NCBI GenBank assembly: GCA_030537835.1
Contig: JAUNVB010000005.1
Location: forward strand, 1-64,000
DNA length: 64,000 nucleotides
From: Andreesenia angusta
GTDB taxonomy: Bacteria > Bacillota > Clostridia > Tissierellales > Gottschalkiaceae
Direction: 5' to 3'
The translations under genes and the position numbers were made by a program. How positions within the stretch are numbered: the first letter of the stretch is position 1; the number at the start of each line of letters is the position of its first letter. The notes below the pieces were generated by a model. That model was given only the letters and a program-made list of their open reading frames with translations, had not been told where the DNA came from and ran no database searches. This document shows positions 1-64,000 of this stretch, piece after piece.

Positions 1-72
1 GATAGCTTAAAAGTGTTCGGAGGTATTTTGTCTAAAAAAGGGTTGCCATTCCAAGCTGAAAACAAACAATAG
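1..72 (+). CDS. C-terminal end of an unrecognised protein (partial)
   Basis: The frame opened at base 1 reads 23 residues ending in GLPFQAENKQ before TAG at 70-72. The start lies outside the window. The tail is too short to assign to a family. It is followed by a small ORF and an ISL3 element, so it may be the end of an intact gene or a remnant of one; the window cannot tell which. Confidence 0.35.
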   Translation, partial: DSLKVFGGILSKKGLPFQAENKQ

Positions 73-88
73 ATAATCCACACAAAAA

Positions 89-307
89 ATGATAGATTAC
101 CTGAAGGATGTTAACGTAGATTTAATTAGTATGAATAAGTACAAAGAAGTATATTATGATGAGATTTCGGAAGATATTGATAGAAGTGTTGGAACAAATT
201 TGAAGAAAAAGGAACTTATTTTATATGAAAAAAATGATTTCTTTTGCAAAGTAGGAGTTATTCATTACACTTTCCTGATAAAACAAAAGCTCTCAAACCA
301 TTGTTAA
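89..307 (+). CDS. Small ORF, unrecognised, possibly a gene fragment
   Basis: 72 codons, acidic/lysine-rich and without an obvious domain, signal peptide or membrane segment. No convincing Shine-Dalgarno precedes the ATG. It lies between a gene tail (1-72) and the ISL3 element. It may be an IS-associated remnant or a chance ORF; no function can be assigned. Confidence 0.2.
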   Translation: MIDYLKDVNVDLISMNKYKEVYYDEISEDIDRSVGTNLKKKELILYEKNDFFCKVGVIHYTFLIKQKLSNHC

Positions 308-368
308 TTGTTTCTATGATTTAAAATGTTGGTATTTAAAATAAGACTATTTAAAACAAAAGATAATA

Positions 369-431
369 CATATTGGTCCAAATCCTGTAAAATATAATGT
401 GCAAACAATAATCCCCAAGGGGTCCAATATG
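369..431 (+). repeat. Inverted repeat over the transposase start
   Basis: CATATTGGTCC (369-379) and GGTCCAATATG (421-431) are near-perfect inverted repeats. The second arm contains the ATG at 429. The same layout occurs in copy 2 (8017-8027 and 8069-8079). In mRNA this could fold over the ribosome binding site and limit transposase translation; that role is inferred. Confidence 0.5.
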
Positions 432-1713
432 TCTTTATTCAATTATATAACAAATTTACTTGGTTTAAAAGATAATAATATAATATTTAATGATAATATA
501 GAATCTGAGCAAATTAGAGGTATTACTTACAAGGTACTTTTTGCTAAACTTACCTATAAAGCTAATTCTTGTCCTTGTTGTAATGCTACTAGTAATTTAA
601 TTATTAAATATGGTACTAAGACTTCTAAAATTAAGCTACTCCCTTTAAATGGGAATCCTGCTATCCTTAATCTTAAAAAACAAAGATTCTTATGTAAAAA
701 ATGTAATCATACTTTTACTGCTAAAACTAATATCGTTGATCAGCATTGCTATATATCTAATATTGTTAAACAACATATCCTTAGCAATTTAACTAAGAAG
801 ATTAGCGAAAAAGATATTGCTTTTATGAATTATGTTTCTCATAGTACTGTTACTAGATGTATAGATAACGATTTTAAAAAGTTCTTACCAGATCTAGACT
901 GTCTTCCTAAACAATTGTGCTTTGATGAGTTTAAGTCTACTAAGGATATTAAAGGTGCTATGAGCTTTGTATACTGCGATGCTGATACACATAAAATTAT
1001 TGATATCGTTGAAACAGCTACGCTATATGCTTAGATACTTTAGAAAATTTAGACGAAAGACTAGGCTTAGGGTTAAATATGTTTGTATTGATATGTATAG
1101 GCCTTATGTTGAACTTATTAAAACTGTATTTCCTAATGCTAAAATTATATATGATAGTTTCCATATCGTTAATTTAATCAGCAGAGCTCTTACTAAAACT
1201 AGAATTAATTCTATGAAAAAATTCCCTATTAATTCTATGGAATACGAAAGATTAAAAAGATATTGGAAACTAATACAGAAAGACTCTAGTGATTTAGACT
1301 GTATAGAATACAAATATTTCCCTCATTTTAAAACCTGGAAATCCTCTAGAGATGTTGTAGAACAGTCTATAGAAGCTGATGAAGTACTTAAGTACAATTA
1401 CAGGGTCTATCAAGTATTACTCTCTGACATAAAGAATAGAGATAGCAACATGTTAAGAAATCATTTAGAAAGCTTTAAATCAAGTCCATATATTAATACT
1501 TATATGTATATTGCTTTAAATACTCTTGTTAAAGACTTTGAATATGTTTCTAATGGTTGTATTGAAGGTATAAATAATTATATTAAAACACTTAAAAGAG
1601 TGGCTTTTAGCTACAAGAGTTTCTACCACTTCAAAAACAGAATATTAATATCTCAAAAAATGATATTCCCAAAGAAAAAGGACCAAGCTACTAAGTCTAC
1701 CTTAGTTGCTTGA
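429..1713 (+). pseudogene. ISL3 transposase, frameshifted
   Basis: The first frame starts at ATG 429 (AAGGGG upstream) and contains the N-terminal zinc-binding part (CPCC near the start, CKKC further on) and the first catalytic Asp in CFDEFKS. It stops at 1032-1034. The second frame continues from about 1020 with YFRKF, then VCIDMYRPY (second Asp) and CIEGINN (Glu) of the DDE triad, ending at 1713. The switch lies near 1010-1025 in a GAAACAGCTACG stretch and looks like a small deletion, with no slippery heptamer or pause hairpin that I can see. The product should be a zinc-finger plus DDE recombinase for ISL3 transposition, here inactive. Confidence 0.85.
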
Positions 1714-1716
1714 TCC
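1680..1716 (+). terminator. Hairpin at the end of the ISL3 transposase
   Basis: GGACCAAGCTACTAAG pairs with CTTAGTTGCTTGATCC around the loop TCTAC, with about two imperfect pairs. The transposase stop codon lies inside the second arm. No long T-run follows. The same hairpin is preserved in copy 2 at 8586-8622. Confidence 0.55.
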
Positions 1717-1794
1717 ATAGTTCTTTATCGTTTATTTGTGCATTATACTTTTCAGATTATTTAACAACACTATTTGACAAAGAACCTTTTTAAA

Positions 1795-2934
1795 CTAATC
1801 CTCAAACTTTTCCTTTATCTTATCAAATATACCTTTTTTATTATGCTTAGTTTCCTCGCCCATAGCTTCGGCGAACTCTCTTAATTTATCCTTTTGTTCC
1901 TCATTCATCTTCTTAGGAGTTATTATCTTGACTTTTACATATTGATCTCCAGGTTTTCCAGTTCTTACATTCTTAATACCTTTATTTCTAAATCTAAATA
2001 CTGTTCCTGTCTGGGTACCCTCTTTTATATAATAATCCATATCCCCATTAAGAGTCGGTATCTTTATATCTCCACCTAATGCTGCAATAGTAAATGGTAT
2101 AGATATCTCACATCTTATATCGTCATTATCTCTAGTAAATATATCATGAGGAAGAACATTTATATGGACTAGAAGATCCCCTCTAGGTCCACCCTTCTCT
2201 CCAAGCTCTCCTTCCTCTCTCAATGGGATATAGGCACCAGTATAAACTCCAGCAGGAATATCTATATTAAATATCTTAGTCTTTCTCTCTTTTCCACTAC
2301 CATGACATTTAGTACAAGGCTCTTCAATTATCTCTCCTACACCATGACAAGTATTACAAACAGCCGTTCTAACCATCTGTCCAAAAGGAGTCCTCTGAAC
2401 CTGTTGAACCTCTCCAGTACCATGACATGTAGGACAGACCTTTTTCTCTGTACCAGGCTTTGCTCCAGAACCCTTACATTTAGAGCATTCTTCATCTCTA
2501 GTAACACTTATCTCTTTTTTCGTACCAAAGACAGCCTCCTCAAAAGTCAGATTAATAGCTTTCTCTATATCAGCACCTTTTCTAGGTCCTCTTCTCCTTC
2601 TTCTGCCACCACCAAACATATCTCCAAATATATCGCCAAAGATATCTTCAAATCCTCCAAAATCACCCGTAGAGAATCCATCAAAACCTCCAAAGCCTCC
2701 TTGGCCACCATTTAATCCATCATGTCCAAATCTATCATATACTTCTCTTTTTTCCTTATCAGAGAGCACTTCATAGGCTTCACTAACTTCTTTAAAATTC
2801 TTCTCAGCTTCCTCATCACCTGGATTTAAGTCTGGATGGTATTTTTTCGCTAATTTTCTATAAGCTCTCTTTATTGTCTGCTCATCAGCATTCTTTTCAA
2901 TACCAAGAACTTCATAATAATCTCTCTTACTCAT
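1795..2934 (-). CDS. dnaJ: Chaperone protein DnaJ
   Basis: 379-residue type I Hsp40 co-chaperone that delivers substrates to DnaK and stimulates its ATPase. Seen in order: J domain (residues 1-70) with the HPD motif at 33-35; a Gly/Phe-rich linker (about 75-115) ending in an Arg-rich stretch; four CxxCxGxG zinc repeats (about 145-215); and the C-terminal substrate-binding domain. I chose ATG 2934 because [11 protein letters not shown] is the usual N-terminus and GGTGGTG precedes it; an ATG six codons upstream is less likely. It is the last gene of the hrcA-grpE-dnaK-dnaJ operon. An ISL3 element ends 8 bp beyond its stop. Confidence 0.97.
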
Positions 2935-2960
2935 ATACACCACCCTTTTCACTATAACAA

Positions 2961-2994
2961 TGAAATATCAAAGCCCTAGAGCTTTGATATTTCA
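2961..2994 (-). other. Intercistronic hairpin between dnaK and dnaJ
   Basis: TGAAATATCAAAGC and GCTTTGATATTTCA form a perfect 14-bp stem with a 6-base loop between the dnaK stop and the dnaJ start. Read toward dnaJ there is no T-run after it. It is more likely an mRNA processing or stability element, or a partial attenuator, than a full terminator. Confidence 0.7.
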
Positions 2995-3005
2995 TATTAT
3001 TTATA

Positions 3006-4835
3006 TTATTTATCTTCCTTTTCATCAAATTCCGCATCTATTACATCTTCATCATCAGATTTTGCTTCTCCACTCTCTTGCTGAGCCTGTTGTTCCTTAG
3101 CTGCCTCTTCATAAAGCTTTTGAGAAATACCATGGAATTCATTCATAAGAGCTTCCTTCTTAGCTTTAATATCCTCTATATCATCACCCTCTAGAGCAGT
3201 CTTTAACTCCTCTAATTTAGCTTCAACAGCAGATTTTTCATCATCAGAAATCTTGCCCTCTAAATCTTTAAGAGTCTTCTCTGTCTGATACATTAACGAA
3301 TCAGCTTCATTCTTAACCTCTACCGATTCCTTATTCTTCTTATCTTCCTCTGCAAATTGCTCCGCTTCTCTAACTTTCTTCTCAATCTCATCTTCAGATA
3401 GATTAGTTGAAGCAGTTATAGTTATCTTCTGCTCTTTTCCAGTTCCTAAATCCTTAGCAGAAACATTAACTATACCATTAGCATCAATATCAAAACTAAC
3501 CTCTATTTGAGGAATTCCTCTTGGTGCAGGAGCAATACCAGTCAATTGGAATCTACCTAAACTAGTATTCCCATCAGCCATTTCACGCTCACCTTGTAAT
3601 ACATGAATATCAACAGCAGTTTGATTATCCGCTGCAGTAGAGAATATCTGACTCTTTCTTGTAGGAATAGTAGTATTTCTCTCTATAAGTCTTGTACAAA
3701 CTCCCCCAAGAGTCTCTATACCTAATGATAATGGAGTAACATCAAGTAATAATAAATCCTTAACCTCTCCAGATAATACCCCACCTTGTATAGCTGCACC
3801 TAATGCAACAACTTCATCAGGATTAACACCTTTATAAGGGTCTTTTCCTGTTATCTTCTTAACCTCTTCTTGAACTGCAGGTATTCTAGTAGAACCTCCT
3901 ACTAATATAACTTTATCTATATCAGAAGCCGATAGACCTGAATCAGACATAGCCTTTCTAACTGGCTCCATAGTTTTTTCTACTAATTTACTAGATATCT
4001 CCTCAAACTTAGCTCTCGAAAGATCTATATCTAAATGCTGAGGACCTTCCTGAGTAGCAGTAATAAATGGTAGATTTATATTAGTATTAACAGAAGAAGA
4101 TAATTCCTTCTTAGCTTTCTCAGCTGCTTCTTTTAATCTTTGAAGTGCCATCTTATCATTTCTTAAATCTATACCTTTTTCCTTCTTAAATTCCTCTGCA
4201 ATATAATCTACAACTACCTGATCAAAATCGTCTCCACCTAAGTGATTATCTCCACTAGTCGCAATAACATCGAATACTCCATCTCCAAGCTCTAATATAG
4301 ATACATCAAAAGTACCCCCACCTAGGTCGAATAACATTATCTTATGATTCTCTTCATCCTTATCTAATCCATAAGCAAGTGCTGCCGCAGTAGGCTCATT
4401 TATTATTCTCTTAACATCAAGTCCTGCTATTCTTCCAGCATCCTTAGTAGCCTGTCTCTGGCTATCAGAAAAATAAGCTGGAACAGTTATAACAGCCTCC
4501 TTAACTTCTTCACCAAGATATGCTTCAGCATCTGCTTTTAATTTCTGTAAAATCATAGCCGATATATCCTGTGGTGTATAATCTTTTCCATTTATATTAT
4601 TTTTATGATCAGAACCCATATGTCTCTTTATAGACATAACTGTTCTCTCAGGGTTTGTCACTGCTTGTCTCTTAGCTGTCTCTCCTACTAATCTCTCTCC
4701 ATCTTTAGTAAAAGCAACTATAGATGGTGTAGTTCTATTTCCTTCAGTATTTGCAATAACTACCGGTTCTCCACCTTCCATAACTGCAACACATGAATTT
4801 GTTGTACCTAAGTCTATTCCTATTACTTTACTCAT
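3006..4835 (-). CDS. dnaK: Chaperone protein DnaK (Hsp70)
   Basis: 609-residue ATP-dependent cytosolic chaperone. The nucleotide-binding domain begins [18 protein letters not shown] and has the phosphate motifs [11 protein letters not shown] and [11 protein letters not shown]. The substrate-binding domain and helical lid follow, and the acidic tail ends [15 protein letters not shown], as usual for DnaK. Start ATG 4835 is preceded by GGAGGAG at good spacing; an upstream in-frame ATG would overlap that site. It lies between grpE and dnaJ and should be repressed by HrcA through the CIRCE element before hrcA. Confidence 0.98.
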
Positions 4836-4895
4836 ATTAAACTCCTCCAATTCATAAATTATTTTATCTATATCAGTATTTAACTTATTTTCATA

Positions 4896-5447
4896 TTATT
4901 TTGAAACAACAACCATACTCGGTCTTATAACTCTATCCTTCATCTGATAACCTTTTTGAAAGACTTCAGTTACAATATTAGAATCATGATCATCAGATTC
5001 GACCATTTGTATCGCATTGTGATAATTCGGGTCAAAAGGCTTATTAATTGCCTCTATCTCCTTAACATCTTCTGTATCTAGAACATTCAATAATTGTTTT
5101 TGTATAAGCTTTACTCCTTCTAAAAAGCCATCATCTTCATTTCCATTTTTCATCTCTTCCTCAACTGCCCTATCAAAATTATCGAGCACAGGAAGCAGTT
5201 TTTCCACTAAATCAGCAGAAGCGAATTTCACAATCTCCATTTTCTCTTTCTCTACTCTCTTTCTATAATTATCAAAATCCGCCTGCAATCTCAAAACTCT
5301 ATTATTCTTTTCTTCCAATTCTTTTTTTAATTCATCCAATTCAGTACTTTCTTCATCTATATCTTCTTTCTCTTCTTCCATATTATCCTTTATATCTTCT
5401 GCAATATCTTCAATTTCTTCAATCATCTCTTCTTTATCCTTCTTCAA
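4896..5447 (-). CDS. grpE: Nucleotide exchange factor GrpE
   Basis: 183 residues, the DnaK nucleotide-release factor. The N-terminus (1-35) is strongly acidic, followed by a long coiled-coil dimerisation helix (about 35-75, rich in Glu/Lys/Leu, containing RLQADFDNYRKRVEKEK) and the C-terminal beta wing with FDPNYHNAIQMVE and KGYQMKDRVIRPSMVVVSK, both strongly conserved in GrpE. It sits between hrcA (18-nt gap) and dnaK. Confidence 0.97.
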   Translation of the reverse strand: MKKDKEEMIEEIEDIAEDIKDNMEEEKEDIDEESTELDELKKELEEKNNRVLRLQADFDNYRKRVEKEKMEIVKFASADLVEKLLPVLDNFDRAVEEEMKNGNEDDGFLEGVKLIQKQLLNVLDTEDVKEIEAINKPFDPNYHNAIQMVESDDHDSNIVTEVFQKGYQMKDRVIRPSMVVVSK

Positions 5448-5465
5448 TTCAATACCTCCAATCCT

Positions 5466-6509
5466 CTATTTAAGAAGATAAGTCTTTATAATTCTATTTA
5501 AATCTTCTGTCAATGCTTTTATAATATACATAACTTTCTGATAATCCATTCTCGTAGGTCCAACTAGTCCAATCTTACCAACAGTTTCTCCACCAGCTCT
5601 ATAGACAGATTTAACTACAGTGAGTTCCTTCATCTCTTCATCCTTATTCTCACTGCCTATAGTGAATTCAATATCCGAATCCATACCCATTCCATCATTT
5701 AAAAGATTAGCTATTCTATTCTTATCATCTACGAATTCCAAAAACTCCTTAGCTTTTGTAATATCATCAAAATCTAAATAGTCTAATGCATTCGTAACAC
5801 CTTCAAAATAGATATCTTTCTTCTGCTGATTATTAACTGTATTCAAAATAGCTGGGACTAATTTATTTGCCAATGAATTTTTCCCTACTCTACTCATCTC
5901 TTCTTCAACTATATTTTCTTCAACCTCATTAAACTTTTTCCCTTGAAGCTTTATATTCAGAAAATTATTTATCAAATTTATCTCATCTTCTGTTATCTCT
6001 TCATTCAAAGTGAAAATATCACTCTGAATTACCTTAGTATTAGATATCAAAAGCACCATTATCTTCTCTCTATCTATTAATATCAATTGTACTTTCTTTA
6101 TCTTAGGACTTGTATTTTCTGGCGATATTACTATAGCTGTATAACTAGTAGTTCTCGACAGAACTTTTATGGCTTCTTGAAGAAGAACTTCTAAATGATT
6201 TATTTCTCCACTAACTAGATTTATTAAACTAGAGTTTCTTTGGAAGCTATTATCCTCTATATAAGGTAGAATCTGATTAACATACAGTCTATATCCTTTA
6301 TCCGCAGGAATTCTACCTGCAGATGTATGAGGTTGGACTAGATAGCCCATATCTTCCAAATCTGACATCTCATTTCTAATAGTAGCAGAGCTGACTCCAA
6401 GATTCGAATCCTTAGATATCGTCCTAGAACCTACAGGCTCTCCCGTCAATATATATTTTTTTATGACTGCATGGAGAACTTGTTTCTTTCTTTCATCAAG
6501 CTCCATCAT
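5466..6509 (-). CDS. hrcA: Heat-inducible transcription repressor HrcA
   Basis: 347-residue repressor of class I heat-shock genes, first gene of the operon. The N-terminal winged helix has the family sequence PVGSRTISKDSNLGVSSATIRNEMSDLE, followed by LVQPHTSAGRIPADKGYRLYV. The C-terminal part has the GAF-like fold of the family. ATG 6509 was chosen; GTG 6515 and ATG 6506 are nearby alternatives. The gene lies directly behind a perfect CIRCE operator, so it should be autoregulated and titrated by GroE as in other Firmicutes. Confidence 0.97.
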   Translation of the reverse strand: MMELDERKKQVLHAVIKKYILTGEPVGSRTISKDSNLGVSSATIRNEMSDLEDMGYLVQPHTSAGRIPADKGYRLYVNQILPYIEDNSFQRNSSLINLVSGEINHLEVLLQEAIKVLSRTTSYTAIVISPENTSPKIKKVQLILIDREKIMVLLISNTKVIQSDIFTLNEEITEDEINLINNFLNIKLQGKKFNEVEENIVEEEMSRVGKNSLANKLVPAILNTVNNQQKKDIYFEGVTNALDYLDFDDITKAKEFLEFVDDKNRIANLLNDGMGMDSDIEFTIGSENKDEEMKELTVVKSVYRAGGETVGKIGLVGPTRMDYQKVMYIIKALTEDLNRIIKTYLLK

Positions 6510-6530
6510 AATCACATCCTATTTCTTTTA

Positions 6531-6557
6531 TTAGCACTCACTCTTCGCGAGTGCTAA
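6531..6557 (-). promoter_or_regulatory. CIRCE operator (HrcA binding site)
   Basis: TTAGCACTC-N9-GAGTGCTAA, a perfect match to the CIRCE consensus, lies about 20 bp upstream of hrcA and just after the promoter. HrcA binding here should repress the hrcA-grpE-dnaK-dnaJ operon. Confidence 0.97.
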
Positions 6558-6570
6558 CTCCATGTATACT

Positions 6571-6599
6571 ATATTACCATCTTATTTGAGAAAATGCAA
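6571..6599 (-). promoter_or_regulatory. Sigma-A-type promoter of the hrcA operon
   Basis: On the minus strand, TTGCAT (6594-6599) is followed after 17 bp by TAATAT (6571-6576). The CIRCE element begins 14 bp downstream, overlapping the likely transcript start region, which is the usual arrangement. Confidence 0.7.
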
Positions 6600-6622
6600 T
6601 AGGTTTTTAAAAATTCTTTTAT

Positions 6623-7753
6623 CTATCTCAAAAAATCCATAAAAACTTGATTTGCCAAGTCGAATCCCTTATCTGATAAATAGATTCTATCTTTATCTTC
6701 TATTAATAATCCATTTTCTTTATTCTTATCAAGAATATCTCCATATATATATCTTATATCTTTACCATATCTTTTCTTAAACTCAGATTTAACTATACCT
6801 TCATTCAATCTCAATCTCAATATAGAATATTCCGATATCTCTTCTTTTAAATCAATTTCTTCTATAGTATTAGAATCTATAGGAAGATTAAAAGAATTAA
6901 TAGAATCAAAATAATCTTCAAAATTATCCATATTATTATATCTTTTCCCATCAATATTACTAGCTGCCGAAAGACCAAGCCCTATATAAGGTTCTACATT
7001 CCAATATATGAGATTATGTTTAGATTCAAAGCCCGTTTTAGAAAAATTAGAAATCTCATATTGATAATATCCATTTTCTTCTAATATATTCTTTCCAATA
7101 TGATACATATCTCTTTCAATATCTTCTGTAGGAAGATTTAGCTTTCCATTTCTTTCCATTTCATAAAACGGCGTGTTTTCTTCTATTTTTAAAGCATAAA
7201 ATGACATATGATTTACTCCTAATTTAGATATTACTTCTATATCATTTTTTATATTTTCTATTTTCTGATTTGGAAGACCAAAAATTAAGTCTACAGAAAT
7301 ATTTTCAATATACCTTTTTACAGTTTTAATACTTTCAATTGCAATTTTAGCATTGTGAACTCTCCCTATAGATTTTAAAATATTATCGTCTAAAGATTGA
7401 ACCCCCAACGAGATTCTATTTATACCTGCATTTTTATAATCTGAAATTTTACTTTCATCTATGCTTCCAGGATTTACTTCTATAGTTATTTCTTCAAAGT
7501 TTTCTTTATTATTTTTTTCATAAATTTTTTCTAAAATTTCTACTATATATTCACTTTCAATAGACGAAGGTGTTCCACCACCAATAAATATCGTTTTAGA
7601 ATTTTTAAAATTTTCTTTACCATATAAATCTATCTCTTTTTTTAAATATTTTATATATTTTTCTACATATTTTTCTTTATTTGTAAAAGAATTAAAATCG
7701 CAGTATTTACATTTACTTTCACAAAAAGGTATATGTATATAAATTCCTTCCAT
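6623..7753 (-). CDS. hemW: Radical SAM heme chaperone HemW
   Basis: 376-residue radical SAM protein related to coproporphyrinogen dehydrogenase HemN. The 4Fe-4S motif is CESKCKYCDFNSF (CxxxCxxCDF), the pattern separating HemW from HemN, which has a fourth Cys. FIGGGTPSS, the second radical SAM motif, and ISLGVQSLDD follow; the C-terminal HemN-type domain is present. In characterised members it carries heme rather than decarboxylating coproporphyrinogen. ATG 7753 (MEGIYIHIPFC) has AGGG upstream and matches the family start; an ATG six codons earlier is less likely. In many Firmicutes hemW follows lepA directly; here about 4 kb of accessory DNA separates them. Confidence 0.93.
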   Translation of the reverse strand: MEGIYIHIPFCESKCKYCDFNSFTNKEKYVEKYIKYLKKEIDLYGKENFKNSKTIFIGGGTPSSIESEYIVEILEKIYEKNNKENFEEITIEVNPGSIDESKISDYKNAGINRISLGVQSLDDNILKSIGRVHNAKIAIESIKTVKRYIENISVDLIFGLPNQKIENIKNDIEVISKLGVNHMSFYALKIEENTPFYEMERNGKLNLPTEDIERDMYHIGKNILEENGYYQYEISNFSKTGFESKHNLIYWNVEPYIGLGLSAASNIDGKRYNNMDNFEDYFDSINSFNLPIDSNTIEEIDLKEEISEYSILRLRLNEGIVKSEFKKRYGKDIRYIYGDILDKNKENGLLIEDKDRIYLSDKGFDLANQVFMDFLR

Positions 7754-8076
7754 AAATACCCTACTACTCAAGGAGTAGATCTCCCTTCTTTTGTATTTTT
7801 ATTTCTAATTTTTATTAGTCTTTTTTTCTTATATTTTAGAACTTGTTCAATCTTAACATATCCAAACCCTTTTATATCTAAGTCTATTCTATCAAATATA
7901 TTATAATACATATTTTCATGATTAATATATTTTAATTTTAAATAAAATAAAAGACCAGTTATTTGGGCTGTCCCCATAAAGTTGGACCAAGATTATTTTT
8001 TCACAAAAAAATAAGACATATTGTTCCAAATCCTGTAAAATATAATGTACTAAACAATAATCCCAGGAGATCCAAT

Positions 8077-8503
8077 ATGTCCTTATTCAATTATATAACA
8101 AATTTTCTTGGTTTAAAAGAAGATAACGATTTCAAGCAATCCTTACCGGATATATAGTACTTGCCTAAACATTTATGCTTTGATGAATTTAAGTCCGCTT
8201 TGGAAACTAATATATAAAGACTCTAGTAATTTAGACTATATAGAATACAAATATTTCCCTCATTTTAAAACTTGGAAATCCTCTAATAATCTTGTAGAAC
8301 AGTCTATAGAAGCTGATGAAATACTTAAGTACAATTACAAGGTTTATCAAGTATTACTTTCTGATATAAAGAATAGAGATAGCAATGTCTTAAAGAAAGA
8401 TTTAGAAATTTTTAAATCAAGTCCTTATATTAATACTGCTTTAGATTGTAAGTATTCTAATGGCTATATTGAAGGTATAAATAATTATATTAAAGTATTA
8501 TAA
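8077..8503 (+). pseudogene. ISL3 transposase remnant
   Basis: ATG 8077 starts an ISL3-like N-terminus (MSLFNYITNFLGLK) that jumps to NDFKQSLPDI and a TAG at 8155-8157. A further frame from about 8180 encodes the C-terminal piece, including WKLIYKDSSNLD, FKTWKSS and YIEGINNYIK. The segments carrying the second catalytic Asp and the zinc fingers are deleted. It cannot give an active transposase. Confidence 0.8.
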
Positions 8504-8585
8504 AAAGTAGCTTTTGGCTACAAGAGTTTCTATAACTTTAGAAACAGAATATTAATATCTAAAAAATTATATTTCCAATGAAAAA

Positions 8586-8622
8586 GGACCAAGCTACTAA
8601 TTCTACCTTAGTTGCTTGATCC
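8586..8622 (+). terminator. Hairpin at the right end of ISL3 copy 2
   Basis: GGACCAAGCTACTAA pairs with the TTAGTTGCTTGATCC arm, the same hairpin as at 1680-1716. It is preserved although most of the transposase is lost. There is no strong T-run. Confidence 0.5.
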
Positions 8623-8691
8623 ATATTACTTTATTATTTATTTCTGTATTATTCTTTGCAGATCATTAACAACACTATTTTACAAAGAACC

Positions 8692-8844
8692 TTACTTCCC
8701 TTCATTTTTTCTCTTCATTCTAAAATAAATTTTCATCAATACATATCCAGATATAATTAATATAATAGAATATAATATAACAGGTATTAAAAATACTAAT
8801 GGTATAGATAAGCTTCCTAGAACATGTCCTAATTGATCATTCAT
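8692..8844 (-). CDS. Small single-pass membrane peptide
   Basis: A 50-residue ORF with a strong ribosome binding site (AGGAGGAG, 6 nt before the ATG at 8842-8844). It begins MNDQLGHVLGSLSIP, has a hydrophobic segment at about residues 13-38, then a basic tail (KIYFRMKRKNEGK), predicting a cytoplasmic C-terminus. It starts 18 nt after the stop of the secreted-protein gene, so they are probably co-transcribed. The TAA stop directly abuts the ISL3 right end, so the element landed exactly at its 3' end and may have removed more of the gene or operon. Function unknown; an immunity, export or accessory role is only a guess. Confidence 0.7.
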   Translation of the reverse strand: MNDQLGHVLGSLSIPLVFLIPVILYSIILIISGYVLMKIYFRMKRKNEGK

Positions 8845-8862
8845 ATTATCTCCTCCTAAAAG

Positions 8863-9552
8863 TTAGAACGGAAAATTATCGTTCTGCCAATGTCCATTAG
8901 AATTTGCAAAAAGTTTTATCCAAAGTCTACCATTGTAAATATTAACACCTAACTGCGAAATATTTACTCTAATTGCATACCAAGCATTTGTAGGATTTGC
9001 CCATCCTGTTACATACCCTTTAGTGTCTTCCGTATATGTTCCTCCTACCACTTGAACATTATATCCATATTGAGATGTTATCATTGCCTTTCCAGTAGCC
9101 GTATTCTTTTTATAATCTGCATAAAATGACATATTTACAAGCACTGCATGCTTGACTACCTTTATACTTTTTACTGTTGATATTGCTCTTGGCGAATAAT
9201 TATAAACTGGTTCTGTTTTCTCTATACAATAGGAACCATCAGGATAAACAGTTTTACTATAATTTTCAGTTGATATTTGTGGCTTTAAATCTTTATATTC
9301 TGGTTTAAATGAATCCCAAATTTCTCCATCTTTTAATTTTTCAATTAATCGAATTATAGTATCTTCATCTGTTCCATCTTTTCTGAGATCTTCTTCTAGT
9401 GATTTAAGTTCATCTTCTGTAAAGCTATCTCCTTTAACTTCGGACTTAACTTCAGTTAAGTCCGAAGCCAATGAAATATTCGCAACGCTAGTTCCCGCTA
9501 TTATAGATGCTAATACTAGTGATGTAGATATGCACTTGATTTTACGTTTCAT
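8863..9552 (-). CDS. Secreted protein of unknown function
   Basis: 229 residues. The signal peptide is clear (basic MKRKIK, hydrophobic 8-24, likely cleavage after SLA at 27-29). A charged region follows (about 35-90; FTEDELKSLEEDLRKDGTDEDTIIRLIEKLKDGEIWDSFKPEY), then a spacer with YPDGSYCIEKTE, then a roughly 100-residue, probably beta-rich domain with many Tyr, Trp, Asn and Gly. I recall exported Firmicute proteins with a helical pro-region and a similar EIWDS motif but cannot name the family with confidence. A strong GGAGGAGG precedes the ATG. It forms an operon with the 50-residue membrane peptide and is divergent from a LytTR regulator. A secreted peptide or antimicrobial-type role is possible but unproven. 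Confidence 0.85.
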   Translation of the reverse strand: MKRKIKCISTSLVLASIIAGTSVANISLASDLTEVKSEVKGDSFTEDELKSLEEDLRKDGTDEDTIIRLIEKLKDGEIWDSFKPEYKDLKPQISTENYSKTVYPDGSYCIEKTEPVYNYSPRAISTVKSIKVVKHAVLVNMSFYADYKKNTATGKAMITSQYGYNVQVVGGTYTEDTKGYVTGWANPTNAWYAIRVNISQLGVNIYNGRLWIKLFANSNGHWQNDNFPF

Positions 9553-9604
9553 AATTATTTCCTCCTCCTCTATTGTAATTATATTTTTCTTTTGTTACAA
9601 TTAT

Positions 9605-9667
9605 ATTATACATGTTTATTTAAGGAAATTGTTTTTTTTTGATTATTTTGTTTAATTTTTGATTATT
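9605..9667 (-). promoter_or_regulatory. Probable activator-dependent promoter with LytTR-type direct repeats
   Basis: For the secreted-protein gene the minus strand has TATAAT at 9605-9610 but no good -35 at the expected place (9628-9633). Just upstream is a perfect 12-bp direct repeat, TTTTTGATTATT on the plus strand, at 9636-9647 and 9656-9667, 20 bp start to start (two helical turns). LytTR regulators bind such paired direct repeats next to weak promoters. The repeat also lies 33-64 bp before the regulator's own start. An inverted repeat ATTGTAA/TTACAAT (9572-9578, 9595-9601) lies near the transcript start. Confidence 0.55.
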
Positions 9668-9699
9668 CGGCAATAAATTATTTTTTAAAGGAGTAATTT

Positions 9700-10392
9700 A
9701 TGTTACATATTTTAGTTTGTGACCCAGATAAAAATTTTACTAAATATTTAAAAAGCTTATTACAAATTTATTTTTATAAACTCGATTATGATACAGATAT
9801 AAAAATTTTTAACAATGGAGAGAGTTTCTTAGATTTTTATTTTAAAAATAACCAAAAAATAGATCTAATTATTTCAGAGGTTGATATTTCCGATTTTTCT
9901 ATTAGAAAACTAATAAGTACTGTTAGAATTTCAGATGAAAATCTTCCAATAATACTTATAACTAATAATTATAAAGAAATTTATAATTTAGTTGAATTCA
10001 AACTAACAAATTACATAATTAAAGATAATTTTTCTTCAAAAAAAGAAAAACTTTTAATGCAAATTGAAGATATTCTTTCCGAAAAAATATCTATAAAAAT
10101 AAAGATGGGTCATAACCTTTCAAAATACTGTATTTCAGATATAATGTATTTTCAAATTGAAAATAGAAAAATATATATGTATTTATTTTTCGAAAGAAAA
10201 ATTTTTGTTTCTTATCGTTCTTTAAAAGAATTAAAAAGATATCTAGATAATTCATTTTTTAAATTTGCAAATGAATATAGTTTAGTAAATGAAAATAATA
10301 TAATTTCCATAAAGAATAATATAATTTCAATGAAAAATGGCGATTCTATTACAATATCTAGACGAAACAAAGCTTATTTTAAAGATATTTAA
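9700..10392 (+). CDS. LytTR-family response regulator with degenerate receiver
   Basis: 230 residues, AT-rich even for this window. A receiver-like domain occupies residues 1-125: acidic pair in VCDPD (8-10), LITNN with Thr88, and Lys108 in YIIKD. The phospho-acceptor motif, usually DLxxLD, reads DLIISE, so Glu60 replaces Asp (Asp62 is an alternative if the alignment slips). A LytTR DNA-binding domain follows (about 132-228; ISDIMYFQIENRKIYMYLF, VSYRSLKELKRYL). No histidine kinase is nearby. It starts at ATG 9700 behind AAAGGAG. Glu at this site suggests phosphorylation-independent activity. It probably controls the divergent secreted-protein operon. Confidence 0.85.
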   Translation: MLHILVCDPDKNFTKYLKSLLQIYFYKLDYDTDIKIFNNGESFLDFYFKNNQKIDLIISEVDISDFSIRKLISTVRISDENLPIILITNNYKEIYNLVEFKLTNYIIKDNFSSKKEKLLMQIEDILSEKISIKIKMGHNLSKYCISDIMYFQIENRKIYMYLFFERKIFVSYRSLKELKRYLDNSFFKFANEYSLVNENNIISIKNNIISMKNGDSITISRRNKAYFKDI

Positions 10393-10480
10393 TTGGTTCC
10401 ATTTTAATAATTGTATTTTAAATTTAAAAAAAGAGAGGTTATTCCTCTCTAAATAATTTTATATCTTTTTTATTTTTGTA

Positions 10481-11677
10481 TTATATCTTTTCACTTTTAT
10501 TATTACAGTATGAATAAATTATTGACATTATGGCTTTTGCTGATATTATCATACTTTTTTCATTTAATATGAATTTAGGATGGTGGTGGGGATAGTATTT
10601 CCCATCATCTGGCATTCCACCTACAAATAAAAATATTCCTTTTGTATTTTTTAAATAGTTTGTATAATCTTCTGATGGAGCAATTGGTGGTATTAAAACT
10701 ACATCTTTTAATTCTTCTATATTTGCATTTTTTAAAGTTTTTACTGCTCTTTTCATTACTTCTGTATCGTTTATAAGTGGCGGATGATTGTCTTTATAGT
10801 TTAAAATACAATCAACTCCATATGTTGCTTCTAGACCTTTTGTCATCATTTTTATATTTTTTTCTATAATTTTTTTATTTTCATAAGACATAGCTCTTAC
10901 ATTGCCTTCTATTGTAACTGAATCTTTTATTATATTGTCAGTACCTTTTGCATCGAAAGAACCAATAGTCACAACTCCCATATCAAATGGACTTAGTCTT
11001 CTGCTGACTATGGTTTGTACATTCATTACAAATGACGCTCCTGCAACTATGGGATCATTTGCTTGATTAGGTAAAGAACCATGACCGCCTTTTCCATTTA
11101 TTTTTAGACAAAAATATGCATTCCCTGATTGAGCCGCTTTAGGATTGTAAAATATTTTTCCCGTTTCCATATCGACCATTATATGAACTCCAAAGATAAA
11201 GTCTAAATCATCTATAAATCCTGATTTAATTATTGTTTTAGCACCACCTGGCATTACTTCTTCTGCTGGTTGATGAATTATCTTTATAGTTCCTGAAAGT
11301 TCTTCTTTTATTTCTGTTAAAACTTTTGCAACAACCATTAAATACGCCGTATGAGCATCATGACCACATGCATGCATAGCTCCATTATCTGAAGCATAGG
11401 GTAGTCCTGTTTCCTCTTTTATAGGAAGAGCGTCAAAATCGGCTCTTATTCCTATTGTTTTTCCTCTATTTTTACCTTTTATACTTACAATAATTCCATT
11501 TTCTCCACCTATATTAGTTTTTATATCATCTATATTTAGATTTTTGTAGTATTCTTCAATAAATAAAGCAGTTTTTTCTTCTTTATAGGAAAGCTCTGGA
11601 TTTCTGTGTATATACCTTCTAAGACTTATCATTTCATCTTCATATTTTTCTAAAAGTTTAAATGCTTTTTCAATCAT
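10481..11677 (-). CDS. M20-family amidohydrolase (N-acyl amino acid or peptide hydrolase)
   Basis: 398 residues of the M20D group, cytosolic di-metal enzymes that remove N-acyl groups from amino acids or hydrolyse amide conjugates. Seen: RRYIHRNPELSYKEEKTA, the ligand motif MHACGHDAHTA, catalytic Glu in HQPAEEVMPGGA, the dimerisation insert with GGHGSLPNQANDP, and the last His ligand in the YYPHHHPKF region. The exact substrate cannot be told from sequence. It lies alone between the LytTR regulator (convergent) and lepA (upstream, same strand), within the accessory block separating lepA from hemW. Confidence 0.88.
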   Translation of the reverse strand: MIEKAFKLLEKYEDEMISLRRYIHRNPELSYKEEKTALFIEEYYKNLNIDDIKTNIGGENGIIVSIKGKNRGKTIGIRADFDALPIKEETGLPYASDNGAMHACGHDAHTAYLMVVAKVLTEIKEELSGTIKIIHQPAEEVMPGGAKTIIKSGFIDDLDFIFGVHIMVDMETGKIFYNPKAAQSGNAYFCLKINGKGGHGSLPNQANDPIVAGASFVMNVQTIVSRRLSPFDMGVVTIGSFDAKGTDNIIKDSVTIEGNVRAMSYENKKIIEKNIKMMTKGLEATYGVDCILNYKDNHPPLINDTEVMKRAVKTLKNANIEELKDVVLIPPIAPSEDYTNYLKNTKGIFLFVGGMPDDGKYYPHHHPKFILNEKSMIISAKAIMSIIYSYCNNKSEKI

Positions 11678-11736
11678 GATCCCACTCCTCTATATCTATT
11701 ATAAAAGACTAAAGGGTTTACCTTTAGTCTTTTAAT

Positions 11737-13542
11737 CTAATTATCATCATATTTTAATACTGTCAAGAAAGCTTCCTGAGGAACTTCAACATTACCAATC
11801 TGTCTCATTCTCTTCTTTCCTTCTTTCTGCTTTTCTAATAATTTCTTCTTTCTAGAAATATCTCCACCATAACATTTAGCTAAAACATCTTTTCTAAGAG
11901 CTCTTACCGTCTCCCTTGCAATTATCTTCCCACCAATAGCTGCCTGAATAGGTACAGCAAATTGATGTCTCGATATTACATCTTTCAATTTCTCCACAAT
12001 ATGTCTTCCTCTTTCATAAGCCTTAGACTCATGAACTATCATAGAAAAAGCATCTACTAATTGCTCATTTATCAATATATCTAATTTAACTAATTCAGAC
12101 TTCTTATATCCTTTAATATCATAATCGAGTGAAGCATATCCCTTAGTCCTAGACTTTAATGCATCAAAAAAATCATAAACGACTTCATTAAGAGGTAGAT
12201 CGTATTTCAAATTGACTCTCGTCTCTTCTAAATAGACCATATCTTTGAATTCCCCTCTTCTATTCTGACATAATTCCATTATTGCCCCTACATAATCAGT
12301 AGGAGTCATTATAGATGCTTCAACTATCGGTTCTTCCATATAATCTATCTCCGTAATAGGTGGTAAATTAGTAGGATTTTGTATCATCATCTCTTCTCCT
12401 GAATTCTTAACGACTCTATATATAACTGATGGTGCTGTAGTAATTATATTTAAATCAAATTCTCTTTCAAGTCTTTCCTGAATTATCTCCATATGAAGAA
12501 GACCTAGAAAACCACATCTAAATCCAAAACCTAGAGCTGCTGAATTCTCAGCCTCAAAAGTAAGTGCTGCATCATTTACTTGAAGCTTTTCTAAAGCCTC
12601 TCTAATATCGTTATACTCTTCACCCTCAGCTGGATATATTCCTGAATAAACCATAGGTGTAACCGCCTTATAGCCAGGCAATGCCTCTGCAGTTGGATTA
12701 TCCTTTTCAGTAACCGTGTCCCCAACTCTAGCATCTTTAACATTCTTTATACTAGCCGCTATATATCCAACATCTCCCGCTGAAAGCGTAGGAACTGGTA
12801 TATGCTTTGGTGAGAATATCCCAACCTCTACTACCTCAAAAGTCTTATCAGTAGCCATCATCTTTATCTCCATACCAGATTTAACTTCACCTTCAAATAC
12901 TCTTACCATAGCTATTACACCTCTATAAGCATCGTAATAAGAGTCGAATATTAGAGCCTTCAAAGGTGATTTAGAATCTCCTATAGGCGAAGGCACTTTC
13001 TCTACAACCGCTTCTAATACATCTTCTATATTAAGTCCTTCTTTTGCAGATATAAGTGGTGCATCATCTGCTTCAAGGCCTATTACATCTTCTATCTCCG
13101 CCTTTATCTCATCCGGTCTAGCACTAGGAAGATCTATCTTATTTATAACAGGTATTATCTCTAAATCTTGTTCTAATGCTAGATATACATTTGCTAAAGT
13201 TTGAGCTTCTATTCCCTGTGCAGCATCTACTACTAAAATCGCTCCTTCACATGCTGCAAGAGATCTTGATACCTCATAATTAAAGTCCACATGCCCTGGC
13301 GTATCTATTAAATTCAAATAATACTCTTGACCATCTTTAGCAGTATAGACCAATTTAGTAGTCTGTAATTTTATAGTTATTCCTCTTTCTCTTTCAAGAT
13401 CCATATTGTCTAATAATTGATCTTGCATCTCTCTTTTCGACAATGTCCCTGTAGTCTCTATCAGTCTATCAGCCAATGTCGATTTCCCATGATCTATATG
13501 TGCTATTATCGAAAAATTTCTTATTCTATCCTGCTTACTCAA
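11737..13542 (-). CDS. lepA: Elongation factor 4 (LepA)
   Basis: 601-residue ribosome-dependent GTPase that acts in translation or ribosome biogenesis under stress. G motifs: AHIDHGKST (G1), DTPGHVDF (G3), NKIDLP (G4). EF-G-like domains II, III and V follow, then the LepA-specific C-terminal domain with [26 protein letters not shown]. Length is typical. It lies downstream of lepB, from which a terminator separates it, and is normally followed by hemW; here accessory genes intervene. Confidence 0.98.
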
Positions 13543-13633
13543 TATTTAATCGTCCTTTCTTTTAAAAAGCTCTTCTAACAATTATCTAAACAATTATATC
13601 ATGAAAACAAATTTTAAAAAAGTAAATAAAAAA

Positions 13634-13656
13634 CAGCCTGAACACTGTCCAAGCTG
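13634..13656 (-). terminator. Rho-independent terminator after lepB
   Basis: Read on the minus strand, CAGCTTGGAC-AGT-GTTCAGGCTG forms a 10-bp stem with two G-U pairs, followed by TTTTTTA. It lies just downstream of the lepB stop. Confidence 0.75.
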
Positions 13657-13661
13657 ATATT

Positions 13662-14199
13662 CTATTTAGCTAATTCCTCTATTCTATTAAATGGATAATA
13701 CCTAAGTCCTGCTCTACCGACTATCTCAGATGAATCTATTAACCCAAGACTTCTGCTATCCTTACTCGCTCCAAACGCTCTATTATCTCCTAAAACGAAT
13801 ACCTTGCCCTCAGGTACATTCCATTCATCACCTTGATGAGTCTCAGTATAAGAGCCTGGTTCTATATAATCTTCTTTTAAAACTTCTCCATTCAATATGA
13901 CTTTCCCATCTCTTATCTTGATATTATCTCCAGGAATCCCAACGATTCTCTTAATATATTCAGTGTTTTCACGATCAGGAGCGTGTAGAGTGATTATATC
14001 TCCTCTTTTTGGCTCTTTTAATCTATATACTATCTTGTTCACAAATATTCTATCATTTTCATGTAGTGTCGGGAACATAGACGAACCTTTAACCAAAGTA
14101 CTATTGAATAAAAATGCTTTTACAAAAAAAAGATATTACTAAAGCTATTACTATACTCTTTATCCACTCTTTAATATTTTCTTTACCAGCTTCACTCAT
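13662..14199 (-). pseudogene. lepB: Signal peptidase I, frameshifted at a T8 tract
   Basis: The catalytic part (to stop at 13662) is intact: GSSMFPTL with the Ser nucleophile, RGDIITL, EYIKRIVGIPGD with the catalytic Lys, GDNRAFGASKDSRSLG. Upstream, ATG 14199 opens MSEAGKENIKEWIKSIVIALVISFF, the membrane anchor, but the frame breaks at a run of eight T (A8 on the plus strand, 14124-14131). With seven T it would read on as VKAFLFNSTLVKGSSMF and give 178 residues. It could be a sequencing error, a true mutation, phase variation, or a gene expressed by polymerase slippage. A TTG at 14096 would give a soluble, anchorless fragment and seems unlikely. Type I signal peptidases release signal peptides of exported proteins. 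Confidence 0.85.
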
Positions 14200-14322
14200 T
14201 TCACATTACTCCTAACTTTTAAAAGCATTATATCTTTCATATATCTAAAATAGATTATATAATAATTCATAAAAAACTTCAATATTTTGTATAAAATATC
14301 CTTATTATTATAATCATTTTTC

Positions 14323-14351
14323 TTGATTTTATCTCAACTTCATGGTAGAAT
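14323..14351 (+). promoter_or_regulatory. rpsT promoter
   Basis: TTGATT (14323-14328), 17-bp spacer, TAGAAT (14346-14351), about 35 bp before the rpsT start, whose ribosome binding site is GGGAGGTG. Confidence 0.7.
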
Positions 14352-14386
14352 AAACTTTGTTGATTGGACATGGGAGGTGAGATTTA

Positions 14387-14650
14387 ATGGCAAATATTAA
14401 ATCGGCAAAGAAGAGAATAAAAGTAATAGAAACAAAAACAGGTTTCAATAAATCAAAGAAATCTGCTATAAAAACATATATAACTAAATTCGAAGCTGCT
14501 CTTGACGATAATAAAATAGATGAAGCAAAAGAATTATTAAAAACTATTGAGAAAAAATTAGCTCAAGCAGGAGCAAAAAACACTATACACAAAAAAGCTG
14601 CATCAAGAAAGATCAGTCGTTTAACTAAGAAACTTAATAATGCTATATAG
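14387..14650 (+). CDS. rpsT: 30S ribosomal protein S20
   Basis: 87-residue basic protein. It begins MANIKSAKKRIKVIETKT and ends with KAASRKISRLTKKLN, both standard for S20, which binds 16S rRNA early in 30S assembly. It has its own sigma-A promoter and a terminator straight after. It is convergent with holA. Confidence 0.97.
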   Translation: MANIKSAKKRIKVIETKTGFNKSKKSAIKTYITKFEAALDDNKIDEAKELLKTIEKKLAQAGAKNTIHKKAASRKISRLTKKLNNAI

Positions 14651-14653
14651 TCT

Positions 14654-14681
14654 AAAGACCTCTTCAAATAACGAGGTCTTT
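14654..14681 (+). terminator. Terminator between rpsT and holA
   Basis: AAAGACCTC and GAGGTCTTT form a 9-bp stem with a 10-base loop, followed by TTTT. The A-run on the left may let it also serve holA from the other strand. Confidence 0.8.
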
Positions 14682-14682
14682 T

Positions 14683-15723
14683 TTATTCGTATTTTTCTAT
14701 ACTGACTATCAATTTCTCAAGGCCTAAATTTTCATCTATTCTACCAGTCTTCAATTCAAAATCAAATTTAGCACAATCTTCAATAATCTTTTTAAGACTC
14801 TCTAATCTAAAATTCTTAGACTGATTAATCAATTTATTCATTATAAAATCATATCTTATATTCATCTTATTCTTTATCATAGTCTGACTATAACCTTCAT
14901 TTTTATATATTTTAGTCATATATATCAATCTAAATTGTCTAGATATCATATGTAGTATTATAGGGACTACACCGCCTGTTTTTAACATATTTTCCAAGTT
15001 TTCAATCGCCGATTTTATATTCCTCTCTCCTAGACTATCTACTAAATTGAATATATTACTCTGTAAAGACTTAGTAATAGTCTTTTCTATATCTATTCTC
15101 TCTACTACTTTTCTATCTTCTAAATAATTTATAAGTTTAATCAATTCATTTTCAAGGCTTAGCAAGCTCATATCATTATCACTATCAAAATAACCAGTAT
15201 ATTCTATTATCAATTCTATATTTCCACTATTAATCTCTTTACCCGATTCTCCTAAGTATTTCTCAATCCACCTTATAATTTCTCTATCATTTAATTTATT
15301 CAATTCAATTATCTGAGCATTTTTCTTAAAATCTTTAATAAGTTTCCTTCTACCATCTAATTTTTCAATATTCTGAATAAAGATTAAGATACTCTGATTA
15401 TTAGGATTCTTAATATATTCTATTAATTTCTGTTCATCATTATTTTCTTTTTGTTTTCTATTTATAATATTAAAATCTTCTACTATTACAATTTTCTTAT
15501 CTGCCATAAACGGAAGGGTCTCATTTGCATTTAATACATCTTCTAAATTTGCATTATTTCCATCTATATATATATAATTAAGACTTTCATATTCTTTTGA
15601 TATGAATTTCTTCTTAGTCTCTTCTATTAAAAAATTTATTAAAAATTTTTCTTTCCCAAAGAACAGATAAACGGGATGTGGTGATTTTAATTGCTTTAAA
15701 TAATCTCTATAATTCATATTCAT
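14683..15723 (-). CDS. holA: DNA polymerase III subunit delta
   Basis: 346-residue clamp-loader subunit that opens the sliding clamp. The N-terminus has the family features PVYLFFGKEKFLI and LPFMADKKIVIVED; a helical C-terminal domain follows (MISRQFRLIYMTKIY and KLIVSIEKYE). It begins inside the 3' end of comEC (17-nt overlap). The pairs comEC-holA and holA-rpsT are common in Firmicutes. Confidence 0.93.
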   Translation of the reverse strand: MNMNYRDYLKQLKSPHPVYLFFGKEKFLINFLIEETKKKFISKEYESLNYIYIDGNNANLEDVLNANETLPFMADKKIVIVEDFNIINRKQKENNDEQKLIEYIKNPNNQSILIFIQNIEKLDGRRKLIKDFKKNAQIIELNKLNDREIIRWIEKYLGESGKEINSGNIELIIEYTGYFDSDNDMSLLSLENELIKLINYLEDRKVVERIDIEKTITKSLQSNIFNLVDSLGERNIKSAIENLENMLKTGGVVPIILHMISRQFRLIYMTKIYKNEGYSQTMIKNKMNIRYDFIMNKLINQSKNFRLESLKKIIEDCAKFDFELKTGRIDENLGLEKLIVSIEKYE

Positions 15724-17980
15724 CTCTCCAGATACTTTTATCAGATAAAATTATATCATAATTTCGATATATTTTCTTTAATTCATAGATTATAAAAATA
15801 AATGATAGAGTATTTATTAGAACAATATATCCATATTCTTCTATCCTATCTTTAAAGCCGTATTTTAAATATGATTTCGTCCTCATATTCCCATCTCTAT
15901 CTATTTCTATACTTATATTTCCTAATAAATCGTTTCTCAAAACTCTCGCTCTAATATCTTCATATCTTGTTAAAACTTCCTCACTAGGATGAGAATATCT
16001 ATTCTCAACCCCTGATTGAATTACTATAATTTCCGGCTCTATTTTCTGAAGAAGCTCTTTAGATGATGATGTATTACTCCCATGATGTGGTGATTTTAAT
16101 ATATCTACCTTAGGTAATTTCATATCTATTAATCTCTTCTCTCCTTCAATTTCTATATCTCCTGTAAAGAATACTTTTCTCTTATTTCCATATAATAGGG
16201 CTAATAGAGATTTTTCATTTTCCGACTCTAAACTCTTAAGTCTCTGATCCGGTGGTATTAGCAATAATCTATTCTTCCCTAATTTTAACTCTTTAATATC
16301 TTTTAATAATACTATATCTATATCTTTAGTCCTAGCCTCATTGAATAATTCAATATTCTTTTTCTCCATCTTAGGGCTATGACCTATATATATCTTATCT
16401 ACCCCTATATCTTTGATTATCGCTTTAGCATCTCCCATATGATCTGAGTCAAAATGAGATATTATGAGTCCATCTATATTCCTAATATCATTTTTAATCA
16501 AATAGTCTACTATATTCCTCTCTCCAGTATCTATTAAATACTTAGTATTTCTATATTCTATCAGACTAGCATCTCCCTGACCTATATCTATGAATTTTAT
16601 ATATATATTCTGATCTAAGATACTGAATGAAAAAGATATGATTATAGATATGATAATTAGATTGAATACTATTCTATTCAATTTCTCAGGAAAAGTTTTA
16701 TAATCAATTAGTCCTATAATTATGAAGATTATAAAATAGATTATTAAGAATTCAGAAAAATTTGGACTTTTAAGTTTAAAGCTATCTATATGAAAAAAAT
16801 CTAATATCAAATTCATTATATTCAATGATCTATTAGCTAATTTAAATAATATAATAGCAATTCGATTTGAAATTCTACTAATAAATAGACCAAATATCGA
16901 AAAGTAAAAAGCTAAAGTGAAGGGAAATATACCAAATATATTAGAAAAGAAATGAGATATGGACAGATTGTTGAAATAGTAGATTGAAATAGGATAGGTC
17001 CCCAATAATATGCTAAGAAATATTCCTACACTAGTCTTAAAATCATATATATTTTTTAATCTTGGTAAGATTATATATATAGAAATGACTCCTAAGAAAC
17101 TCAATTGAAAGCTCAGACTTAAAAACCAGAGTGGTCTAAATATCAATAAGATATAGCCAATAGCCGATACTATATTAAGACTATCGACCCTTCTTTCTAA
17201 TAATTTTCCAGATACTATTCCTAATAAAAGTAAAAAGGCTCTAATTGAAGAGATTGGCATATCTATTAATAGAATATATATGAAAATTATTAATAGAGCT
17301 ATTATTTCAGAACTCCTCTTATTTAAAATAGTCTTAGATAATAATTTATATATGAATATATAGATAAGTCCTATATGAAAGCCAGATATAGCTATTAAAT
17401 GACCGAGTCCTAGATCATTTATTTTCTCCCTATCTTTTTCTTCTATAAATGATTTATCTCCAGTAAAAGCAGATTTCATTAAATTGCTATTTTTCTTATC
17501 CTCTATTCTATCAAAGCTCTTATCTATAATATCTTTAAATTTCATTTGATAATAGATAAGCCTACTCATATCCTTGCCGACTATCTGAAATTTATTTAAA
17601 TCTATTTCAGTATATATATAATCGGATTTTAAATAATCTCTATAATTGAATGTCTTAGGATTTCTATTCCTATCAGGAAGTCTTATCTTACCTTCTATTC
17701 TAATTATTTGACCTGGATATAGATTTATTTTCTCTTTAGAATTGATCAAAGTTTTTTCTCTTTTCTTTAGACTTTTCGCAATAAATCTAGTACTATATTT
17801 CGAATCTAAAGTCCTTAAAACTAAAAAATCTCCTTTTATTTCATTTCTATATCGTCTTGCATTTAATTTACTATCTAAGACTATATCTTCTGAATCATTT
17901 AAATACTTATTTATTAAATTGGAATTTGAATAATCTGAATTGAAATTTAATCCGAGTAAAAATATTAATCCAAATATCAT
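15707..17980 (-). CDS. comEC: DNA internalization/competence protein ComEC
   Basis: Polytopic membrane protein that carries single-stranded DNA across the membrane in transformation. From ATG 17980 there are 757 residues: a DUF4131-like region, a multi-helix competence domain (DLGLGHLIAISGFHIGLIY), and a C-terminal metallo-beta-lactamase domain (IIDIGQGDAS-like KFIDIGQGDASLIEY, ISHFDSDHMGDA, SPHHGSNTSS). The frame stays open for 67 more codons upstream to 18181 and encodes the expected hydrophobic N-terminus after KRPFLKLF. The expected start position, behind a good GAGGTG, is TTC rather than ATG/GTG/TTG. ATG 17980 itself lacks a ribosome binding site. The true start is therefore uncertain and the gene may be damaged. 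Confidence 0.85.
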   Translation of the reverse strand: MIFGLIFLLGLNFNSDYSNSNLINKYLNDSEDIVLDSKLNARRYRNEIKGDFLVLRTLDSKYSTRFIAKSLKKREKTLINSKEKINLYPGQIIRIEGKIRLPDRNRNPKTFNYRDYLKSDYIYTEIDLNKFQIVGKDMSRLIYYQMKFKDIIDKSFDRIEDKKNSNLMKSAFTGDKSFIEEKDREKINDLGLGHLIAISGFHIGLIYIFIYKLLSKTILNKRSSEIIALLIIFIYILLIDMPISSIRAFLLLLGIVSGKLLERRVDSLNIVSAIGYILLIFRPLWFLSLSFQLSFLGVISIYIILPRLKNIYDFKTSVGIFLSILLGTYPISIYYFNNLSISHFFSNIFGIFPFTLAFYFSIFGLFISRISNRIAIILFKLANRSLNIMNLILDFFHIDSFKLKSPNFSEFLIIYFIIFIIIGLIDYKTFPEKLNRIVFNLIIISIIISFSFSILDQNIYIKFIDIGQGDASLIEYRNTKYLIDTGERNIVDYLIKNDIRNIDGLIISHFDSDHMGDAKAIIKDIGVDKIYIGHSPKMEKKNIELFNEARTKDIDIVLLKDIKELKLGKNRLLLIPPDQRLKSLESENEKSLLALLYGNKRKVFFTGDIEIEGEKRLIDMKLPKVDILKSPHHGSNTSSSKELLQKIEPEIIVIQSGVENRYSHPSEEVLTRYEDIRARVLRNDLLGNISIEIDRDGNMRTKSYLKYGFKDRIEEYGYIVLINTLSFIFIIYELKKIYRNYDIILSDKSIWRDEYEL

Positions 17981-18285
17981 AAAAAAAAGTAAATCTCTTT
18001 TCCCACTCTCTTTATCTAATTGATATTTGATTTGAACTATTATAATGCTGAGAAAAATTATTGAAATTTTTAATATGAGTTTTAAAATTGCATCCGATAT
18101 GAATAATCTTGAATTTAAATTCTTAAAGCTTAAAATTGCAATTATTTTTAAAATGAATAATTTTAAAAAAGGTCTTTTGAATTATATCACCTCTGATTAT
18201 AATATCTAAAGCTCAGTATATCAGTTTACTCTATTCTTATCAAGTTATATACTCAATATCGCTATTTTATTATATTTATTCAAAT

Positions 18286-18318
18286 AAAAAAGACATGTAA
18301 TCATATACATGCCTTTTT
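18286..18318 (-). terminator. Terminator of argF
   Basis: On the minus strand a GGCATGTA / TACATGTC stem (with a G-U pair) around TATGAT is flanked by AAAAA and a TTTTTT run. It lies just after the argF stop. Confidence 0.75.
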
Positions 18319-18326
18319 CTCATTGA

Positions 18327-19319
18327 TTATTGATTTCCTAGGGTTGCAACCATAATTGCCTTTATAGTATGCATTCTATTCTCTGCTTCATCAAAGACAA
18401 CCGATTGTTCTCCTTCAAATACCTCATCAGTTACTTCTAATTCTTCCATACCATATTTTTCTTTTATATCTTTCATAACATCGGTTCCAAGATCATGAAA
18501 AGCCGGTAGACAATGCATGAAAATGGCTTCTTCATCTGCCTTTGCCATTACTTCTGAATTCACCTGATAATCCTTTAGAAGATTTATTCTATCTTCATAC
18601 ATATCTTCTTCACCCATAGATACCCAAACATCTGTATATATAACATCCGCATCATTAACTGCTTCATCTATAGACTCTGTAAATAATAATGATGCATTAT
18701 TCTCCTCTGCTATAGATTCAGCCTCTTTTATCAATTCCTCTTCAGGAAAAAGAGATTTAGGTGCAGCGATTCGAAAGTCCATACCAAATTTTGCAGCTCC
18801 TATCATCAGTGAATTAGCCATATTATTTCTTCCATCTCCAAGATAAGCAAATTTAATGCCTTTTAGATAGCCTTTATGCTCTCTTATAGTCAGAAAATCG
18901 GCTAATATCTGAGTTGGATGGAATTTATCAGTAAGACCATTCCAAACCGGTATACCTGAGTACTTCGCTAATTCTTCAACAGTCTCATGTGAAAATCCTC
19001 TAAATTCTATTCCATCAAAAAGTCTTCCTAAAACTCTCGCCGTATCTTTAACCGATTCTTTTTTTCCTAATTGTATATCGTCCTTTCCAAGATATTCCGG
19101 ATATGCTCCTTCATCATTAGCAGCTACTACAAAAGAACATCTAGTCCTAGTAGATGGCTTTTCAAAAATCAATGCTATATTTTTTCCTTTTAAATTCTGT
19201 GGTCTTATACCTGCATACTTTAACTTTTTTAGATTTTCTGCTAAATCTATTAAATACTCTAGTTCAGCACTTGTGAAATCGAGCAATTTAAGAAAAGATC
19301 TGCCTTTTAGATTAAGCAA
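18327..19319 (-). CDS. argF: Ornithine carbamoyltransferase
   Basis: About 330 residues; transfers carbamoyl phosphate to ornithine to give citrulline. Seen: [12 protein letters not shown] (carbamoyl-phosphate loop), [11 protein letters not shown], the HPTQ motif ([11 protein letters not shown]), and MHCLPAFHD with the catalytic Cys. TTG 19319 ([10 protein letters not shown]) was chosen because GGAG sits 8 nt upstream and the family starts this way; ATG 19325 and GTG 19328 lie almost on the ribosome binding site. It is directly downstream of a Crp/Fnr regulator and separate from argCJBD. It could serve biosynthesis or the arginine deiminase pathway, but no arcA or arcC is present here. Confidence 0.95.
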
Positions 19320-19354
19320 ATTCATCACTCCTGATCTAATAAATTATTTTTAAT

Positions 19355-20074
19355 TTACAATTCCCAAGATTCAAGCTTTTCTCTATCTAATAGAGTTATG
19401 TTTTTTCCTGAAACTTCTATTATATCTGATTCAACAAAACTAGTCATTATTCTACTAGCCATCTCTCTACTTATTCCAACTAGACTAGCTAGATCTGTTC
19501 TACTTATTCCTATATTAAAAGATGTTCCATTTCTCAATTCAATTTTATAATAGTCTTCAAATCTCAGTATTTCTTTTGCAACTCTGCTATAAGAATCTTC
19601 TGTAGATAATTCCTTAACTCTTTCTGAACAAAAATCTAAATTTCTATACAATTCTTTTATAAAATTCTGAGCTAATCTGAAGTCTTCTTTCATCTTCTCA
19701 TTCATCAAATCTAACGGTATAGCAACCGTTACGATTTCACTTACAGTCTTTACCGAAAGATGTAATCTCTCATCTGGAAATAAGCCAGTATTGCCTATAA
19801 TATCTCTTATCCCTCTTAAGCAGATTACTGCTTCTCTTTCATCGCCTAGATCTTTATAGAGTTTTACTAGTCCATCTAATATTACATATAAGTATTTAGA
19901 CTCTTCCTTTTCTGAAATAATAACTTTATTTTTTGGAAATTTTCTTATCTCCATGCTCTCAAATAAATCTTCTAATACTTCTGGCTTCAGTCCTTTAAAC
20001 ATATCTACATAAGTTAAGTCTATATCTTCTTTTTGTAAATTAAACCTGAATTTTAATCTCGATTTTACTATCAA
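19355..20074 (-). CDS. Crp/Fnr-family transcriptional regulator
   Basis: 239 residues. An N-terminal cyclic-nucleotide-like sensor domain (about 20-140; LFESMEIRKFPKNKVIISEKEESKYLYVILDGLVKLYKD) is followed by a dimerisation helix and a Crp-type winged helix (about 170-235; ISRTDLASLVGISREMASRIM). No N-terminal FNR-type Cys cluster is visible. TTG 20074 follows GAGGTG with 5-nt spacing; GTG 20083 lies inside that site. It is 35 nt upstream of argF on the same strand, like Crp/Fnr regulators (ArcR type) that control arginine catabolic genes. That role is inferred. Confidence 0.88.
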   Translation of the reverse strand: MIVKSRLKFRFNLQKEDIDLTYVDMFKGLKPEVLEDLFESMEIRKFPKNKVIISEKEESKYLYVILDGLVKLYKDLGDEREAVICLRGIRDIIGNTGLFPDERLHLSVKTVSEIVTVAIPLDLMNEKMKEDFRLAQNFIKELYRNLDFCSERVKELSTEDSYSRVAKEILRFEDYYKIELRNGTSFNIGISRTDLASLVGISREMASRIMTSFVESDIIEVSGKNITLLDREKLESWEL

Positions 20075-20210
20075 TACAATCACCTCAAATATATTTCTTC
20101 AACTTTAATTATAATGTTAAAATTATAATTAATTTATCCTATATTATTAAGAATATCATAAATGGGTATATATAGATAGACATATATTTTAAGAAAGGAA
20201 GAAAATTATT

Positions 20211-21887
20211 ATGAATATGAAAGCTTTAATAAAAATTAAACTACCAGATAATGTAAATAAAGAAGTTCCTATTGGAACTACGATTAAAGATATATTAGAT
20301 GAAAAAGCTCTGTCATTAGATGGAGATAATTATATTATTGCTGCAATAGTAAATGGTAAAGCAGTAGAACTTTTTACTCCAATATACGCTGATTCTGAAA
20401 TAAAGCCTATTAGAGTTCTTGATAGAATAGGATATGCTATATATGCTAGAAGTTTGAACTATCTAGCAGTAATAGCAGCAAGCCAAGCCTTCGAAAAAGT
20501 AAAAGTCAGAATTGAACATTCTATAAATAATGAAATCTATGGCAAGCTCCATATAGGGAGGAAATTAACAGAGGAAGATGTCGATCTTTTAAATAAAACC
20601 ATGCATTCTATAGTAGAAGAAGATCTTCCTATAGAAAAGGTTAAAGTTTTAAAAACTGTTGCTGAGAGCATATTTAAATCTTATAGAATGATCGATAAGA
20701 CCTCCTTATTGAAATATGCAAAAGAAGAATATGTTAGTCTATATAAATGTGGCAATGTCTATGACTATCTCTATGGACCTCTAGTTCCATCTATGGGCTA
20801 TTTGAAATCATTCGATGTAAATCTCTTCGACAATGGATTCCTGATAAGATTGCCTGAGAAGAAAGAAATTTCTAAAATATCATCTTTTAGAGATATCCCA
20901 AAACTTAGAGCCGCTTTTGAAGAGACTAATGAATGGAGTCATATATTGAAACTTGCAAATGTAGGCGATATAAACAATGTCTTAGATGGCGATATAAATA
21001 ATAGAAGAGATATGTTCTTAGTAGCTGAAGGATTGCATGAGAAAAAGATCTCTAAAATTGCCGATAAGATATTAGAAAATATAGATAATACTAAATTAAT
21101 ACTTATAGCAGGACCGAGTTCATCTGGTAAGACTACATTTGCAAATAGACTCGCTATACAGTTAAGAGTCCTAGGATTAGATCCTAAGAGCATTTCTGCC
21201 GATGATTATTTCTACGATAGAGAGGATACTCCTATTAATGAAAATGGGGAATACGATTTTGAATCCTTAAGAGCATTAGATGTAAATCTATTAAATACAC
21301 ATCTATCTCAATTATTAGCTAAGAAAGAAATCGATTTAATAAAATTCAATTTTCTAAAAGGTGAAAGAGAATTTACTGGTCAGAAATATAAGATGAATGA
21401 TAAATCAGTATTAATAGTTGAAGGAATTCATGGACTTAATGAAGAAATGACCCCATCTATTCCAAAGGAAAATAAATATAAGATATATGTTTCAGCACTT
21501 ACTAATATAAATTTAGATAATCATAGTAGTATATATGTTTCCGATATAAGAACGCTTAGAAGAATGATAAGAGATAATAGTCATAGAGGTATGGAACCAT
21601 CTGAGACATTATTAGCATGGCCTTCAGTAAGGGCAGGTGAGGAGCAGAATATTTTCCCTTATCAAGAAGAGGCCGATGTAATCTTTAATTCTACTCTAGT
21701 ATATGAGATTCACGTCTTAAAAAAATATGCTGAACCTCTTCTAAAAAAAATACCACAAGATCATCCTGCATATGTAGAGGCGAGAAGAATTTTGAAATTC
21801 TTAAGATTCTTTAAATCTGCAGATGATGAGTTCATTCCACAAAACTCTATAATGCGTGAATTCATAGGTGGTACCTGTTTCGAATAG
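20211..21887 (+). CDS. Uridine kinase-like protein with TGS and ThrRS-like domains
   Basis: 558 residues. Domain order: TGS-like domain (1-65), a threonyl-tRNA synthetase second-additional-domain-like region (about 70-250; IEHSINNEIYGKLHIGRKLTEEDVDLL), then a uridine kinase/phosphoribulokinase P-loop domain (about 280-500; LIAGPSSSGKTTFANRL). Firmicutes and Thermotogae carry this long nucleoside kinase alongside short Udk; it likely phosphorylates uridine or another nucleoside. Preceded by AAGGAAG; divergent from the Crp regulator and convergent with argD, with which it shares a terminator. Confidence 0.9.
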   Translation: MNMKALIKIKLPDNVNKEVPIGTTIKDILDEKALSLDGDNYIIAAIVNGKAVELFTPIYADSEIKPIRVLDRIGYAIYARSLNYLAVIAASQAFEKVKVRIEHSINNEIYGKLHIGRKLTEEDVDLLNKTMHSIVEEDLPIEKVKVLKTVAESIFKSYRMIDKTSLLKYAKEEYVSLYKCGNVYDYLYGPLVPSMGYLKSFDVNLFDNGFLIRLPEKKEISKISSFRDIPKLRAAFEETNEWSHILKLANVGDINNVLDGDINNRRDMFLVAEGLHEKKISKIADKILENIDNTKLILIAGPSSSGKTTFANRLAIQLRVLGLDPKSISADDYFYDREDTPINENGEYDFESLRALDVNLLNTHLSQLLAKKEIDLIKFNFLKGEREFTGQKYKMNDKSVLIVEGIHGLNEEMTPSIPKENKYKIYVSALTNINLDNHSSIYVSDIRTLRRMIRDNSHRGMEPSETLLAWPSVRAGEEQNIFPYQEEADVIFNSTLVYEIHVLKKYAEPLLKKIPQDHPAYVEARRILKFLRFFKSADDEFIPQNSIMREFIGGTCFE

Positions 21888-21892
21888 AAAAA

Positions 21893-21920
21893 GCCCCTAA
21901 TCCGATATCTGGATTGGGGC
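21893..21920 (+). terminator. Bidirectional terminator between the uridine kinase gene and argD
   Basis: GCCCCTAATCC pairs with GGATTGGGGC (one bulged base) around GATATCT. AAAAA lies on the left and CATTTTTATT on the right, so it can end transcripts from both sides. Confidence 0.85.
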
Positions 21921-21925
21921 CATTT

Positions 21926-23116
21926 TTATTCTATCTCTTTTAAACTCTCTTCTAATATCTCCATAGCTTTATTTATCTCTTCTTCATTTACAATAAGAGG
22001 TGGAATAAATCTGATTACATTCGTTCCTGCCGATATTATCAATAATCCTTTTTCAGCAGCCTTTTCTAATATAGGTTTTAATTTATCCTGTTCGACCTCT
22101 ATACCTTGCATAAGGCCAAATCCTCTTACATCTTTAACTATATCGAATTTATCTTTGATTTCGTTAAGTCTTTTATTTAGAATATCTCCTTGTTTTTTTA
22201 CATTGTCTAAGAGATTATTATCGATAAGTTCTTCTAATACAACTAATGCAGCGACTGATGCTAATGGATTACCTCCAAATGTAGAAGCGTGATTTCCCGG
22301 CTCAAACGCCTTAGCAATTTCGGATTTCGCCATCATAGCTCCCATAGGTATTCCTCCTGCTAATCCCTTAGCAGTACATAGAATATCCGGCTCTATTTCA
22401 TATCTTTGATATAAGAATAAATCTCCAGTTCTTCCGATTCCTGTTTGAACCTCATCGAATATTAATACTATATTATTTTCATCACAGATCTTTCTAATCT
22501 CTTCTACGAATTCAGGCTTTCCAGGATTTATACCGCCTTCACCTTGCACTAACTCCATTACTATAGCACATGTCTTATCATTAACTAATTCTTTTACACT
22601 GTCTATATCATTATAAATAGCATTCTTAACCCCAGGAAGAAGTGGACCAAATCCTTCTTGATACTTAGTCTGTCCTGTCACAGTAACAGAGCCTATGGTT
22701 CTTCCATGGAATGAATCCTTCATAGTTATTATCTCAATCTTTTCTTCACCATAATTCTTATTAGCATATTTTCTGGCTAATTTTAAAGCCGCCTCCATAG
22801 ATTCTGCTCCTGAATTACAGAAGAATACTTTATCAAAAGATGTGTTTTTTACTATCTTCTCTGCTAATTTTATATTAGGTTCATTTAAGTACAGATTCGA
22901 ACAATGATGTATTTTTGAAAATTGTTCATTCACTGCATTCTTAAGCTTTTCATTATCGTATCCTAATAGATTAACTGCTATACCAGAGACAAAATCTAAA
23001 TATTTATTTCCTTCCTTATCCCATAAATACATACCTTCTCCTCTATCCATGACTATAGGAAAAGAAGCGTATGTTCTCATTATATATTCTTTACCATCTT
23101 GAACTAAATCCTTCAA
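21926..23116 (-). CDS. argD: Acetylornithine aminotransferase
   Basis: 396-residue class III PLP aminotransferase that makes N-acetylornithine from the semialdehyde and glutamate. Seen: CNSGAESMEAALKLARKY (cofactor phosphate loop), LVQGEGGINPG, FDEVQTGIGRTG, and the PLP Lys in CTAKGLAGGIPMGAM. It is the last gene of argCJBD, 13 nt after argB, with a probable TTG start behind AAGGAG. Confidence 0.95.
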   Translation of the reverse strand: MKDLVQDGKEYIMRTYASFPIVMDRGEGMYLWDKEGNKYLDFVSGIAVNLLGYDNEKLKNAVNEQFSKIHHCSNLYLNEPNIKLAEKIVKNTSFDKVFFCNSGAESMEAALKLARKYANKNYGEEKIEIITMKDSFHGRTIGSVTVTGQTKYQEGFGPLLPGVKNAIYNDIDSVKELVNDKTCAIVMELVQGEGGINPGKPEFVEEIRKICDENNIVLIFDEVQTGIGRTGDLFLYQRYEIEPDILCTAKGLAGGIPMGAMMAKSEIAKAFEPGNHASTFGGNPLASVAALVVLEELIDNNLLDNVKKQGDILNKRLNEIKDKFDIVKDVRGFGLMQGIEVEQDKLKPILEKAAEKGLLIISAGTNVIRFIPPLIVNEEEINKAMEILEESLKEIE

Positions 23117-23129
23117 TCAAAACATCTCC

Positions 23130-23993
23130 TTATTTTCTACCAAACATTGTTCCTATACCATCTTGAGTAAATATCTCTAGCAACATGCTATGGTCTAAAT
23201 TTCCGTCAATTATATGGACTGTATTAACACCATTTTCAACTGCTTCTATACAGCATTCTACTTTTGGAATCATTCCACCTGATATTATTCCATTTTCTAT
23301 ATTCATTCTAGCTTCTTCTAAATTCATATACGATATCAATGAATTAGGATCATTTACATCTCTCATAACACCTTTTACATCCGTTACGAATACTAATTTC
23401 TGTGCATTCAATTCAGATGCTATCGCTATAGCAGCATAATCGGCATTGATATTATAAGTATTGCCCTGATCATCTCTACCAATTGGTGCTATTACGGGTA
23501 TTGAGCCCGACTTTATTAAACCATCTATTAATTCTGTGTCTACACTAATTATTTTCCCTACATATCCTAAATCTATTCCGTCTTTATATAATTTCTCTGC
23601 TTTTAATGTCATCCCATCTTTTCCACTTATACCGACAGATTTTAAATCCAATTTCTGTATATCGTTCACTATATTCTTATTTACTTTTCCAGATAAAACC
23701 ATTTCTACTATATCCATAGTCTCCTGATCTGTAACTCTAAGTCCTTCTTTGAATTCAGGCTCTATTTTCATCTTATCAAGCATTTCATTTATAAATGGAC
23801 CACCACCATGAACGACGACTATATTTATACCTATTAATCTCAATAATGCAATATCTTCAATCATCATCTTCTTAATTCTCTCGTCGACCATTGCACTACC
23901 ACCGTATTTTATGACTACAGTCTTTCCTCTAAAAGACTGTATATAAGGTATTGCTTCTATTAAAACTTTAGCTTTTCCAATATTTTTTTCCAT
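23130..23993 (-). CDS. argB: Acetylglutamate kinase
   Basis: 287-residue amino-acid kinase, the second step of arginine synthesis. Seen: VVIKYGGSAMVDE (phosphate binding), VVHGGGPFINEML (substrate loop), INADYAAIAIASELNA and KLVFVTDVKGV, and the C-terminal GIISGGMIPKVE. It lacks the extended N-terminal helix motif of some arginine-inhibited forms, but the 12 residues before the core may form a short helix. Lies between argJ (17 nt) and argD. Confidence 0.96.
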   Translation of the reverse strand: MEKNIGKAKVLIEAIPYIQSFRGKTVVIKYGGSAMVDERIKKMMIEDIALLRLIGINIVVVHGGGPFINEMLDKMKIEPEFKEGLRVTDQETMDIVEMVLSGKVNKNIVNDIQKLDLKSVGISGKDGMTLKAEKLYKDGIDLGYVGKIISVDTELIDGLIKSGSIPVIAPIGRDDQGNTYNINADYAAIAIASELNAQKLVFVTDVKGVMRDVNDPNSLISYMNLEEARMNIENGIISGGMIPKVECCIEAVENGVNTVHIIDGNLDHSMLLEIFTQDGIGTMFGRK

Positions 23994-24009
23994 TCTATAT
24001 ACTCCTCAA

Positions 24010-25230
24010 TTAAGTTCTATAATCTGCATTTATCTTGACATAGTCATAGCTTAAATCACAACCCCATGCAGTTGCAGATTCTTCACCTTCTTTTAATTCT
24101 ATAAAAATCTTTACTTCATCAGCTGATAGAACTAATTTAGCCTCATCTTCTGAAAAATCTAATGGTACTCCCGATTTCATAAGATCTACTCTATTTCCAT
24201 CTGAAGTAAAATAGATATCCATTTTGTCCATATCGAACTCTATACCAGTATAACCCATAGCACAAACTATTCTTCCCCAATTTGCATCTTCTCCAAAAAA
24301 TGCAGTCTTAACGAGATTAGAATTTATTATAGATTTTGCTAATTTTCTTCCATCTTCCTTAGTCTTAACACCTATTATATTAGCTTCTATAAATTTCCCA
24401 GCACCTTCACCATCTTTAACTATTAATTTAGATAGTCCTAGATTCACCTCATGCAATGCCTCTTTAAATAATTTATATTCTTCATTTTTTGAATCTATTA
24501 TATTATTTTCTGCCATACCATTAGCGAGAACTAAAACCGTATCATTAGTACTAGTATCACCATCTACAGATATCATATTATAGCTATCTTCAGTGCTTTC
24601 TAAAAGTGCTTCTTGCAATAATTCCTTCGTTATAGCAATATCTGTAGTTATATAGCTAAGCATAGTTCCCATATTTGGATGAATCATACCAGAGCCCTTT
24701 GCTATACCACCTATATTCACTAATCTTTTATTTAATTCGAATTCAACAGCATACGATTTTGAAAAAGTATCGGTAGTCATTATTGCCTCTGCCGCTTTAA
24801 GACTATCCTCTTTATTATCTCCTAGAGTATTATAATTTTCTCTTATTCCATTTATTAGATTGTCAATCGGAAGCGGTACTCCTATTACACCAGTCGAAGA
24901 TACTAATACATTCTCTGGTTTCAAACCTAAAACCTCAGCCGTTATATTAGCCATAGCTTTTGTATCTTCTAAACCTTTCTTACCTGTACAAGCATTTGCA
25001 TTTCCACTATTGACTACTATTGCATTTACATTATTTGAACTCTCAACTATTTCCATATCATAATATACTGGTGCTGCTTTTACAGTATTTTTAGTAAATA
25101 CCCCAGCTACGACAGATTCTTTTTCTGAATATATAATAGCCGTATCGTTTTTCTTCTTTCTAACGCCTGAGAAAAATCCCGTTGCTTTAAATCCCTTAGC
25201 ATTAGTAATACCACCATCTATTTTTTTCAC
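24010..25230 (-). CDS. argJ: Glutamate N-acetyltransferase (ArgJ)
   Basis: 406 residues. ArgJ recycles the acetyl group from acetylornithine to glutamate; some forms also use acetyl-CoA. The self-cleavage region is KGSGMIHPNMGTMLSYITTD, where the Thr becomes the N-terminal nucleophile of the beta chain. GTG 25230 was chosen (MKKIDGGITNAKGF, with AAGGTG 6 nt upstream) because it matches the family N-terminus; a TTG seven codons upstream also exists. The linear acetyl-transfer step by argA/argE would not be needed with this gene. Confidence 0.95.
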   Translation of the reverse strand: MKKIDGGITNAKGFKATGFFSGVRKKKNDTAIIYSEKESVVAGVFTKNTVKAAPVYYDMEIVESSNNVNAIVVNSGNANACTGKKGLEDTKAMANITAEVLGLKPENVLVSSTGVIGVPLPIDNLINGIRENYNTLGDNKEDSLKAAEAIMTTDTFSKSYAVEFELNKRLVNIGGIAKGSGMIHPNMGTMLSYITTDIAITKELLQEALLESTEDSYNMISVDGDTSTNDTVLVLANGMAENNIIDSKNEEYKLFKEALHEVNLGLSKLIVKDGEGAGKFIEANIIGVKTKEDGRKLAKSIINSNLVKTAFFGEDANWGRIVCAMGYTGIEFDMDKMDIYFTSDGNRVDLMKSGVPLDFSEDEAKLVLSADEVKIFIELKEGEESATAWGCDLSYDYVKINADYRT

Positions 25231-25256
25231 GATTTTCACCTTCTCAATCAAATTTA

Positions 25257-26300
25257 TTAAATAGGGAATATAGATATATCATCTATTCCTTCTTTTTCAT
25301 CAAAGCCAAAGATAATATTCATATTCTGTAGAGCTTGTCCTGCAGAGCCTTTTATCATATTATCTATAGCTCCTATTACTATTATTCTATTCGTTCTCTG
25401 ATCTATTTTTATTCCAATATCACAGAAATTAGAACCTTTAACCCATTTAGTTTCAGGAAATATATTCTCCTTAGTCATTCTTACGAAAAATTCATCCCCA
25501 TAGTATTTATCATAAATATCTTTTATCTCTTTATAAGTCTTTTCTACTTTCATCTTAGCATATGAAGTAGTAAGTATTCCTCTATTCATAGGTACGAGAT
25601 GAGGTGTGAAATTCAATACTATTTCTTTATCTGAAAATTTGCTCAATTGTTCCTCTATTTCAGGAGTATGTCTATGACTAGCTATGCCGTAGGCTTTAAA
25701 GCTTTCATTCGACTCTGTAAAATGGGTAGCAAGGTTTACAGATCTTCCTGCACCCGTTATTCCCGATTTTGCATCTATTATAAGGCTATTTTCATCTATA
25801 ATGCCCTCTCTTATCAATGGGTATATTGATAAGATTGAAGATGTAGGATAACATCCTGGATTTGCCACTATTCTAGCCTTTTTAATATCTTCTCTATATA
25901 GCTCAGGAAGTCCATAAACGGCCTCCTTTAAAATATCTTTCGAGCCGTGATCAGTCGCATACCATTTTTCATAATTATCTACATCACTAAGCCTATAATC
26001 TGCACCCATATCTATTATCTTCACTTTTTCTAGAATCTTCTTATCTAATTGCTTACTAGCTATTCCATGAGGTAATGCTAAAAAAATCAAATCTACCTTC
26101 TCTGCCATCTCAGCAATATCCATATCTTTACATTTTAATTTGAATACATCTCTATAGTTTTCATATATATCATCATAATTCTGTCCATCATAAGTTCTTG
26201 AACTTATAGCTTCTATTTGAACATTCTTATGCTTCATCAATAATCTTATCAATTCAGTTCCTACATATCCAGTTGCTCCAATTACACCAACTTTTACCAT
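25257..26300 (-). CDS. argC: N-acetyl-gamma-glutamyl-phosphate reductase
   Basis: 347 residues, the third step of arginine synthesis. NADP-binding GVIGATGYVGTELIRLL lies at the N-terminus and the catalytic Cys in VANPGCYPTSSI. ATG 26300 follows GGACGGTG; GTG 26309 overlaps that site. It is the first gene of argCJBD and lies behind a near-consensus promoter. Confidence 0.96.
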   Translation of the reverse strand: MVKVGVIGATGYVGTELIRLLMKHKNVQIEAISSRTYDGQNYDDIYENYRDVFKLKCKDMDIAEMAEKVDLIFLALPHGIASKQLDKKILEKVKIIDMGADYRLSDVDNYEKWYATDHGSKDILKEAVYGLPELYREDIKKARIVANPGCYPTSSILSIYPLIREGIIDENSLIIDAKSGITGAGRSVNLATHFTESNESFKAYGIASHRHTPEIEEQLSKFSDKEIVLNFTPHLVPMNRGILTTSYAKMKVEKTYKEIKDIYDKYYGDEFFVRMTKENIFPETKWVKGSNFCDIGIKIDQRTNRIIVIGAIDNMIKGSAGQALQNMNIIFGFDEKEGIDDISIFPI

Positions 26301-26352
26301 TAAATTCACCGTCCAATTAAATAAATTAATATTCTTAGTTTTTTATATATAT

Positions 26353-26366
26353 AAGAGTATACTCTT
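26353..26366. promoter_or_regulatory. Perfect 14-bp palindrome over the argC -10 box
   Basis: AAGAGTATACTCTT is its own reverse complement and covers the -10 element of the argC promoter. A repressor bound here would block RNA polymerase. It is not a clear match to the ArgR box (TNTGAATWWWWATTCANA) as I know it, so the binding protein is unknown. Confidence 0.5.
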
Positions 26367-26384
26367 CATAATGTATAATGTCAA
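26356..26384 (-). promoter_or_regulatory. argCJBD promoter
   Basis: On the minus strand TTGACA (26379-26384) is followed by a 17-bp spacer and TATACT (26356-26361). This is one of the strongest promoters in the window and lies 56 bp upstream of argC. Confidence 0.85.
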
Positions 26385-26461
26385 CTTATTTTTGTATATT
26401 TATTTTATATTATTGAAGATTATATACTGAAAATACATCTTCTGTCTATTTATAAATAATA

Positions 26462-26499
26462 AAATACTATCCAAATCTATTCAGGCTTGGATAGTATTT
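26462..26499 (-). terminator. Terminator of glnS
   Basis: AAATACTATCCAA and TTGGATAGTATTT form a perfect 13-bp stem with a 12-base loop. Read on the minus strand it is followed by TATTATTTAT. It separates glnS from the argC promoter. Confidence 0.8.
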
Positions 26500-26592
26500 C
26501 TTATAACTCTATATTTACACTCTCTTTTTTTAACTCATATTATCGAATAAAATAAATATATTATATACAGATTAAATTCTTGCATATTTATA

Positions 26593-28245
26593 CTATTTTT
26601 TCAGTCTGAATCTACTCTTTAACGATACTATTCTATTGAAAACTAATTTATCTTCTGTAGTAAACTTCGGATCTACATTGAAATATCCATGTCTAAATAA
26701 TTGTACCTTATCTTGAATTTTCAATGATTTCATTCCCTCTTCCATAAATCCATTTTTTATAACTAAGGAATCTTTATTTATATTCTCTAAGAAATCATCC
26801 GATACATCTTCATCCTCTATTAGATTATCATATAATCTAAATTCAGCTGGTATTGCAGTCTTAGCATCTACCCAATGAATTGTGCTCTTAACTTTTCTTC
26901 CTTTAAATCCTGTACCGCTCTTCGTCTCTATATCATAAGTACAGTGAATCTCAACTATATTGCCATTATCATCCTTTACAAAATCATTGCATTTTACAAA
27001 ATAAGCATTTTTAAGTCTCACTTCATTTCCCGGATAGAGTCTATGGTATTTTGGTAATGGTTCTTCCATAAAATCTTCTCTCTCTATATACAATTCTCTT
27101 GAGAAAGATATTTTTCTACTTCCTAATTCTTCATTATCATCATTATTATTAGCATCTAATAATTCTGATTCTCCTTCAGGATAATTCGTTATTACAAGCT
27201 TTATAGGATCTATAACGGCCATCATCCTTGGAGCTTTGTTCTTAAGGTCTTCTCTTATAAAGTATTCAAGCATCTGACTATCTACTAAACTATTATTTTT
27301 TGCAACACCTATTTCTCTGCAAAAATTTCTAATAGATTCTGGAGTATATCCTCTTCTTCTCAAACCAGATATAGTCGGTAGTCTAGGATCGTCCCATCCA
27401 TCTACTATATTATTATCTACTAATTGCTTCAATTTTCTCTTACTCATAACAGTATTCGTAAGATTTAATCTTGCAAATTCTATCTGTCTTGGAATATTTT
27501 CCATCTCACATTCTTCTACAAACCAATTATAAAGCGGTCTGTGGTCTTCAAATTCTAAAGTACATAGGGAGTGAGTTATCCCTTCTATGGCATCTTCTAA
27601 TGGATGTGCATAGTCATACATAGGATATATACACCATTCATCCCCAGTATTGTGATGCGATTCATGAAGTATTCTATATATTACAGGGTCTCTCATATTT
27701 ATATTCGAAGAAGCCATATCTATCTTTGCTCTTAAAACCTTTGAACCATCTTCGAATTCACCGTTCTTCATTCTTTCAAATAAATCTAAATTCTCTTCAA
27801 TCGATCTATTTCTATATGGACTCTCTTTTCCCGCTTCAGTCAGAGTTCCTCTATATTCTCTTATCTCATCTGCTGTTAATTCACATACAAAAGCTTTTCC
27901 CTTCTTTATAAGAACTATTGCTCTTTCATACATTTCCTGAAAATAATCAGATGCGAAAAACAAATTATCCCACTCATAGCCTAGCCAGTTAACATCTTCT
28001 TTTATGCTCTTTACGTATTCAATCTCTTCCTTACATGGGTTCGTATCGTCGAATCTCATATTAGTAATTCCTTTGAATTCATCACCTAAATCAAAGTTTA
28101 AAACTATAGATTTAGCATGTCCAATATGCAAATAACCGTTCGGCTCAGGTGGAAATCTAGTTATTATCTCATCATGTTTTCCACTCTCTAAATCCTCTTC
28201 AATTATGGTCTTAATAAAGTTTTGTGGTACTTTTACTTCACTCAT
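26593..28245 (-). CDS. glnS: Glutaminyl-tRNA synthetase
   Basis: 550-residue class I synthetase. HIGH motif in [17 protein letters not shown] equivalent [11 protein letters not shown], GlnRS catalytic insert ([36 protein letters not shown]), and two anticodon-binding beta barrels at the C-terminus. Most Firmicutes lack GlnRS and make Gln-tRNA through GatCAB; scattered clostridial lineages have a GlnRS thought to be acquired by transfer. It follows addA with a short gap. No T-box leader is visible. Confidence 0.95.
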
Positions 28246-28322
28246 CTATTCGCTTCCTTTCATTATTACAATATGATTCTAGTATATCATTTATTCAATC
28301 TCTATTCCATATTGAATCTTAG

Positions 28323-31300
28323 CTATACTATTTCAATCAATTCGTTTAAATAGAGTGAATAAATATATTTCTCCTTAACCGTTTTTTTCAATATACCTTC
28401 TAATGCTTCTGTATAGAGTTCTATCTGCTCTTTATAATTATCTATATAATAGTTCTTATTAGAATTTCTATCCGTCTTATAATCTAATAATACCATCTCT
28501 CCATCTTCCTCAAATACACAATCTATTATACCTTGAATATATATATCTGAACCAATATCTTCTATCTTATATATAAAGGCTTCTTCTTTTCTTATTCTAT
28601 CTGAATTCTTAATCCTCTTATATATATCTGATTTAAAGAAATTTTCAATCGGCTTTATATCTATCTTATTTGCTATGCTCTTTGACAATATCTCTTTTTT
28701 AAGAAGTTCGTCAATCTTTATGACTATATCATCGCAATCGTGATCTAATCTAAAATCCATATTCGCAATTATATCATGAATTGCTGTTCCAATCTCTGCT
28801 CCACTGATTTCTTCAGTTTCTTTCATAAAATTAGGCAATTCATTTATCTCTTCTACTCTATTATTAATATCTTCCCCATGATCTAAAAGCTTTATATAAG
28901 ATGTGACTCCAAATCTAGACTGAGCCTTCGTATCTTCAATAAATGGATATTGCCATTCTAAACTATCGATAATTTTTGTTTCTCTTAATTCTTCATCTTT
29001 AGCTTTTTTAAGCAGTTTTTTCAGCTCTTCTTTTCTAGTTTCTTTTTTCTTTTCCTCTTCTTTTAAATCTTCTCTTCTCCTAATTATAAGTTCATAATCT
29101 CTATATGAATTATCGTTTTCTATACAGAGCAAGATCCAGTCTAAAAAAGTTCTAGCTTTTATTATATTATGAAAAGATATATTATTAGAGCTCTCTGCTA
29201 ATTCAATTTCCTCACTACCCTTTAAATTCTTCGTTCCAAATAATATCAATTTATCCTTAGCCCTAGTCATTGCAACGTATAATACCCTCATCTCTTCTGA
29301 TAAGAGTTCAATATTTATCTTTTCTTTTATCGCTTTTTTAGATATTGTATTTACTTTAATTCTATTCTCTATATCTATATAATCTATACCGATTCCAAGG
29401 TCTTTATGAAAGAGGAATTCTCTTCTTATATCGTATAGATTAAATCTTTTATTCATATCTGCACATATTACTATTGGAAATTCCAATCCTTTGCTCTTAT
29501 GAACCGACATAATTCTTACGACATCTTCATTTTCTCCAAGAATCTTTGCTGTCCCAAAATCACTATCTATATCTTTCAATCTATCTGAAAACCTTATAAA
29601 ATTAAAAAGACCTGATATACTCGTCATTTCTAATTCATTAGCTTTATCGACTAAGATTTCAAGATTTGCCTGTCTTTGTTTTCCATTAGTGAGTGTTCCA
29701 AGATAATAATAGTAATTGCTCTGCATCATAACTCTCCATATGAATTCATCTAATTTATATAATCTGCTCATCTCTTTCCAAGAATCTATCTTCTCTATGA
29801 ATTTAGAGAGCTTTTCACTCAATTCATCTTCTTTTTCTTCTATATATTTATATATAGCTTGATGGAAATGCATATCTTTATAAGATATTCTAATATCTAT
29901 TAATTCTTCTAATGTAAATCCTCCGATAAATGACTTCATAGTGCTTATAAGAGGAATATCCTGCTTTATATTGTCTATTATTTTCAATAGATTTAAAAAT
30001 ATCTTTATCTCAATCGATGAGAAATAACCTTTATCTACATCTGCATATACTGGTATTTCAGATTCTAATAATATGCTCTCATATATATCTACTTTATTCT
30101 TCATAGTTCTTAAAAGTATGACTATATCTTTATTTCTTATAGGCCTAAATTCTCCTGTTTTAGAATCGTAAGTCTCTTCCTGTTTTAATTTTTTTATCCT
30201 ATTAGCTATGAATCTAGCTTCCATCTCTTCTTTTTTCATATCATTTAAATATGAGTCTATCTCATCATCTTCCTCAGATGAATAGCTATCTATTATATTT
30301 ATCTCTGTCTTTCTATTGTATTTACTATCTGAATATTCAGCTCCATTATATAGATATGAATCCTTATCGTATTCTATTTCACCTACTTCTTCCGACATTA
30401 TATTTTTAAATATATAATTTACCCAATCTAAGATTTCTTTTCTACTTCTAAAGTTTTTATTTAAATCTATTCTTTTGCTATTTTGACAATCTTCTTTAAA
30501 TCTCTTATATTTTTCAATAAATAATGTAGGATCTGCAAGTCTAAATCTATATATACTCTGTTTCACATCACCAACTAAGAAGAGATTATTCTCTCTTTTT
30601 ATATGATTTACTATTGTCTCTTGAACTATATTGCTATCCTGGTATTCATCTACGAATATATAAGAAAAGCTCTCTCTTATCTCATCTCTTATATCTTCAT
30701 CTTCTAATATCTCTAATGTTCTATGCTCTAAATCATTGAAATCTAGAGCTCCTTTTTCTGTTTTCTTCTGTCTATATCTATCTTCAAAACGCTTTATAAT
30801 TAAATATAGATATTTCATCGGCTCATACATATAATTGAGTTCCTCTGCCTGATTTTTAAAATCTATATCTGGATAGCTCTTTATAATGGATTTGATCTTA
30901 TCTTTTGCATCATTTCTCAATTTCATAGCTTTTTCTTTTAACTCGATAGAACATTCCATTTTTTTACTAGGTAATCTTGCAAATTTGAATTCATTAATAT
31001 TATTAATTATCTGGTCAATACCTTCATTTTGATTCAATATAGATTTTAATTCCGTTTTCTCTTTTTCTAATATATCTATATAATTATAAGGTCCTTCAGA
31101 CTGATTAGATATATTATATGCTTCAGAAATCAAATCGTATGCTATTTCTATATCGGCCACTATATTCTTATTTATCACCTTATACCAAGCGCTGTTTTTA
31201 AGCTCTTCTTCATTCATTCTATACTTCTCTATACTTTCTTTTAACCATTCAAATGGATATGGTTGGCTTTGGATGAAATTATGAACCTGCATTATTATAT

Positions 31301-31829
31301 CTTCTATTTCTCTATCGTCTCTATCTCCAGTGAACATCTCTATTAGATTTAAAAAATCCCCCTCTTTAAACTCTTTATTCTCAGATATTTTATATTCTTC
31401 TTCTAATATCTCGTCTAAGGCTTCCTGCTTTAATATATCAGCCTCTACCATTTCTAATACTCTGAAATTGGGATCTAAATCTATTTTATGAAAATATTTT
31501 CTGAGTATATGGGTACAGAATGAATGTATAGTCATTATCATAGATTTATTTATCAAGCTTATCTGCTTTTTTGCTATAACAGGGTCTCTATCCGAAATAG
31601 CTATCTCTTTATTAAAAGCTTCCATTATCCTCTCTCTCATCTCTGCAGCAGCTGCCCTCGTAAATGTAACTATGAGCATCTTATCTATATCGGCTTCTCC
31701 ATTTAATGCAAGCTTTATAATTCTTTCTACTAATACTGCCGTCTTACCTGAACCAGCTGCAGCCGACACTAGAAGATTATTATTCCTATCATCTATAGCA
31801 AGACTCTGCTCTTTAGTCCATTTAGGCAT
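28323..31829 (-). CDS. addA: ATP-dependent helicase/nuclease subunit A
   Basis: About 1168 residues. With AddB it forms the Firmicute RecBCD-like enzyme that resects double-strand breaks. Walker A VSAAAGSGKTAVLVERI, DExx box FVDEYQDSN, helicase motifs through MSVHKSKGLEFPIVI and RVLYVAMTRAKDKLIL, and a C-terminal PD-(D/E)xK nuclease (GIIDCVFEEDGEMVLLDYKTD). Overlaps the addB 3' end by a few bases, so translational coupling is likely. ATG 31829 was preferred over the in-frame starts just upstream. Confidence 0.96.
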   Translation of the reverse strand: MPKWTKEQSLAIDDRNNNLLVSAAAGSGKTAVLVERIIKLALNGEADIDKMLIVTFTRAAAAEMRERIMEAFNKEIAISDRDPVIAKKQISLINKSMIMTIHSFCTHILRKYFHKIDLDPNFRVLEMVEADILKQEALDEILEEEYKISENKEFKEGDFLNLIEMFTGDRDDREIEDIIMQVHNFIQSQPYPFEWLKESIEKYRMNEEELKNSAWYKVINKNIVADIEIAYDLISEAYNISNQSEGPYNYIDILEKEKTELKSILNQNEGIDQIINNINEFKFARLPSKKMECSIELKEKAMKLRNDAKDKIKSIIKSYPDIDFKNQAEELNYMYEPMKYLYLIIKRFEDRYRQKKTEKGALDFNDLEHRTLEILEDEDIRDEIRESFSYIFVDEYQDSNIVQETIVNHIKRENNLFLVGDVKQSIYRFRLADPTLFIEKYKRFKEDCQNSKRIDLNKNFRSRKEILDWVNYIFKNIMSEEVGEIEYDKDSYLYNGAEYSDSKYNRKTEINIIDSYSSEEDDEIDSYLNDMKKEEMEARFIANRIKKLKQEETYDSKTGEFRPIRNKDIVILLRTMKNKVDIYESILLESEIPVYADVDKGYFSSIEIKIFLNLLKIIDNIKQDIPLISTMKSFIGGFTLEELIDIRISYKDMHFHQAIYKYIEEKEDELSEKLSKFIEKIDSWKEMSRLYKLDEFIWRVMMQSNYYYYLGTLTNGKQRQANLEILVDKANELEMTSISGLFNFIRFSDRLKDIDSDFGTAKILGENEDVVRIMSVHKSKGLEFPIVICADMNKRFNLYDIRREFLFHKDLGIGIDYIDIENRIKVNTISKKAIKEKINIELLSEEMRVLYVAMTRAKDKLILFGTKNLKGSEEIELAESSNNISFHNIIKARTFLDWILLCIENDNSYRDYELIIRRREDLKEEEKKKETRKEELKKLLKKAKDEELRETKIIDSLEWQYPFIEDTKAQSRFGVTSYIKLLDHGEDINNRVEEINELPNFMKETEEISGAEIGTAIHDIIANMDFRLDHDCDDIVIKIDELLKKEILSKSIANKIDIKPIENFFKSDIYKRIKNSDRIRKEEAFIYKIEDIGSDIYIQGIIDCVFEEDGEMVLLDYKTDRNSNKNYYIDNYKEQIELYTEALEGILKKTVKEKYIYSLYLNELIEIV

Positions 31830-34800
31830 TATCATCACTATCCTTCTCTTTTAAACTCTTTATATCCATTTTCTTCAGCTTTCTATATTCATTTCCTTCA
31901 AAATTTATATCGAATTTACATATAGAGCTATAATCACAATAGGTACAAGGCTTTTCCTGTCCTGATTCACTTATATATGGTTCAATTTTTACATTTCCTC
32001 TACCTATTTCTTCTCCCGTCTTTTTAATTATATCTTCTATATGATCTATTAATATTTGTATTTCTTCAATTTCTAATATATCGTTTTGCTTTCTTATGCT
32101 ACCATTTTTATTCATTCTAATATTGTATAATCGACTTTCCCTATCCATCTTTCTATCTAATGATTTTACAATATCTTTATCGTCTATTATTATTCCAGAG
32201 ACTTTCTCAACCTTATTCCTTATCTTCTCCGCTTCATCTATATTCTCTGCTCTTATTATAGGGTCTCTCATCTTAAAGTAAAATGCACCCGCTGGATATA
32301 ATTCTGTCTCTTCAAATCTAAACTCTGTATCTATATCAGAATCTAATACCGCTTTAAGGTAGACTATTAATTGTATCTGAAGCCCTTGCAATGCCTTCGA
32401 TATATCAAAGTCTTGATTCCCGGATTTATAATCAATTACTCTAAACAATGTCTTATCCTCTAATCTACATATATCGAGTCTATCTATTTTCCCTTCTAAT
32501 ATCAGATTAGTTCCGTCTTTAAAGGACAATTCTATAGTCGGTATCTTCTCTTCAAATTTCAATTCATATTCTATCGGATTGAATTCTCCTAAATCTATTT
32601 GTTCAGTCGCTTTTCTAATCGATTTTTTGCTAACTCTCTTCAATTTATTGATTAAATACCTATATCTTGCTGTTGAATTGAATACGAAATACTCACTTTT
32701 TCCTATATTTTTTTCTATTATCTCCTCAGTTAATTCGTTTAATTCTCTTTCATCTATATCTTCCCATCTTCTGTTTTCAATTTTTAATCTCTTACCATAT
32801 TCTTCTAAAGTCGTATGGAGGATATTACCTATATCAGGATACTCTATGACACATCTTTTTCTCTCTCTAGGGTAGAGACCGTAGGTCATAAAATGCATAA
32901 ATGGACAGGAATTAAATTTCTCAATCCTAGATACACTCGTTCTAAGTGGTAGATTATAGAGTTTTTTAGAGTATTTTTCTTCAATATATTCCTGTTGATT
33001 TATAAAGAACAATCCTTCTATAATCGATTTAAATCCATCAATATCTCCCCTCTTTATATGCCAAGCATATATATTAATCCATTCTTCATCAATATCCTTA
33101 CCTTCTAAGTACTGTCTAAAGCTCTCTGAAATATATTTTATAGAAGGTCTTTTTGAAACGATTTTTTCTAATTCAGTCTTCTCACTTATTCCTATATGAC
33201 TTTCAGTCTTTAAATCAGGGAATATATATTTAAATCTATCTATAATTGTAGAGGCTCTTAAACTGCTTCCAGAATGACTAGATATAGAATATGATATAAA
33301 GAGCTTTTTATTAGGCTTAGTAAAAGATGAATAAATCTTGAAATTCTCCGATTCTATGACCATATTCGTATCTATATTTAAATCTAAACCTTCTTCTTTT
33401 AATTTCTCTTTATCTCTATCTAAGAGCATTCCAGCATCTTCTAAATTGCTCGGAAGTATTCCATCATTTACTCCTATTACGAATAAATACTCTATATCTC
33501 CCGTTTTAGTTCTATCTAAATTTCCAAATATGACCTGGTCTAATGTCGGTGGTATTATACCCGTCTTATAATTTGACAATCCCGATTCAATTAAATTTAT
33601 ATATTCCGATATATCTATATTCAAATCTCCCATTAATTCAGTCATCTGATCTAATATATCCATCAATATATTCCAAACTTGGGCTGTTTCATTCGCTATA
33701 TCAAAATTTTCTATTTCAATTTGTCTATCCATAAGAGCATCTATCTTCATTTTAATATCTAATTCGGTTAAATAATTGAATATTTTTTCATTTATTTCTC
33801 TTATACTCTTCTTTCCATCGAAAGAACTCTTCAACGGCTCTATATTTTCTATGAATTTGACTCTTATCTCTTCTATTTCTGGATATTCATCTAGCCCTTT
33901 TTCAAACTCCTTAAAATACTTATCTCCTTCTATATTGAATTGGAGCACATAATTTTCTAATATATCTACTTCTTCTGAATCTAAACTGGATAAACCCGTT
34001 TTTAGAAATTTAAATACATCTTGATATTTGAAATTTCTATTTATAGCTCTTAATAAATCTATTATATATATGACTAGATTATGACTAGAGATATCCCTTT
34101 TTTCATCTAAAAAATAAGGTATTTCATACTCTGAAAATATCCTCTTTATCGATGACTGATATAGATTCATATCGTTAGAAACTACTAGTATATCTCTCCA
34201 TCTAGCTTTCTTTTCCATAACTAGCTTAATTATCTCTATAGCTATATTTTCAACTTCATCATTAGGATTTAAATAAGAGTTTATACTTATTGAATTAGGC
34301 CTTCCTTTTAATTTCTTTGCAGGATAAGCAAATAGATTTCTTTCTAAATGTCTGAGATATTTATCTTTGATATTGTTCTCATCTAATCTCTCTATCTTTA
34401 CAGATTCTCCTAAGATCTTTAAGCTCATATCTTCAATTTTTCTAAAACTCGTCTTTATCGGATTAAATAGAGATATATCTTCTATGAATTCATCATCATC
34501 TAAATTAAGACTTATTACTATATTATCTGCCTTAGATATTATAGCTTCTAATACTTCATATTCTCTGCCTGAAAACACATCGAATCCATCTATATATACA
34601 TTCTTTTTTTCTAAATAATCGCTTTCTAATATATTCTCTGATAAGAGGTTTAAGATATCATTTTGATCCATATATTTATCTTTCATATATTCATTCATCT
34701 TTTTATATATCTTATTTACTTCTCTCAGCTTTCTAATATGGATATCTTCTTCCTTATCTTTTAAATATAATTCTATATCTTCAGGCTCTATACAGTTCTT

Positions 34801-35184
34801 CTTAAAGCTCTGTATTAGTCTATTTATCTCCTCTAAAAAACCATTCTTTCTATAGCTCGTCTTAAAAATCTCTAATTCATTTCTACACTCTTCTGCTATC
34901 TTACTAGTCAGTATATATAGTCCTACTTCATCTATAATGCTTCTATTCTTTCCTCTATATTTATTTCTCAATATATCTGAAAGTTTAGTAAAGCTTACGA
35001 CTATTAGATCCATAATTCCCTTATATCCATTCTTATTTATGAGTTCTTGTTCCGATTTAAGAGTATATTGCTCTGGCACTAGGAGAATAGCTTTTCTTTT
35101 ATTTTCTATATCTTCTTTTATATACTCTCTTATCTTAGTCGTCTTTCCAGTTTTTGCTCTACCCATTATAATCTTTACGCTCAA
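31822..35184 (-). CDS. addB: ATP-dependent nuclease subunit B
   Basis: 1120 residues. N-terminal Walker A GRAKTGKTTKIREY and inactivated helicase-like domains; the C-terminus has a RecB-family nuclease (ILEGKIDRLDICRLEDKTLFRVIDYKSG). A 4Fe-4S cluster is built from one Cys in FNSCPFMHF and three in CTYCDYSSIC, the AddB signature. First gene of addBA, with a TTG start. Confidence 0.96.
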   Translation of the reverse strand: MSVKIIMGRAKTGKTTKIREYIKEDIENKRKAILLVPEQYTLKSEQELINKNGYKGIMDLIVVSFTKLSDILRNKYRGKNRSIIDEVGLYILTSKIAEECRNELEIFKTSYRKNGFLEEINRLIQSFKKNCIEPEDIELYLKDKEEDIHIRKLREVNKIYKKMNEYMKDKYMDQNDILNLLSENILESDYLEKKNVYIDGFDVFSGREYEVLEAIISKADNIVISLNLDDDEFIEDISLFNPIKTSFRKIEDMSLKILGESVKIERLDENNIKDKYLRHLERNLFAYPAKKLKGRPNSISINSYLNPNDEVENIAIEIIKLVMEKKARWRDILVVSNDMNLYQSSIKRIFSEYEIPYFLDEKRDISSHNLVIYIIDLLRAINRNFKYQDVFKFLKTGLSSLDSEEVDILENYVLQFNIEGDKYFKEFEKGLDEYPEIEEIRVKFIENIEPLKSSFDGKKSIREINEKIFNYLTELDIKMKIDALMDRQIEIENFDIANETAQVWNILMDILDQMTELMGDLNIDISEYINLIESGLSNYKTGIIPPTLDQVIFGNLDRTKTGDIEYLFVIGVNDGILPSNLEDAGMLLDRDKEKLKEEGLDLNIDTNMVIESENFKIYSSFTKPNKKLFISYSISSHSGSSLRASTIIDRFKYIFPDLKTESHIGISEKTELEKIVSKRPSIKYISESFRQYLEGKDIDEEWINIYAWHIKRGDIDGFKSIIEGLFFINQQEYIEEKYSKKLYNLPLRTSVSRIEKFNSCPFMHFMTYGLYPRERKRCVIEYPDIGNILHTTLEEYGKRLKIENRRWEDIDERELNELTEEIIEKNIGKSEYFVFNSTARYRYLINKLKRVSKKSIRKATEQIDLGEFNPIEYELKFEEKIPTIELSFKDGTNLILEGKIDRLDICRLEDKTLFRVIDYKSGNQDFDISKALQGLQIQLIVYLKAVLDSDIDTEFRFEETELYPAGAFYFKMRDPIIRAENIDEAEKIRNKVEKVSGIIIDDKDIVKSLDRKMDRESRLYNIRMNKNGSIRKQNDILEIEEIQILIDHIEDIIKKTGEEIGRGNVKIEPYISESGQEKPCTYCDYSSICKFDINFEGNEYRKLKKMDIKSLKEKDSDDNA

Positions 35185-35228
35185 CTTATCACCCTCTTAA
35201 ATATCTATTGATATTTGATAATCTGAAA

Positions 35229-35256
35229 AAAGGATAATGATCGCTCATTATCCTTT
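35229..35256 (-). terminator. Terminator after the Usp-like gene
   Basis: AAAGGATAATGA and TCATTATCCTTT form a perfect 12-bp stem with the loop TCGC. On the minus strand a T-run follows. It overlaps the stop codon of the upstream gene. Confidence 0.85.
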
Positions 35257-35638
35257 ATACTACAATGTATTCAATTGATTTTTTTCTTAATTTCTTTTTC
35301 AATTCTTTAACTATAGGATGATTTTCTACATCCTTAATATTTGGAGATACTCCTAAGACTATATAACCAACATTATTTTTTAAAGCATAATCTGCTAAAG
35401 TCTTGATTACATCATCATCTCTTATAACTGTAAGATCAGCATCTGCTTTTCTAGCTACTGAAAACAAATATTCTAATGCTTCTGAATCACTTTGATCGTA
35501 TAAAAAGTTTTCATGCTCTTTTACTACATTGATAATATACATCTCATCGTATTTATCTTTTAGTTCTACACCTTTTTTAATCAGCTTTTCACAATTTTTC
35601 TGTTGGGTAACACAGACCATCATATTCTTTTTAGTCAA
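35255..35638 (-). CDS. Universal stress protein-like protein
   Basis: 127 residues from TTG 35638, which has AAGGAGAG 7 nt upstream. The start KKNMMVCVTQQKNCEKLIKKG resembles the UspA-like domain of KdpD rather than classic UspA. The C-terminus reads VGYIVLGVSPNIKDVENHPIVKELKK. The classic GxxGSxxx ATP motif is not seen, so nucleotide binding is doubtful. Function unknown; likely a cytosolic stress or regulatory protein. It lies alone between addBA and selC with its own terminator. Confidence 0.75.
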   Translation of the reverse strand: MTKKNMMVCVTQQKNCEKLIKKGVELKDKYDEMYIINVVKEHENFLYDQSDSEALEYLFSVARKADADLTVIRDDDVIKTLADYALKNNVGYIVLGVSPNIKDVENHPIVKELKKKLRKKSIEYIVV

Positions 35639-35742
35639 TTTTCTTCTCTCCTTAAATTCCACTAACAATATATATTGTACCCAAAAAATATTAAATATAT
35701 ATAAAATTTATAATTATCTTTATCTTTTCTCTTATAAAAAAT

Positions 35743-35773
35743 AAAGTCTGTATTCCTAATGAATACAGACTTT
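35743..35773 (-). terminator. Terminator of selC
   Basis: AAAGTCTGTATTC and GAATACAGACTTT form a perfect 13-bp stem with a 5-base loop, 7 bp after the tRNA 3' end. On the minus strand it is followed by ATTTTTTAT. Confidence 0.88.
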
Positions 35774-35779
35774 TCTATT

Positions 35780-35876
35780 TGGCGGGAATGTGTGGGAATC
35801 GAACCCACCTAAGACGCTCTTAACGCCTCACGCTAGTTTTGAAGACTAGAGGGCACACCAGCACCCATCCACTCCC
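35780..35876 (-). tRNA. selC: tRNA-Sec (anticodon TCA)
   Basis: 97 nt with encoded CCA. Minus-strand sequence begins GGGAGTGG and ends TTCCCGCCA, giving the long acceptor stem. The anticodon arm is CTAGT-CTTCAAA-ACTAG with anticodon TCA (plus-strand 35840-35842), followed by a long variable arm (AGCGTGAGGCGTTAAGAGCG) and a T arm GTGGGTTCGATTCCCAC. It decodes UGA as selenocysteine with SelB. It lies downstream of selDAB but has its own promoter. Confidence 0.97.
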
Positions 35877-35899
35877 ATATGTTTTTCTCAACATTAAAG

Positions 35900-35928
35900 A
35901 TTATAATCTATATTATAGAATTTTTCAA
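35900..35928 (-). promoter_or_regulatory. selC promoter
   Basis: On the minus strand TTGAAA (35923-35928), 17-bp spacer, TATAAT (35900-35905). The tRNA 5' end is 24 bp downstream, leaving a short leader. Confidence 0.8.
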
Positions 35929-35991
35929 TAGATTCATCATATTTTTTTATAATATTTAAATTAAAACCTTATATTCTTTTATATGAAAGAT

Positions 35992-36016
35992 ATATAGGAG
36001 GAAAATCCTCCTATAT
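35992..36016 (-). terminator. Hairpin after selB
   Basis: ATATAGGAGGA and TCCTCCTATAT form a perfect 11-bp stem with a 3-base loop just after the selB stop. The T-run is weak (ATCTTTCAT), so termination may be partial. Confidence 0.65.
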
Positions 36017-36020
36017 AAGT

Positions 36021-37934
36021 CTAAGATAAAAACCTCTTATCTTCTACTCTCTTCGTTATCTTTCTCTCATCTAATTCTTCGATAATGGCTAAGGCCATCT
36101 TTCTATTCGTATTTAAAATATCCCTAGTCTCTCCTACAGTAATAGAGCCTTTATCTATTATATATTCTTTTATCATAGATACTGCCTTATCGAAAGCCTC
36201 TTTATGAATATAGACATCATCTTTCATCTTTATGATATTACCTAATTCTATAAGTGATTCAAATATCTGTTCAATTTTTTCTCTATTATATTTTTTAGAT
36301 AGATTTTTAATCAAATCTTCTCTCTTTAAAATTATAAAGCTCGAGCTCTGATATTCTTTTTCTATCAATTCTTTTAAATCTTTATCTTCTCCTAAAAATT
36401 CTATTTTAAATTCACTTTTCTGTAATTTATCATCAATTTGTACAATATCTCTCTGTTCAGATATATAAGATATTATCTGTTCTCCAAGTCTTGGTTTTGC
36501 TTTAGATAGATATCTACTTCTTATCTCCTCTTTAGAAATACCATTTCTAAAAGGATATTTCTTATGATATTTCTCTATCTCCTCAGAGATTTTCTCACCT
36601 AGTTTTGAAAGATAATCTATATGAATAATATATTTTTCTTTAGATAGGGAAAAGATTCTAACTAAATTATTCTCCTCTAATTCACTTAAATACTCTTCTA
36701 ACTCCTCTATAGTATTAGAAGTCATAACAGATAAATCCTTTATAGTCGGATATTTATCACTATTTTTCCCTATTATATTTTCTATTACCTCACTCTGATC
36801 TCCTCTTGATTTTATCTCTAGAGCTTCTATAGCTTCACTATCGAATCTCTTTTTCTTAGTAGGATTAGGATCTAATACTTCTCCTCCACCTATTGTCATC
36901 ATAGGTGAATAGAATCTTATTATAAATCTATCCCCTTTTGAAGCTGCAATTCTCTCCTCTAATCTCAATTGAGCGAAGCATTCTTCTCCTGGTGTCAAAT
37001 TCTCTTTATCTAAGATTACGACCCTACATAGAACTTCTTTAGAACCTATATATAGTCTCAATCTAGTTCTATTCTCTATTATTCTCTGTGAATCTTCTAA
37101 TAATTTCAATTTGACATCTAACATCATAGTCGATTCCATAGAATCCGTCAGTGCTATAACATCTCCTCTTTCAATATCATTTTTTTTAACTCCAGAGATA
37201 TTTATAGCTACTCTTTGACCTGCAAATGCTTTTTCCACATCATTTCCATGTACTTGAAGATTCCTTATCTTACCCTCTATATCTTTTGGGTATATTCTTA
37301 TCTGATCCCCTGTACTAAAACTTCCTGATACTAATGTTCCAGTTACAACAGTACCAAAACCAGAGATAGTAAAAACTCTATCTACAGGTAATTTAGGGTT
37401 TCCATAAACCTTTCTATTTTCTGTTTCCTCAACCATTTTTTCTATCTTCTCTTTTAACTCCGGTATTCCACTCTTACTAACAGAATCGACCTCTACTATA
37501 TCTGCATTCTCTAGAAATGTGCCCTCAACAGTCTCCATTATATCTTCTTTTACTAATTCTCTCCATTCATCATCAGTCAATCCACATTTCGTAAGGACTA
37601 TTATACCTCTATCTAATCCTAGAAGATTCAATATATCTAAATGCTCCTTAGTTTGAGGCATTATTCCTTCATCCGATGCAATTATTAATAAAACTATATC
37701 TATCCCTGTAATTCCAGCAAGCATGCTCTTTATGAACTTCTCATGACCAGGCACATCTATAATACCTGCCTTAGTACCATCAGATAGATTAAAATAAGTA
37801 AATCCAAGTTCTATCGATATTCCTCTTTCCTGTTCTTCTTTTAGCCTATCTGTCTGTCTTCCAGTTAAGGCATTTATCAAAGTCGTCTTACCATGATCTA
37901 TATGACCTGCTGTTCCTAATATTATATTCTTCAA
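36021..37934 (-). CDS. selB: Selenocysteine-specific elongation factor SelB
   Basis: 637-residue EF-Tu paralogue that carries Sec-tRNA to the ribosome at UGA/SECIS sites. G domain: GTAGHIDHGKTTLINAL, DVPGHEKFI, LTKCGLTDD. Beta-barrel domains follow (VFTISGFGTVVTGTL), then a C-terminal run of winged helices (about 380-637) that binds the SECIS hairpin. Only 3 nt separate it from selA. Confidence 0.97.
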   Translation of the reverse strand: MKNIILGTAGHIDHGKTTLINALTGRQTDRLKEEQERGISIELGFTYFNLSDGTKAGIIDVPGHEKFIKSMLAGITGIDIVLLIIASDEGIMPQTKEHLDILNLLGLDRGIIVLTKCGLTDDEWRELVKEDIMETVEGTFLENADIVEVDSVSKSGIPELKEKIEKMVEETENRKVYGNPKLPVDRVFTISGFGTVVTGTLVSGSFSTGDQIRIYPKDIEGKIRNLQVHGNDVEKAFAGQRVAINISGVKKNDIERGDVIALTDSMESTMMLDVKLKLLEDSQRIIENRTRLRLYIGSKEVLCRVVILDKENLTPGEECFAQLRLEERIAASKGDRFIIRFYSPMMTIGGGEVLDPNPTKKKRFDSEAIEALEIKSRGDQSEVIENIIGKNSDKYPTIKDLSVMTSNTIEELEEYLSELEENNLVRIFSLSKEKYIIHIDYLSKLGEKISEEIEKYHKKYPFRNGISKEEIRSRYLSKAKPRLGEQIISYISEQRDIVQIDDKLQKSEFKIEFLGEDKDLKELIEKEYQSSSFIILKREDLIKNLSKKYNREKIEQIFESLIELGNIIKMKDDVYIHKEAFDKAVSMIKEYIIDKGSITVGETRDILNTNRKMALAIIEELDERKITKRVEDKRFLS

Positions 37935-37937
37935 CGA

Positions 37938-39335
37938 TTACACCTCATTCAATGCTTTTTCAAATTCCTTTGCCATACCTTCTATCTGCTCATCAAAAAC
38001 AGTTCTAAAATCTAGATATAGGCTCTCTTTATATATTCTTCCAATTATAGGTGTTTCTAACTCTCTCAAACTCTTTTCAAATCTAGATATCTTTATAATA
38101 TCTGAACTGATTTTTACTGATCTACTCTCTAATCTTTCAAGTGGCATTGAACCTCCACCAACTTGAGAATAGTCTTTTACTATTTGAATATCTAATTTAT
38201 CTTTTGTACTATCATCTATTAATTTCATAAATCTAAAAGCCTTATCTTCTATCTCTTCTACATCCTGTACTATCATCTTAATAGTCGGTATTTTCTCTAT
38301 AGCCTTCTCTTCATCTATATAATACCTAAGAGTCGACTCTAATGCTGATATAGTGAATTTATCGATTCTAAAAGCTCTATTAAGAGGATGTCTTTTCATC
38401 TGATCAATATATTCGCTCTTTCCAACTATTATTCCAGCTTGTGGCCCTCCTAATAATTTATCTCCACTGAAAGTAATTATATCAACACCAGCTTTAACTG
38501 ATTCCTGAACAGTAGGCTCATATTCTAATCCATATCTAGATAGATCTATTAATACACCACTTCCTAAATCTTCTATAACTGGAATGGATTCTTCTCTTCC
38601 TAATTTTACTAAATCTTCTAAAGAAACATTATCTGTGAATCCAACTATTCTATAATTGCTAGTATGAACTTTAAGTAAAGCTCCTGTATCTTCATTTATA
38701 GCTCTTTGATAGTCGGATATATGAGTCTTATTAGTAGCACCTACTTCCACTAATTTTGCACCACTTTGTTCCATCACTTCTGGAATTCTAAAGGAGCCAC
38801 CTATTTCTACTAATTCACCTCTAGATGTTATAACTTCCTTACCATCACCCCATGAAGAAAGTGCAAGGATTACGGCTGCAGCATTATTATTCACTACTAA
38901 TGCATCTTCAGCTCCTGTAATTCTCTTTATCAGATCTACTATACTATCGTATCTAGAACCTCTTTTTCCCGTCTCTAAATCATATTCTAAATTCGTATAA
39001 TATCTGGCCATATTAGCTATATGAGATATAGTGTCTTCATTCATAAGTGATCTCCCTAGATTAGTATGAATTACTGTTCCCGTTGCATTTATTACATTCT
39101 TCAATTTGAATTCATAAGCCTTTTCCACTCTATCTATCGTCTTTTTCACTAGACTATCTATATCAAAATCTTTTTCCTCTACATCTTTTTCTCTTATTTT
39201 CTGTCTTAAACTATCTAGATTTTCTCTTATAATTTCAACTACAATATCTCTAGATCTCTTATCTATTAAATTTTTTATTCTATTATCTTCAATTATCTGA
39301 TCAACTTTCGGTATCTTACTATATAGATTTTTCAA
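37938..39335 (-). CDS. selA: L-seryl-tRNA(Sec) selenium transferase
   Basis: 465-residue PLP enzyme that converts Ser-tRNA(Sec) to Sec-tRNA(Sec) using selenophosphate. The PLP Lys is in ITFSGDKLLGGPQAGI. The N-terminal helical domain (IPKVDQIIEDNRIKNLIDKRSRDIVVEIIRENL) and INATGTVIHTNLGRS are typical. TTG start. Between selD (18-nt gap) and selB. Confidence 0.97.
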   Translation of the reverse strand: MKNLYSKIPKVDQIIEDNRIKNLIDKRSRDIVVEIIRENLDSLRQKIREKDVEEKDFDIDSLVKKTIDRVEKAYEFKLKNVINATGTVIHTNLGRSLMNEDTISHIANMARYYTNLEYDLETGKRGSRYDSIVDLIKRITGAEDALVVNNNAAAVILALSSWGDGKEVITSRGELVEIGGSFRIPEVMEQSGAKLVEVGATNKTHISDYQRAINEDTGALLKVHTSNYRIVGFTDNVSLEDLVKLGREESIPVIEDLGSGVLIDLSRYGLEYEPTVQESVKAGVDIITFSGDKLLGGPQAGIIVGKSEYIDQMKRHPLNRAFRIDKFTISALESTLRYYIDEEKAIEKIPTIKMIVQDVEEIEDKAFRFMKLIDDSTKDKLDIQIVKDYSQVGGGSMPLERLESRSVKISSDIIKISRFEKSLRELETPIIGRIYKESLYLDFRTVFDEQIEGMAKEFEKALNEV

Positions 39336-39353
39336 AATTACACCACCTAATAT

Positions 39354-40391
39354 CTATTTAACTATTAAACTCTTCTCACCTTTTTTCTCTACTCGACCAA
39401 TTACTGCATACTTTGTAGGGCTTTTTTCTAATTCTTTTAATAATTCATCTAATCTATTTTCATCAACAGATATCATAAGTCCGCCTGAAGTCTGAGGATC
39501 ATAGAGCATATCTTTTATCTCTCTTTTCACAGAGTCTGAAAAATTTACTTTATCCCCAATGAATTTTTCATTAGCATAAGTTCCCTCAGGAACGAGTCCA
39601 AGTCTTGCAAGTTCGACAGCTCCATCTATTAGTGGAATTCTATCCGAGTCAAGAACTATGGTCTTATCACTTCCCTCAGCCATTTCTAATGCATGTCCTA
39701 AAAGCCCAAATCCAGTTATATCAGTACATGCATTGACACCGACTCTATTCATAGCTTCCATAGCAAATTTATTTAATGTAGTCATATTTTTAACGGCTTC
39801 ATCATATACTTGCTCTTCTACTATATCTCCTTTTATAGCAGAGTTTATAATTCCAAGTCCTAATGGCTTTGTCAGAACTAATATATCTCCTTCTTTAGCA
39901 TCGCTGTTTTTTATGACTTTATCTGGATTTACAAAACCTACTGCACATAATCCATACTTAGGTTCATCGTCCTGAACAGTATGACCTCCTACTAATATAG
40001 CTCCTGCTTCTAAAATCTTATCATGTCCACCTTTTAATATTTCAGCCATTATATCTGGACTTAAACAGTTCGGAAAACATATTAAGTTCATAGCTAGCTT
40101 AGGATTAGTTCCCATAGCATAGACATCAGATAGTGAATTTGCAACTGCTATCTGACCATAGACGAAAGGATCATCTACTACTGGTGTGAAAAAATCAACA
40201 GTTATTACCATAGCTTCTTCATCATTTATTTTATATACTGCCGCATCATCGGAAGTTTCTATTCCAACTAATAAATTCTCATCTCTTTCTACATTCGGTA
40301 ATTGACACAGAACCTGTGCCAAGGTATCAGGACCTATTTTCGCAGCTCATCCTGATGTCTTAGTCATTTGAGTAAGTCTTTTTTCTTCCAA
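39354..40391 (-). CDS. selD: Selenide, water dikinase SelD, a selenoprotein (TGA = Sec)
   Basis: 345 residues including selenocysteine. SelD makes selenophosphate from selenide and ATP. The frame runs through TGA at plus-strand 40347-40349 (codon 15): LTQMTKTSG-U-AAKIGPDTLAQVL. This is the SelD active-site loop, normally Cys or Sec, followed by the essential Lys. TTG 40391 is used, with AGGGGG 8 nt upstream. A call that treats TGA as stop would begin near 40322 and lose the catalytic residue. ETSDDAAVYKI, VGGHTVQDDEPKYG and ACTDITGFGLLGHALEMA follow as in the family. 17 nt after comEA, first of selDAB. Confidence 0.96.
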
Positions 40392-40408
40392 ATCTATATC
40401 CCCCTATT

Positions 40409-41050
40409 TCATCTAACTTTTATATAGTCTTTCAATGATTCGAATTTTTTCTCTCCAATTCCATTTACCTGCATAATATCTTCTATACTTTCAAATTTCT
40501 TTTCTTCTCTATATTCAATAATTTTATTAGCCGTCGCTTCTCCTACACCATCTAATTCCATCAATTCTTCCTTAGTAGCAGAATTAATATTTATAGTTTT
40601 CTTATCCGAATCAGTTCCTAGATTATTTTGTATTAATTCCTCTCTTATTTCTAAATTTTCTCCTATATTAGGTATATAAATCATCTCTTCATCTTCTACT
40701 ATTTTTGCTAGATTTACAGAATTCATATCTGCATTTTCTGTAAAACCTCCTGCAAGCTCTATAATGTCTATAATTCTACTCTCTTCTCTTGCATGAACAA
40801 TCCCAGGATTATTTACAGCACCCTTTACATCTACTATTATACTATCTAGGTTATAGGAATTGTCACTCAATTGACTATCATCTTTTTCTATACTTTTTTT
40901 ATCATCTATAGGAAATTTTAATTCACTTTCTTGATATGCTTCAATTTCATTTTCTCTATCACTCATTTTGAAATAAAAAAATACGCTTATCAAACCTAAT
41001 ATTAGTATAGCTATTTGTTTGTTCTTTGTAAAGTTTTTCAAATTATCCAC
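40409..41050 (-). CDS. comEA: Competence protein ComEA (helix-hairpin-helix DNA receptor)
   Basis: 213 residues. An N-terminal membrane anchor (about 11-28), a low-complexity acidic linker, an SLBB domain (about 70-135; VDVKGAVNNPGIVHAREESRIIDIIELAGGF), and a C-terminal double helix-hairpin-helix (ININSATKEELMELDGVGEATANKIIEYR). Binds DNA at the cell surface and passes it to ComEC. Just upstream of selD, so the two may share a transcript without sharing a function. Confidence 0.93.
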   Translation of the reverse strand: MDNLKNFTKNKQIAILILGLISVFFYFKMSDRENEIEAYQESELKFPIDDKKSIEKDDSQLSDNSYNLDSIIVDVKGAVNNPGIVHAREESRIIDIIELAGGFTENADMNSVNLAKIVEDEEMIYIPNIGENLEIREELIQNNLGTDSDKKTININSATKEELMELDGVGEATANKIIEYREEKKFESIEDIMQVNGIGEKKFESLKDYIKVR

Positions 41051-41150
41051 TTCCTCATCATTTTTATGAATATATCTCTCAATTTTGTTTAACCTATGAT
41101 ATAATTATTCTGTATTTTAAATTTAATATATTAATATAAGGGGAAAAGAT

Positions 41151-42506
41151 ATGAATAGAAAATTACTTTTTATTCCGGTATTTATATCATTATTTATATT
41201 TCTTTTTAACGATTCAGCTTTTTCTATACCGGAAGTATTCGGCGAAACTGCAGTCCTAATAGATGCAGATACTGGCCAAGTTCTATATGATAAAGACAAG
41301 GATAGAACTATGTATCCAGCAAGTACTACTAAAATCTTAACCTGCATAGTTGCATTAGAGAATTCAGATCTTAATGATATTGTAACGGTAGATGATAAGA
41401 CTCCTTTTGAAGTAGAGGGAGGTCATATAGCTTTAGAAGCAGGAGAAATCTTGACTATGGATCAATTGCTTAATGCAATGATGTTAAATTCTGCAAATGA
41501 TGCCGCTATGGTAATAGGAAGGTATATAGGTTATACTCTTGAAAATTTCAGTGATATGATGAATAAAAAGGCAAAAGAATTAGGTGCAAATAATACATAT
41601 TTTAGAAATCCTAGTGGCCTTCCAGATAAAGAACATATAACTACGGCCTATGATTTAGCTAAAATCACTCAATATGCTCTTAATAATGAAAAATTTAGAT
41701 ATTATGTTTCAAAATATGAAGATACTATACCACCTACTAATAAAAAAGATGAGATGAGATATCTTGTGAATTCTAATAAGATGTTGTACAGTGATAAGAT
41801 TATTGAAGTTGATGGAATCGAAACTCCAATTAAATATGAGGGTATTACTGGAGTTAAAACTGGTTATACTGATGATGCTCAAAATTGTCTTGTATCCTCT
41901 GCTAAAAGAGGTGATAGAGAGTATATATCTGTGGTTCTGCATTCTAATCTAAATATGATATATATAGATTCTCATAAATTATTAGATTATGCTTTTAATA
42001 AATTTGATAAGGAAATTCTTCAAAAAAAAGACAGTATATTTAAAATGAAATATAAGGGGAAGAATTTACCTCTAAAATTGAATATGGATATTATTGCAAA
42101 TCTTGATAATACAAAGATAGTAGATCCATCTGAAAAAAATATCTTAACTAAATACGGTATAAATAAGAAGCTCAATATTGATGATGAGAAGATGAAAAAC
42201 TATAAAAAAGGTGATTTTGTAGGTGTTTTAGAATACTATCAGGGTGATAATTTAATAGGCTCTTCTCCTGTAAGTATTCAAAAGAGCAAAGGTCTGTTCA
42301 GTTCATTTAAGAATAGTTTTTTTAATAAAGATTCTTTAGATAAAAAAACGAGAAATCAAGAAAATGATTTTAGATTAAAAGATATTTTACATTTAAATAT
42401 TATTTTAATAGTATTCATAATATCGATTTTTATCGTAATAATTTTTTTATTTATCAGAAATTTAATAAGAAAAATAAATAGAAAAAAGTATAGAAAAAAG
42501 AAATAA
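41151..42506 (+). CDS. dacF: D-alanyl-D-alanine carboxypeptidase (DacF-like)
   Basis: 451-residue penicillin-binding protein that trims peptidoglycan stem peptides. Signal peptide (1-26); SxxK nucleophile in YPASTTK, SAN in LNSANDAAM, KTG in GVKTGYT; a C-terminal PBP5 beta domain; then a membrane anchor at about 408-432 with a highly basic tail. The anchor is a full transmembrane helix rather than an amphipathic one. Divergent from comEA; ends at a strong terminator. Confidence 0.93.
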   Translation: MNRKLLFIPVFISLFIFLFNDSAFSIPEVFGETAVLIDADTGQVLYDKDKDRTMYPASTTKILTCIVALENSDLNDIVTVDDKTPFEVEGGHIALEAGEILTMDQLLNAMMLNSANDAAMVIGRYIGYTLENFSDMMNKKAKELGANNTYFRNPSGLPDKEHITTAYDLAKITQYALNNEKFRYYVSKYEDTIPPTNKKDEMRYLVNSNKMLYSDKIIEVDGIETPIKYEGITGVKTGYTDDAQNCLVSSAKRGDREYISVVLHSNLNMIYIDSHKLLDYAFNKFDKEILQKKDSIFKMKYKGKNLPLKLNMDIIANLDNTKIVDPSEKNILTKYGINKKLNIDDEKMKNYKKGDFVGVLEYYQGDNLIGSSPVSIQKSKGLFSSFKNSFFNKDSLDKKTRNQENDFRLKDILHLNIILIVFIISIFIVIIFLFIRNLIRKINRKKYRKKK

Positions 42507-42536
42507 GAATTTTGATTCGTTTTTATAATATTTGAA

Positions 42537-42568
42537 AAATGAATCCGTATTTAAATACGGATTCATTT
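42537..42568 (+). terminator. Bidirectional terminator between dacF and ridA
   Basis: A perfect palindrome centred at 42552/42553 (ATGAATCCGTATTT and its complement), with AAAA on the left and TTTTTTT on the right. Confidence 0.85.
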
Positions 42569-42582
42569 TTTTATCTTTAATT

Positions 42583-42963
42583 TTACTTTAATATTGCTAT
42601 GGCTTCAATCTCTACATTTGCATCTTTTGGTAATCTAGCCACTTCTACACATGATCTTGCTGGCTTATTATCTGAAAAATATTCTGAATAGACTTCATTT
42701 ATAATCGCAAAATCATCCATATTCTTTATAAATACCGTAGTCTTAACTATATCTTCAAGACTAGCTCCTCCTGCTTCTATTACTGCTTTTAAATTCTCTA
42801 GAGATTGTTTCGTTTCCACTTTTATATCTGATTTATCTAATTCTCCCGTTTCAGGATTTATTCCTAATTGCCCTGATGTAAAGACCATTTTTCCAGATTT
42901 CATTCCTTGAGAATATGGTCCTATAGCTCCTGGTGCTCTATCTGTTGAAATTATTTCTGACAT
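42583..42963 (-). CDS. ridA: RidA-family enamine/imine deaminase
   Basis: 126 residues. Typical N-terminus MSEIISTDRAPGAIGPYSQ, then FTSGQLGINPETGEL and the Arg/Cys/Glu substrate site in PARSCVEVARLPKDANVEIEAIA. Hydrolyses reactive 2-aminoacrylate. ATG 42963 is behind GAGGAGGG; upstream in-frame starts lie inside rsfS. Follows rsfS. Confidence 0.95.
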   Translation of the reverse strand: MSEIISTDRAPGAIGPYSQGMKSGKMVFTSGQLGINPETGELDKSDIKVETKQSLENLKAVIEAGGASLEDIVKTTVFIKNMDDFAIINEVYSEYFSDNKPARSCVEVARLPKDANVEIEAIAILK

Positions 42964-42976
42964 AAAATTCCCTCCT

Positions 42977-43318
42977 CTAATCGATATCATAAGAACTTGC
43001 ATCTAGCCATAATTTTTCTAGATTATAAAATTCTCTTTCACTTTGTTTAAATATATGGACTATAGTATCACCATAGTCTAATATAACCCATCTACCACTC
43101 TTATAACCTTCAGTATTAATAGGTTCTATACCAGCTTCAGTCATCTTCATCTCGATCTCATTTCCAATAGCAGATACCTGTCTTTCAGAGTTAGCACTCA
43201 TAATAATATAATAATCTGCTATTGAACTAAGTCCCCTAATATCTATTACTTTAATATCGAATGCTTTTTTTGATTCTGATGCTGATAATATAGTATTAAC
43301 TTCTTGATTAAATTTCAA
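42977..43318 (-). CDS. rsfS: Ribosome silencing factor RsfS
   Basis: 113 residues from TTG 43318, with AAGGAGAG 7 nt upstream; an in-frame ATG ten codons earlier is less likely. DUF143 features: FDIKVIDIRGLSSIADYYIIMSA, GYKSGRWVILDYGDTIVHIF and the final YNLEKLWLDA. It binds L14 and blocks subunit joining in starvation. It lies after nadD-yqeK and the LCP gene, the usual Firmicute order. Confidence 0.95.
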   Translation of the reverse strand: MKFNQEVNTILSASESKKAFDIKVIDIRGLSSIADYYIIMSANSERQVSAIGNEIEMKMTEAGIEPINTEGYKSGRWVILDYGDTIVHIFKQSEREFYNLEKLWLDASSYDID

Positions 43319-43351
43319 AATATTTCTCTCCTTATATGGTGAGTTCATTAT

Positions 43352-44350
43352 CTAATTATCGTCTATTATTTCTTCCTCACCATCATCTTCATCTTCTTTA
43401 TCATCTTTACTTTCCTCAGCTTCATTTATCTCTTTTTTTGTAACAGTACTCTTTTCGAAAAGTTCGAATATTACATCCTCCACCTCATCTTCTCTAACTA
43501 TAACGTATGATATTCCGTCAATATCCTGAGGATCTGCTGGTAGAGTCTCAAATTGAGTCTTCTCTCCCGATATCTTAGTTATAGCAGTCGTATAAGAAAG
43601 TATATCTTTAACAGACATATTCGTACTGATATTTTCTCCAGTCGATTTCAATATCATCGGAGCCTTCAATATATAAAGAGGGTTTTTTGCTTTTTTAAGC
43701 AATGATTGAACAAAAGACTGTTGTGCTTTTATTCTACCTAAATCCTGTTCTGGATACCCTGATCTAAATCTTAGGAATTGTAGTGATTTATCTCCATTTA
43801 AAACTTGTTTTCCTTTTTTAAGATTTATCTTAAGTGGTGGATCTGCATAAGGATCTTCGTATTTCATATCCATAGGTACGTCCACTTCTACTCCATTTAG
43901 AGTATCTACAACTTCTTTAACTACATCATAATCTACTCTAACATAATATTTTATATTTAGATCAAAATTATTATTTATAGTCTTAAGAGTGAGCTCTGGC
44001 CCACCATAAGCATGTGCATGGTTTATCTTATCTTCACCATGTCCTGGTATCTTAACTAATGTATCTCTTGGAATAGATAGAACTGCTAATTTATTAGTCT
44101 GCTTAAAGTACTTGCAGACCATTATAGTATCCGTTCTTTGACCCTTAATTTGCTCATCCGTCTCAGCATCTACTCCCATCATAACAAAAGTTAAATCATC
44201 CTCAGGCTCATTCACCTCTGATATATCTTCTGGTATATCAGAACTATTTATATTATTACTATCTCTGTTATTTATATAGAATATACCTACAACTAATAAG
44301 GAGAAAACTATTACCCAAGAAATAAAAATAATTAAAAATCTTTTCATCAT
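43352..44350 (-). CDS. LytR-CpsA-Psr family protein (wall polymer ligase)
   Basis: 332 residues. N-terminal membrane anchor (about 5-25); extracellular LCP domain with VMMGVDAE, RTDTIMVCKYFKQTNKLAVLSIPRDTLV, and FLRFRSGYPEQDLGRIKAQQSFV holding the catalytic Arg residues; an acidic C-terminal tail (KDDKEDEDDGEEE). Attaches teichoic-acid-like or other polymers to peptidoglycan. It overlaps the nadD-yqeK stop. Confidence 0.92.
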   Translation of the reverse strand: MMKRFLIIFISWVIVFSLLVVGIFYINNRDSNNINSSDIPEDISEVNEPEDDLTFVMMGVDAETDEQIKGQRTDTIMVCKYFKQTNKLAVLSIPRDTLVKIPGHGEDKINHAHAYGGPELTLKTINNNFDLNIKYYVRVDYDVVKEVVDTLNGVEVDVPMDMKYEDPYADPPLKINLKKGKQVLNGDKSLQFLRFRSGYPEQDLGRIKAQQSFVQSLLKKAKNPLYILKAPMILKSTGENISTNMSVKDILSYTTAITKISGEKTQFETLPADPQDIDGISYVIVREDEVEDVIFELFEKSTVTKKEINEAEESKDDKEDEDDGEEEIIDDN

Positions 44351-45507
44351 TCTCCTCCAAACTTTTCATTTAAGAGAAAGTTTCTTGCTTTGACAGTATC
44401 TAGATGAAGTATCTGCTTCGATTCTATTATATGTATAATAGTATTTTCTAATGCAAATATCATAGCCTTGTCTAGATTTTCATCCGCCAATCGTCTTGCC
44501 TCTTCCACTTTTTCAAAATTTCTACCATATTCTGTATAGTCAGCAAGATATACTATTTTTTCAAGAGGACTCATATCCTCTCTCCCCGTAGTATGGTATC
44601 TTATCGAATTCAATATATCTTTATCTTGAATATCGTATACTTTCTTTGCTATTATTTCACCCAAAATACAATGAAAATTAACTGTATCTGATTTTATTTT
44701 TTCTTCTAAAATTATATCAAAGTCAGTAGATATTTTCAATAAGACATCTTCGTCTCTAACTTTTCCTATATCGTGTAATAGTCCAGCTAGATATGCTCTT
44801 TCAGAGTCTTCACCATGCTTATGCGCTAATTCACTTGCTCTATCTGCAACTCTTAAGCTATGTTCATATCTGCTAGTTTTCAATGTATCTTTCAATTGTT
44901 TAAGTATTTTTTCTATCATTTCTCCCTCTTCTTGATAGAGCTTTTTTTGATAAATAAATTTTTCAACTATATCAGTTACAAGGTATTTAATACTCTTCTT
45001 CTCCTTAACTCTTCTTCTTATCTCTGTAGAAGAGATATCTAAAAGCATTGAATCTATGAATATGATTTTTGAAGATAATTCATTTTCTAAAGAGAGATCA
45101 TCTAAATTAAATCCTTTTCTCTGATAACAAACTATTTTGCAGTATTCAAATATCTCTCTATAATCCTTCCATTTATGGAAATTCTTAGCAGAATCACTCC
45201 CTATTATAAAGAAATATTCTACATTTGAATCCATTTTTTTCAATTCTTTAATAGTATCTATAGTATAAGAATGAACTTCGCCTTTAATCTCAATATCTGA
45301 AATTTCAAAGAATTCATTATCCTCAATCGCCATTTTCGTCATCAGATATCTATCTTCATCCGATGTACTAACTTTTTTATGTGGTGGTCTCCCATTTGGA
45401 ATGAAGATAATTTTATCTAATCCTAGCTCAACTCTTATATACTCTGAGATAATAAGATGACCTAAATGAATCGGATCAAATGTTCCTCCCATTATACCAT
45501 AACGCAT
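44347..45507 (-). CDS. nadD: NadD-YqeK fusion: nicotinate-nucleotide adenylyltransferase plus HD hydrolase
   Basis: 386 residues as one frame. Residues 1-195 are NadD (GGTFDPIHLGHLIISEY nucleotide site, DISSTEIRRRVKEKKS); it adenylates NaMN in NAD synthesis. Residues 197-386 are YqeK (SLRVADRASELAHKHG, LAGLLHDIGK, HTTGREDMSPLEKIVYLADY), an HD-domain hydrolase of diadenosine tetraphosphate. The two are normally separate neighbours. At the junction, ATG 44919 (MIEKILKQ) still has GAGGGAG just upstream, so free YqeK may also be made. Upstream of the LCP gene and rsfS. Confidence 0.92.
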   Translation of the reverse strand: MRYGIMGGTFDPIHLGHLIISEYIRVELGLDKIIFIPNGRPPHKKVSTSDEDRYLMTKMAIEDNEFFEISDIEIKGEVHSYTIDTIKELKKMDSNVEYFFIIGSDSAKNFHKWKDYREIFEYCKIVCYQRKGFNLDDLSLENELSSKIIFIDSMLLDISSTEIRRRVKEKKSIKYLVTDIVEKFIYQKKLYQEEGEMIEKILKQLKDTLKTSRYEHSLRVADRASELAHKHGEDSERAYLAGLLHDIGKVRDEDVLLKISTDFDIILEEKIKSDTVNFHCILGEIIAKKVYDIQDKDILNSIRYHTTGREDMSPLEKIVYLADYTEYGRNFEKVEEARRLADENLDKAMIFALENTIIHIIESKQILHLDTVKARNFLLNEKFGGE

Positions 45508-45572
45508 AAATTCACCCCTAATACTATGATTATACCATTAAGTTGAGTAGTATTTAACTAATTTTATAAAAA

Positions 45573-45606
45573 AATAGAACTTCCTTTCTATTTAGGAAGC
45601 TCTATT
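45573..45606 (-). terminator. Terminator after yhbY
   Basis: A 13-bp stem (AATAGAGCTTCCT / AGGAAGTTCTATT on the minus strand, one G-U) is followed by TTTTTT and overlaps the yhbY stop. Confidence 0.8.
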
Positions 45607-45878
45607 CTCTTATTTTCTTCTGATTCTCTATATACTACTATCTTATTTCCTAGCGATTGAACATATTCCGCTTCTAATTGATCACATATTTCTGATAGAA
45701 TATCATTTTTATCTTCCATGCAATTATTCAATATTTTAATTTTTACAATTTCTCTAGCCTCTAATAGATCGTCTATCTGATCTAATACTCCAGATTTCAA
45801 TCCAGATTTACCAATTTGTAATGCGGGTTCTATTCCATTGGCTATAGATTTTAAATAGCTCCTTTGCTTTCCTTTCAA
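45588..45878 (-). CDS. yhbY: YhbY/CRS1-type RNA-binding protein
   Basis: 96 residues, a single CRM domain. It begins MKGKQRSYLKSIANGIEPALQIGKSGL and contains VKIKILNN; the usual GxxG loop is not obvious. It ends VVYRESEENKRIELPK. Associates with pre-50S ribosomes in characterised bacteria. Directly after obg, the common Firmicute order. Confidence 0.92.
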   Translation of the reverse strand: MKGKQRSYLKSIANGIEPALQIGKSGLKSGVLDQIDDLLEAREIVKIKILNNCMEDKNDILSEICDQLEAEYVQSLGNKIVVYRESEENKRIELPK

Positions 45879-45892
45879 TTTTAACTTCCTTT

Positions 45893-47170
45893 CTATTCAA
45901 AAAATTCAAACTCATATCCACAGATATTTACAATATCTTCCTCATCTACTCCTAATTCTCTTAACTGATCTATTATTCCCTTCACCCTTAAAACTTCTTG
46001 GAAATGTCTTAGTGAATCGATATCATCAAAATTAGTCGAATCAACTAATTTTTCAATAGGATATCCTTCTACTATATATATTTCTCCTTCTTTTCTTACT
46101 ATGACCTCATTACTCTTTTCTCTTTTTTGATAGACTAATTCTGGAGAAATATCCTCATATAGTTCTTCTCTTTCATAGGTATTTACCATTTCTAATATCT
46201 TATACTCTAATTCTTTTATTCCTTCTTTTGTCACAGCTGAGATTGAAACGATATCATAACCGTATTTTTTTACTTCTTCTTCTAATCGCTCTAAATTCTC
46301 TTCATATCCTGGTATATCAATTTTATTCGCAACTACTAATTGAGGTTTTTCTGAAAGTTTTTCACTATATTTTTTTAATTCCTGATTGATCTTATGAAAA
46401 TCTTCAATCGGATCTCTTCCTTCCTGAGATGATATATCTATTAGATGAACTAAGATTCTTGTTCTCTCTATATGTCTTAAAAATTCATGTCCAAGACCAA
46501 TGCCTTCGCTTGCCCCTTCTATAATTCCCGGGATATCTGCTATTACAAAACTATCACCATCTTCAACCTGTACTACTCCAAGATTTGGACTTAGAGTTGT
46601 AAAATGGTAATTTGCAATCTTAGGCTTTGCATCCGTTATAACGGATAATAGAGTAGATTTACCAACATTAGGAAATCCTATTAAGCCCACATCTGCTAAA
46701 AGCTTTAATTCAAGTATTATATCGACTTCTTCACCATGACCTCCACTCTCAGCAAATCTCGGTGCTTGTCTTATAGAATTGGCAAATTTAGCATTGCCTT
46801 TTCCACCTCTTCCGCCTCTTGCAACAACAACTTCTTCTCCATTCTCTTTTAAATCTGCAATTAATAAATCGGTTTCTACATCTCTTATTACAGTTCCAGG
46901 TGGTACTCTTAAGATTAAATCTTTTCCATTTCTACCATATTGCTTCTTATTCTTTCCATTCTCTCCTGGCTCTGCTTTATAATGTCTTTTATATTTAAAA
47001 TCCATTAAGGTTCTAAGTCCTTCATCGACTTTTAAAATTACAGAACCTCCATTTCCCCCATCACCACCGGCAGGTCCTCCTGAGGGTTCATATTTCTCAC
47101 GTCTCCAGGCAACTGCTCCATTTCCTCCATTGCCTGCCTTAACATTGATCTTTGCTTTATCTATAAACAT
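45893..47170 (-). CDS. obg: GTPase Obg/CgtA
   Basis: 425 residues. Glycine-rich Obg fold at the N-terminus (MFIDKAKINVKAGNGGNGAVAWRREKY), G domain with GFPNVGKSTLL, DIPGIIEGA and NKIDIPG, and a C-terminal OCT domain (DEEDIVNICGYEFEFFE). Acts in 50S assembly and stress control. Follows rpmA after a terminator. Confidence 0.97.
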   Translation of the reverse strand: MFIDKAKINVKAGNGGNGAVAWRREKYEPSGGPAGGDGGNGGSVILKVDEGLRTLMDFKYKRHYKAEPGENGKNKKQYGRNGKDLILRVPPGTVIRDVETDLLIADLKENGEEVVVARGGRGGKGNAKFANSIRQAPRFAESGGHGEEVDIILELKLLADVGLIGFPNVGKSTLLSVITDAKPKIANYHFTTLSPNLGVVQVEDGDSFVIADIPGIIEGASEGIGLGHEFLRHIERTRILVHLIDISSQEGRDPIEDFHKINQELKKYSEKLSEKPQLVVANKIDIPGYEENLERLEEEVKKYGYDIVSISAVTKEGIKELEYKILEMVNTYEREELYEDISPELVYQKREKSNEVIVRKEGEIYIVEGYPIEKLVDSTNFDDIDSLRHFQEVLRVKGIIDQLRELGVDEEDIVNICGYEFEFFE

Positions 47171-47242
47171 AATATCTCCTTCTTCAATACAGAATGATTC
47201 TGTAATCGTATTTTTATAAGTGATATATCGAGAAAATAAAAA

Positions 47243-47269
47243 AAGCCTACTTATTAAATAAATAGGCTT
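47243..47269 (-). terminator. Terminator after rpmA
   Basis: On the minus strand AAGCCTATTTATT and AATAAGTAGGCTT form a 13-bp stem (one G-U) followed by TTTTTTTA. It separates rplU-prp-rpmA from obg. Confidence 0.8.
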
Positions 47270-47274
47270 GTCTT

Positions 47275-47565
47275 TTATGATAAAGCTTCTGCTGCATATA
47301 TACTAACTTGTTTTTTAGCTCTACCTTTTCTTTCAAATTTAACGATACCATCAACTTTTGCAAAAAGAGTATCATCAGAACCTCTTCCAACATTAGCTCC
47401 TGGATGAATCTTAGTACCTCTTTGTCTAACTAAGATATTTCCAGCTAAAACGAATTGTCCGTCTGCTCTTTTCACACCAAGTCTCTTCGCTTCACTATCA
47501 CGTCCGTTTTTTGTACTACCTACTCCTTTTTTAGAAGCAAATAATTGTAAATTCATCTTTAGCAT
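47275..47565 (-). CDS. rpmA: 50S ribosomal protein L27
   Basis: 96 residues. The N-terminal extension [10 protein letters not shown] before [14 protein letters not shown] is the Firmicute type removed by the Prp protease, whose gene lies next to it. [27 protein letters not shown] is standard L27. Its start overlaps the prp stop. Confidence 0.97.
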
Positions 47566-47909
47566 TATAAATCCACCTCCTCAATATTAAGAGTAATATG
47601 ATCTGGATATCCTTCTAAAAGACTTTTAAAGCCTGTTAACATAGTATTCATAACTATCTCAGAGCATTCCATCTTCTCCTTAGGTAAATCAAAATTTAAA
47701 CATACCCCTAGATATCCATCTTCTATTTTGAAATTTATATCTTCACTTTTGATTTTACAAACTTCATTCAAGGACAGTATAACCGTCTGGGATATAAAGG
47801 ATATTGCTGAGCAGAGTATATCATAACCCTCTTCTCCATATCCAGTATGTCCACTTATCGTATAAGATACTATATAACCATCGTTCTTTACAATTTTTAT
47901 TTCAGTCAT
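47565..47909 (-). CDS. prp: Ribosomal-processing cysteine protease Prp
   Basis: 114 residues. The catalytic His and Cys are in [21 protein letters not shown]. Characterised homologues cleave the L27 N-terminal extension, which is present in the next gene. Sits between rplU (4-nt gap) and rpmA. Confidence 0.95.
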
Positions 47910-47913
47910 CAGA

Positions 47914-48225
47914 TTAGCCGTTTATGCTATTTATCTTTATTTTTGTAAATGGTTGACGATGTCCTTGCTTTCTTCTATAGTCTTTTTTAGCTTTAAATTT
48001 ATAAACTATTATCTTTTTTGCTTTTCCTTGTTCTTCTATACTAGCGCTAACTTTTGCTCCATCTAGATAAGGCTTTCCAACTTTAACATCACTATCATCT
48101 GATATTAAAAGTACTTTATCTAGTTCTACAGAATCTCCAGTTTCACCTTCTAGCTTTTCAACGAAAAGTACATCTCCTTCTGAAACTCTATATTGTTTTC
48201 CACCTGTTTCTACAACTGCGTACAT
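47914..48225 (-). CDS. rplU: 50S ribosomal protein L21
   Basis: 103 residues: [18 protein letters not shown] at the start and [21 protein letters not shown] at the end, both diagnostic. First gene of rplU-prp-rpmA; controlled by the L21 leader just upstream. Confidence 0.98.
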
Positions 48226-48239
48226 CTACTGCACCTCCT

Positions 48240-48305
48240 CTATCCAGTCTCGCCAAATTAGGCACTCTTGCGAGTTTTATGCCATCTTTGCGCGGCTACC
48301 TACAT
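48240..48305 (-). ncRNA. L21 leader (ribosomal protein autoregulatory element)
   Basis: The minus strand reads GTAGCCGCGCAAAGATGGC, AACTCGCAAGAGTGCC and TTTGGCGAGACTGG between the rplU promoter and ribosome binding site. This conserved GC-rich block, in a very AT-rich region, matches the Firmicute L21 leader as I know it, with a hairpin built on CTCGCAAGAG. Confidence 0.88.
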
Positions 48306-48311
48306 TAGAAT

Positions 48312-48340
48312 ATTTTACCAGTCTATTATTACTTTGTCAA
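48312..48340 (-). promoter_or_regulatory. rplU promoter
   Basis: On the minus strand TTGACA (48335-48340), 17-bp spacer, TAAAAT (48312-48317). The L21 leader begins about 7 bp downstream. Confidence 0.85.
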
Positions 48341-48362
48341 TATTTATATTAATTTTTTATAC

Positions 48363-49862
48363 CTACTCTATAGATTTTAAATAATTATTTACGAATGATT
48401 TAGAACCCATTCTTAAGATCTTAATATCACCATAGTCGATATTATTATTTCCCTTTAATATCATCTCTAGATCATAATATTTTTTTATCTCATCATAAAA
48501 ATCCAAATAGTTTTCATCAATGTAATCTATTATTGTAGAATTTACCTCTATTGCTATACTCTTAGCAGATGTATTTTTAAAAACTCTTTTAGCTTCATTC
48601 TGAAGTTTATGGATTACAGTATATTCTGAATCGACTCTCCCTCTTCCACCACATACAGGGCATTTCTTAAGCATTCTAGTAGTAAGTCTACCTATAGTCT
48701 TCTTTCTAGTCATCTCTACTAAGCCTAATTTAGTCATACCAAGAACAGTCGTCTTATTAACATCCTTTTTTAACTCTTCTTTTAATATATTTAAAATCTC
48801 TTCAATATCTTGTCTTCTCTTCATATCTATAAAATCTATTATTATTATTCCACCTATATTTCTCAACCTGAGTTGTTTTGCAATCTCTCTAGAGGCTTCC
48901 TTATTGACTTTTAAGACTGTTTCTTCTAATGAATTCTTCCCTATGAATTTTCCAGAATTCACATCGATTACCGTCAATGCTTCAGTCTCATCGATTACTA
49001 TCGAAGCACCACAATCTAATTTCACTTCTTTTTGAATGGCTTCTTCTATCATTTTTTCTATGCCAAGATATCCAAATATATCATGACTCTTATCAAAGAA
49101 TTTTAATTTCTCTATATTGTCTTCCGATATATTTTTAAATATCTTTAATAGCTCTTCATATACTTCTCTATCATTGACAATAATCTCATCAATATCATCT
49201 TTTAAATAGTCTTTTACTATCTTTTGAACAATATCTAATCTAGATATAAGTTCTGGCGCTTTAGCAATTCTCGCCTTAGTCTTTATCTTTTCTAATTTAT
49301 TTACAAGATAATTTATATCTAAAATTATATTATCCTCTGTTTCATCCTCACTTATAGTTCTCAGAATAATTCCTATCCCTTCTGGAAGACATTTCTTAGC
49401 TATATTCTTAACTCTTTTTCTCTTATTCTTATCTACTATTTTTTTAGAAACATATATATATTTAGTATTATCTATTATTGCTGCATATTTACCTGTAATA
49501 CTCAATTGAGTCGTTACTTTTGCACCTTTTGAATTAAATGCTTCTTTATCTACTTGAACTAAGATATCTTGACCAGGCTTTAAAACATCTCTTATATTAT
49601 AATCAGATATATTAAATTCATCAGACTCGACTATGTATCTAGGAAGAGCATCTCTAAGATGAAGAAATGCATTCTTCTTTAGACCTATATCTATGAATGC
49701 AGCTTGCATTCCTTGTAATACATTCACGACTTTTCCTAGATATATATTTCCTCTTATGCGCTCATCATCTATCCTATCTAGATAGATATCTACTAACTCA
49801 TCATCTTCTAATACCGCAATTCTATTCTCTCTAATATTTGAATCTACTACTATCTTATTCAT
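48363..49862 (-). CDS. rng: Ribonuclease G/E family endoribonuclease
   Basis: 499 residues, RNase G size. S1 RNA-binding domain near residues 35-120 (GNIYLGKVVNVLQGMQAAFIDIG), catalytic Asp residues in TVIDVNSGKF and IIIDFIDMK, and the zinc-link CPVCGGRGRV. Degrades and processes rRNA and mRNA. Lies after the radical-SAM genes TIGR03960/TIGR03936, a usual Clostridia cluster. Confidence 0.95.
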   Translation of the reverse strand: MNKIVVDSNIRENRIAVLEDDELVDIYLDRIDDERIRGNIYLGKVVNVLQGMQAAFIDIGLKKNAFLHLRDALPRYIVESDEFNISDYNIRDVLKPGQDILVQVDKEAFNSKGAKVTTQLSITGKYAAIIDNTKYIYVSKKIVDKNKRKRVKNIAKKCLPEGIGIILRTISEDETEDNIILDINYLVNKLEKIKTKARIAKAPELISRLDIVQKIVKDYLKDDIDEIIVNDREVYEELLKIFKNISEDNIEKLKFFDKSHDIFGYLGIEKMIEEAIQKEVKLDCGASIVIDETEALTVIDVNSGKFIGKNSLEETVLKVNKEASREIAKQLRLRNIGGIIIIDFIDMKRRQDIEEILNILKEELKKDVNKTTVLGMTKLGLVEMTRKKTIGRLTTRMLKKCPVCGGRGRVDSEYTVIHKLQNEAKRVFKNTSAKSIAIEVNSTIIDYIDENYLDFYDEIKKYYDLEMILKGNNNIDYGDIKILRMGSKSFVNNYLKSIE

Positions 49863-49884
49863 AGAAATTCAATATCCTCTCCAT

Positions 49885-50598
49885 CTACTCTATAGATTTT
49901 ATTGGTGTTTTTAAAACACCATCATCCTCTATCAACAATTCTCTTCTATATATTCTTGGAAATTCTGAAATAAATTTTAGACTGCTAATCTCTTCTATTT
50001 TCTTTAAGACTATTTCTGGCTTCAAATTTCCATTGCTTCCAGTCTTTAAAAACATATTCAGTACTAACTTTCTACCCTCTAACGATTTTATCTGTATATT
50101 ATTGATCAAATCTCTAATATTTATCTCTCTTTTTACTATTTTTTTCTTCTTCTTTTTCTCTCTTATATCGATAATCTCTTCTTGATTTAAGAATTTCTCT
50201 ATTTCTCTTTCAATCTCATCTCTTTCCATTTCTTTCTCTAATTCAACTTCTATATCGTATATTCCCCATTCTATTAAAGACATTATCGCTGGGCTGTCTT
50301 TTCTATCTATTATTCCTAATATTTTTATACCTTCTGGAAGATTAGAATTGAGTTTTTCCCTTAATTCGTCTATTCCAATATCCTGATCTAATTCTATATC
50401 CATATATTCTGAATAACTCTCAACACCTAATGCTAAGGCTGTTGCAAAAGCTATTTTAGGTTGTGGATTAAATCCTTCAGTGTATTTTAATTTAATTCCT
50501 ATTCTTCGAAATATTCTTTGGAATAATCTCATTAAATCGAGATGAGAAATATATACCATATAATCTGTCTTGCTAAATTTTAATCTTAATTTCTTCAT
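49885..50598 (-). CDS. TIGR03936-type radical-SAM-linked protein (DUF2344)
   Basis: 237 residues from ATG 50598, which has GGAGGG upstream. The N-terminus KKLRLKFSKTDYMVYISHLDLMRLFQRIFRR and GFNPQPKIAFATALALGVES are the DUF2344 signature. Always found beside the radical SAM protein encoded upstream; the joint function is unknown to me. A Lys-rich patch (EKKKKKKIVKRE) is present. Confidence 0.9.
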   Translation of the reverse strand: MKKLRLKFSKTDYMVYISHLDLMRLFQRIFRRIGIKLKYTEGFNPQPKIAFATALALGVESYSEYMDIELDQDIGIDELREKLNSNLPEGIKILGIIDRKDSPAIMSLIEWGIYDIEVELEKEMERDEIEREIEKFLNQEEIIDIREKKKKKKIVKREINIRDLINNIQIKSLEGRKLVLNMFLKTGSNGNLKPEIVLKKIEEISSLKFISEFPRIYRRELLIEDDGVLKTPIKSIE

Positions 50599-50612
50599 AT
50601 ATTTCCCTCCTA

Positions 50613-52445
50613 TTAACAATAATCTCCACTAAATTCCTTATTCACTCCACAATTTATACAGCCTTGTCTACAATCATTAGATAGTCTTCCTTCAACCGCT
50701 CTTTCCCATTCTCTTTTTAGAAATTCTTTTGAAACTCCTACATCTACAAAATCCCAAGGCATTATTTCATCGAAATCTCTTGTTCTATTAGCATAGAAAT
50801 GAGGATCTATATCTAATTCATCGAATGCTTCCATCCATTTATCGTAATCGAAATAATCGCTCCAGCCATCAAATTTACACCCTTTTTCAAAGGCTCTTAT
50901 TATAATTTCTCCTATTTTTCTATCTCCTCTAGCTATTACAGCCTCAAGAAAACTCAATTTACCATCATGGCTATTGTATTTTATTTTTCTATCTCTTATA
51001 TTGTCTTTTAATAATTTAATCTTTCTATCAAATTCTTCAATACTATCCTGTCCAAACCACTGAAAAGGAGTGAATGGCTTAGGTACAAAGCATGAACTAC
51101 TCAGATTTATATTTAAATTGCCTTTTATCTCCTCTTTAGGTCTATCAAAAAACTCTTTTCTAACTTTATAGCCGAGTTCTTTTATTCCAAGGACATCTTC
51201 ATCCGTTTCTGTAGGAAGTCCTATCATAAAGTATAATTTGACTGATGACCAACCTCTGCTAAATGCTTTTCTAACAGAATTTATTAAATCCTCTTCTTCT
51301 ATTCCTTTATTTATAACGTCTCTGAGTCTTTGACTCCCAGCTTCTGGTGCAAATGTCAAACCGGTTTTTCTGACTTTCTGTATTTCTTCTATCATTTCAA
51401 TTGGAAATTTATCTAGTCTCAATGATGGCAGAGAGATCGATATTTTTTCTTCTTCAAACTCATCCATCATAGCAGAGACCAAGCTCTCTATCTCTGGATA
51501 ATCGCTCGTACTGAGTGATGATAGTGATATCTCCTCATACCCTGTTGAATCTATTAATTTTCTAGCTAATTCTGATATCCTTTCTATAGATCTATTTCTA
51601 ACTGGTCTATATATAGTTCCTGCTTGACAGAATCTACATCCTCTTGTACAGCCTCTAAAAATCTCTATCATTATTCTATCATGCACTGTTTTTATATATG
51701 GAACTAAAAATTTATCTGGAAAATATGATTTATCGAAATCTTCAACTATCCTCTTCTTAATAGTCGATGGAAATTCATCAGAAATTGGACTAAAATCCTT
51801 TATAGTCCCATCTTCATTATATACTGTATTGTAAAATTTAGGTACATAGATACCTTCTATCTTTGCTACTTCTCTTAAGAACTCGTCTCTTGAACTATCT
51901 CTCATTTTCTTATAGAGTTCTATTATCTCAATATTTACCTCTTCACCTTCTCCCATTATGAAAAAATCTATAATATTAGCTAATGGTTCAGGATTATAAG
52001 CACAGGGCCCTCCAGCAATTATAAAGGGGTCTTCTTCTCTTCTCTGATTAGATCTCAATGGTATATTAGCTAAATCTAATATATTGAGTATATTAGTATA
52101 GCTCATCTCATATTGAAGTGTAAAACCTATGAAATCAAATTTTGAAATTGGATCTTTGCTCTCTAATGCATATATTTCCATTTTCTTCTCTCTCAATACT
52201 TCCTCCATATCGACCCAAGGTGAATAGACTCTTTCGCAATAAACATCTTCTATCTCATTCATAAGATTATATAATAGATGTCCCCCTAAATGAGACATAC
52301 CAACATCGTATATATCTGGAAAAGCAAAGGCAAATCTTATAGTATTTTCATCTATATCTTTCTTTATAATATTCAATTCATTCCCTATATACCTACTAGG
52401 TTTCTCTACTCTTAATAGTATATCCCTCAAATCCATATCGTTCAT
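50613..52445 (-). CDS. TIGR03960-family radical SAM protein
   Basis: 610 residues. Has a B12-binding-like N-terminal region (IRFAFAFPDIYDVGMSHLGG), then the radical SAM core with EIFRGCTRGCRFCQAGTIYRP (CxxxCxxC) and FAPEAGSQRLRDVINKG, and a C-terminal Cys cluster (CRQGCINCGVNKEFSGDYC). Substrate not known; partners with the DUF2344 protein downstream, perhaps in RNA or cofactor modification near RNase G. Confidence 0.92.
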   Translation of the reverse strand: MNDMDLRDILLRVEKPSRYIGNELNIIKKDIDENTIRFAFAFPDIYDVGMSHLGGHLLYNLMNEIEDVYCERVYSPWVDMEEVLREKKMEIYALESKDPISKFDFIGFTLQYEMSYTNILNILDLANIPLRSNQRREEDPFIIAGGPCAYNPEPLANIIDFFIMGEGEEVNIEIIELYKKMRDSSRDEFLREVAKIEGIYVPKFYNTVYNEDGTIKDFSPISDEFPSTIKKRIVEDFDKSYFPDKFLVPYIKTVHDRIMIEIFRGCTRGCRFCQAGTIYRPVRNRSIERISELARKLIDSTGYEEISLSSLSTSDYPEIESLVSAMMDEFEEEKISISLPSLRLDKFPIEMIEEIQKVRKTGLTFAPEAGSQRLRDVINKGIEEEDLINSVRKAFSRGWSSVKLYFMIGLPTETDEDVLGIKELGYKVRKEFFDRPKEEIKGNLNINLSSSCFVPKPFTPFQWFGQDSIEEFDRKIKLLKDNIRDRKIKYNSHDGKLSFLEAVIARGDRKIGEIIIRAFEKGCKFDGWSDYFDYDKWMEAFDELDIDPHFYANRTRDFDEIMPWDFVDVGVSKEFLKREWERAVEGRLSNDCRQGCINCGVNKEFSGDYC

Positions 52446-52525
52446 AGCCTCAATCCTTCTCTATTAATTTTCTATAATATTTTATCATTTATTTATTTTA
52501 TATACAAAGATTAAATAAAGAGAAA

Positions 52526-52547
52526 AGCAGGATATTAATATCCTGCT
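52526..52547 (-). terminator. Terminator after minE
   Basis: AGCAGGATATT and its exact complement form a 22-bp palindrome just after the minE stop. On the minus strand TTTTCTCTTT follows. Confidence 0.8.
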
Positions 52548-52551
52548 AAGT

Positions 52552-52833
52552 CTATTCTTCTATATTCTTTTTAATCTTCTTTATAGGTATATTGGCTACT
52601 ACCTGAGTTATAGGAGCACTTTCCATATCTTTCTTAGTTCTATTTACTTCTAATTCCACAGCTTCAAAATCTACTTCGGCATATTTTGAAATAGCCTCTA
52701 TTATATCAGCTTTCATATTTTCTAATAGGATTGGAGAAACTTTATTTCTATCTTGAACTAGAACAAGCTTCAGTCTTTCCTTTGCAACATTCTTACTTTT
52801 TTTATTCCTTCCAAATATCTTAAAGATTTCCAC
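52552..52833 (-). CDS. minE: Cell division topological specificity factor MinE
   Basis: 93 residues. VAKERLKLVLVQDRNKVSPILLENMKADIIEAISKYAEVDFEAVELEVNR is the standard MinE core with the MinD-stimulating helix. Releases MinD from the membrane and restricts MinCD to the poles. After minD. Confidence 0.95.
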   Translation of the reverse strand: MEIFKIFGRNKKSKNVAKERLKLVLVQDRNKVSPILLENMKADIIEAISKYAEVDFEAVELEVNRTKKDMESAPITQVVANIPIKKIKKNIEE

Positions 52834-52848
52834 AAAAATTCCCCCTCT

Positions 52849-53640
52849 CTATCTCTTAAAAAACTTTCTGATCTTATCAAATAATCCTTCTTCCTGATTT
52901 AAATCTAATAGAGGAATATCTTCTCCCATTATTCTCTTAACTATATTTCTATAAGCTTTTCCTGCAGTTGAATTTTCCTCTAATACTGCCGGCTCTCCTC
53001 TATTCGTAGATACTACAATCGATTCATCATCAGGTACTACCCCTATTAAATCTATAGCAAGTATTTCAATCATATCTTCGATATTCATCATATCTCCTCT
53101 ATTGACCATATCCTGCTTTATTCTATTTACTATTAGCTTTGGATTATTTAATTCATTAGCTTCTAATAATCCTATAATTCTATCAGCATCTCTTACAGCA
53201 GATACTTCTGGTGTAGTAACAACTATTGCTCTATCTGCTCCTGATATAGCATTTTGGAATCCCTGCTCAATTCCTGCAGGGCAATCTATTATAACATAGT
53301 CATACATTTCTTTTAAATCCTCAATGAGCTTCTTCATCTGCTCTGGTGATACAGCAGTCTTATCCTTAGTTTGAGCTGCTGGTAATAAGTATAAATTATC
53401 GAATCTCTTATCCCTTATAAGTCCTTGCTTCAATTTACAATTACCCTCTACAACATCTACTATATCATAAACTATTCTATTCTCTAATCCCATAACTACA
53501 TCTAAATTTCTCAAGCCTAGATCAGCATCTACTATAGCTATTGACTTTCCTGCCATAGCTATTCCAGTCCCTATATTAGCTGTAGTCGTAGTCTTACCAA
53601 CTCCACCTTTTCCTGAAGTTATTACTATTGCTTCACCCAT
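52849..53640 (-). CDS. minD: Septum site-determining ATPase MinD
   Basis: 263 residues. Deviant Walker A ITSGKGGVGKTTTTANIG, DADLGLRNLD, VIIDCPAGIEQGF, and a C-terminal amphipathic membrane helix (GLFDKIRKFFKR). Recruits MinC to the membrane. Between minC and minE. Confidence 0.97.
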   Translation of the reverse strand: MGEAIVITSGKGGVGKTTTTANIGTGIAMAGKSIAIVDADLGLRNLDVVMGLENRIVYDIVDVVEGNCKLKQGLIRDKRFDNLYLLPAAQTKDKTAVSPEQMKKLIEDLKEMYDYVIIDCPAGIEQGFQNAISGADRAIVVTTPEVSAVRDADRIIGLLEANELNNPKLIVNRIKQDMVNRGDMMNIEDMIEILAIDLIGVVPDDESIVVSTNRGEPAVLEENSTAGKAYRNIVKRIMGEDIPLLDLNQEEGLFDKIRKFFKR

Positions 53641-53657
53641 CGTTTTTCCTCCTATTT

Positions 53658-54353
53658 CTACTTTCTCATAAATTCTTCTATTACAATATTTTCATCGACT
53701 ATTCTGGCAATCTCAGGTGCATTTGAATTATAGTCATAATCATCTGGCTTTCTAGTAATTATATCGGCTATTGCTATCTGATTCGGCTTCAATTTTATGG
53801 CTAGGACATAAGCTTCTTTATCTCCTAATATTCCCGCCTTTAGAACTCCTCTAACAGAACCAAAGACAATTATATTCCCTGTTGCCTCAACTACTCCTCC
53901 AGGATTTACATCTCCTATTATGACTATATTCCCTTCTTGCCTTATTACCTGTCCTGATCTAACAGTCGTCTTTAAGATCAAATTTCTCTCTTGATAAGTA
54001 TCAATATCTTCAATCTCTTCTTCATAAGAGATCTGTTCATTTTCTTCTATTGTATTGCTTTCTATTTCCTCTTCTTCAGCAGGTTCAAAGACTTCATTAT
54101 CTATATCATTAAATATATTATTATCTTTTATAGAGATATTGAATTTACTCCAAAGGAGTTCTTCAATATTCTTCATATCTCTATAGGATAGAGATTCACC
54201 TATTATCTTATTTACTACAGCACCTTCAAAAAATGCTTTAGATGATTCTAGCTTATTCTCTAATTCTCTTAGTACCTGTGAAGCTTCGCTTTTTTTAATA
54301 TATATATTTATAGCTTCATTATCACCTTTTATTTGTATAAGCTTAGACTTCAT
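53658..54353 (-). CDS. minC: Septum site-determining protein MinC
   Basis: 231 residues from ATG 54353 (MKSKLIQIKG), behind GGAGGAG. The N-terminal FtsZ-inhibiting domain is followed by an acidic linker (about 85-125) and the C-terminal beta-helix with TVRSGQVIRQEGNIVIIGDVNPGGVVEATGNIIVFGSVRG. Prevents FtsZ polymerisation away from midcell. First of minCDE. Confidence 0.96.
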   Translation of the reverse strand: MKSKLIQIKGDNEAINIYIKKSEASQVLRELENKLESSKAFFEGAVVNKIIGESLSYRDMKNIEELLWSKFNISIKDNNIFNDIDNEVFEPAEEEEIESNTIEENEQISYEEEIEDIDTYQERNLILKTTVRSGQVIRQEGNIVIIGDVNPGGVVEATGNIIVFGSVRGVLKAGILGDKEAYVLAIKLKPNQIAIADIITRKPDDYDYNSNAPEIARIVDENIVIEEFMRK

Positions 54354-54465
54354 TTCTTCTCCTCCAGAGTTTTTTATATTTAGAAAATCATAGACATATT
54401 CTATTATATAACATTTTCTGCTCAATAGTTAAGTTTATTCTCTATAATTAAGAATTTTTATATAT

Positions 54466-55134
54466 TTAAATCAAATTTTGCTCTTTAAAGCTGAAATAAC
54501 CATTTTCTCCGACTATTATATGATCTAATACTTTAATACCTAAAATATTTCCACATTCTACTAATCTCTCTGTTATGGCGATATCTTCTTTACTAGGATT
54601 AGTATCTCCACTTGGGTGATTATGTACTAATATTATAGATGCACTACTCCTTCTTATTGCATTTTTATATACTTCTCTTGGATGAACAATAGTAGAATTA
54701 AGAGAGCCTATAGAAACTGTATGAATTTCAATTATAAAATTTTTATTATCTAGCATTACTATATTGAAATACTCTCTTTTTAAATATGCCATTTCATTTA
54801 TAAAATAATCTGATAGATCTGTGGGATTCGTTATTTTCATTTTTTTAAATCTTGCAGAATTTGCTCTTCTTCCTAATTCCAATGATGCTATTATCTGAGC
54901 TGCTTTTGCATCTCCAATTCCTTTAACTTCTTTTAATTCTTCTATCGACATATCGGCTATATCTTCTATTCCTTTAGTAGTTTTAGACAATAATCTATTT
55001 GCAAGTCCTATGGCACTGTCTTCTTTCGAGCCTGTTTTAATTATTATTGCTAATAATTCTGCTGCAGATAAAGTTCCTGCTCCATTAGACAGTAGTCTTT
55101 CTCTTGGTCTTTCTGATTCTGGTAAATTTTTCAT
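54466..55134 (-). CDS. radC: RadC-family JAB metalloprotein
   Basis: 222 residues. N-terminal helix-hairpin-helix (GIGDAKAAQIIASLELGRR) and a JAB/MPN domain with HNHPSGDTNPSKED, the metal site. Often called a DNA-repair protein, but its function is unsettled. Commonly upstream of mre/min genes in Firmicutes. Confidence 0.94.
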   Translation of the reverse strand: MKNLPESERPRERLLSNGAGTLSAAELLAIIIKTGSKEDSAIGLANRLLSKTTKGIEDIADMSIEELKEVKGIGDAKAAQIIASLELGRRANSARFKKMKITNPTDLSDYFINEMAYLKREYFNIVMLDNKNFIIEIHTVSIGSLNSTIVHPREVYKNAIRRSSASIILVHNHPSGDTNPSKEDIAITERLVECGNILGIKVLDHIIVGENGYFSFKEQNLI

Positions 55135-55277
55135 ATTATCTCCTCTTCGAATTGAATTTATAATTTGATTTTTTGAAATGAATTTATTATATATGTATTC
55201 TTTATAATATCGTATTAAGTTATTTTTGTCTAATACATGGGTATAACTATAATATTAGAATCGAAAGGATGATTTAA

Positions 55278-55823
55278 TTGAAGATAATTGCACTACTTGG
55301 TTCTCTTAGAAAGAATTCATATAATAGACAACTTTTGAATGAGATAATCGAATTGACAAAAGATGAAATTGAATTTGAAATAATAATGCCTGATTCCATT
55401 CCTCTATTCAATGAAGATATTGAATTTCCAGCTCCTGATTCTGTTAAAGATTTAAGAGATAAGATAAAAAGAGCTGATGGGGTCTGGATTTTCTCTCCTG
55501 AATACAATCACAGTCTTCCAGGTGGCTTAAAAAACATCTTTGACTGGCTTAGTCGTCCAGTTGAAAAAAATAGTGGTCAAGTCATGAGAGATGTTAAAGT
55601 CGCTATTTCTGGTGTTACACCAGGTATTTCAGGTACTTTAAATATGCAGGACGATCTAATGGCTTTTCTATGTTTTGTAAAAGCTGATTTGATGACAAGT
55701 ACTAGAATATATTTCAATGATATTGATAGATGGGAAGATGAAAATGGAAATATTGATTTTACAAATTTTAGAGATAGAATAGATAAGATGATAGACGAAT
55801 TCATCGAATTCGTAAAAAAATAA
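55278..55823 (+). CDS. NADPH-dependent FMN reductase family protein
   Basis: 181-residue flavodoxin-like fold. The N-terminal phosphate loop is ALLGSLRKNSYNRQLL and FSPEYNHSLPGGLKNIFDWLSR is the FMN site and signature. Reduces FMN, quinones or azo compounds in known members. TTG start behind AAAGGATG. A lone plus-strand gene between radC and maf. Confidence 0.9.
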   Translation: MKIIALLGSLRKNSYNRQLLNEIIELTKDEIEFEIIMPDSIPLFNEDIEFPAPDSVKDLRDKIKRADGVWIFSPEYNHSLPGGLKNIFDWLSRPVEKNSGQVMRDVKVAISGVTPGISGTLNMQDDLMAFLCFVKADLMTSTRIYFNDIDRWEDENGNIDFTNFRDRIDKMIDEFIEFVKK

Positions 55824-55844
55824 GGGGATTATAATAATCCCCTT
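55822..55844 (+). terminator. Terminator between the FMN reductase gene and maf
   Basis: AAGGGGATTA and TAATCCCCTT form a perfect 10-bp stem with a 3-base loop. A poly-A run on the left and TTTT on the right allow use from both strands. Confidence 0.8.
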
Positions 55845-56407
55845 TTAAAGAGCTCTTTTAATTTTTGATCTAATTTGCTTATAGGAAGACCTACTATATT
55901 AGAATATGAACCTTCAAAACTCTCGCACAATATCTCACCTATTCCTTGGATCGCATAGGCACCAGCTTTATCTCTATATTCTCCTTTATCTAAATAATTG
56001 TTTATCATATTATCAGAAAGTTCTCTAAATCTGACTATAGATTTCTCATAGTCCACAAGTTTTATATTATTTTCTCTATTTATTATTGAAAATCCTGTTA
56101 TGACATAATGTTCCGATTTGCTAAGATTTTTAAGCATATTAAATCCATCATCTCTATCTAATGGTTTGCCTAATATCTTATCTTTATAAACAACTGTATC
56201 CGCTCCAATGATAATAGATTTCTTATTAACTTTTTTTGCTATATCCCATGCCTTCTCAAAAGCTAGAGTCATTGCATTGATTTCCGCTTTCGATTCAAAT
56301 CCAAAAACTTCTTCTATATCACTCGGCATGATTGACAGTTTAATATCGTATTTAGAAAGTAATTCTATTCTTCTTTCCGATTTTGACGCTAATACTATAT
56401 CCATCAT
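55829..56407 (-). CDS. maf: Maf-family nucleoside triphosphate pyrophosphatase
   Basis: 192 residues. LASKSERRIELL (substrate loop), IIGADTVVYKDKILGKP and GAYAIQGIGEILCESFEGSYSNIVGLP are the family motifs. Hydrolyses dTTP, UTP or modified nucleotides. Overlaps the upstream gene by 4 nt (ATGA), so translation is coupled. Confidence 0.94.
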   Translation of the reverse strand: MMDIVLASKSERRIELLSKYDIKLSIMPSDIEEVFGFESKAEINAMTLAFEKAWDIAKKVNKKSIIIGADTVVYKDKILGKPLDRDDGFNMLKNLSKSEHYVITGFSIINRENNIKLVDYEKSIVRFRELSDNMINNYLDKGEYRDKAGAYAIQGIGEILCESFEGSYSNIVGLPISKLDQKLKELFKRGLL

Positions 56408-56931
56408 ATTATTTCTCCATCCCCAATTATCTTTTTAGAATTCTTTACAAAAAAATAGACTGCTATCCCGGTAAAATAACCAGTGAATAGACTGACTAAT
56501 GCCATATATGGATAATAGACTGCTATTCTAATATTATTCATAATGGCTACTGCTACTAATATCTGTGTTAGATTGTGAATTAATGCACCTATTATACTTA
56601 TTCCCATTAAACTGAATTTATCCTTAAAAAAATTGTATATAGTTATCATAGCAATTGTACTGAATATAGCTGAAGGCAGACTGTAAAGAAGACCTGAAAA
56701 ATTTCCAGTTCCTATAGCTACTATGAATGTTCTTAAAAATGCGGTCAATAAAGACTCTTTATAGCCTAATAAAACTATGACTATCAGCTGAATTATATTG
56801 GCAAAACCTAATTTTGCCCCCGGTATAGGTATTGGCACCGGAAGACTATTCTCTACTATTCCAAGCACTACTCCAATAGCGATCAATAGTGCTAAGAATA
56901 TTATCTTTCTCGTACTTTTCATATCTACCAC
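56404..56931 (-). CDS. Gx transporter family membrane protein (formerly HepS component I)
   Basis: 175 residues with about five membrane helices. GIVENSLPVPIPIPGAKLGFANIIQLIVIVLLG is the Gx_transp signature. Older annotation calls it heptaprenyl diphosphate synthase component I, but it looks like an ECF-type substrate-binding subunit. It abuts the NusG-II gene upstream. This pair occurs near extracytosolic electron-transfer and Rnf loci, so a role with flavin or quinone supply is likely but unproven. Confidence 0.9.
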   Translation of the reverse strand: MVDMKSTRKIIFLALLIAIGVVLGIVENSLPVPIPIPGAKLGFANIIQLIVIVLLGYKESLLTAFLRTFIVAIGTGNFSGLLYSLPSAIFSTIAMITIYNFFKDKFSLMGISIIGALIHNLTQILVAVAIMNNIRIAVYYPYMALVSLFTGYFTGIAVYFFVKNSKKIIGDGEII

Positions 56932-57318
56932 CTAATAACTGATGAAATCCATATCATCATTTTTTTCATCCGATTTACCTCTTATCTCTATTACTAGTTT
57001 ATTCGGTAAACAGACGATTATTTCTCCCGGACTCGATATCTTGCCTTGTTTTATATCGAGTTTATCAGGGCATGAAGCTTTAATAACTCTTACACTACCT
57101 TTTTCAATTCTTATCTTATTGTAACCATATTCAGTTCTTATATCTATATCTTTTTTAAGGCTTGGATCTATTATTATTTCTTTATACTTCTGTCCATTTA
57201 TCTCTATATAGAGATATTTAGAGTCTGAAGTATTGAGATAATTTTTGCTTATGAATATTGAAGATATACTCAGAATTGCAACTATTAGTATTAAGATTTT
57301 ATCATATTTTGTAGTCAT
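56932..57318 (-). CDS. NusG domain II-containing membrane-anchored protein
   Basis: 128 residues from ATG 57318 behind GAGGAG. N-terminal anchor (about 6-24), then a small extracytoplasmic beta domain (YLYIEINGQKYKEIIID, RIEKGSVRVIKASCPDKLDIKQGKISSPGEIIVCLPNKLVIEI), the NusG_II fold with two Cys. It is not NusG itself. It is the first gene after the rnf terminator and forms a unit with the Gx transporter and maf. Confidence 0.88.
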   Translation of the reverse strand: MTTKYDKILILIVAILSISSIFISKNYLNTSDSKYLYIEINGQKYKEIIIDPSLKKDIDIRTEYGYNKIRIEKGSVRVIKASCPDKLDIKQGKISSPGEIIVCLPNKLVIEIRGKSDEKNDDMDFISY

Positions 57319-57452
57319 ATTTCTCCTCGAATCGATTGATTTATATCTAAATTCTATCATTATTTTATATTGCCTTCAATATATTTTATCAATAATCGAA
57401 AATTATACTCAAATAATTTTATATAAAATATTATATCTTCATATCAAAAAAA

Positions 57453-57486
57453 GACTAGACGATTAATTCAGATCAATCATCTAGTC
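57453..57486 (-). terminator. Terminator of the rnf operon
   Basis: On the minus strand GACTAGATGATT and AATCGTCTAGTC form a 12-bp stem (one G-U) around a 10-base loop, followed by TTTTTTTG. Just after the rnfB stop. Confidence 0.88.
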
Positions 57487-57496
57487 AATTATATTA

Positions 57497-58348
57497 TTAT
57501 GCTGTTTCTGTCTTAACTTCTTCTTTTTTAGGCTCAGCTGGTTTTTTCTTCTTCTCAGGTGGCTTTCCGAAAATAGCACCTGTTGGACATTCTTTAGCGC
57601 ATATTCTACAGTTCTTACAAGTTTCATAATTTATATGAGCTAAATTATTATCAAAATCCATTGAATCGAATGGACATTTCTTTACACATATCTGACATCC
57701 GATACATCCAACTGAACAAGCGTCTTTAACTTCTTTACCTCTTTTTTGATTATTACAATCTACGAATACTTTCTGTTTATAAGGTACTAATTCGATTAAG
57801 AATTTAGGGCAAACTTCTATACAAGCTCCGCAAGAAGTACATTTTTCTTTATTTATAACTGCAACTCCGTCTATTATATCTATAGCTCCGAAATCACAAA
57901 CTTTTTCACATGTTCCATAGCCTAAGCATCCAAATGAACATGTCTTAGCTCCTCCTGCTACTAGAGCTGCTGCCCTACAATCTGTAATTCCTTCATATTG
58001 AAATTTATCTTTTGCTAATCCACATTTTCCATTACATTTAACTCTTGCAACTTTCTTTTCTGTTGCTCCTGCCTCTGTACCCATTATTGCAGCAATCTCT
58101 GATGCACATTGCTCTCCTCCAACAGGACAAGCATTTACCGGTGCTTTTCCTTCAGCTATTGCTTCAGCAAGACCATCACAACCTGGAAAACCGCAAGCCC
58201 CACAGTTAGCACCAGGAAGTGCTCCTCTCACCTTTACTATCTGGGGATTTACAGGAACTTCAAATACTTTAGCCGCTACTCCTAGGATTACTCCGAAAAC
58301 AAGCCCCAGTACTCCTAGTATAACTACTGCTACTAATATACCATTCAT
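57497..58348 (-). CDS. rnfB: Rnf complex subunit RnfB (ferredoxin-type)
   Basis: 283 residues. One N-terminal membrane helix, then an Fe-S domain with GALPGANCGACGFPGCDGL, and several 4Fe-4S sites: CTSCGACIEVCP, CIGCQICVKKCP and CKNCRICAKECP. Takes electrons from reduced ferredoxin. The C-terminal tail is Lys/Glu/Pro-rich. Last gene of rnfCDGEAB. Confidence 0.96.
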   Translation of the reverse strand: MNGILVAVVILGVLGLVFGVILGVAAKVFEVPVNPQIVKVRGALPGANCGACGFPGCDGLAEAIAEGKAPVNACPVGGEQCASEIAAIMGTEAGATEKKVARVKCNGKCGLAKDKFQYEGITDCRAAALVAGGAKTCSFGCLGYGTCEKVCDFGAIDIIDGVAVINKEKCTSCGACIEVCPKFLIELVPYKQKVFVDCNNQKRGKEVKDACSVGCIGCQICVKKCPFDSMDFDNNLAHINYETCKNCRICAKECPTGAIFGKPPEKKKKPAEPKKEEVKTETA

Positions 58349-58361
58349 ATATTCTCCCCTC

Positions 58362-58934
58362 CTATACTAACCCAACGAAGCCTAAAAAGGCTATAGACAT
58401 TAGTCCTGCTGTTATCAATGCTATAGGAAAACCTTCAAGTGCTTTGGGTATGTTTGCAAGTTCTAACCTCTCTCTAATTCCTGCAAAAAGTACAATTGCC
58501 AATGTAAAACCTATAGCTGCGGCAATTGAATTCACTATAGTTTCCACGAAAGTAAATTCATTCTGTATATTCAATAATGCTGCTCCTAGAACTGCACAGT
58601 TCGTAGTTATCAGTGGAAGAAACACTCCCAATGATTTATATAGAGGCGGACTCGCCTTTTTAATGAACATTTCAACTGCTTGTACGAGTGTTGCTATAAC
58701 TAATATAAAAAATATCGTCTGCATAAACTCCAGATTAAATCTTTCGAGTATAGCGTATTGAACTCCATAAGTAACTATCCCCGCTATTGTAGTAACGAAT
58801 GTAACTGCAACTCCCATTCCGAGAGCTGTTTCAACCTTTTTAGAAACCCCTAAAAAAGGACATATTCCAAGGAATCTAGAAAGGACGAAATTATTAACAA
58901 ATATAGAGCTTATTACTATTGCAAATATACTCAT
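58362..58934 (-). CDS. rnfA: Rnf complex subunit RnfA
   Basis: 190 residues, six membrane helices. NNFVLSRFLGICPFLGVSK and NCAVLGAALL carry the conserved Cys that ligate an intramembrane Fe-S cluster with RnfE. Homologous to RnfE and NqrE. 14 nt before rnfB. Confidence 0.96.
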   Translation of the reverse strand: MSIFAIVISSIFVNNFVLSRFLGICPFLGVSKKVETALGMGVAVTFVTTIAGIVTYGVQYAILERFNLEFMQTIFFILVIATLVQAVEMFIKKASPPLYKSLGVFLPLITTNCAVLGAALLNIQNEFTFVETIVNSIAAAIGFTLAIVLFAGIRERLELANIPKALEGFPIALITAGLMSIAFLGFVGLV

Positions 58935-58945
58935 TTTTCTCCCTC

Positions 58946-59584
58946 CTATTCTACCTTAGCTTCTTTTGCTTTCTCTTGTTCTATTAATTTAGCCTCTTTT
59001 CTATTTCTAAGACCTTCAATTCCAGCTATTAATAATCCCAATACGAAGAAAGCTCCTGGTGGAAGTATTAATATAAGTGCTGGTTGATAATTAGCTCCAA
59101 ATATATCTATTCCAAAAATACTTCCTGCACCAAATAATTCTCTTATCATTCCAAGAACAGTCAATGCAATAGCAAATCCTAATCCCATTGCCAGACCATC
59201 TATTGCTGAATCCGAAACCTTATTCTTCGATGCAAAAGCTTCTGCTCTTCCTAATATCAAACAGTTTACAACGATCAAAGGTATGAATATTCCCAATGTC
59301 TTATCTAAATCTGGGAAATATGCCTTCAAAATCATACCGATCAATGTAACGAATGTTGCTATTACAACTATGAATGATGGGATTCTTATCTCATCAGGTA
59401 TTATCTTCTTAATTAACGAAACAACTATATTTGAACCTATCAAAACTACAGTTGTAGCCAATCCCATTGCAAGCCCATTAATAGCAGATGTAGTAACTGC
59501 AAGTGTTGGACACATCCCTATTAATTGAACCAAGGTTGGGTTATCTGTAATTAGACCATTCTTTATAATATCTGTTTTTTTCAT
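58946..59584 (-). CDS. rnfE: Rnf complex subunit RnfE
   Basis: 212 residues, six membrane helices. NPTLVQLIGMCPTLAVTTSAINGLAMG and NCLILGRAEAFASKN hold the RnfE Cys pair. Paralogue of RnfA; together they form the ion-translocating core. Between rnfG and rnfA. Confidence 0.96.
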   Translation of the reverse strand: MKKTDIIKNGLITDNPTLVQLIGMCPTLAVTTSAINGLAMGLATTVVLIGSNIVVSLIKKIIPDEIRIPSFIVVIATFVTLIGMILKAYFPDLDKTLGIFIPLIVVNCLILGRAEAFASKNKVSDSAIDGLAMGLGFAIALTVLGMIRELFGAGSIFGIDIFGANYQPALILILPPGAFFVLGLLIAGIEGLRNRKEAKLIEQEKAKEAKVE

Positions 59585-59602
59585 ATCCTCACCCCGATTC
59601 TC

Positions 59603-60172
59603 TTATTTATCTAGTTCTGCAAATACTTCTGATGCTAAATTAACCCCAGAAGTAACAGCTTTAGATGTAATCGTAGCCCCTGTTATTGCTAATATATCTG
59701 TTTCTCCTGGTGCACTCTTAACAACTTCTAATTCTTCTGATGGTTTTTTATCATATTGTCCATAGAAAGACTCTTCAGTTGCTAATGCTCCTAGACCTGG
59801 TGTTTCATTATTATTTCCAAGTCTTACACCTTCAATAATCTTTTCCTCTTTATTTATTCCTGTTATTACTTCGACTATACCTCCATAGCCATTAGTTCCA
59901 GTTTTTATCGTATATCCTATTACTTCTCCACCTTTAATCCCTTCATATATATCTAATACTTCAGGATTAGATGTTTGAATTTCTTTAAGTTTATTAGACT
60001 CTAATTCCTTAAACTCATCTGCCTCTGGTAATACCTGTTGTCTCGACTCATTATTTGCATCTTCATTAACTTTTTCAATTAATACAGCAGTCTTTTCATT
60101 GGCAAATCCCAAAATTCCTGCTGCTACTACAGTGATTGCAAATAGTATAAGGCCTAATTTAGCTATCTTCAT
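59603..60172 (-). CDS. rnfG: Rnf complex subunit RnfG (flavoprotein)
   Basis: 189 residues. One N-terminal helix then an extracytoplasmic FMN-binding domain; the covalent FMN site is DILAITGATITSKAVT, where the second Thr of GATIT would be flavinylated. The FMN is attached by an ApbE-type transferase, not encoded in this window. Confidence 0.95.
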   Translation of the reverse strand: MKIAKLGLILFAITVVAAGILGFANEKTAVLIEKVNEDANNESRQQVLPEADEFKELESNKLKEIQTSNPEVLDIYEGIKGGEVIGYTIKTGTNGYGGIVEVITGINKEEKIIEGVRLGNNNETPGLGALATEESFYGQYDKKPSEELEVVKSAPGETDILAITGATITSKAVTSGVNLASEVFAELDK

Positions 60173-61105
60173 CTATTTCACCCCTCCAAATACTTTTGGT
60201 TGTGTGAACTTTTCAATTAATGGTGCCGCTAAGTTCATCAATAATATTGAATACGATACCCCTTCAGGATATCCACCTTTTAATCTGATAACTGTAGTCA
60301 ATATACCTGCTCCTATACCGAATATTATCTTACCTTTTCCTGTTATCGGTGTTGATGGATAATCTGTAGCCATAAAGAATGCTCCTAGAATAAGTCCACC
60401 TGAGCAGATATGGTATAACATCGGCTCCCATCCTCCTGCAAATATAAATGTCAATATTGCAACTGTTAATATATATGCTACCGGTGTTTTCCAACTAATA
60501 ACTTTTCTAATTATTAAATATATACCACCTATTAATAATAAAATAACTGATGTTTCTCCAATACAGCCTCCAATATTTCCTAAAAATGCATCCATTAATG
60601 ATGGCAATTCACCTGCTGAAGGATTTTTCAATATAGCAAGTGGTGTTGCTGTCGATACTGCATCTGGTCCTGGTGATACCCAAGTAGTCATTAATACTGG
60701 CCAAGATGCTAATAGCATCGCTCTACCTGCTAGAGCAGGGTTTATGAAATTCTGTCCTATACCTCCAAAAGCTTGTTTCGCTATTCCAATCGCAAATACT
60801 GAACCTATAATAGGCAACCACCATGGAGCAGTTGACGGAATATTATAAGCTAATAAAATACCTGTTACCACTGCACTCAGATCAGATATAGTGACCGGCT
60901 TCTTGCTAAGTTTTTGTATTAAAAATTCAGTCAAAACAGCTGCTGCTACTGAAATCAAAGTCAGTTTTAATGCAGGTAAGCCAAAGAAGTACACGGCTCC
61001 AATCAGTGCTGGCATCATCGCTATTACAACATCTCTCATAATTTTATTAGTGTTCTCACTACTTAAAACATGAGGAGCTGCTGTTCCTATAAGTCTTTGA
61101 TCCAT
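60173..61105 (-). CDS. rnfD: Rnf complex subunit RnfD
   Basis: 310 residues with about nine helices. The FMN attachment Thr is in GPDAVSTATPL, and ATDYPSTPITGKGKIIFG is the family motif. Membrane subunit with covalent flavin. The stop of rnfD abuts the start of rnfG. Confidence 0.96.
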   Translation of the reverse strand: MDQRLIGTAAPHVLSSENTNKIMRDVVIAMMPALIGAVYFFGLPALKLTLISVAAAVLTEFLIQKLSKKPVTISDLSAVVTGILLAYNIPSTAPWWLPIIGSVFAIGIAKQAFGGIGQNFINPALAGRAMLLASWPVLMTTWVSPGPDAVSTATPLAILKNPSAGELPSLMDAFLGNIGGCIGETSVILLLIGGIYLIIRKVISWKTPVAYILTVAILTFIFAGGWEPMLYHICSGGLILGAFFMATDYPSTPITGKGKIIFGIGAGILTTVIRLKGGYPEGVSYSILLMNLAAPLIEKFTQPKVFGGVK

Positions 61106-61126
61106 TTCTGTATCCCCCTCCTATTT

Positions 61127-62452
61127 TTAATTGCTCTTTCTCTTAGCTAACTCTTTTTTTGCATATTTAAATGAATGAACTAATGAAATTTTAGATGGAC
61201 ATACGAATGAACAAGCTCCACATTCAATACAAGACCATATATTTAATTTCTCTAATTCGTCAAATCTCTCATGCATAATATTTTGATTCATAAGTACTGG
61301 CTCTAGTTTTACAGGACAAACTTCTACGCATTTAGCACATCTTATACATTGTTTTTGTTCTGGAAGTGCTGCTTCTGCTTTAGATAATGCTAAGACTCCT
61401 GATGTTCCTTTTACTACAGGAACACTGTCCGTAAACTGTGCCATACCCATCATTGGCCCACCCATGACCAATTTTTCAACTTCACCTTTATAGCCTCCAC
61501 AATCTTCTATTAAACTACTGAATGGAGTTCCTATTCTAACCATGAAATTACTAGGTTGTTCTAATGCTCCACCCGTAACTGTAACTATTCTCTCTATTAA
61601 AGGCATTCCCGTCTTTATAGCTACCGATATAGCATATGCCGTACCAACATTGTTTACGACAACACCTACATCCATCGGTAGTCCTCCTGAAGGGACTCTT
61701 CTTTTCGTTATTGCATCAATAATTCTCTTCTCATCACCTTGAGGGTATTTAGTTTCAAGTGCAACTATCTCTATATTAGATTCATTCTTTGCTGCCTCTC
61801 TCATAGAGTCGATAGCATCCATCTTATTGTCTTCTATTCCAATATAACCTTTGTTCACACCTACCGCTTTCATTATCGCCTTAAGTCCATAAATTATATC
61901 TTCGCTTTTTTCAAGCATCAATCTATGGTCTGCTGTAAGATAAGGTTCGCATTCTGCGCCATTTAATATTACTATATCAACTTCTTTATCTTTTGGTGGC
62001 ACAAGCTTTATATGAGTTGGGAAACTCGCTCCTCCTTGCCCTGTTATTCCAGCCTCTCTTACTATATCTATTATCTCTTTTGAAGAAAGATTGTCTATAT
62101 CACCTTTAGGTTTCACTTCTTCACTTATTTCAAATAGACCATCTGATTTTATAACTACTGCATTAGATGAAGTCCCATCGGGTGAATCTACCTCCATAAT
62201 TTTAGATACTTTTCCTGAAACGCTAGAATGAATAGGTGCTGATACGAAAGCTTCTGTATCCCCAATTTTTTGTCCTACCTTTACCTCATCTCCAACTTTA
62301 ACTAATGGCTCACATGGCGCTCCTATATGTTGACGGAGTAAAATAGTAACTGTTTCTGGATCTGAACATGGTCTTATCTCATGACTCTGTGCCATCCCCT
62401 TCCTATAAGGTGGATGTATCCCCCCTGAAAAGGTTAGACTTGCTAGTTTCAT
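61127..62452 (-). CDS. rnfC: Rnf complex subunit RnfC (NADH-binding)
   Basis: 441 residues. Barrel-like N-terminal domain with QHIGAPCEPLVKVGDEVKVGQKIG, the NADH/FMN site with GQGGASFPTHIKL and NGAECEPYLTADHRLML, and two 4Fe-4S motifs, CIRCAKCVEVCP and CIECGACSFVCP. Transfers electrons between NAD and the membrane core. First gene of rnfCDGEAB, with the Clostridia gene order. Confidence 0.97.
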   Translation of the reverse strand: MKLASLTFSGGIHPPYRKGMAQSHEIRPCSDPETVTILLRQHIGAPCEPLVKVGDEVKVGQKIGDTEAFVSAPIHSSVSGKVSKIMEVDSPDGTSSNAVVIKSDGLFEISEEVKPKGDIDNLSSKEIIDIVREAGITGQGGASFPTHIKLVPPKDKEVDIVILNGAECEPYLTADHRLMLEKSEDIIYGLKAIMKAVGVNKGYIGIEDNKMDAIDSMREAAKNESNIEIVALETKYPQGDEKRIIDAITKRRVPSGGLPMDVGVVVNNVGTAYAISVAIKTGMPLIERIVTVTGGALEQPSNFMVRIGTPFSSLIEDCGGYKGEVEKLVMGGPMMGMAQFTDSVPVVKGTSGVLALSKAEAALPEQKQCIRCAKCVEVCPVKLEPVLMNQNIMHERFDELEKLNIWSCIECGACSFVCPSKISLVHSFKYAKKELAKRKSN

Positions 62453-62765
62453 ATTATCTCACCTCTTATTAAAATTTTCCTGCTAATAACTATATACACC
62501 TAAGACAAACGTTTACCCATAATCTCTTATTTACCTTAAGAGATATAAGGGTTAAAGATATTATCTTTTAATTCTTATCAACCATATATTATTATATTTA
62601 TTTTAGATTAAACTAAAGGATATACAGAAAAGCTTTGAATTGTATAAATACTAAAAAATCATTAAAAAAATCCACATATAGGATTACGTTTTCCTCCTCT
62701 ATGCGGACATCTTCAATATCCTTGCCGCTATATGCCCTTAGAGCATATTCACTCACAATACTATA
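62453..62765. other. Intergenic leader between tRNA-Leu and rnfC
   Basis: 313 bp without a credible gene; the 79-codon frame at 62613-62852 is a shadow of the tRNA. The rnf transcript must start here, but I see no clean -35/-10 pair. Two short inverted repeats lie in it: ATCTCTTA/TAAGAGAT at 62522-62544 and AAAGATA-T-TATCTTT at 62554-62568. Either could be a regulator site or mRNA hairpin. Confidence 0.4.
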
Positions 62766-62850
62766 TGGTGCGGATGATGGGATTTGAACCCATACGTCTT
62801 TCAACACACGCCCCTCAAACGTGCCTGTCTGCCGATTCCAGCACATCCGC
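62766..62850 (-). tRNA. tRNA-Leu (anticodon GAG)
   Basis: 85 nt with encoded CCA. Acceptor stem GCGGATG/CATCCGC, discriminator A, anticodon arm CACGT-TTGAGGG-GCGTG with anticodon GAG (reads CUC/CUU), long class II variable arm, T arm ATGGGTTCAAATCCCAT. A TATAAT (complement of 62860-62865) sits about 10 bp upstream. Confidence 0.96.
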
Positions 62851-63045
62851 ACTTGGAATATTATAATCAGTTAATAAAAATTAATAAATATTTTACAAAC
62901 AATCTTTACTCATTAATTATAATATAATATATTAAAGTTTTCAAGTTTAAATGAAGATTTGTATAAGATATTATAAGCTTTTTTATTATTATTATTCAAT
63001 TTAATTACTAGTTAAAAGGTCAGAATTAAGACTATTCATTCAATA

Positions 63046-63651
63046 CTAATATAATTCCTTATAGCGCTTATACGTGCTTTTTACCTTTTTAACATAGTCT
63101 GATGTCTCTTTAAAGGGTATATAATCTAGTATAATTCCATCCGAACTATATTCATTGGTATTCAACCATTCGTTCACATTTCCTATTCCAGCATTATAAG
63201 CTGCTAAAGCTGTATCTTCATTCCCATCATATTCTTTAATTAAATATGTTAAAAGCCATGTCCCCATATTAATATTATCTTCTGGATTAAAGAGCATCTG
63301 TTTATCAAAATCCTTCATATCTTTTTTCTGACTTATCCAATATCCTGTCTCTTCCATTATCTGCATAAGCCCTATAGCTCCCCTATTAGATACTGCTTTA
63401 GGATTGTGATCACTCTCTATATGAATTACAGAATGAATTAATAGAGGATCTATATCGTATTCTCTTGAATACTTTTGCACATATTTATCATATTTTAATT
63501 GATAATTCATTCTCATTATATTCTCTCTCTTTATAAAAGCAAATACTCCTATTATTATAAAGATTAATACTATTCCTCTAAATATATTTCTTCTAATCCT
63601 CTTAGCTCTTCTCTTTTTCTTTCTTAAATTTCTCTTACTCTCAATTCCCAT
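63046..63651 (-). CDS. Lytic transglycosylase (SLT domain)
   Basis: 201 residues. Very basic N-terminus (ESKRNLRKKKRRAKRIRRNIF) before a membrane helix (about 27-43), then a Slt domain: YSREYDIDPLLIHSVIHIESDHNPKAVSNRGAIGLMQI with the catalytic Glu, and ALAAYNAGIGNVNEW. Cleaves peptidoglycan glycan strands on the outer face. Preceded by GGAGG; 15 nt after coaE, a frequent Clostridia pair. Confidence 0.92.
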   Translation of the reverse strand: MGIESKRNLRKKKRRAKRIRRNIFRGIVLIFIIIGVFAFIKRENIMRMNYQLKYDKYVQKYSREYDIDPLLIHSVIHIESDHNPKAVSNRGAIGLMQIMEETGYWISQKKDMKDFDKQMLFNPEDNINMGTWLLTYLIKEYDGNEDTALAAYNAGIGNVNEWLNTNEYSSDGIILDYIPFKETSDYVKKVKSTYKRYKELY

Positions 63652-63665
63652 TGTAAACCTCCAGA

Positions 63666-64000
63666 TTAATCTTGACTCTCAATGCTAGATAATGCCTTAT
63701 CTATTTCATTATAGAGTTGATCTTTTCCCCTATGATTATATATTATTTTATCAGATTTATATACTTTTTGATCAATATCCATCTGTGCATCTATTCTCTT
63801 AATAGCTGCTTCTCTACTAATAGAGTCTCTTTTAATCACTCTTTCAATTTGCTTTTCTCTATCTGCATAGATTAGCCAAATTTCTTCTAATCTCATATTA
63901 TATCTTTCTAGATATTCCTCTGTTTCAAAAAGCAGAGGTATATCTAGAAAGATTATTTCTTCATCAGAAGAGCTATTTATAATATCTTTAGCTCTTCTAT
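63666..64000 (-). CDS. coaE: Dephospho-CoA kinase, C-terminal part (cut by window end)
   Basis: The last 111 residues of CoaE; the N-terminal P-loop lies beyond 64000. Seen: IIFLDIPLLFET (the conserved DIPLLFE motif), VIKRDSISREAAIKRIDAQM (lid, R-x2-R pattern) and DKIIYNHRGKDQLYNEID. Adds phosphate to dephospho-CoA in the last step of CoA synthesis. The frame is open to the window edge, so the ATG at 63896 is internal. Confidence 0.92.
   Translation of the reverse strand, partial: RRAKDIINSSSDEEIIFLDIPLLFETEEYLERYNMRLEEIWLIYADREKQIERVIKRDSISREAAIKRIDAQMDIDQKVYKSDKIIYNHRGKDQLYNEIDKALSSIESQD

Follow-up and report, generated by a model that had tools for sequence, protein, structure and literature searches.

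A Sec-type selD gene in Andreesenia angusta and the varying position of its SECIS hairpin among clostridial relatives

Known Sec-containing SelD proteins and the locus in A. angusta

Among bacterial selenoproteins, selenocysteine (Sec)-containing SelD and FdhA have been catalogued as the two most widespread, with discussion of cases in which SelD is the only one (Zhang et al., 2006; PMC1794560). Sec is carried by 19% of the prokaryotic SelD proteins in a reference set, always at the same position, and the bacterial SECIS element (bSECIS) of SelD has been recovered by RNAz (Mariotti et al., 2015; PMC4561486). The bSECIS model describes a stem of 4-16 bp and a loop of 3-9 nt with a G in its first two bases, the loop lying 16-37 nt after the UGA (PMC13188914). 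The SelD analyzed here is encoded in a 64,000-nucleotide stretch of Andreesenia angusta DNA (the window). It is already known in kind, its type being documented in PMC1794560, PMC4561486, and PMC13188914, and the arrangement of the locus is long known and common in this bacterial group. We found no substantial difference from the Sec-containing bacterial SelD/SPS2 (PMC1794560; PMC4561486), with which it shares the family, the Sec position, the downstream bSECIS, and the presence of selA, selB, and tRNA-Sec. It also shares its fold family and the active-site loop RLTQ...G-[C/U]-xxK with E. coli SelD (PDB 3u0o), which, however, has Cys17 where the window's protein has Sec15 and involves no UGA recoding in selD. 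The features of the locus are as follows:

39354..40391, minus strand: selD, selenide water dikinase, 345 aa with Sec as residue 15; TTG start, TAG stop (TIGR00476, 389.9 bits; alignment to PDB 3u0o)
40347..40349, minus strand: in-frame TGA, Sec15, opposite Cys17 of E. coli SelD (frame reading, alignment, locus comparison)
40400..40405, minus strand: Shine-Dalgarno-like AGGGGG, 8 nt 5' of TTG 40391 (read directly)
40302..40322, minus strand: bSECIS hairpin UUGGCACAG-GUU-CUGUGUCAA, 9 bp, apical loop 40313-40311, 33 nt after the UGA (folding, covariation)
37938..39335, minus strand: selA, L-seryl-tRNA(Sec) selenium transferase (TIGR00474, 625.9 bits)
36021..37934, minus strand: selB, Sec-specific elongation factor with C-terminal winged-helix domains (TIGR00475; PF09106, PF09107)
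35780..35876, minus strand: tRNA-Sec, anticodon UCA (RF01852, 72.2 bits)

The selD frame runs on the minus strand from TTG 40391-40389 through a single TGA (40349-40347) to TAG 39356-39354. The protein begins MEEKRLTQMTKTSG-U-AAKIGPDTLAQVL, and the peptide spanning the TGA is RLTQMTKTSG-U-AAKIGPDTLAQVL. The start, the TGA, the loop peptide, and the AGGGGG site had been named in an earlier sequence-only reading, and all are borne out by the letters themselves; the span 40322-40391 given there covers the N-terminal part of a gene that continues to 39354. Over residues 5-312 the protein matches the SelD profile well above its curated cut-off of 125 bits, and it also matches Pfam AIRS/AIRS_C. In the alignment with 3u0o, Sec15 and Lys18 fall opposite the E. 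coli Cys17 and Lys20, so that the TGA occupies the conserved Cys/Sec column with homology on both sides. The protein is 66-70% identical to the Sec-SelD of relatives in the same family and genus. As that reading had also warned, mechanical ORF calling takes TTG 40322 as the start codon, giving 322 aa that lack the catalytic loop. For annotation, the selD start is therefore TTG 40391 with Sec15, since standard calling loses the first 23 residues. A ComEA-like protein (SLBB plus helix-hairpin-helix) is encoded upstream at 40409-41050 on the same strand, ending 17 nt 5' of the selD start, and the two genes possibly share a transcript.

Conservation of the TGA and a covarying hairpin

We compared the codon at residue 15 across 110 loci mapped by tblastn and found TGA in 108 and TGT in 2. 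In the loci read, the residues before the TGA are conserved as protein (RLTxxTKSSG). At E <= 1e-40, SelD is matched in 166 of 199 genomes of the same order. Most of the matches listed, including those from genomes of the same genus and family, have exactly one internal TGA. Because the TGA and the residues preceding it are conserved across these loci, and a single internal TGA recurs in the order, its presence is not due to chance. A Cys codon (TGT) is found in relatives L051, L109, L119, and L120, the latter two at 54% identity. A divergent Cys-type SelD (M-LEVCGGCNAKI..., approximately 40-43% identity) occurs in L121, L122, L123, and further genomes from a single family within the order, many members of which have it in place of the Sec type. 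In genome G143, the selD copy has its reading frame interrupted between residues 66 and 71.

Strong additional support for the Sec reading comes from a covarying bSECIS hairpin that the sequence-only reading did not mention. With 9 bp, a GUU loop, and a distance of 33 nt, it agrees with the bSECIS model (PMC13188914), sharing the 3-nt loop that starts with G-U and having both stem and spacing in range, the spacing lying towards the far end. A single-sequence fold recovers the hairpin, although the region's advantage over shuffles is modest (z -1.15), and the case therefore rests on the comparison between species. Among 34 distinct sequences, 89.5% of cells are paired compared with 75.4% in shuffled alignments, and the covariation score is 0.454 compared with 0.174, with 0 of 500 shuffles as high for either measure. 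The signal peaks at the true register alone and is abolished when the partner is shifted by 1-3 columns, and RNAalifold returns the same helix unprompted. One pair (33-43), formed by the wobble base of codon 25 and the first base of codon 29, is seen as A-U, G-C, C-G, and U-A, and the residue at protein position 29 (Cys, Arg, Gly, or Ser) appears to follow pairing with the codon 25 wobble base. Coding constraint was addressed with protein-preserving recodings: none of 500 random synonymous recodings of the window's selD reach 9 pairs, and the 90 Sec genes that carry a QVL/EVL motif form 8.3 of 9 pairs against a null of 5.8. In contrast, the two TGT genes tested form 2.5 of 9 pairs (2-3) against a null of 2.9, such that their hairpin does not exceed the null.

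Taken together, these observations make it nearly certain that this selD is active and of the ordinary Sec type, with decoding and catalysis inferred from the known pathway, in line with the earlier claim that SelD is itself a selenoprotein. We consider it extremely improbable that the TGA is a true stop and that a shorter SelD starts at TTG 40322. Mechanical ORF calling does return such a protein, but the Cys/Sec and Lys that are essential would be missing from it, and its supposed start codon opens the 5' arm of the SECIS hairpin. The residues encoded ahead of the TGA are also conserved, and no homologue among the 110 loci starts after the TGA position. We attach equally little weight to a pseudogene, or to a TGA that is a sequencing error for the Cys codon TGT or TGC: Cys forms do exist in the four TGT relatives, yet the same TGA is present in independent genomes of the genus, family, and order, and the covarying hairpin is intact here (9/9 pairs), whereas it is at null level in two TGT relatives. 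Reading of the UGA as Trp, or by near-cognate suppression, is very unlikely as well. Readthrough without Sec has been described for insect SPS1-UGA (PMC4561486), but here tRNA-Sec, SelA, and SelB are encoded alongside, a bSECIS is present, UGA terminates other genes (comEA, at TGA 40411-40409), and UGA is replaced by Cys alone in the relatives read.

Sec machinery and other predicted selenoproteins of the genome

The Sec reading of selD is matched by its neighbors, as selA, selB, and tRNA-Sec lie directly 3' of the gene in the same direction (39335-37938, 37934-36021, and 35876-35780), adjoining it as previously proposed. No second SelD was detected by family searches of the genome (a 54-contig draft with 97.7% completeness). 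The only other AIRS match, L002, has no catalytic loop, and its best-scoring family is HypE, whose cut-off it does not reach. A 137-aa protein encoded between tRNA-Sec and an addB-like gene (35255-35668, minus strand) shows weak similarity to the KdpD sensor family (non-kinase) and has no Pfam match. No other candidate for TGA read-through stood out when the list for the window was inspected by eye.

We sampled the selenoproteome by family searches and found glycine reductase A (GrdA) with one in-frame TGA, two copies of glycine reductase B (GrdB) in which a TGA falls within the C-terminal TSTUGTC site, slightly past the Pfam match, and two formate dehydrogenases (FdhA) with one TGA each, one of which reads CARTUHAPT. 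GrdA, the two GrdB, and FdhA (L113-L115 on contigs C15 and C21, and L118) carry the TGA at known Sec sites, the FdhA of L117 being known by TGA count alone. These genes rule out SelD as the sole selenoprotein of the genome, and Sec decoding is therefore needed beyond SelD. A simple hairpin scan revealed clear SECIS-like hairpins in GrdB and FdhA, with loops 18-19 nt after the UGA compared with 33 nt in selD; the hairpin of GrdA was not obvious. The genome also encodes the selenouridine synthase MnmH.

Based on the known pathway, we propose that translation would begin at TTG 40391 and that the UGA at 40349-40347 would be decoded by SelB-GTP-Sec-tRNA(Sec) bound at the 40322-40302 hairpin, placing Sec at the position of Cys17 in E. 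coli SelD. SelD would then convert selenide and ATP to selenophosphate, from which the neighboring SelA would make Sec-tRNA(Sec), so that SelD would supply its own active site with selenium. The same supply would serve the predicted GrdA, GrdB, and FdhA, as well as the selenouridine made by MnmH.

Position of the SECIS hairpin among clostridial selD genes

In 83 TGA genes, the loop of the best hairpin lies 33 nt after the UGA, and this far hairpin is found in Tissierellales-like genomes and Lachnospiraceae. A near candidate in the window (GGU..ACC, 40334-40323) was rejected as the SECIS of far-type sequences, where its covariation is no better than that of shuffles. In a Clostridiaceae clade of 18 members, the loop lies about 16 nt (15-17) after the UGA. 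Among 20 near-type sequences, the near hairpin has 95% of its cells paired, a level reached by 0 of 500 shuffles; for the far hairpin, the figure in near-type Clostridiaceae sequences is only 50.6%. A Parvimonas clade has its loop approximately 20 nt after the UGA, with the consensus G absent from the first two loop positions, and in Desulforamulus and relatives (Desulfotomaculaceae-type) the near and far hairpins are both possible. Differing offsets were recorded at loci L040-L104 (Clostridiaceae), L035, L038, L041, L125, L052, L053, L055, and L081. When far and near types are mapped on a quick SelD tree that leaves out the N-terminal ~50 residues, about four changes are required, a rough number given several long branches. 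We lean towards the view that the SECIS moved along orthologous selD genes with the UGA fixed, the dual-hairpin Desulfotomaculaceae-type lineages looking intermediate.

Since the hairpin spacings of selD and of FdhA and GrdB differ within one genome, a single SelB presumably serves distances from 18 to 33 nt in A. angusta. A limited search of the literature, covering main texts, returned no description of SECIS re-siting, and the clade-dependent SECIS distance among clostridial selD genes may be less known than the Sec-type SelD itself. Overall, the window's selD is one more case of the long-recognized self-dependent SelD loop, and the shifting position of its SECIS provides a possible natural series for testing the tolerance of SelB to different UGA-to-hairpin distances.
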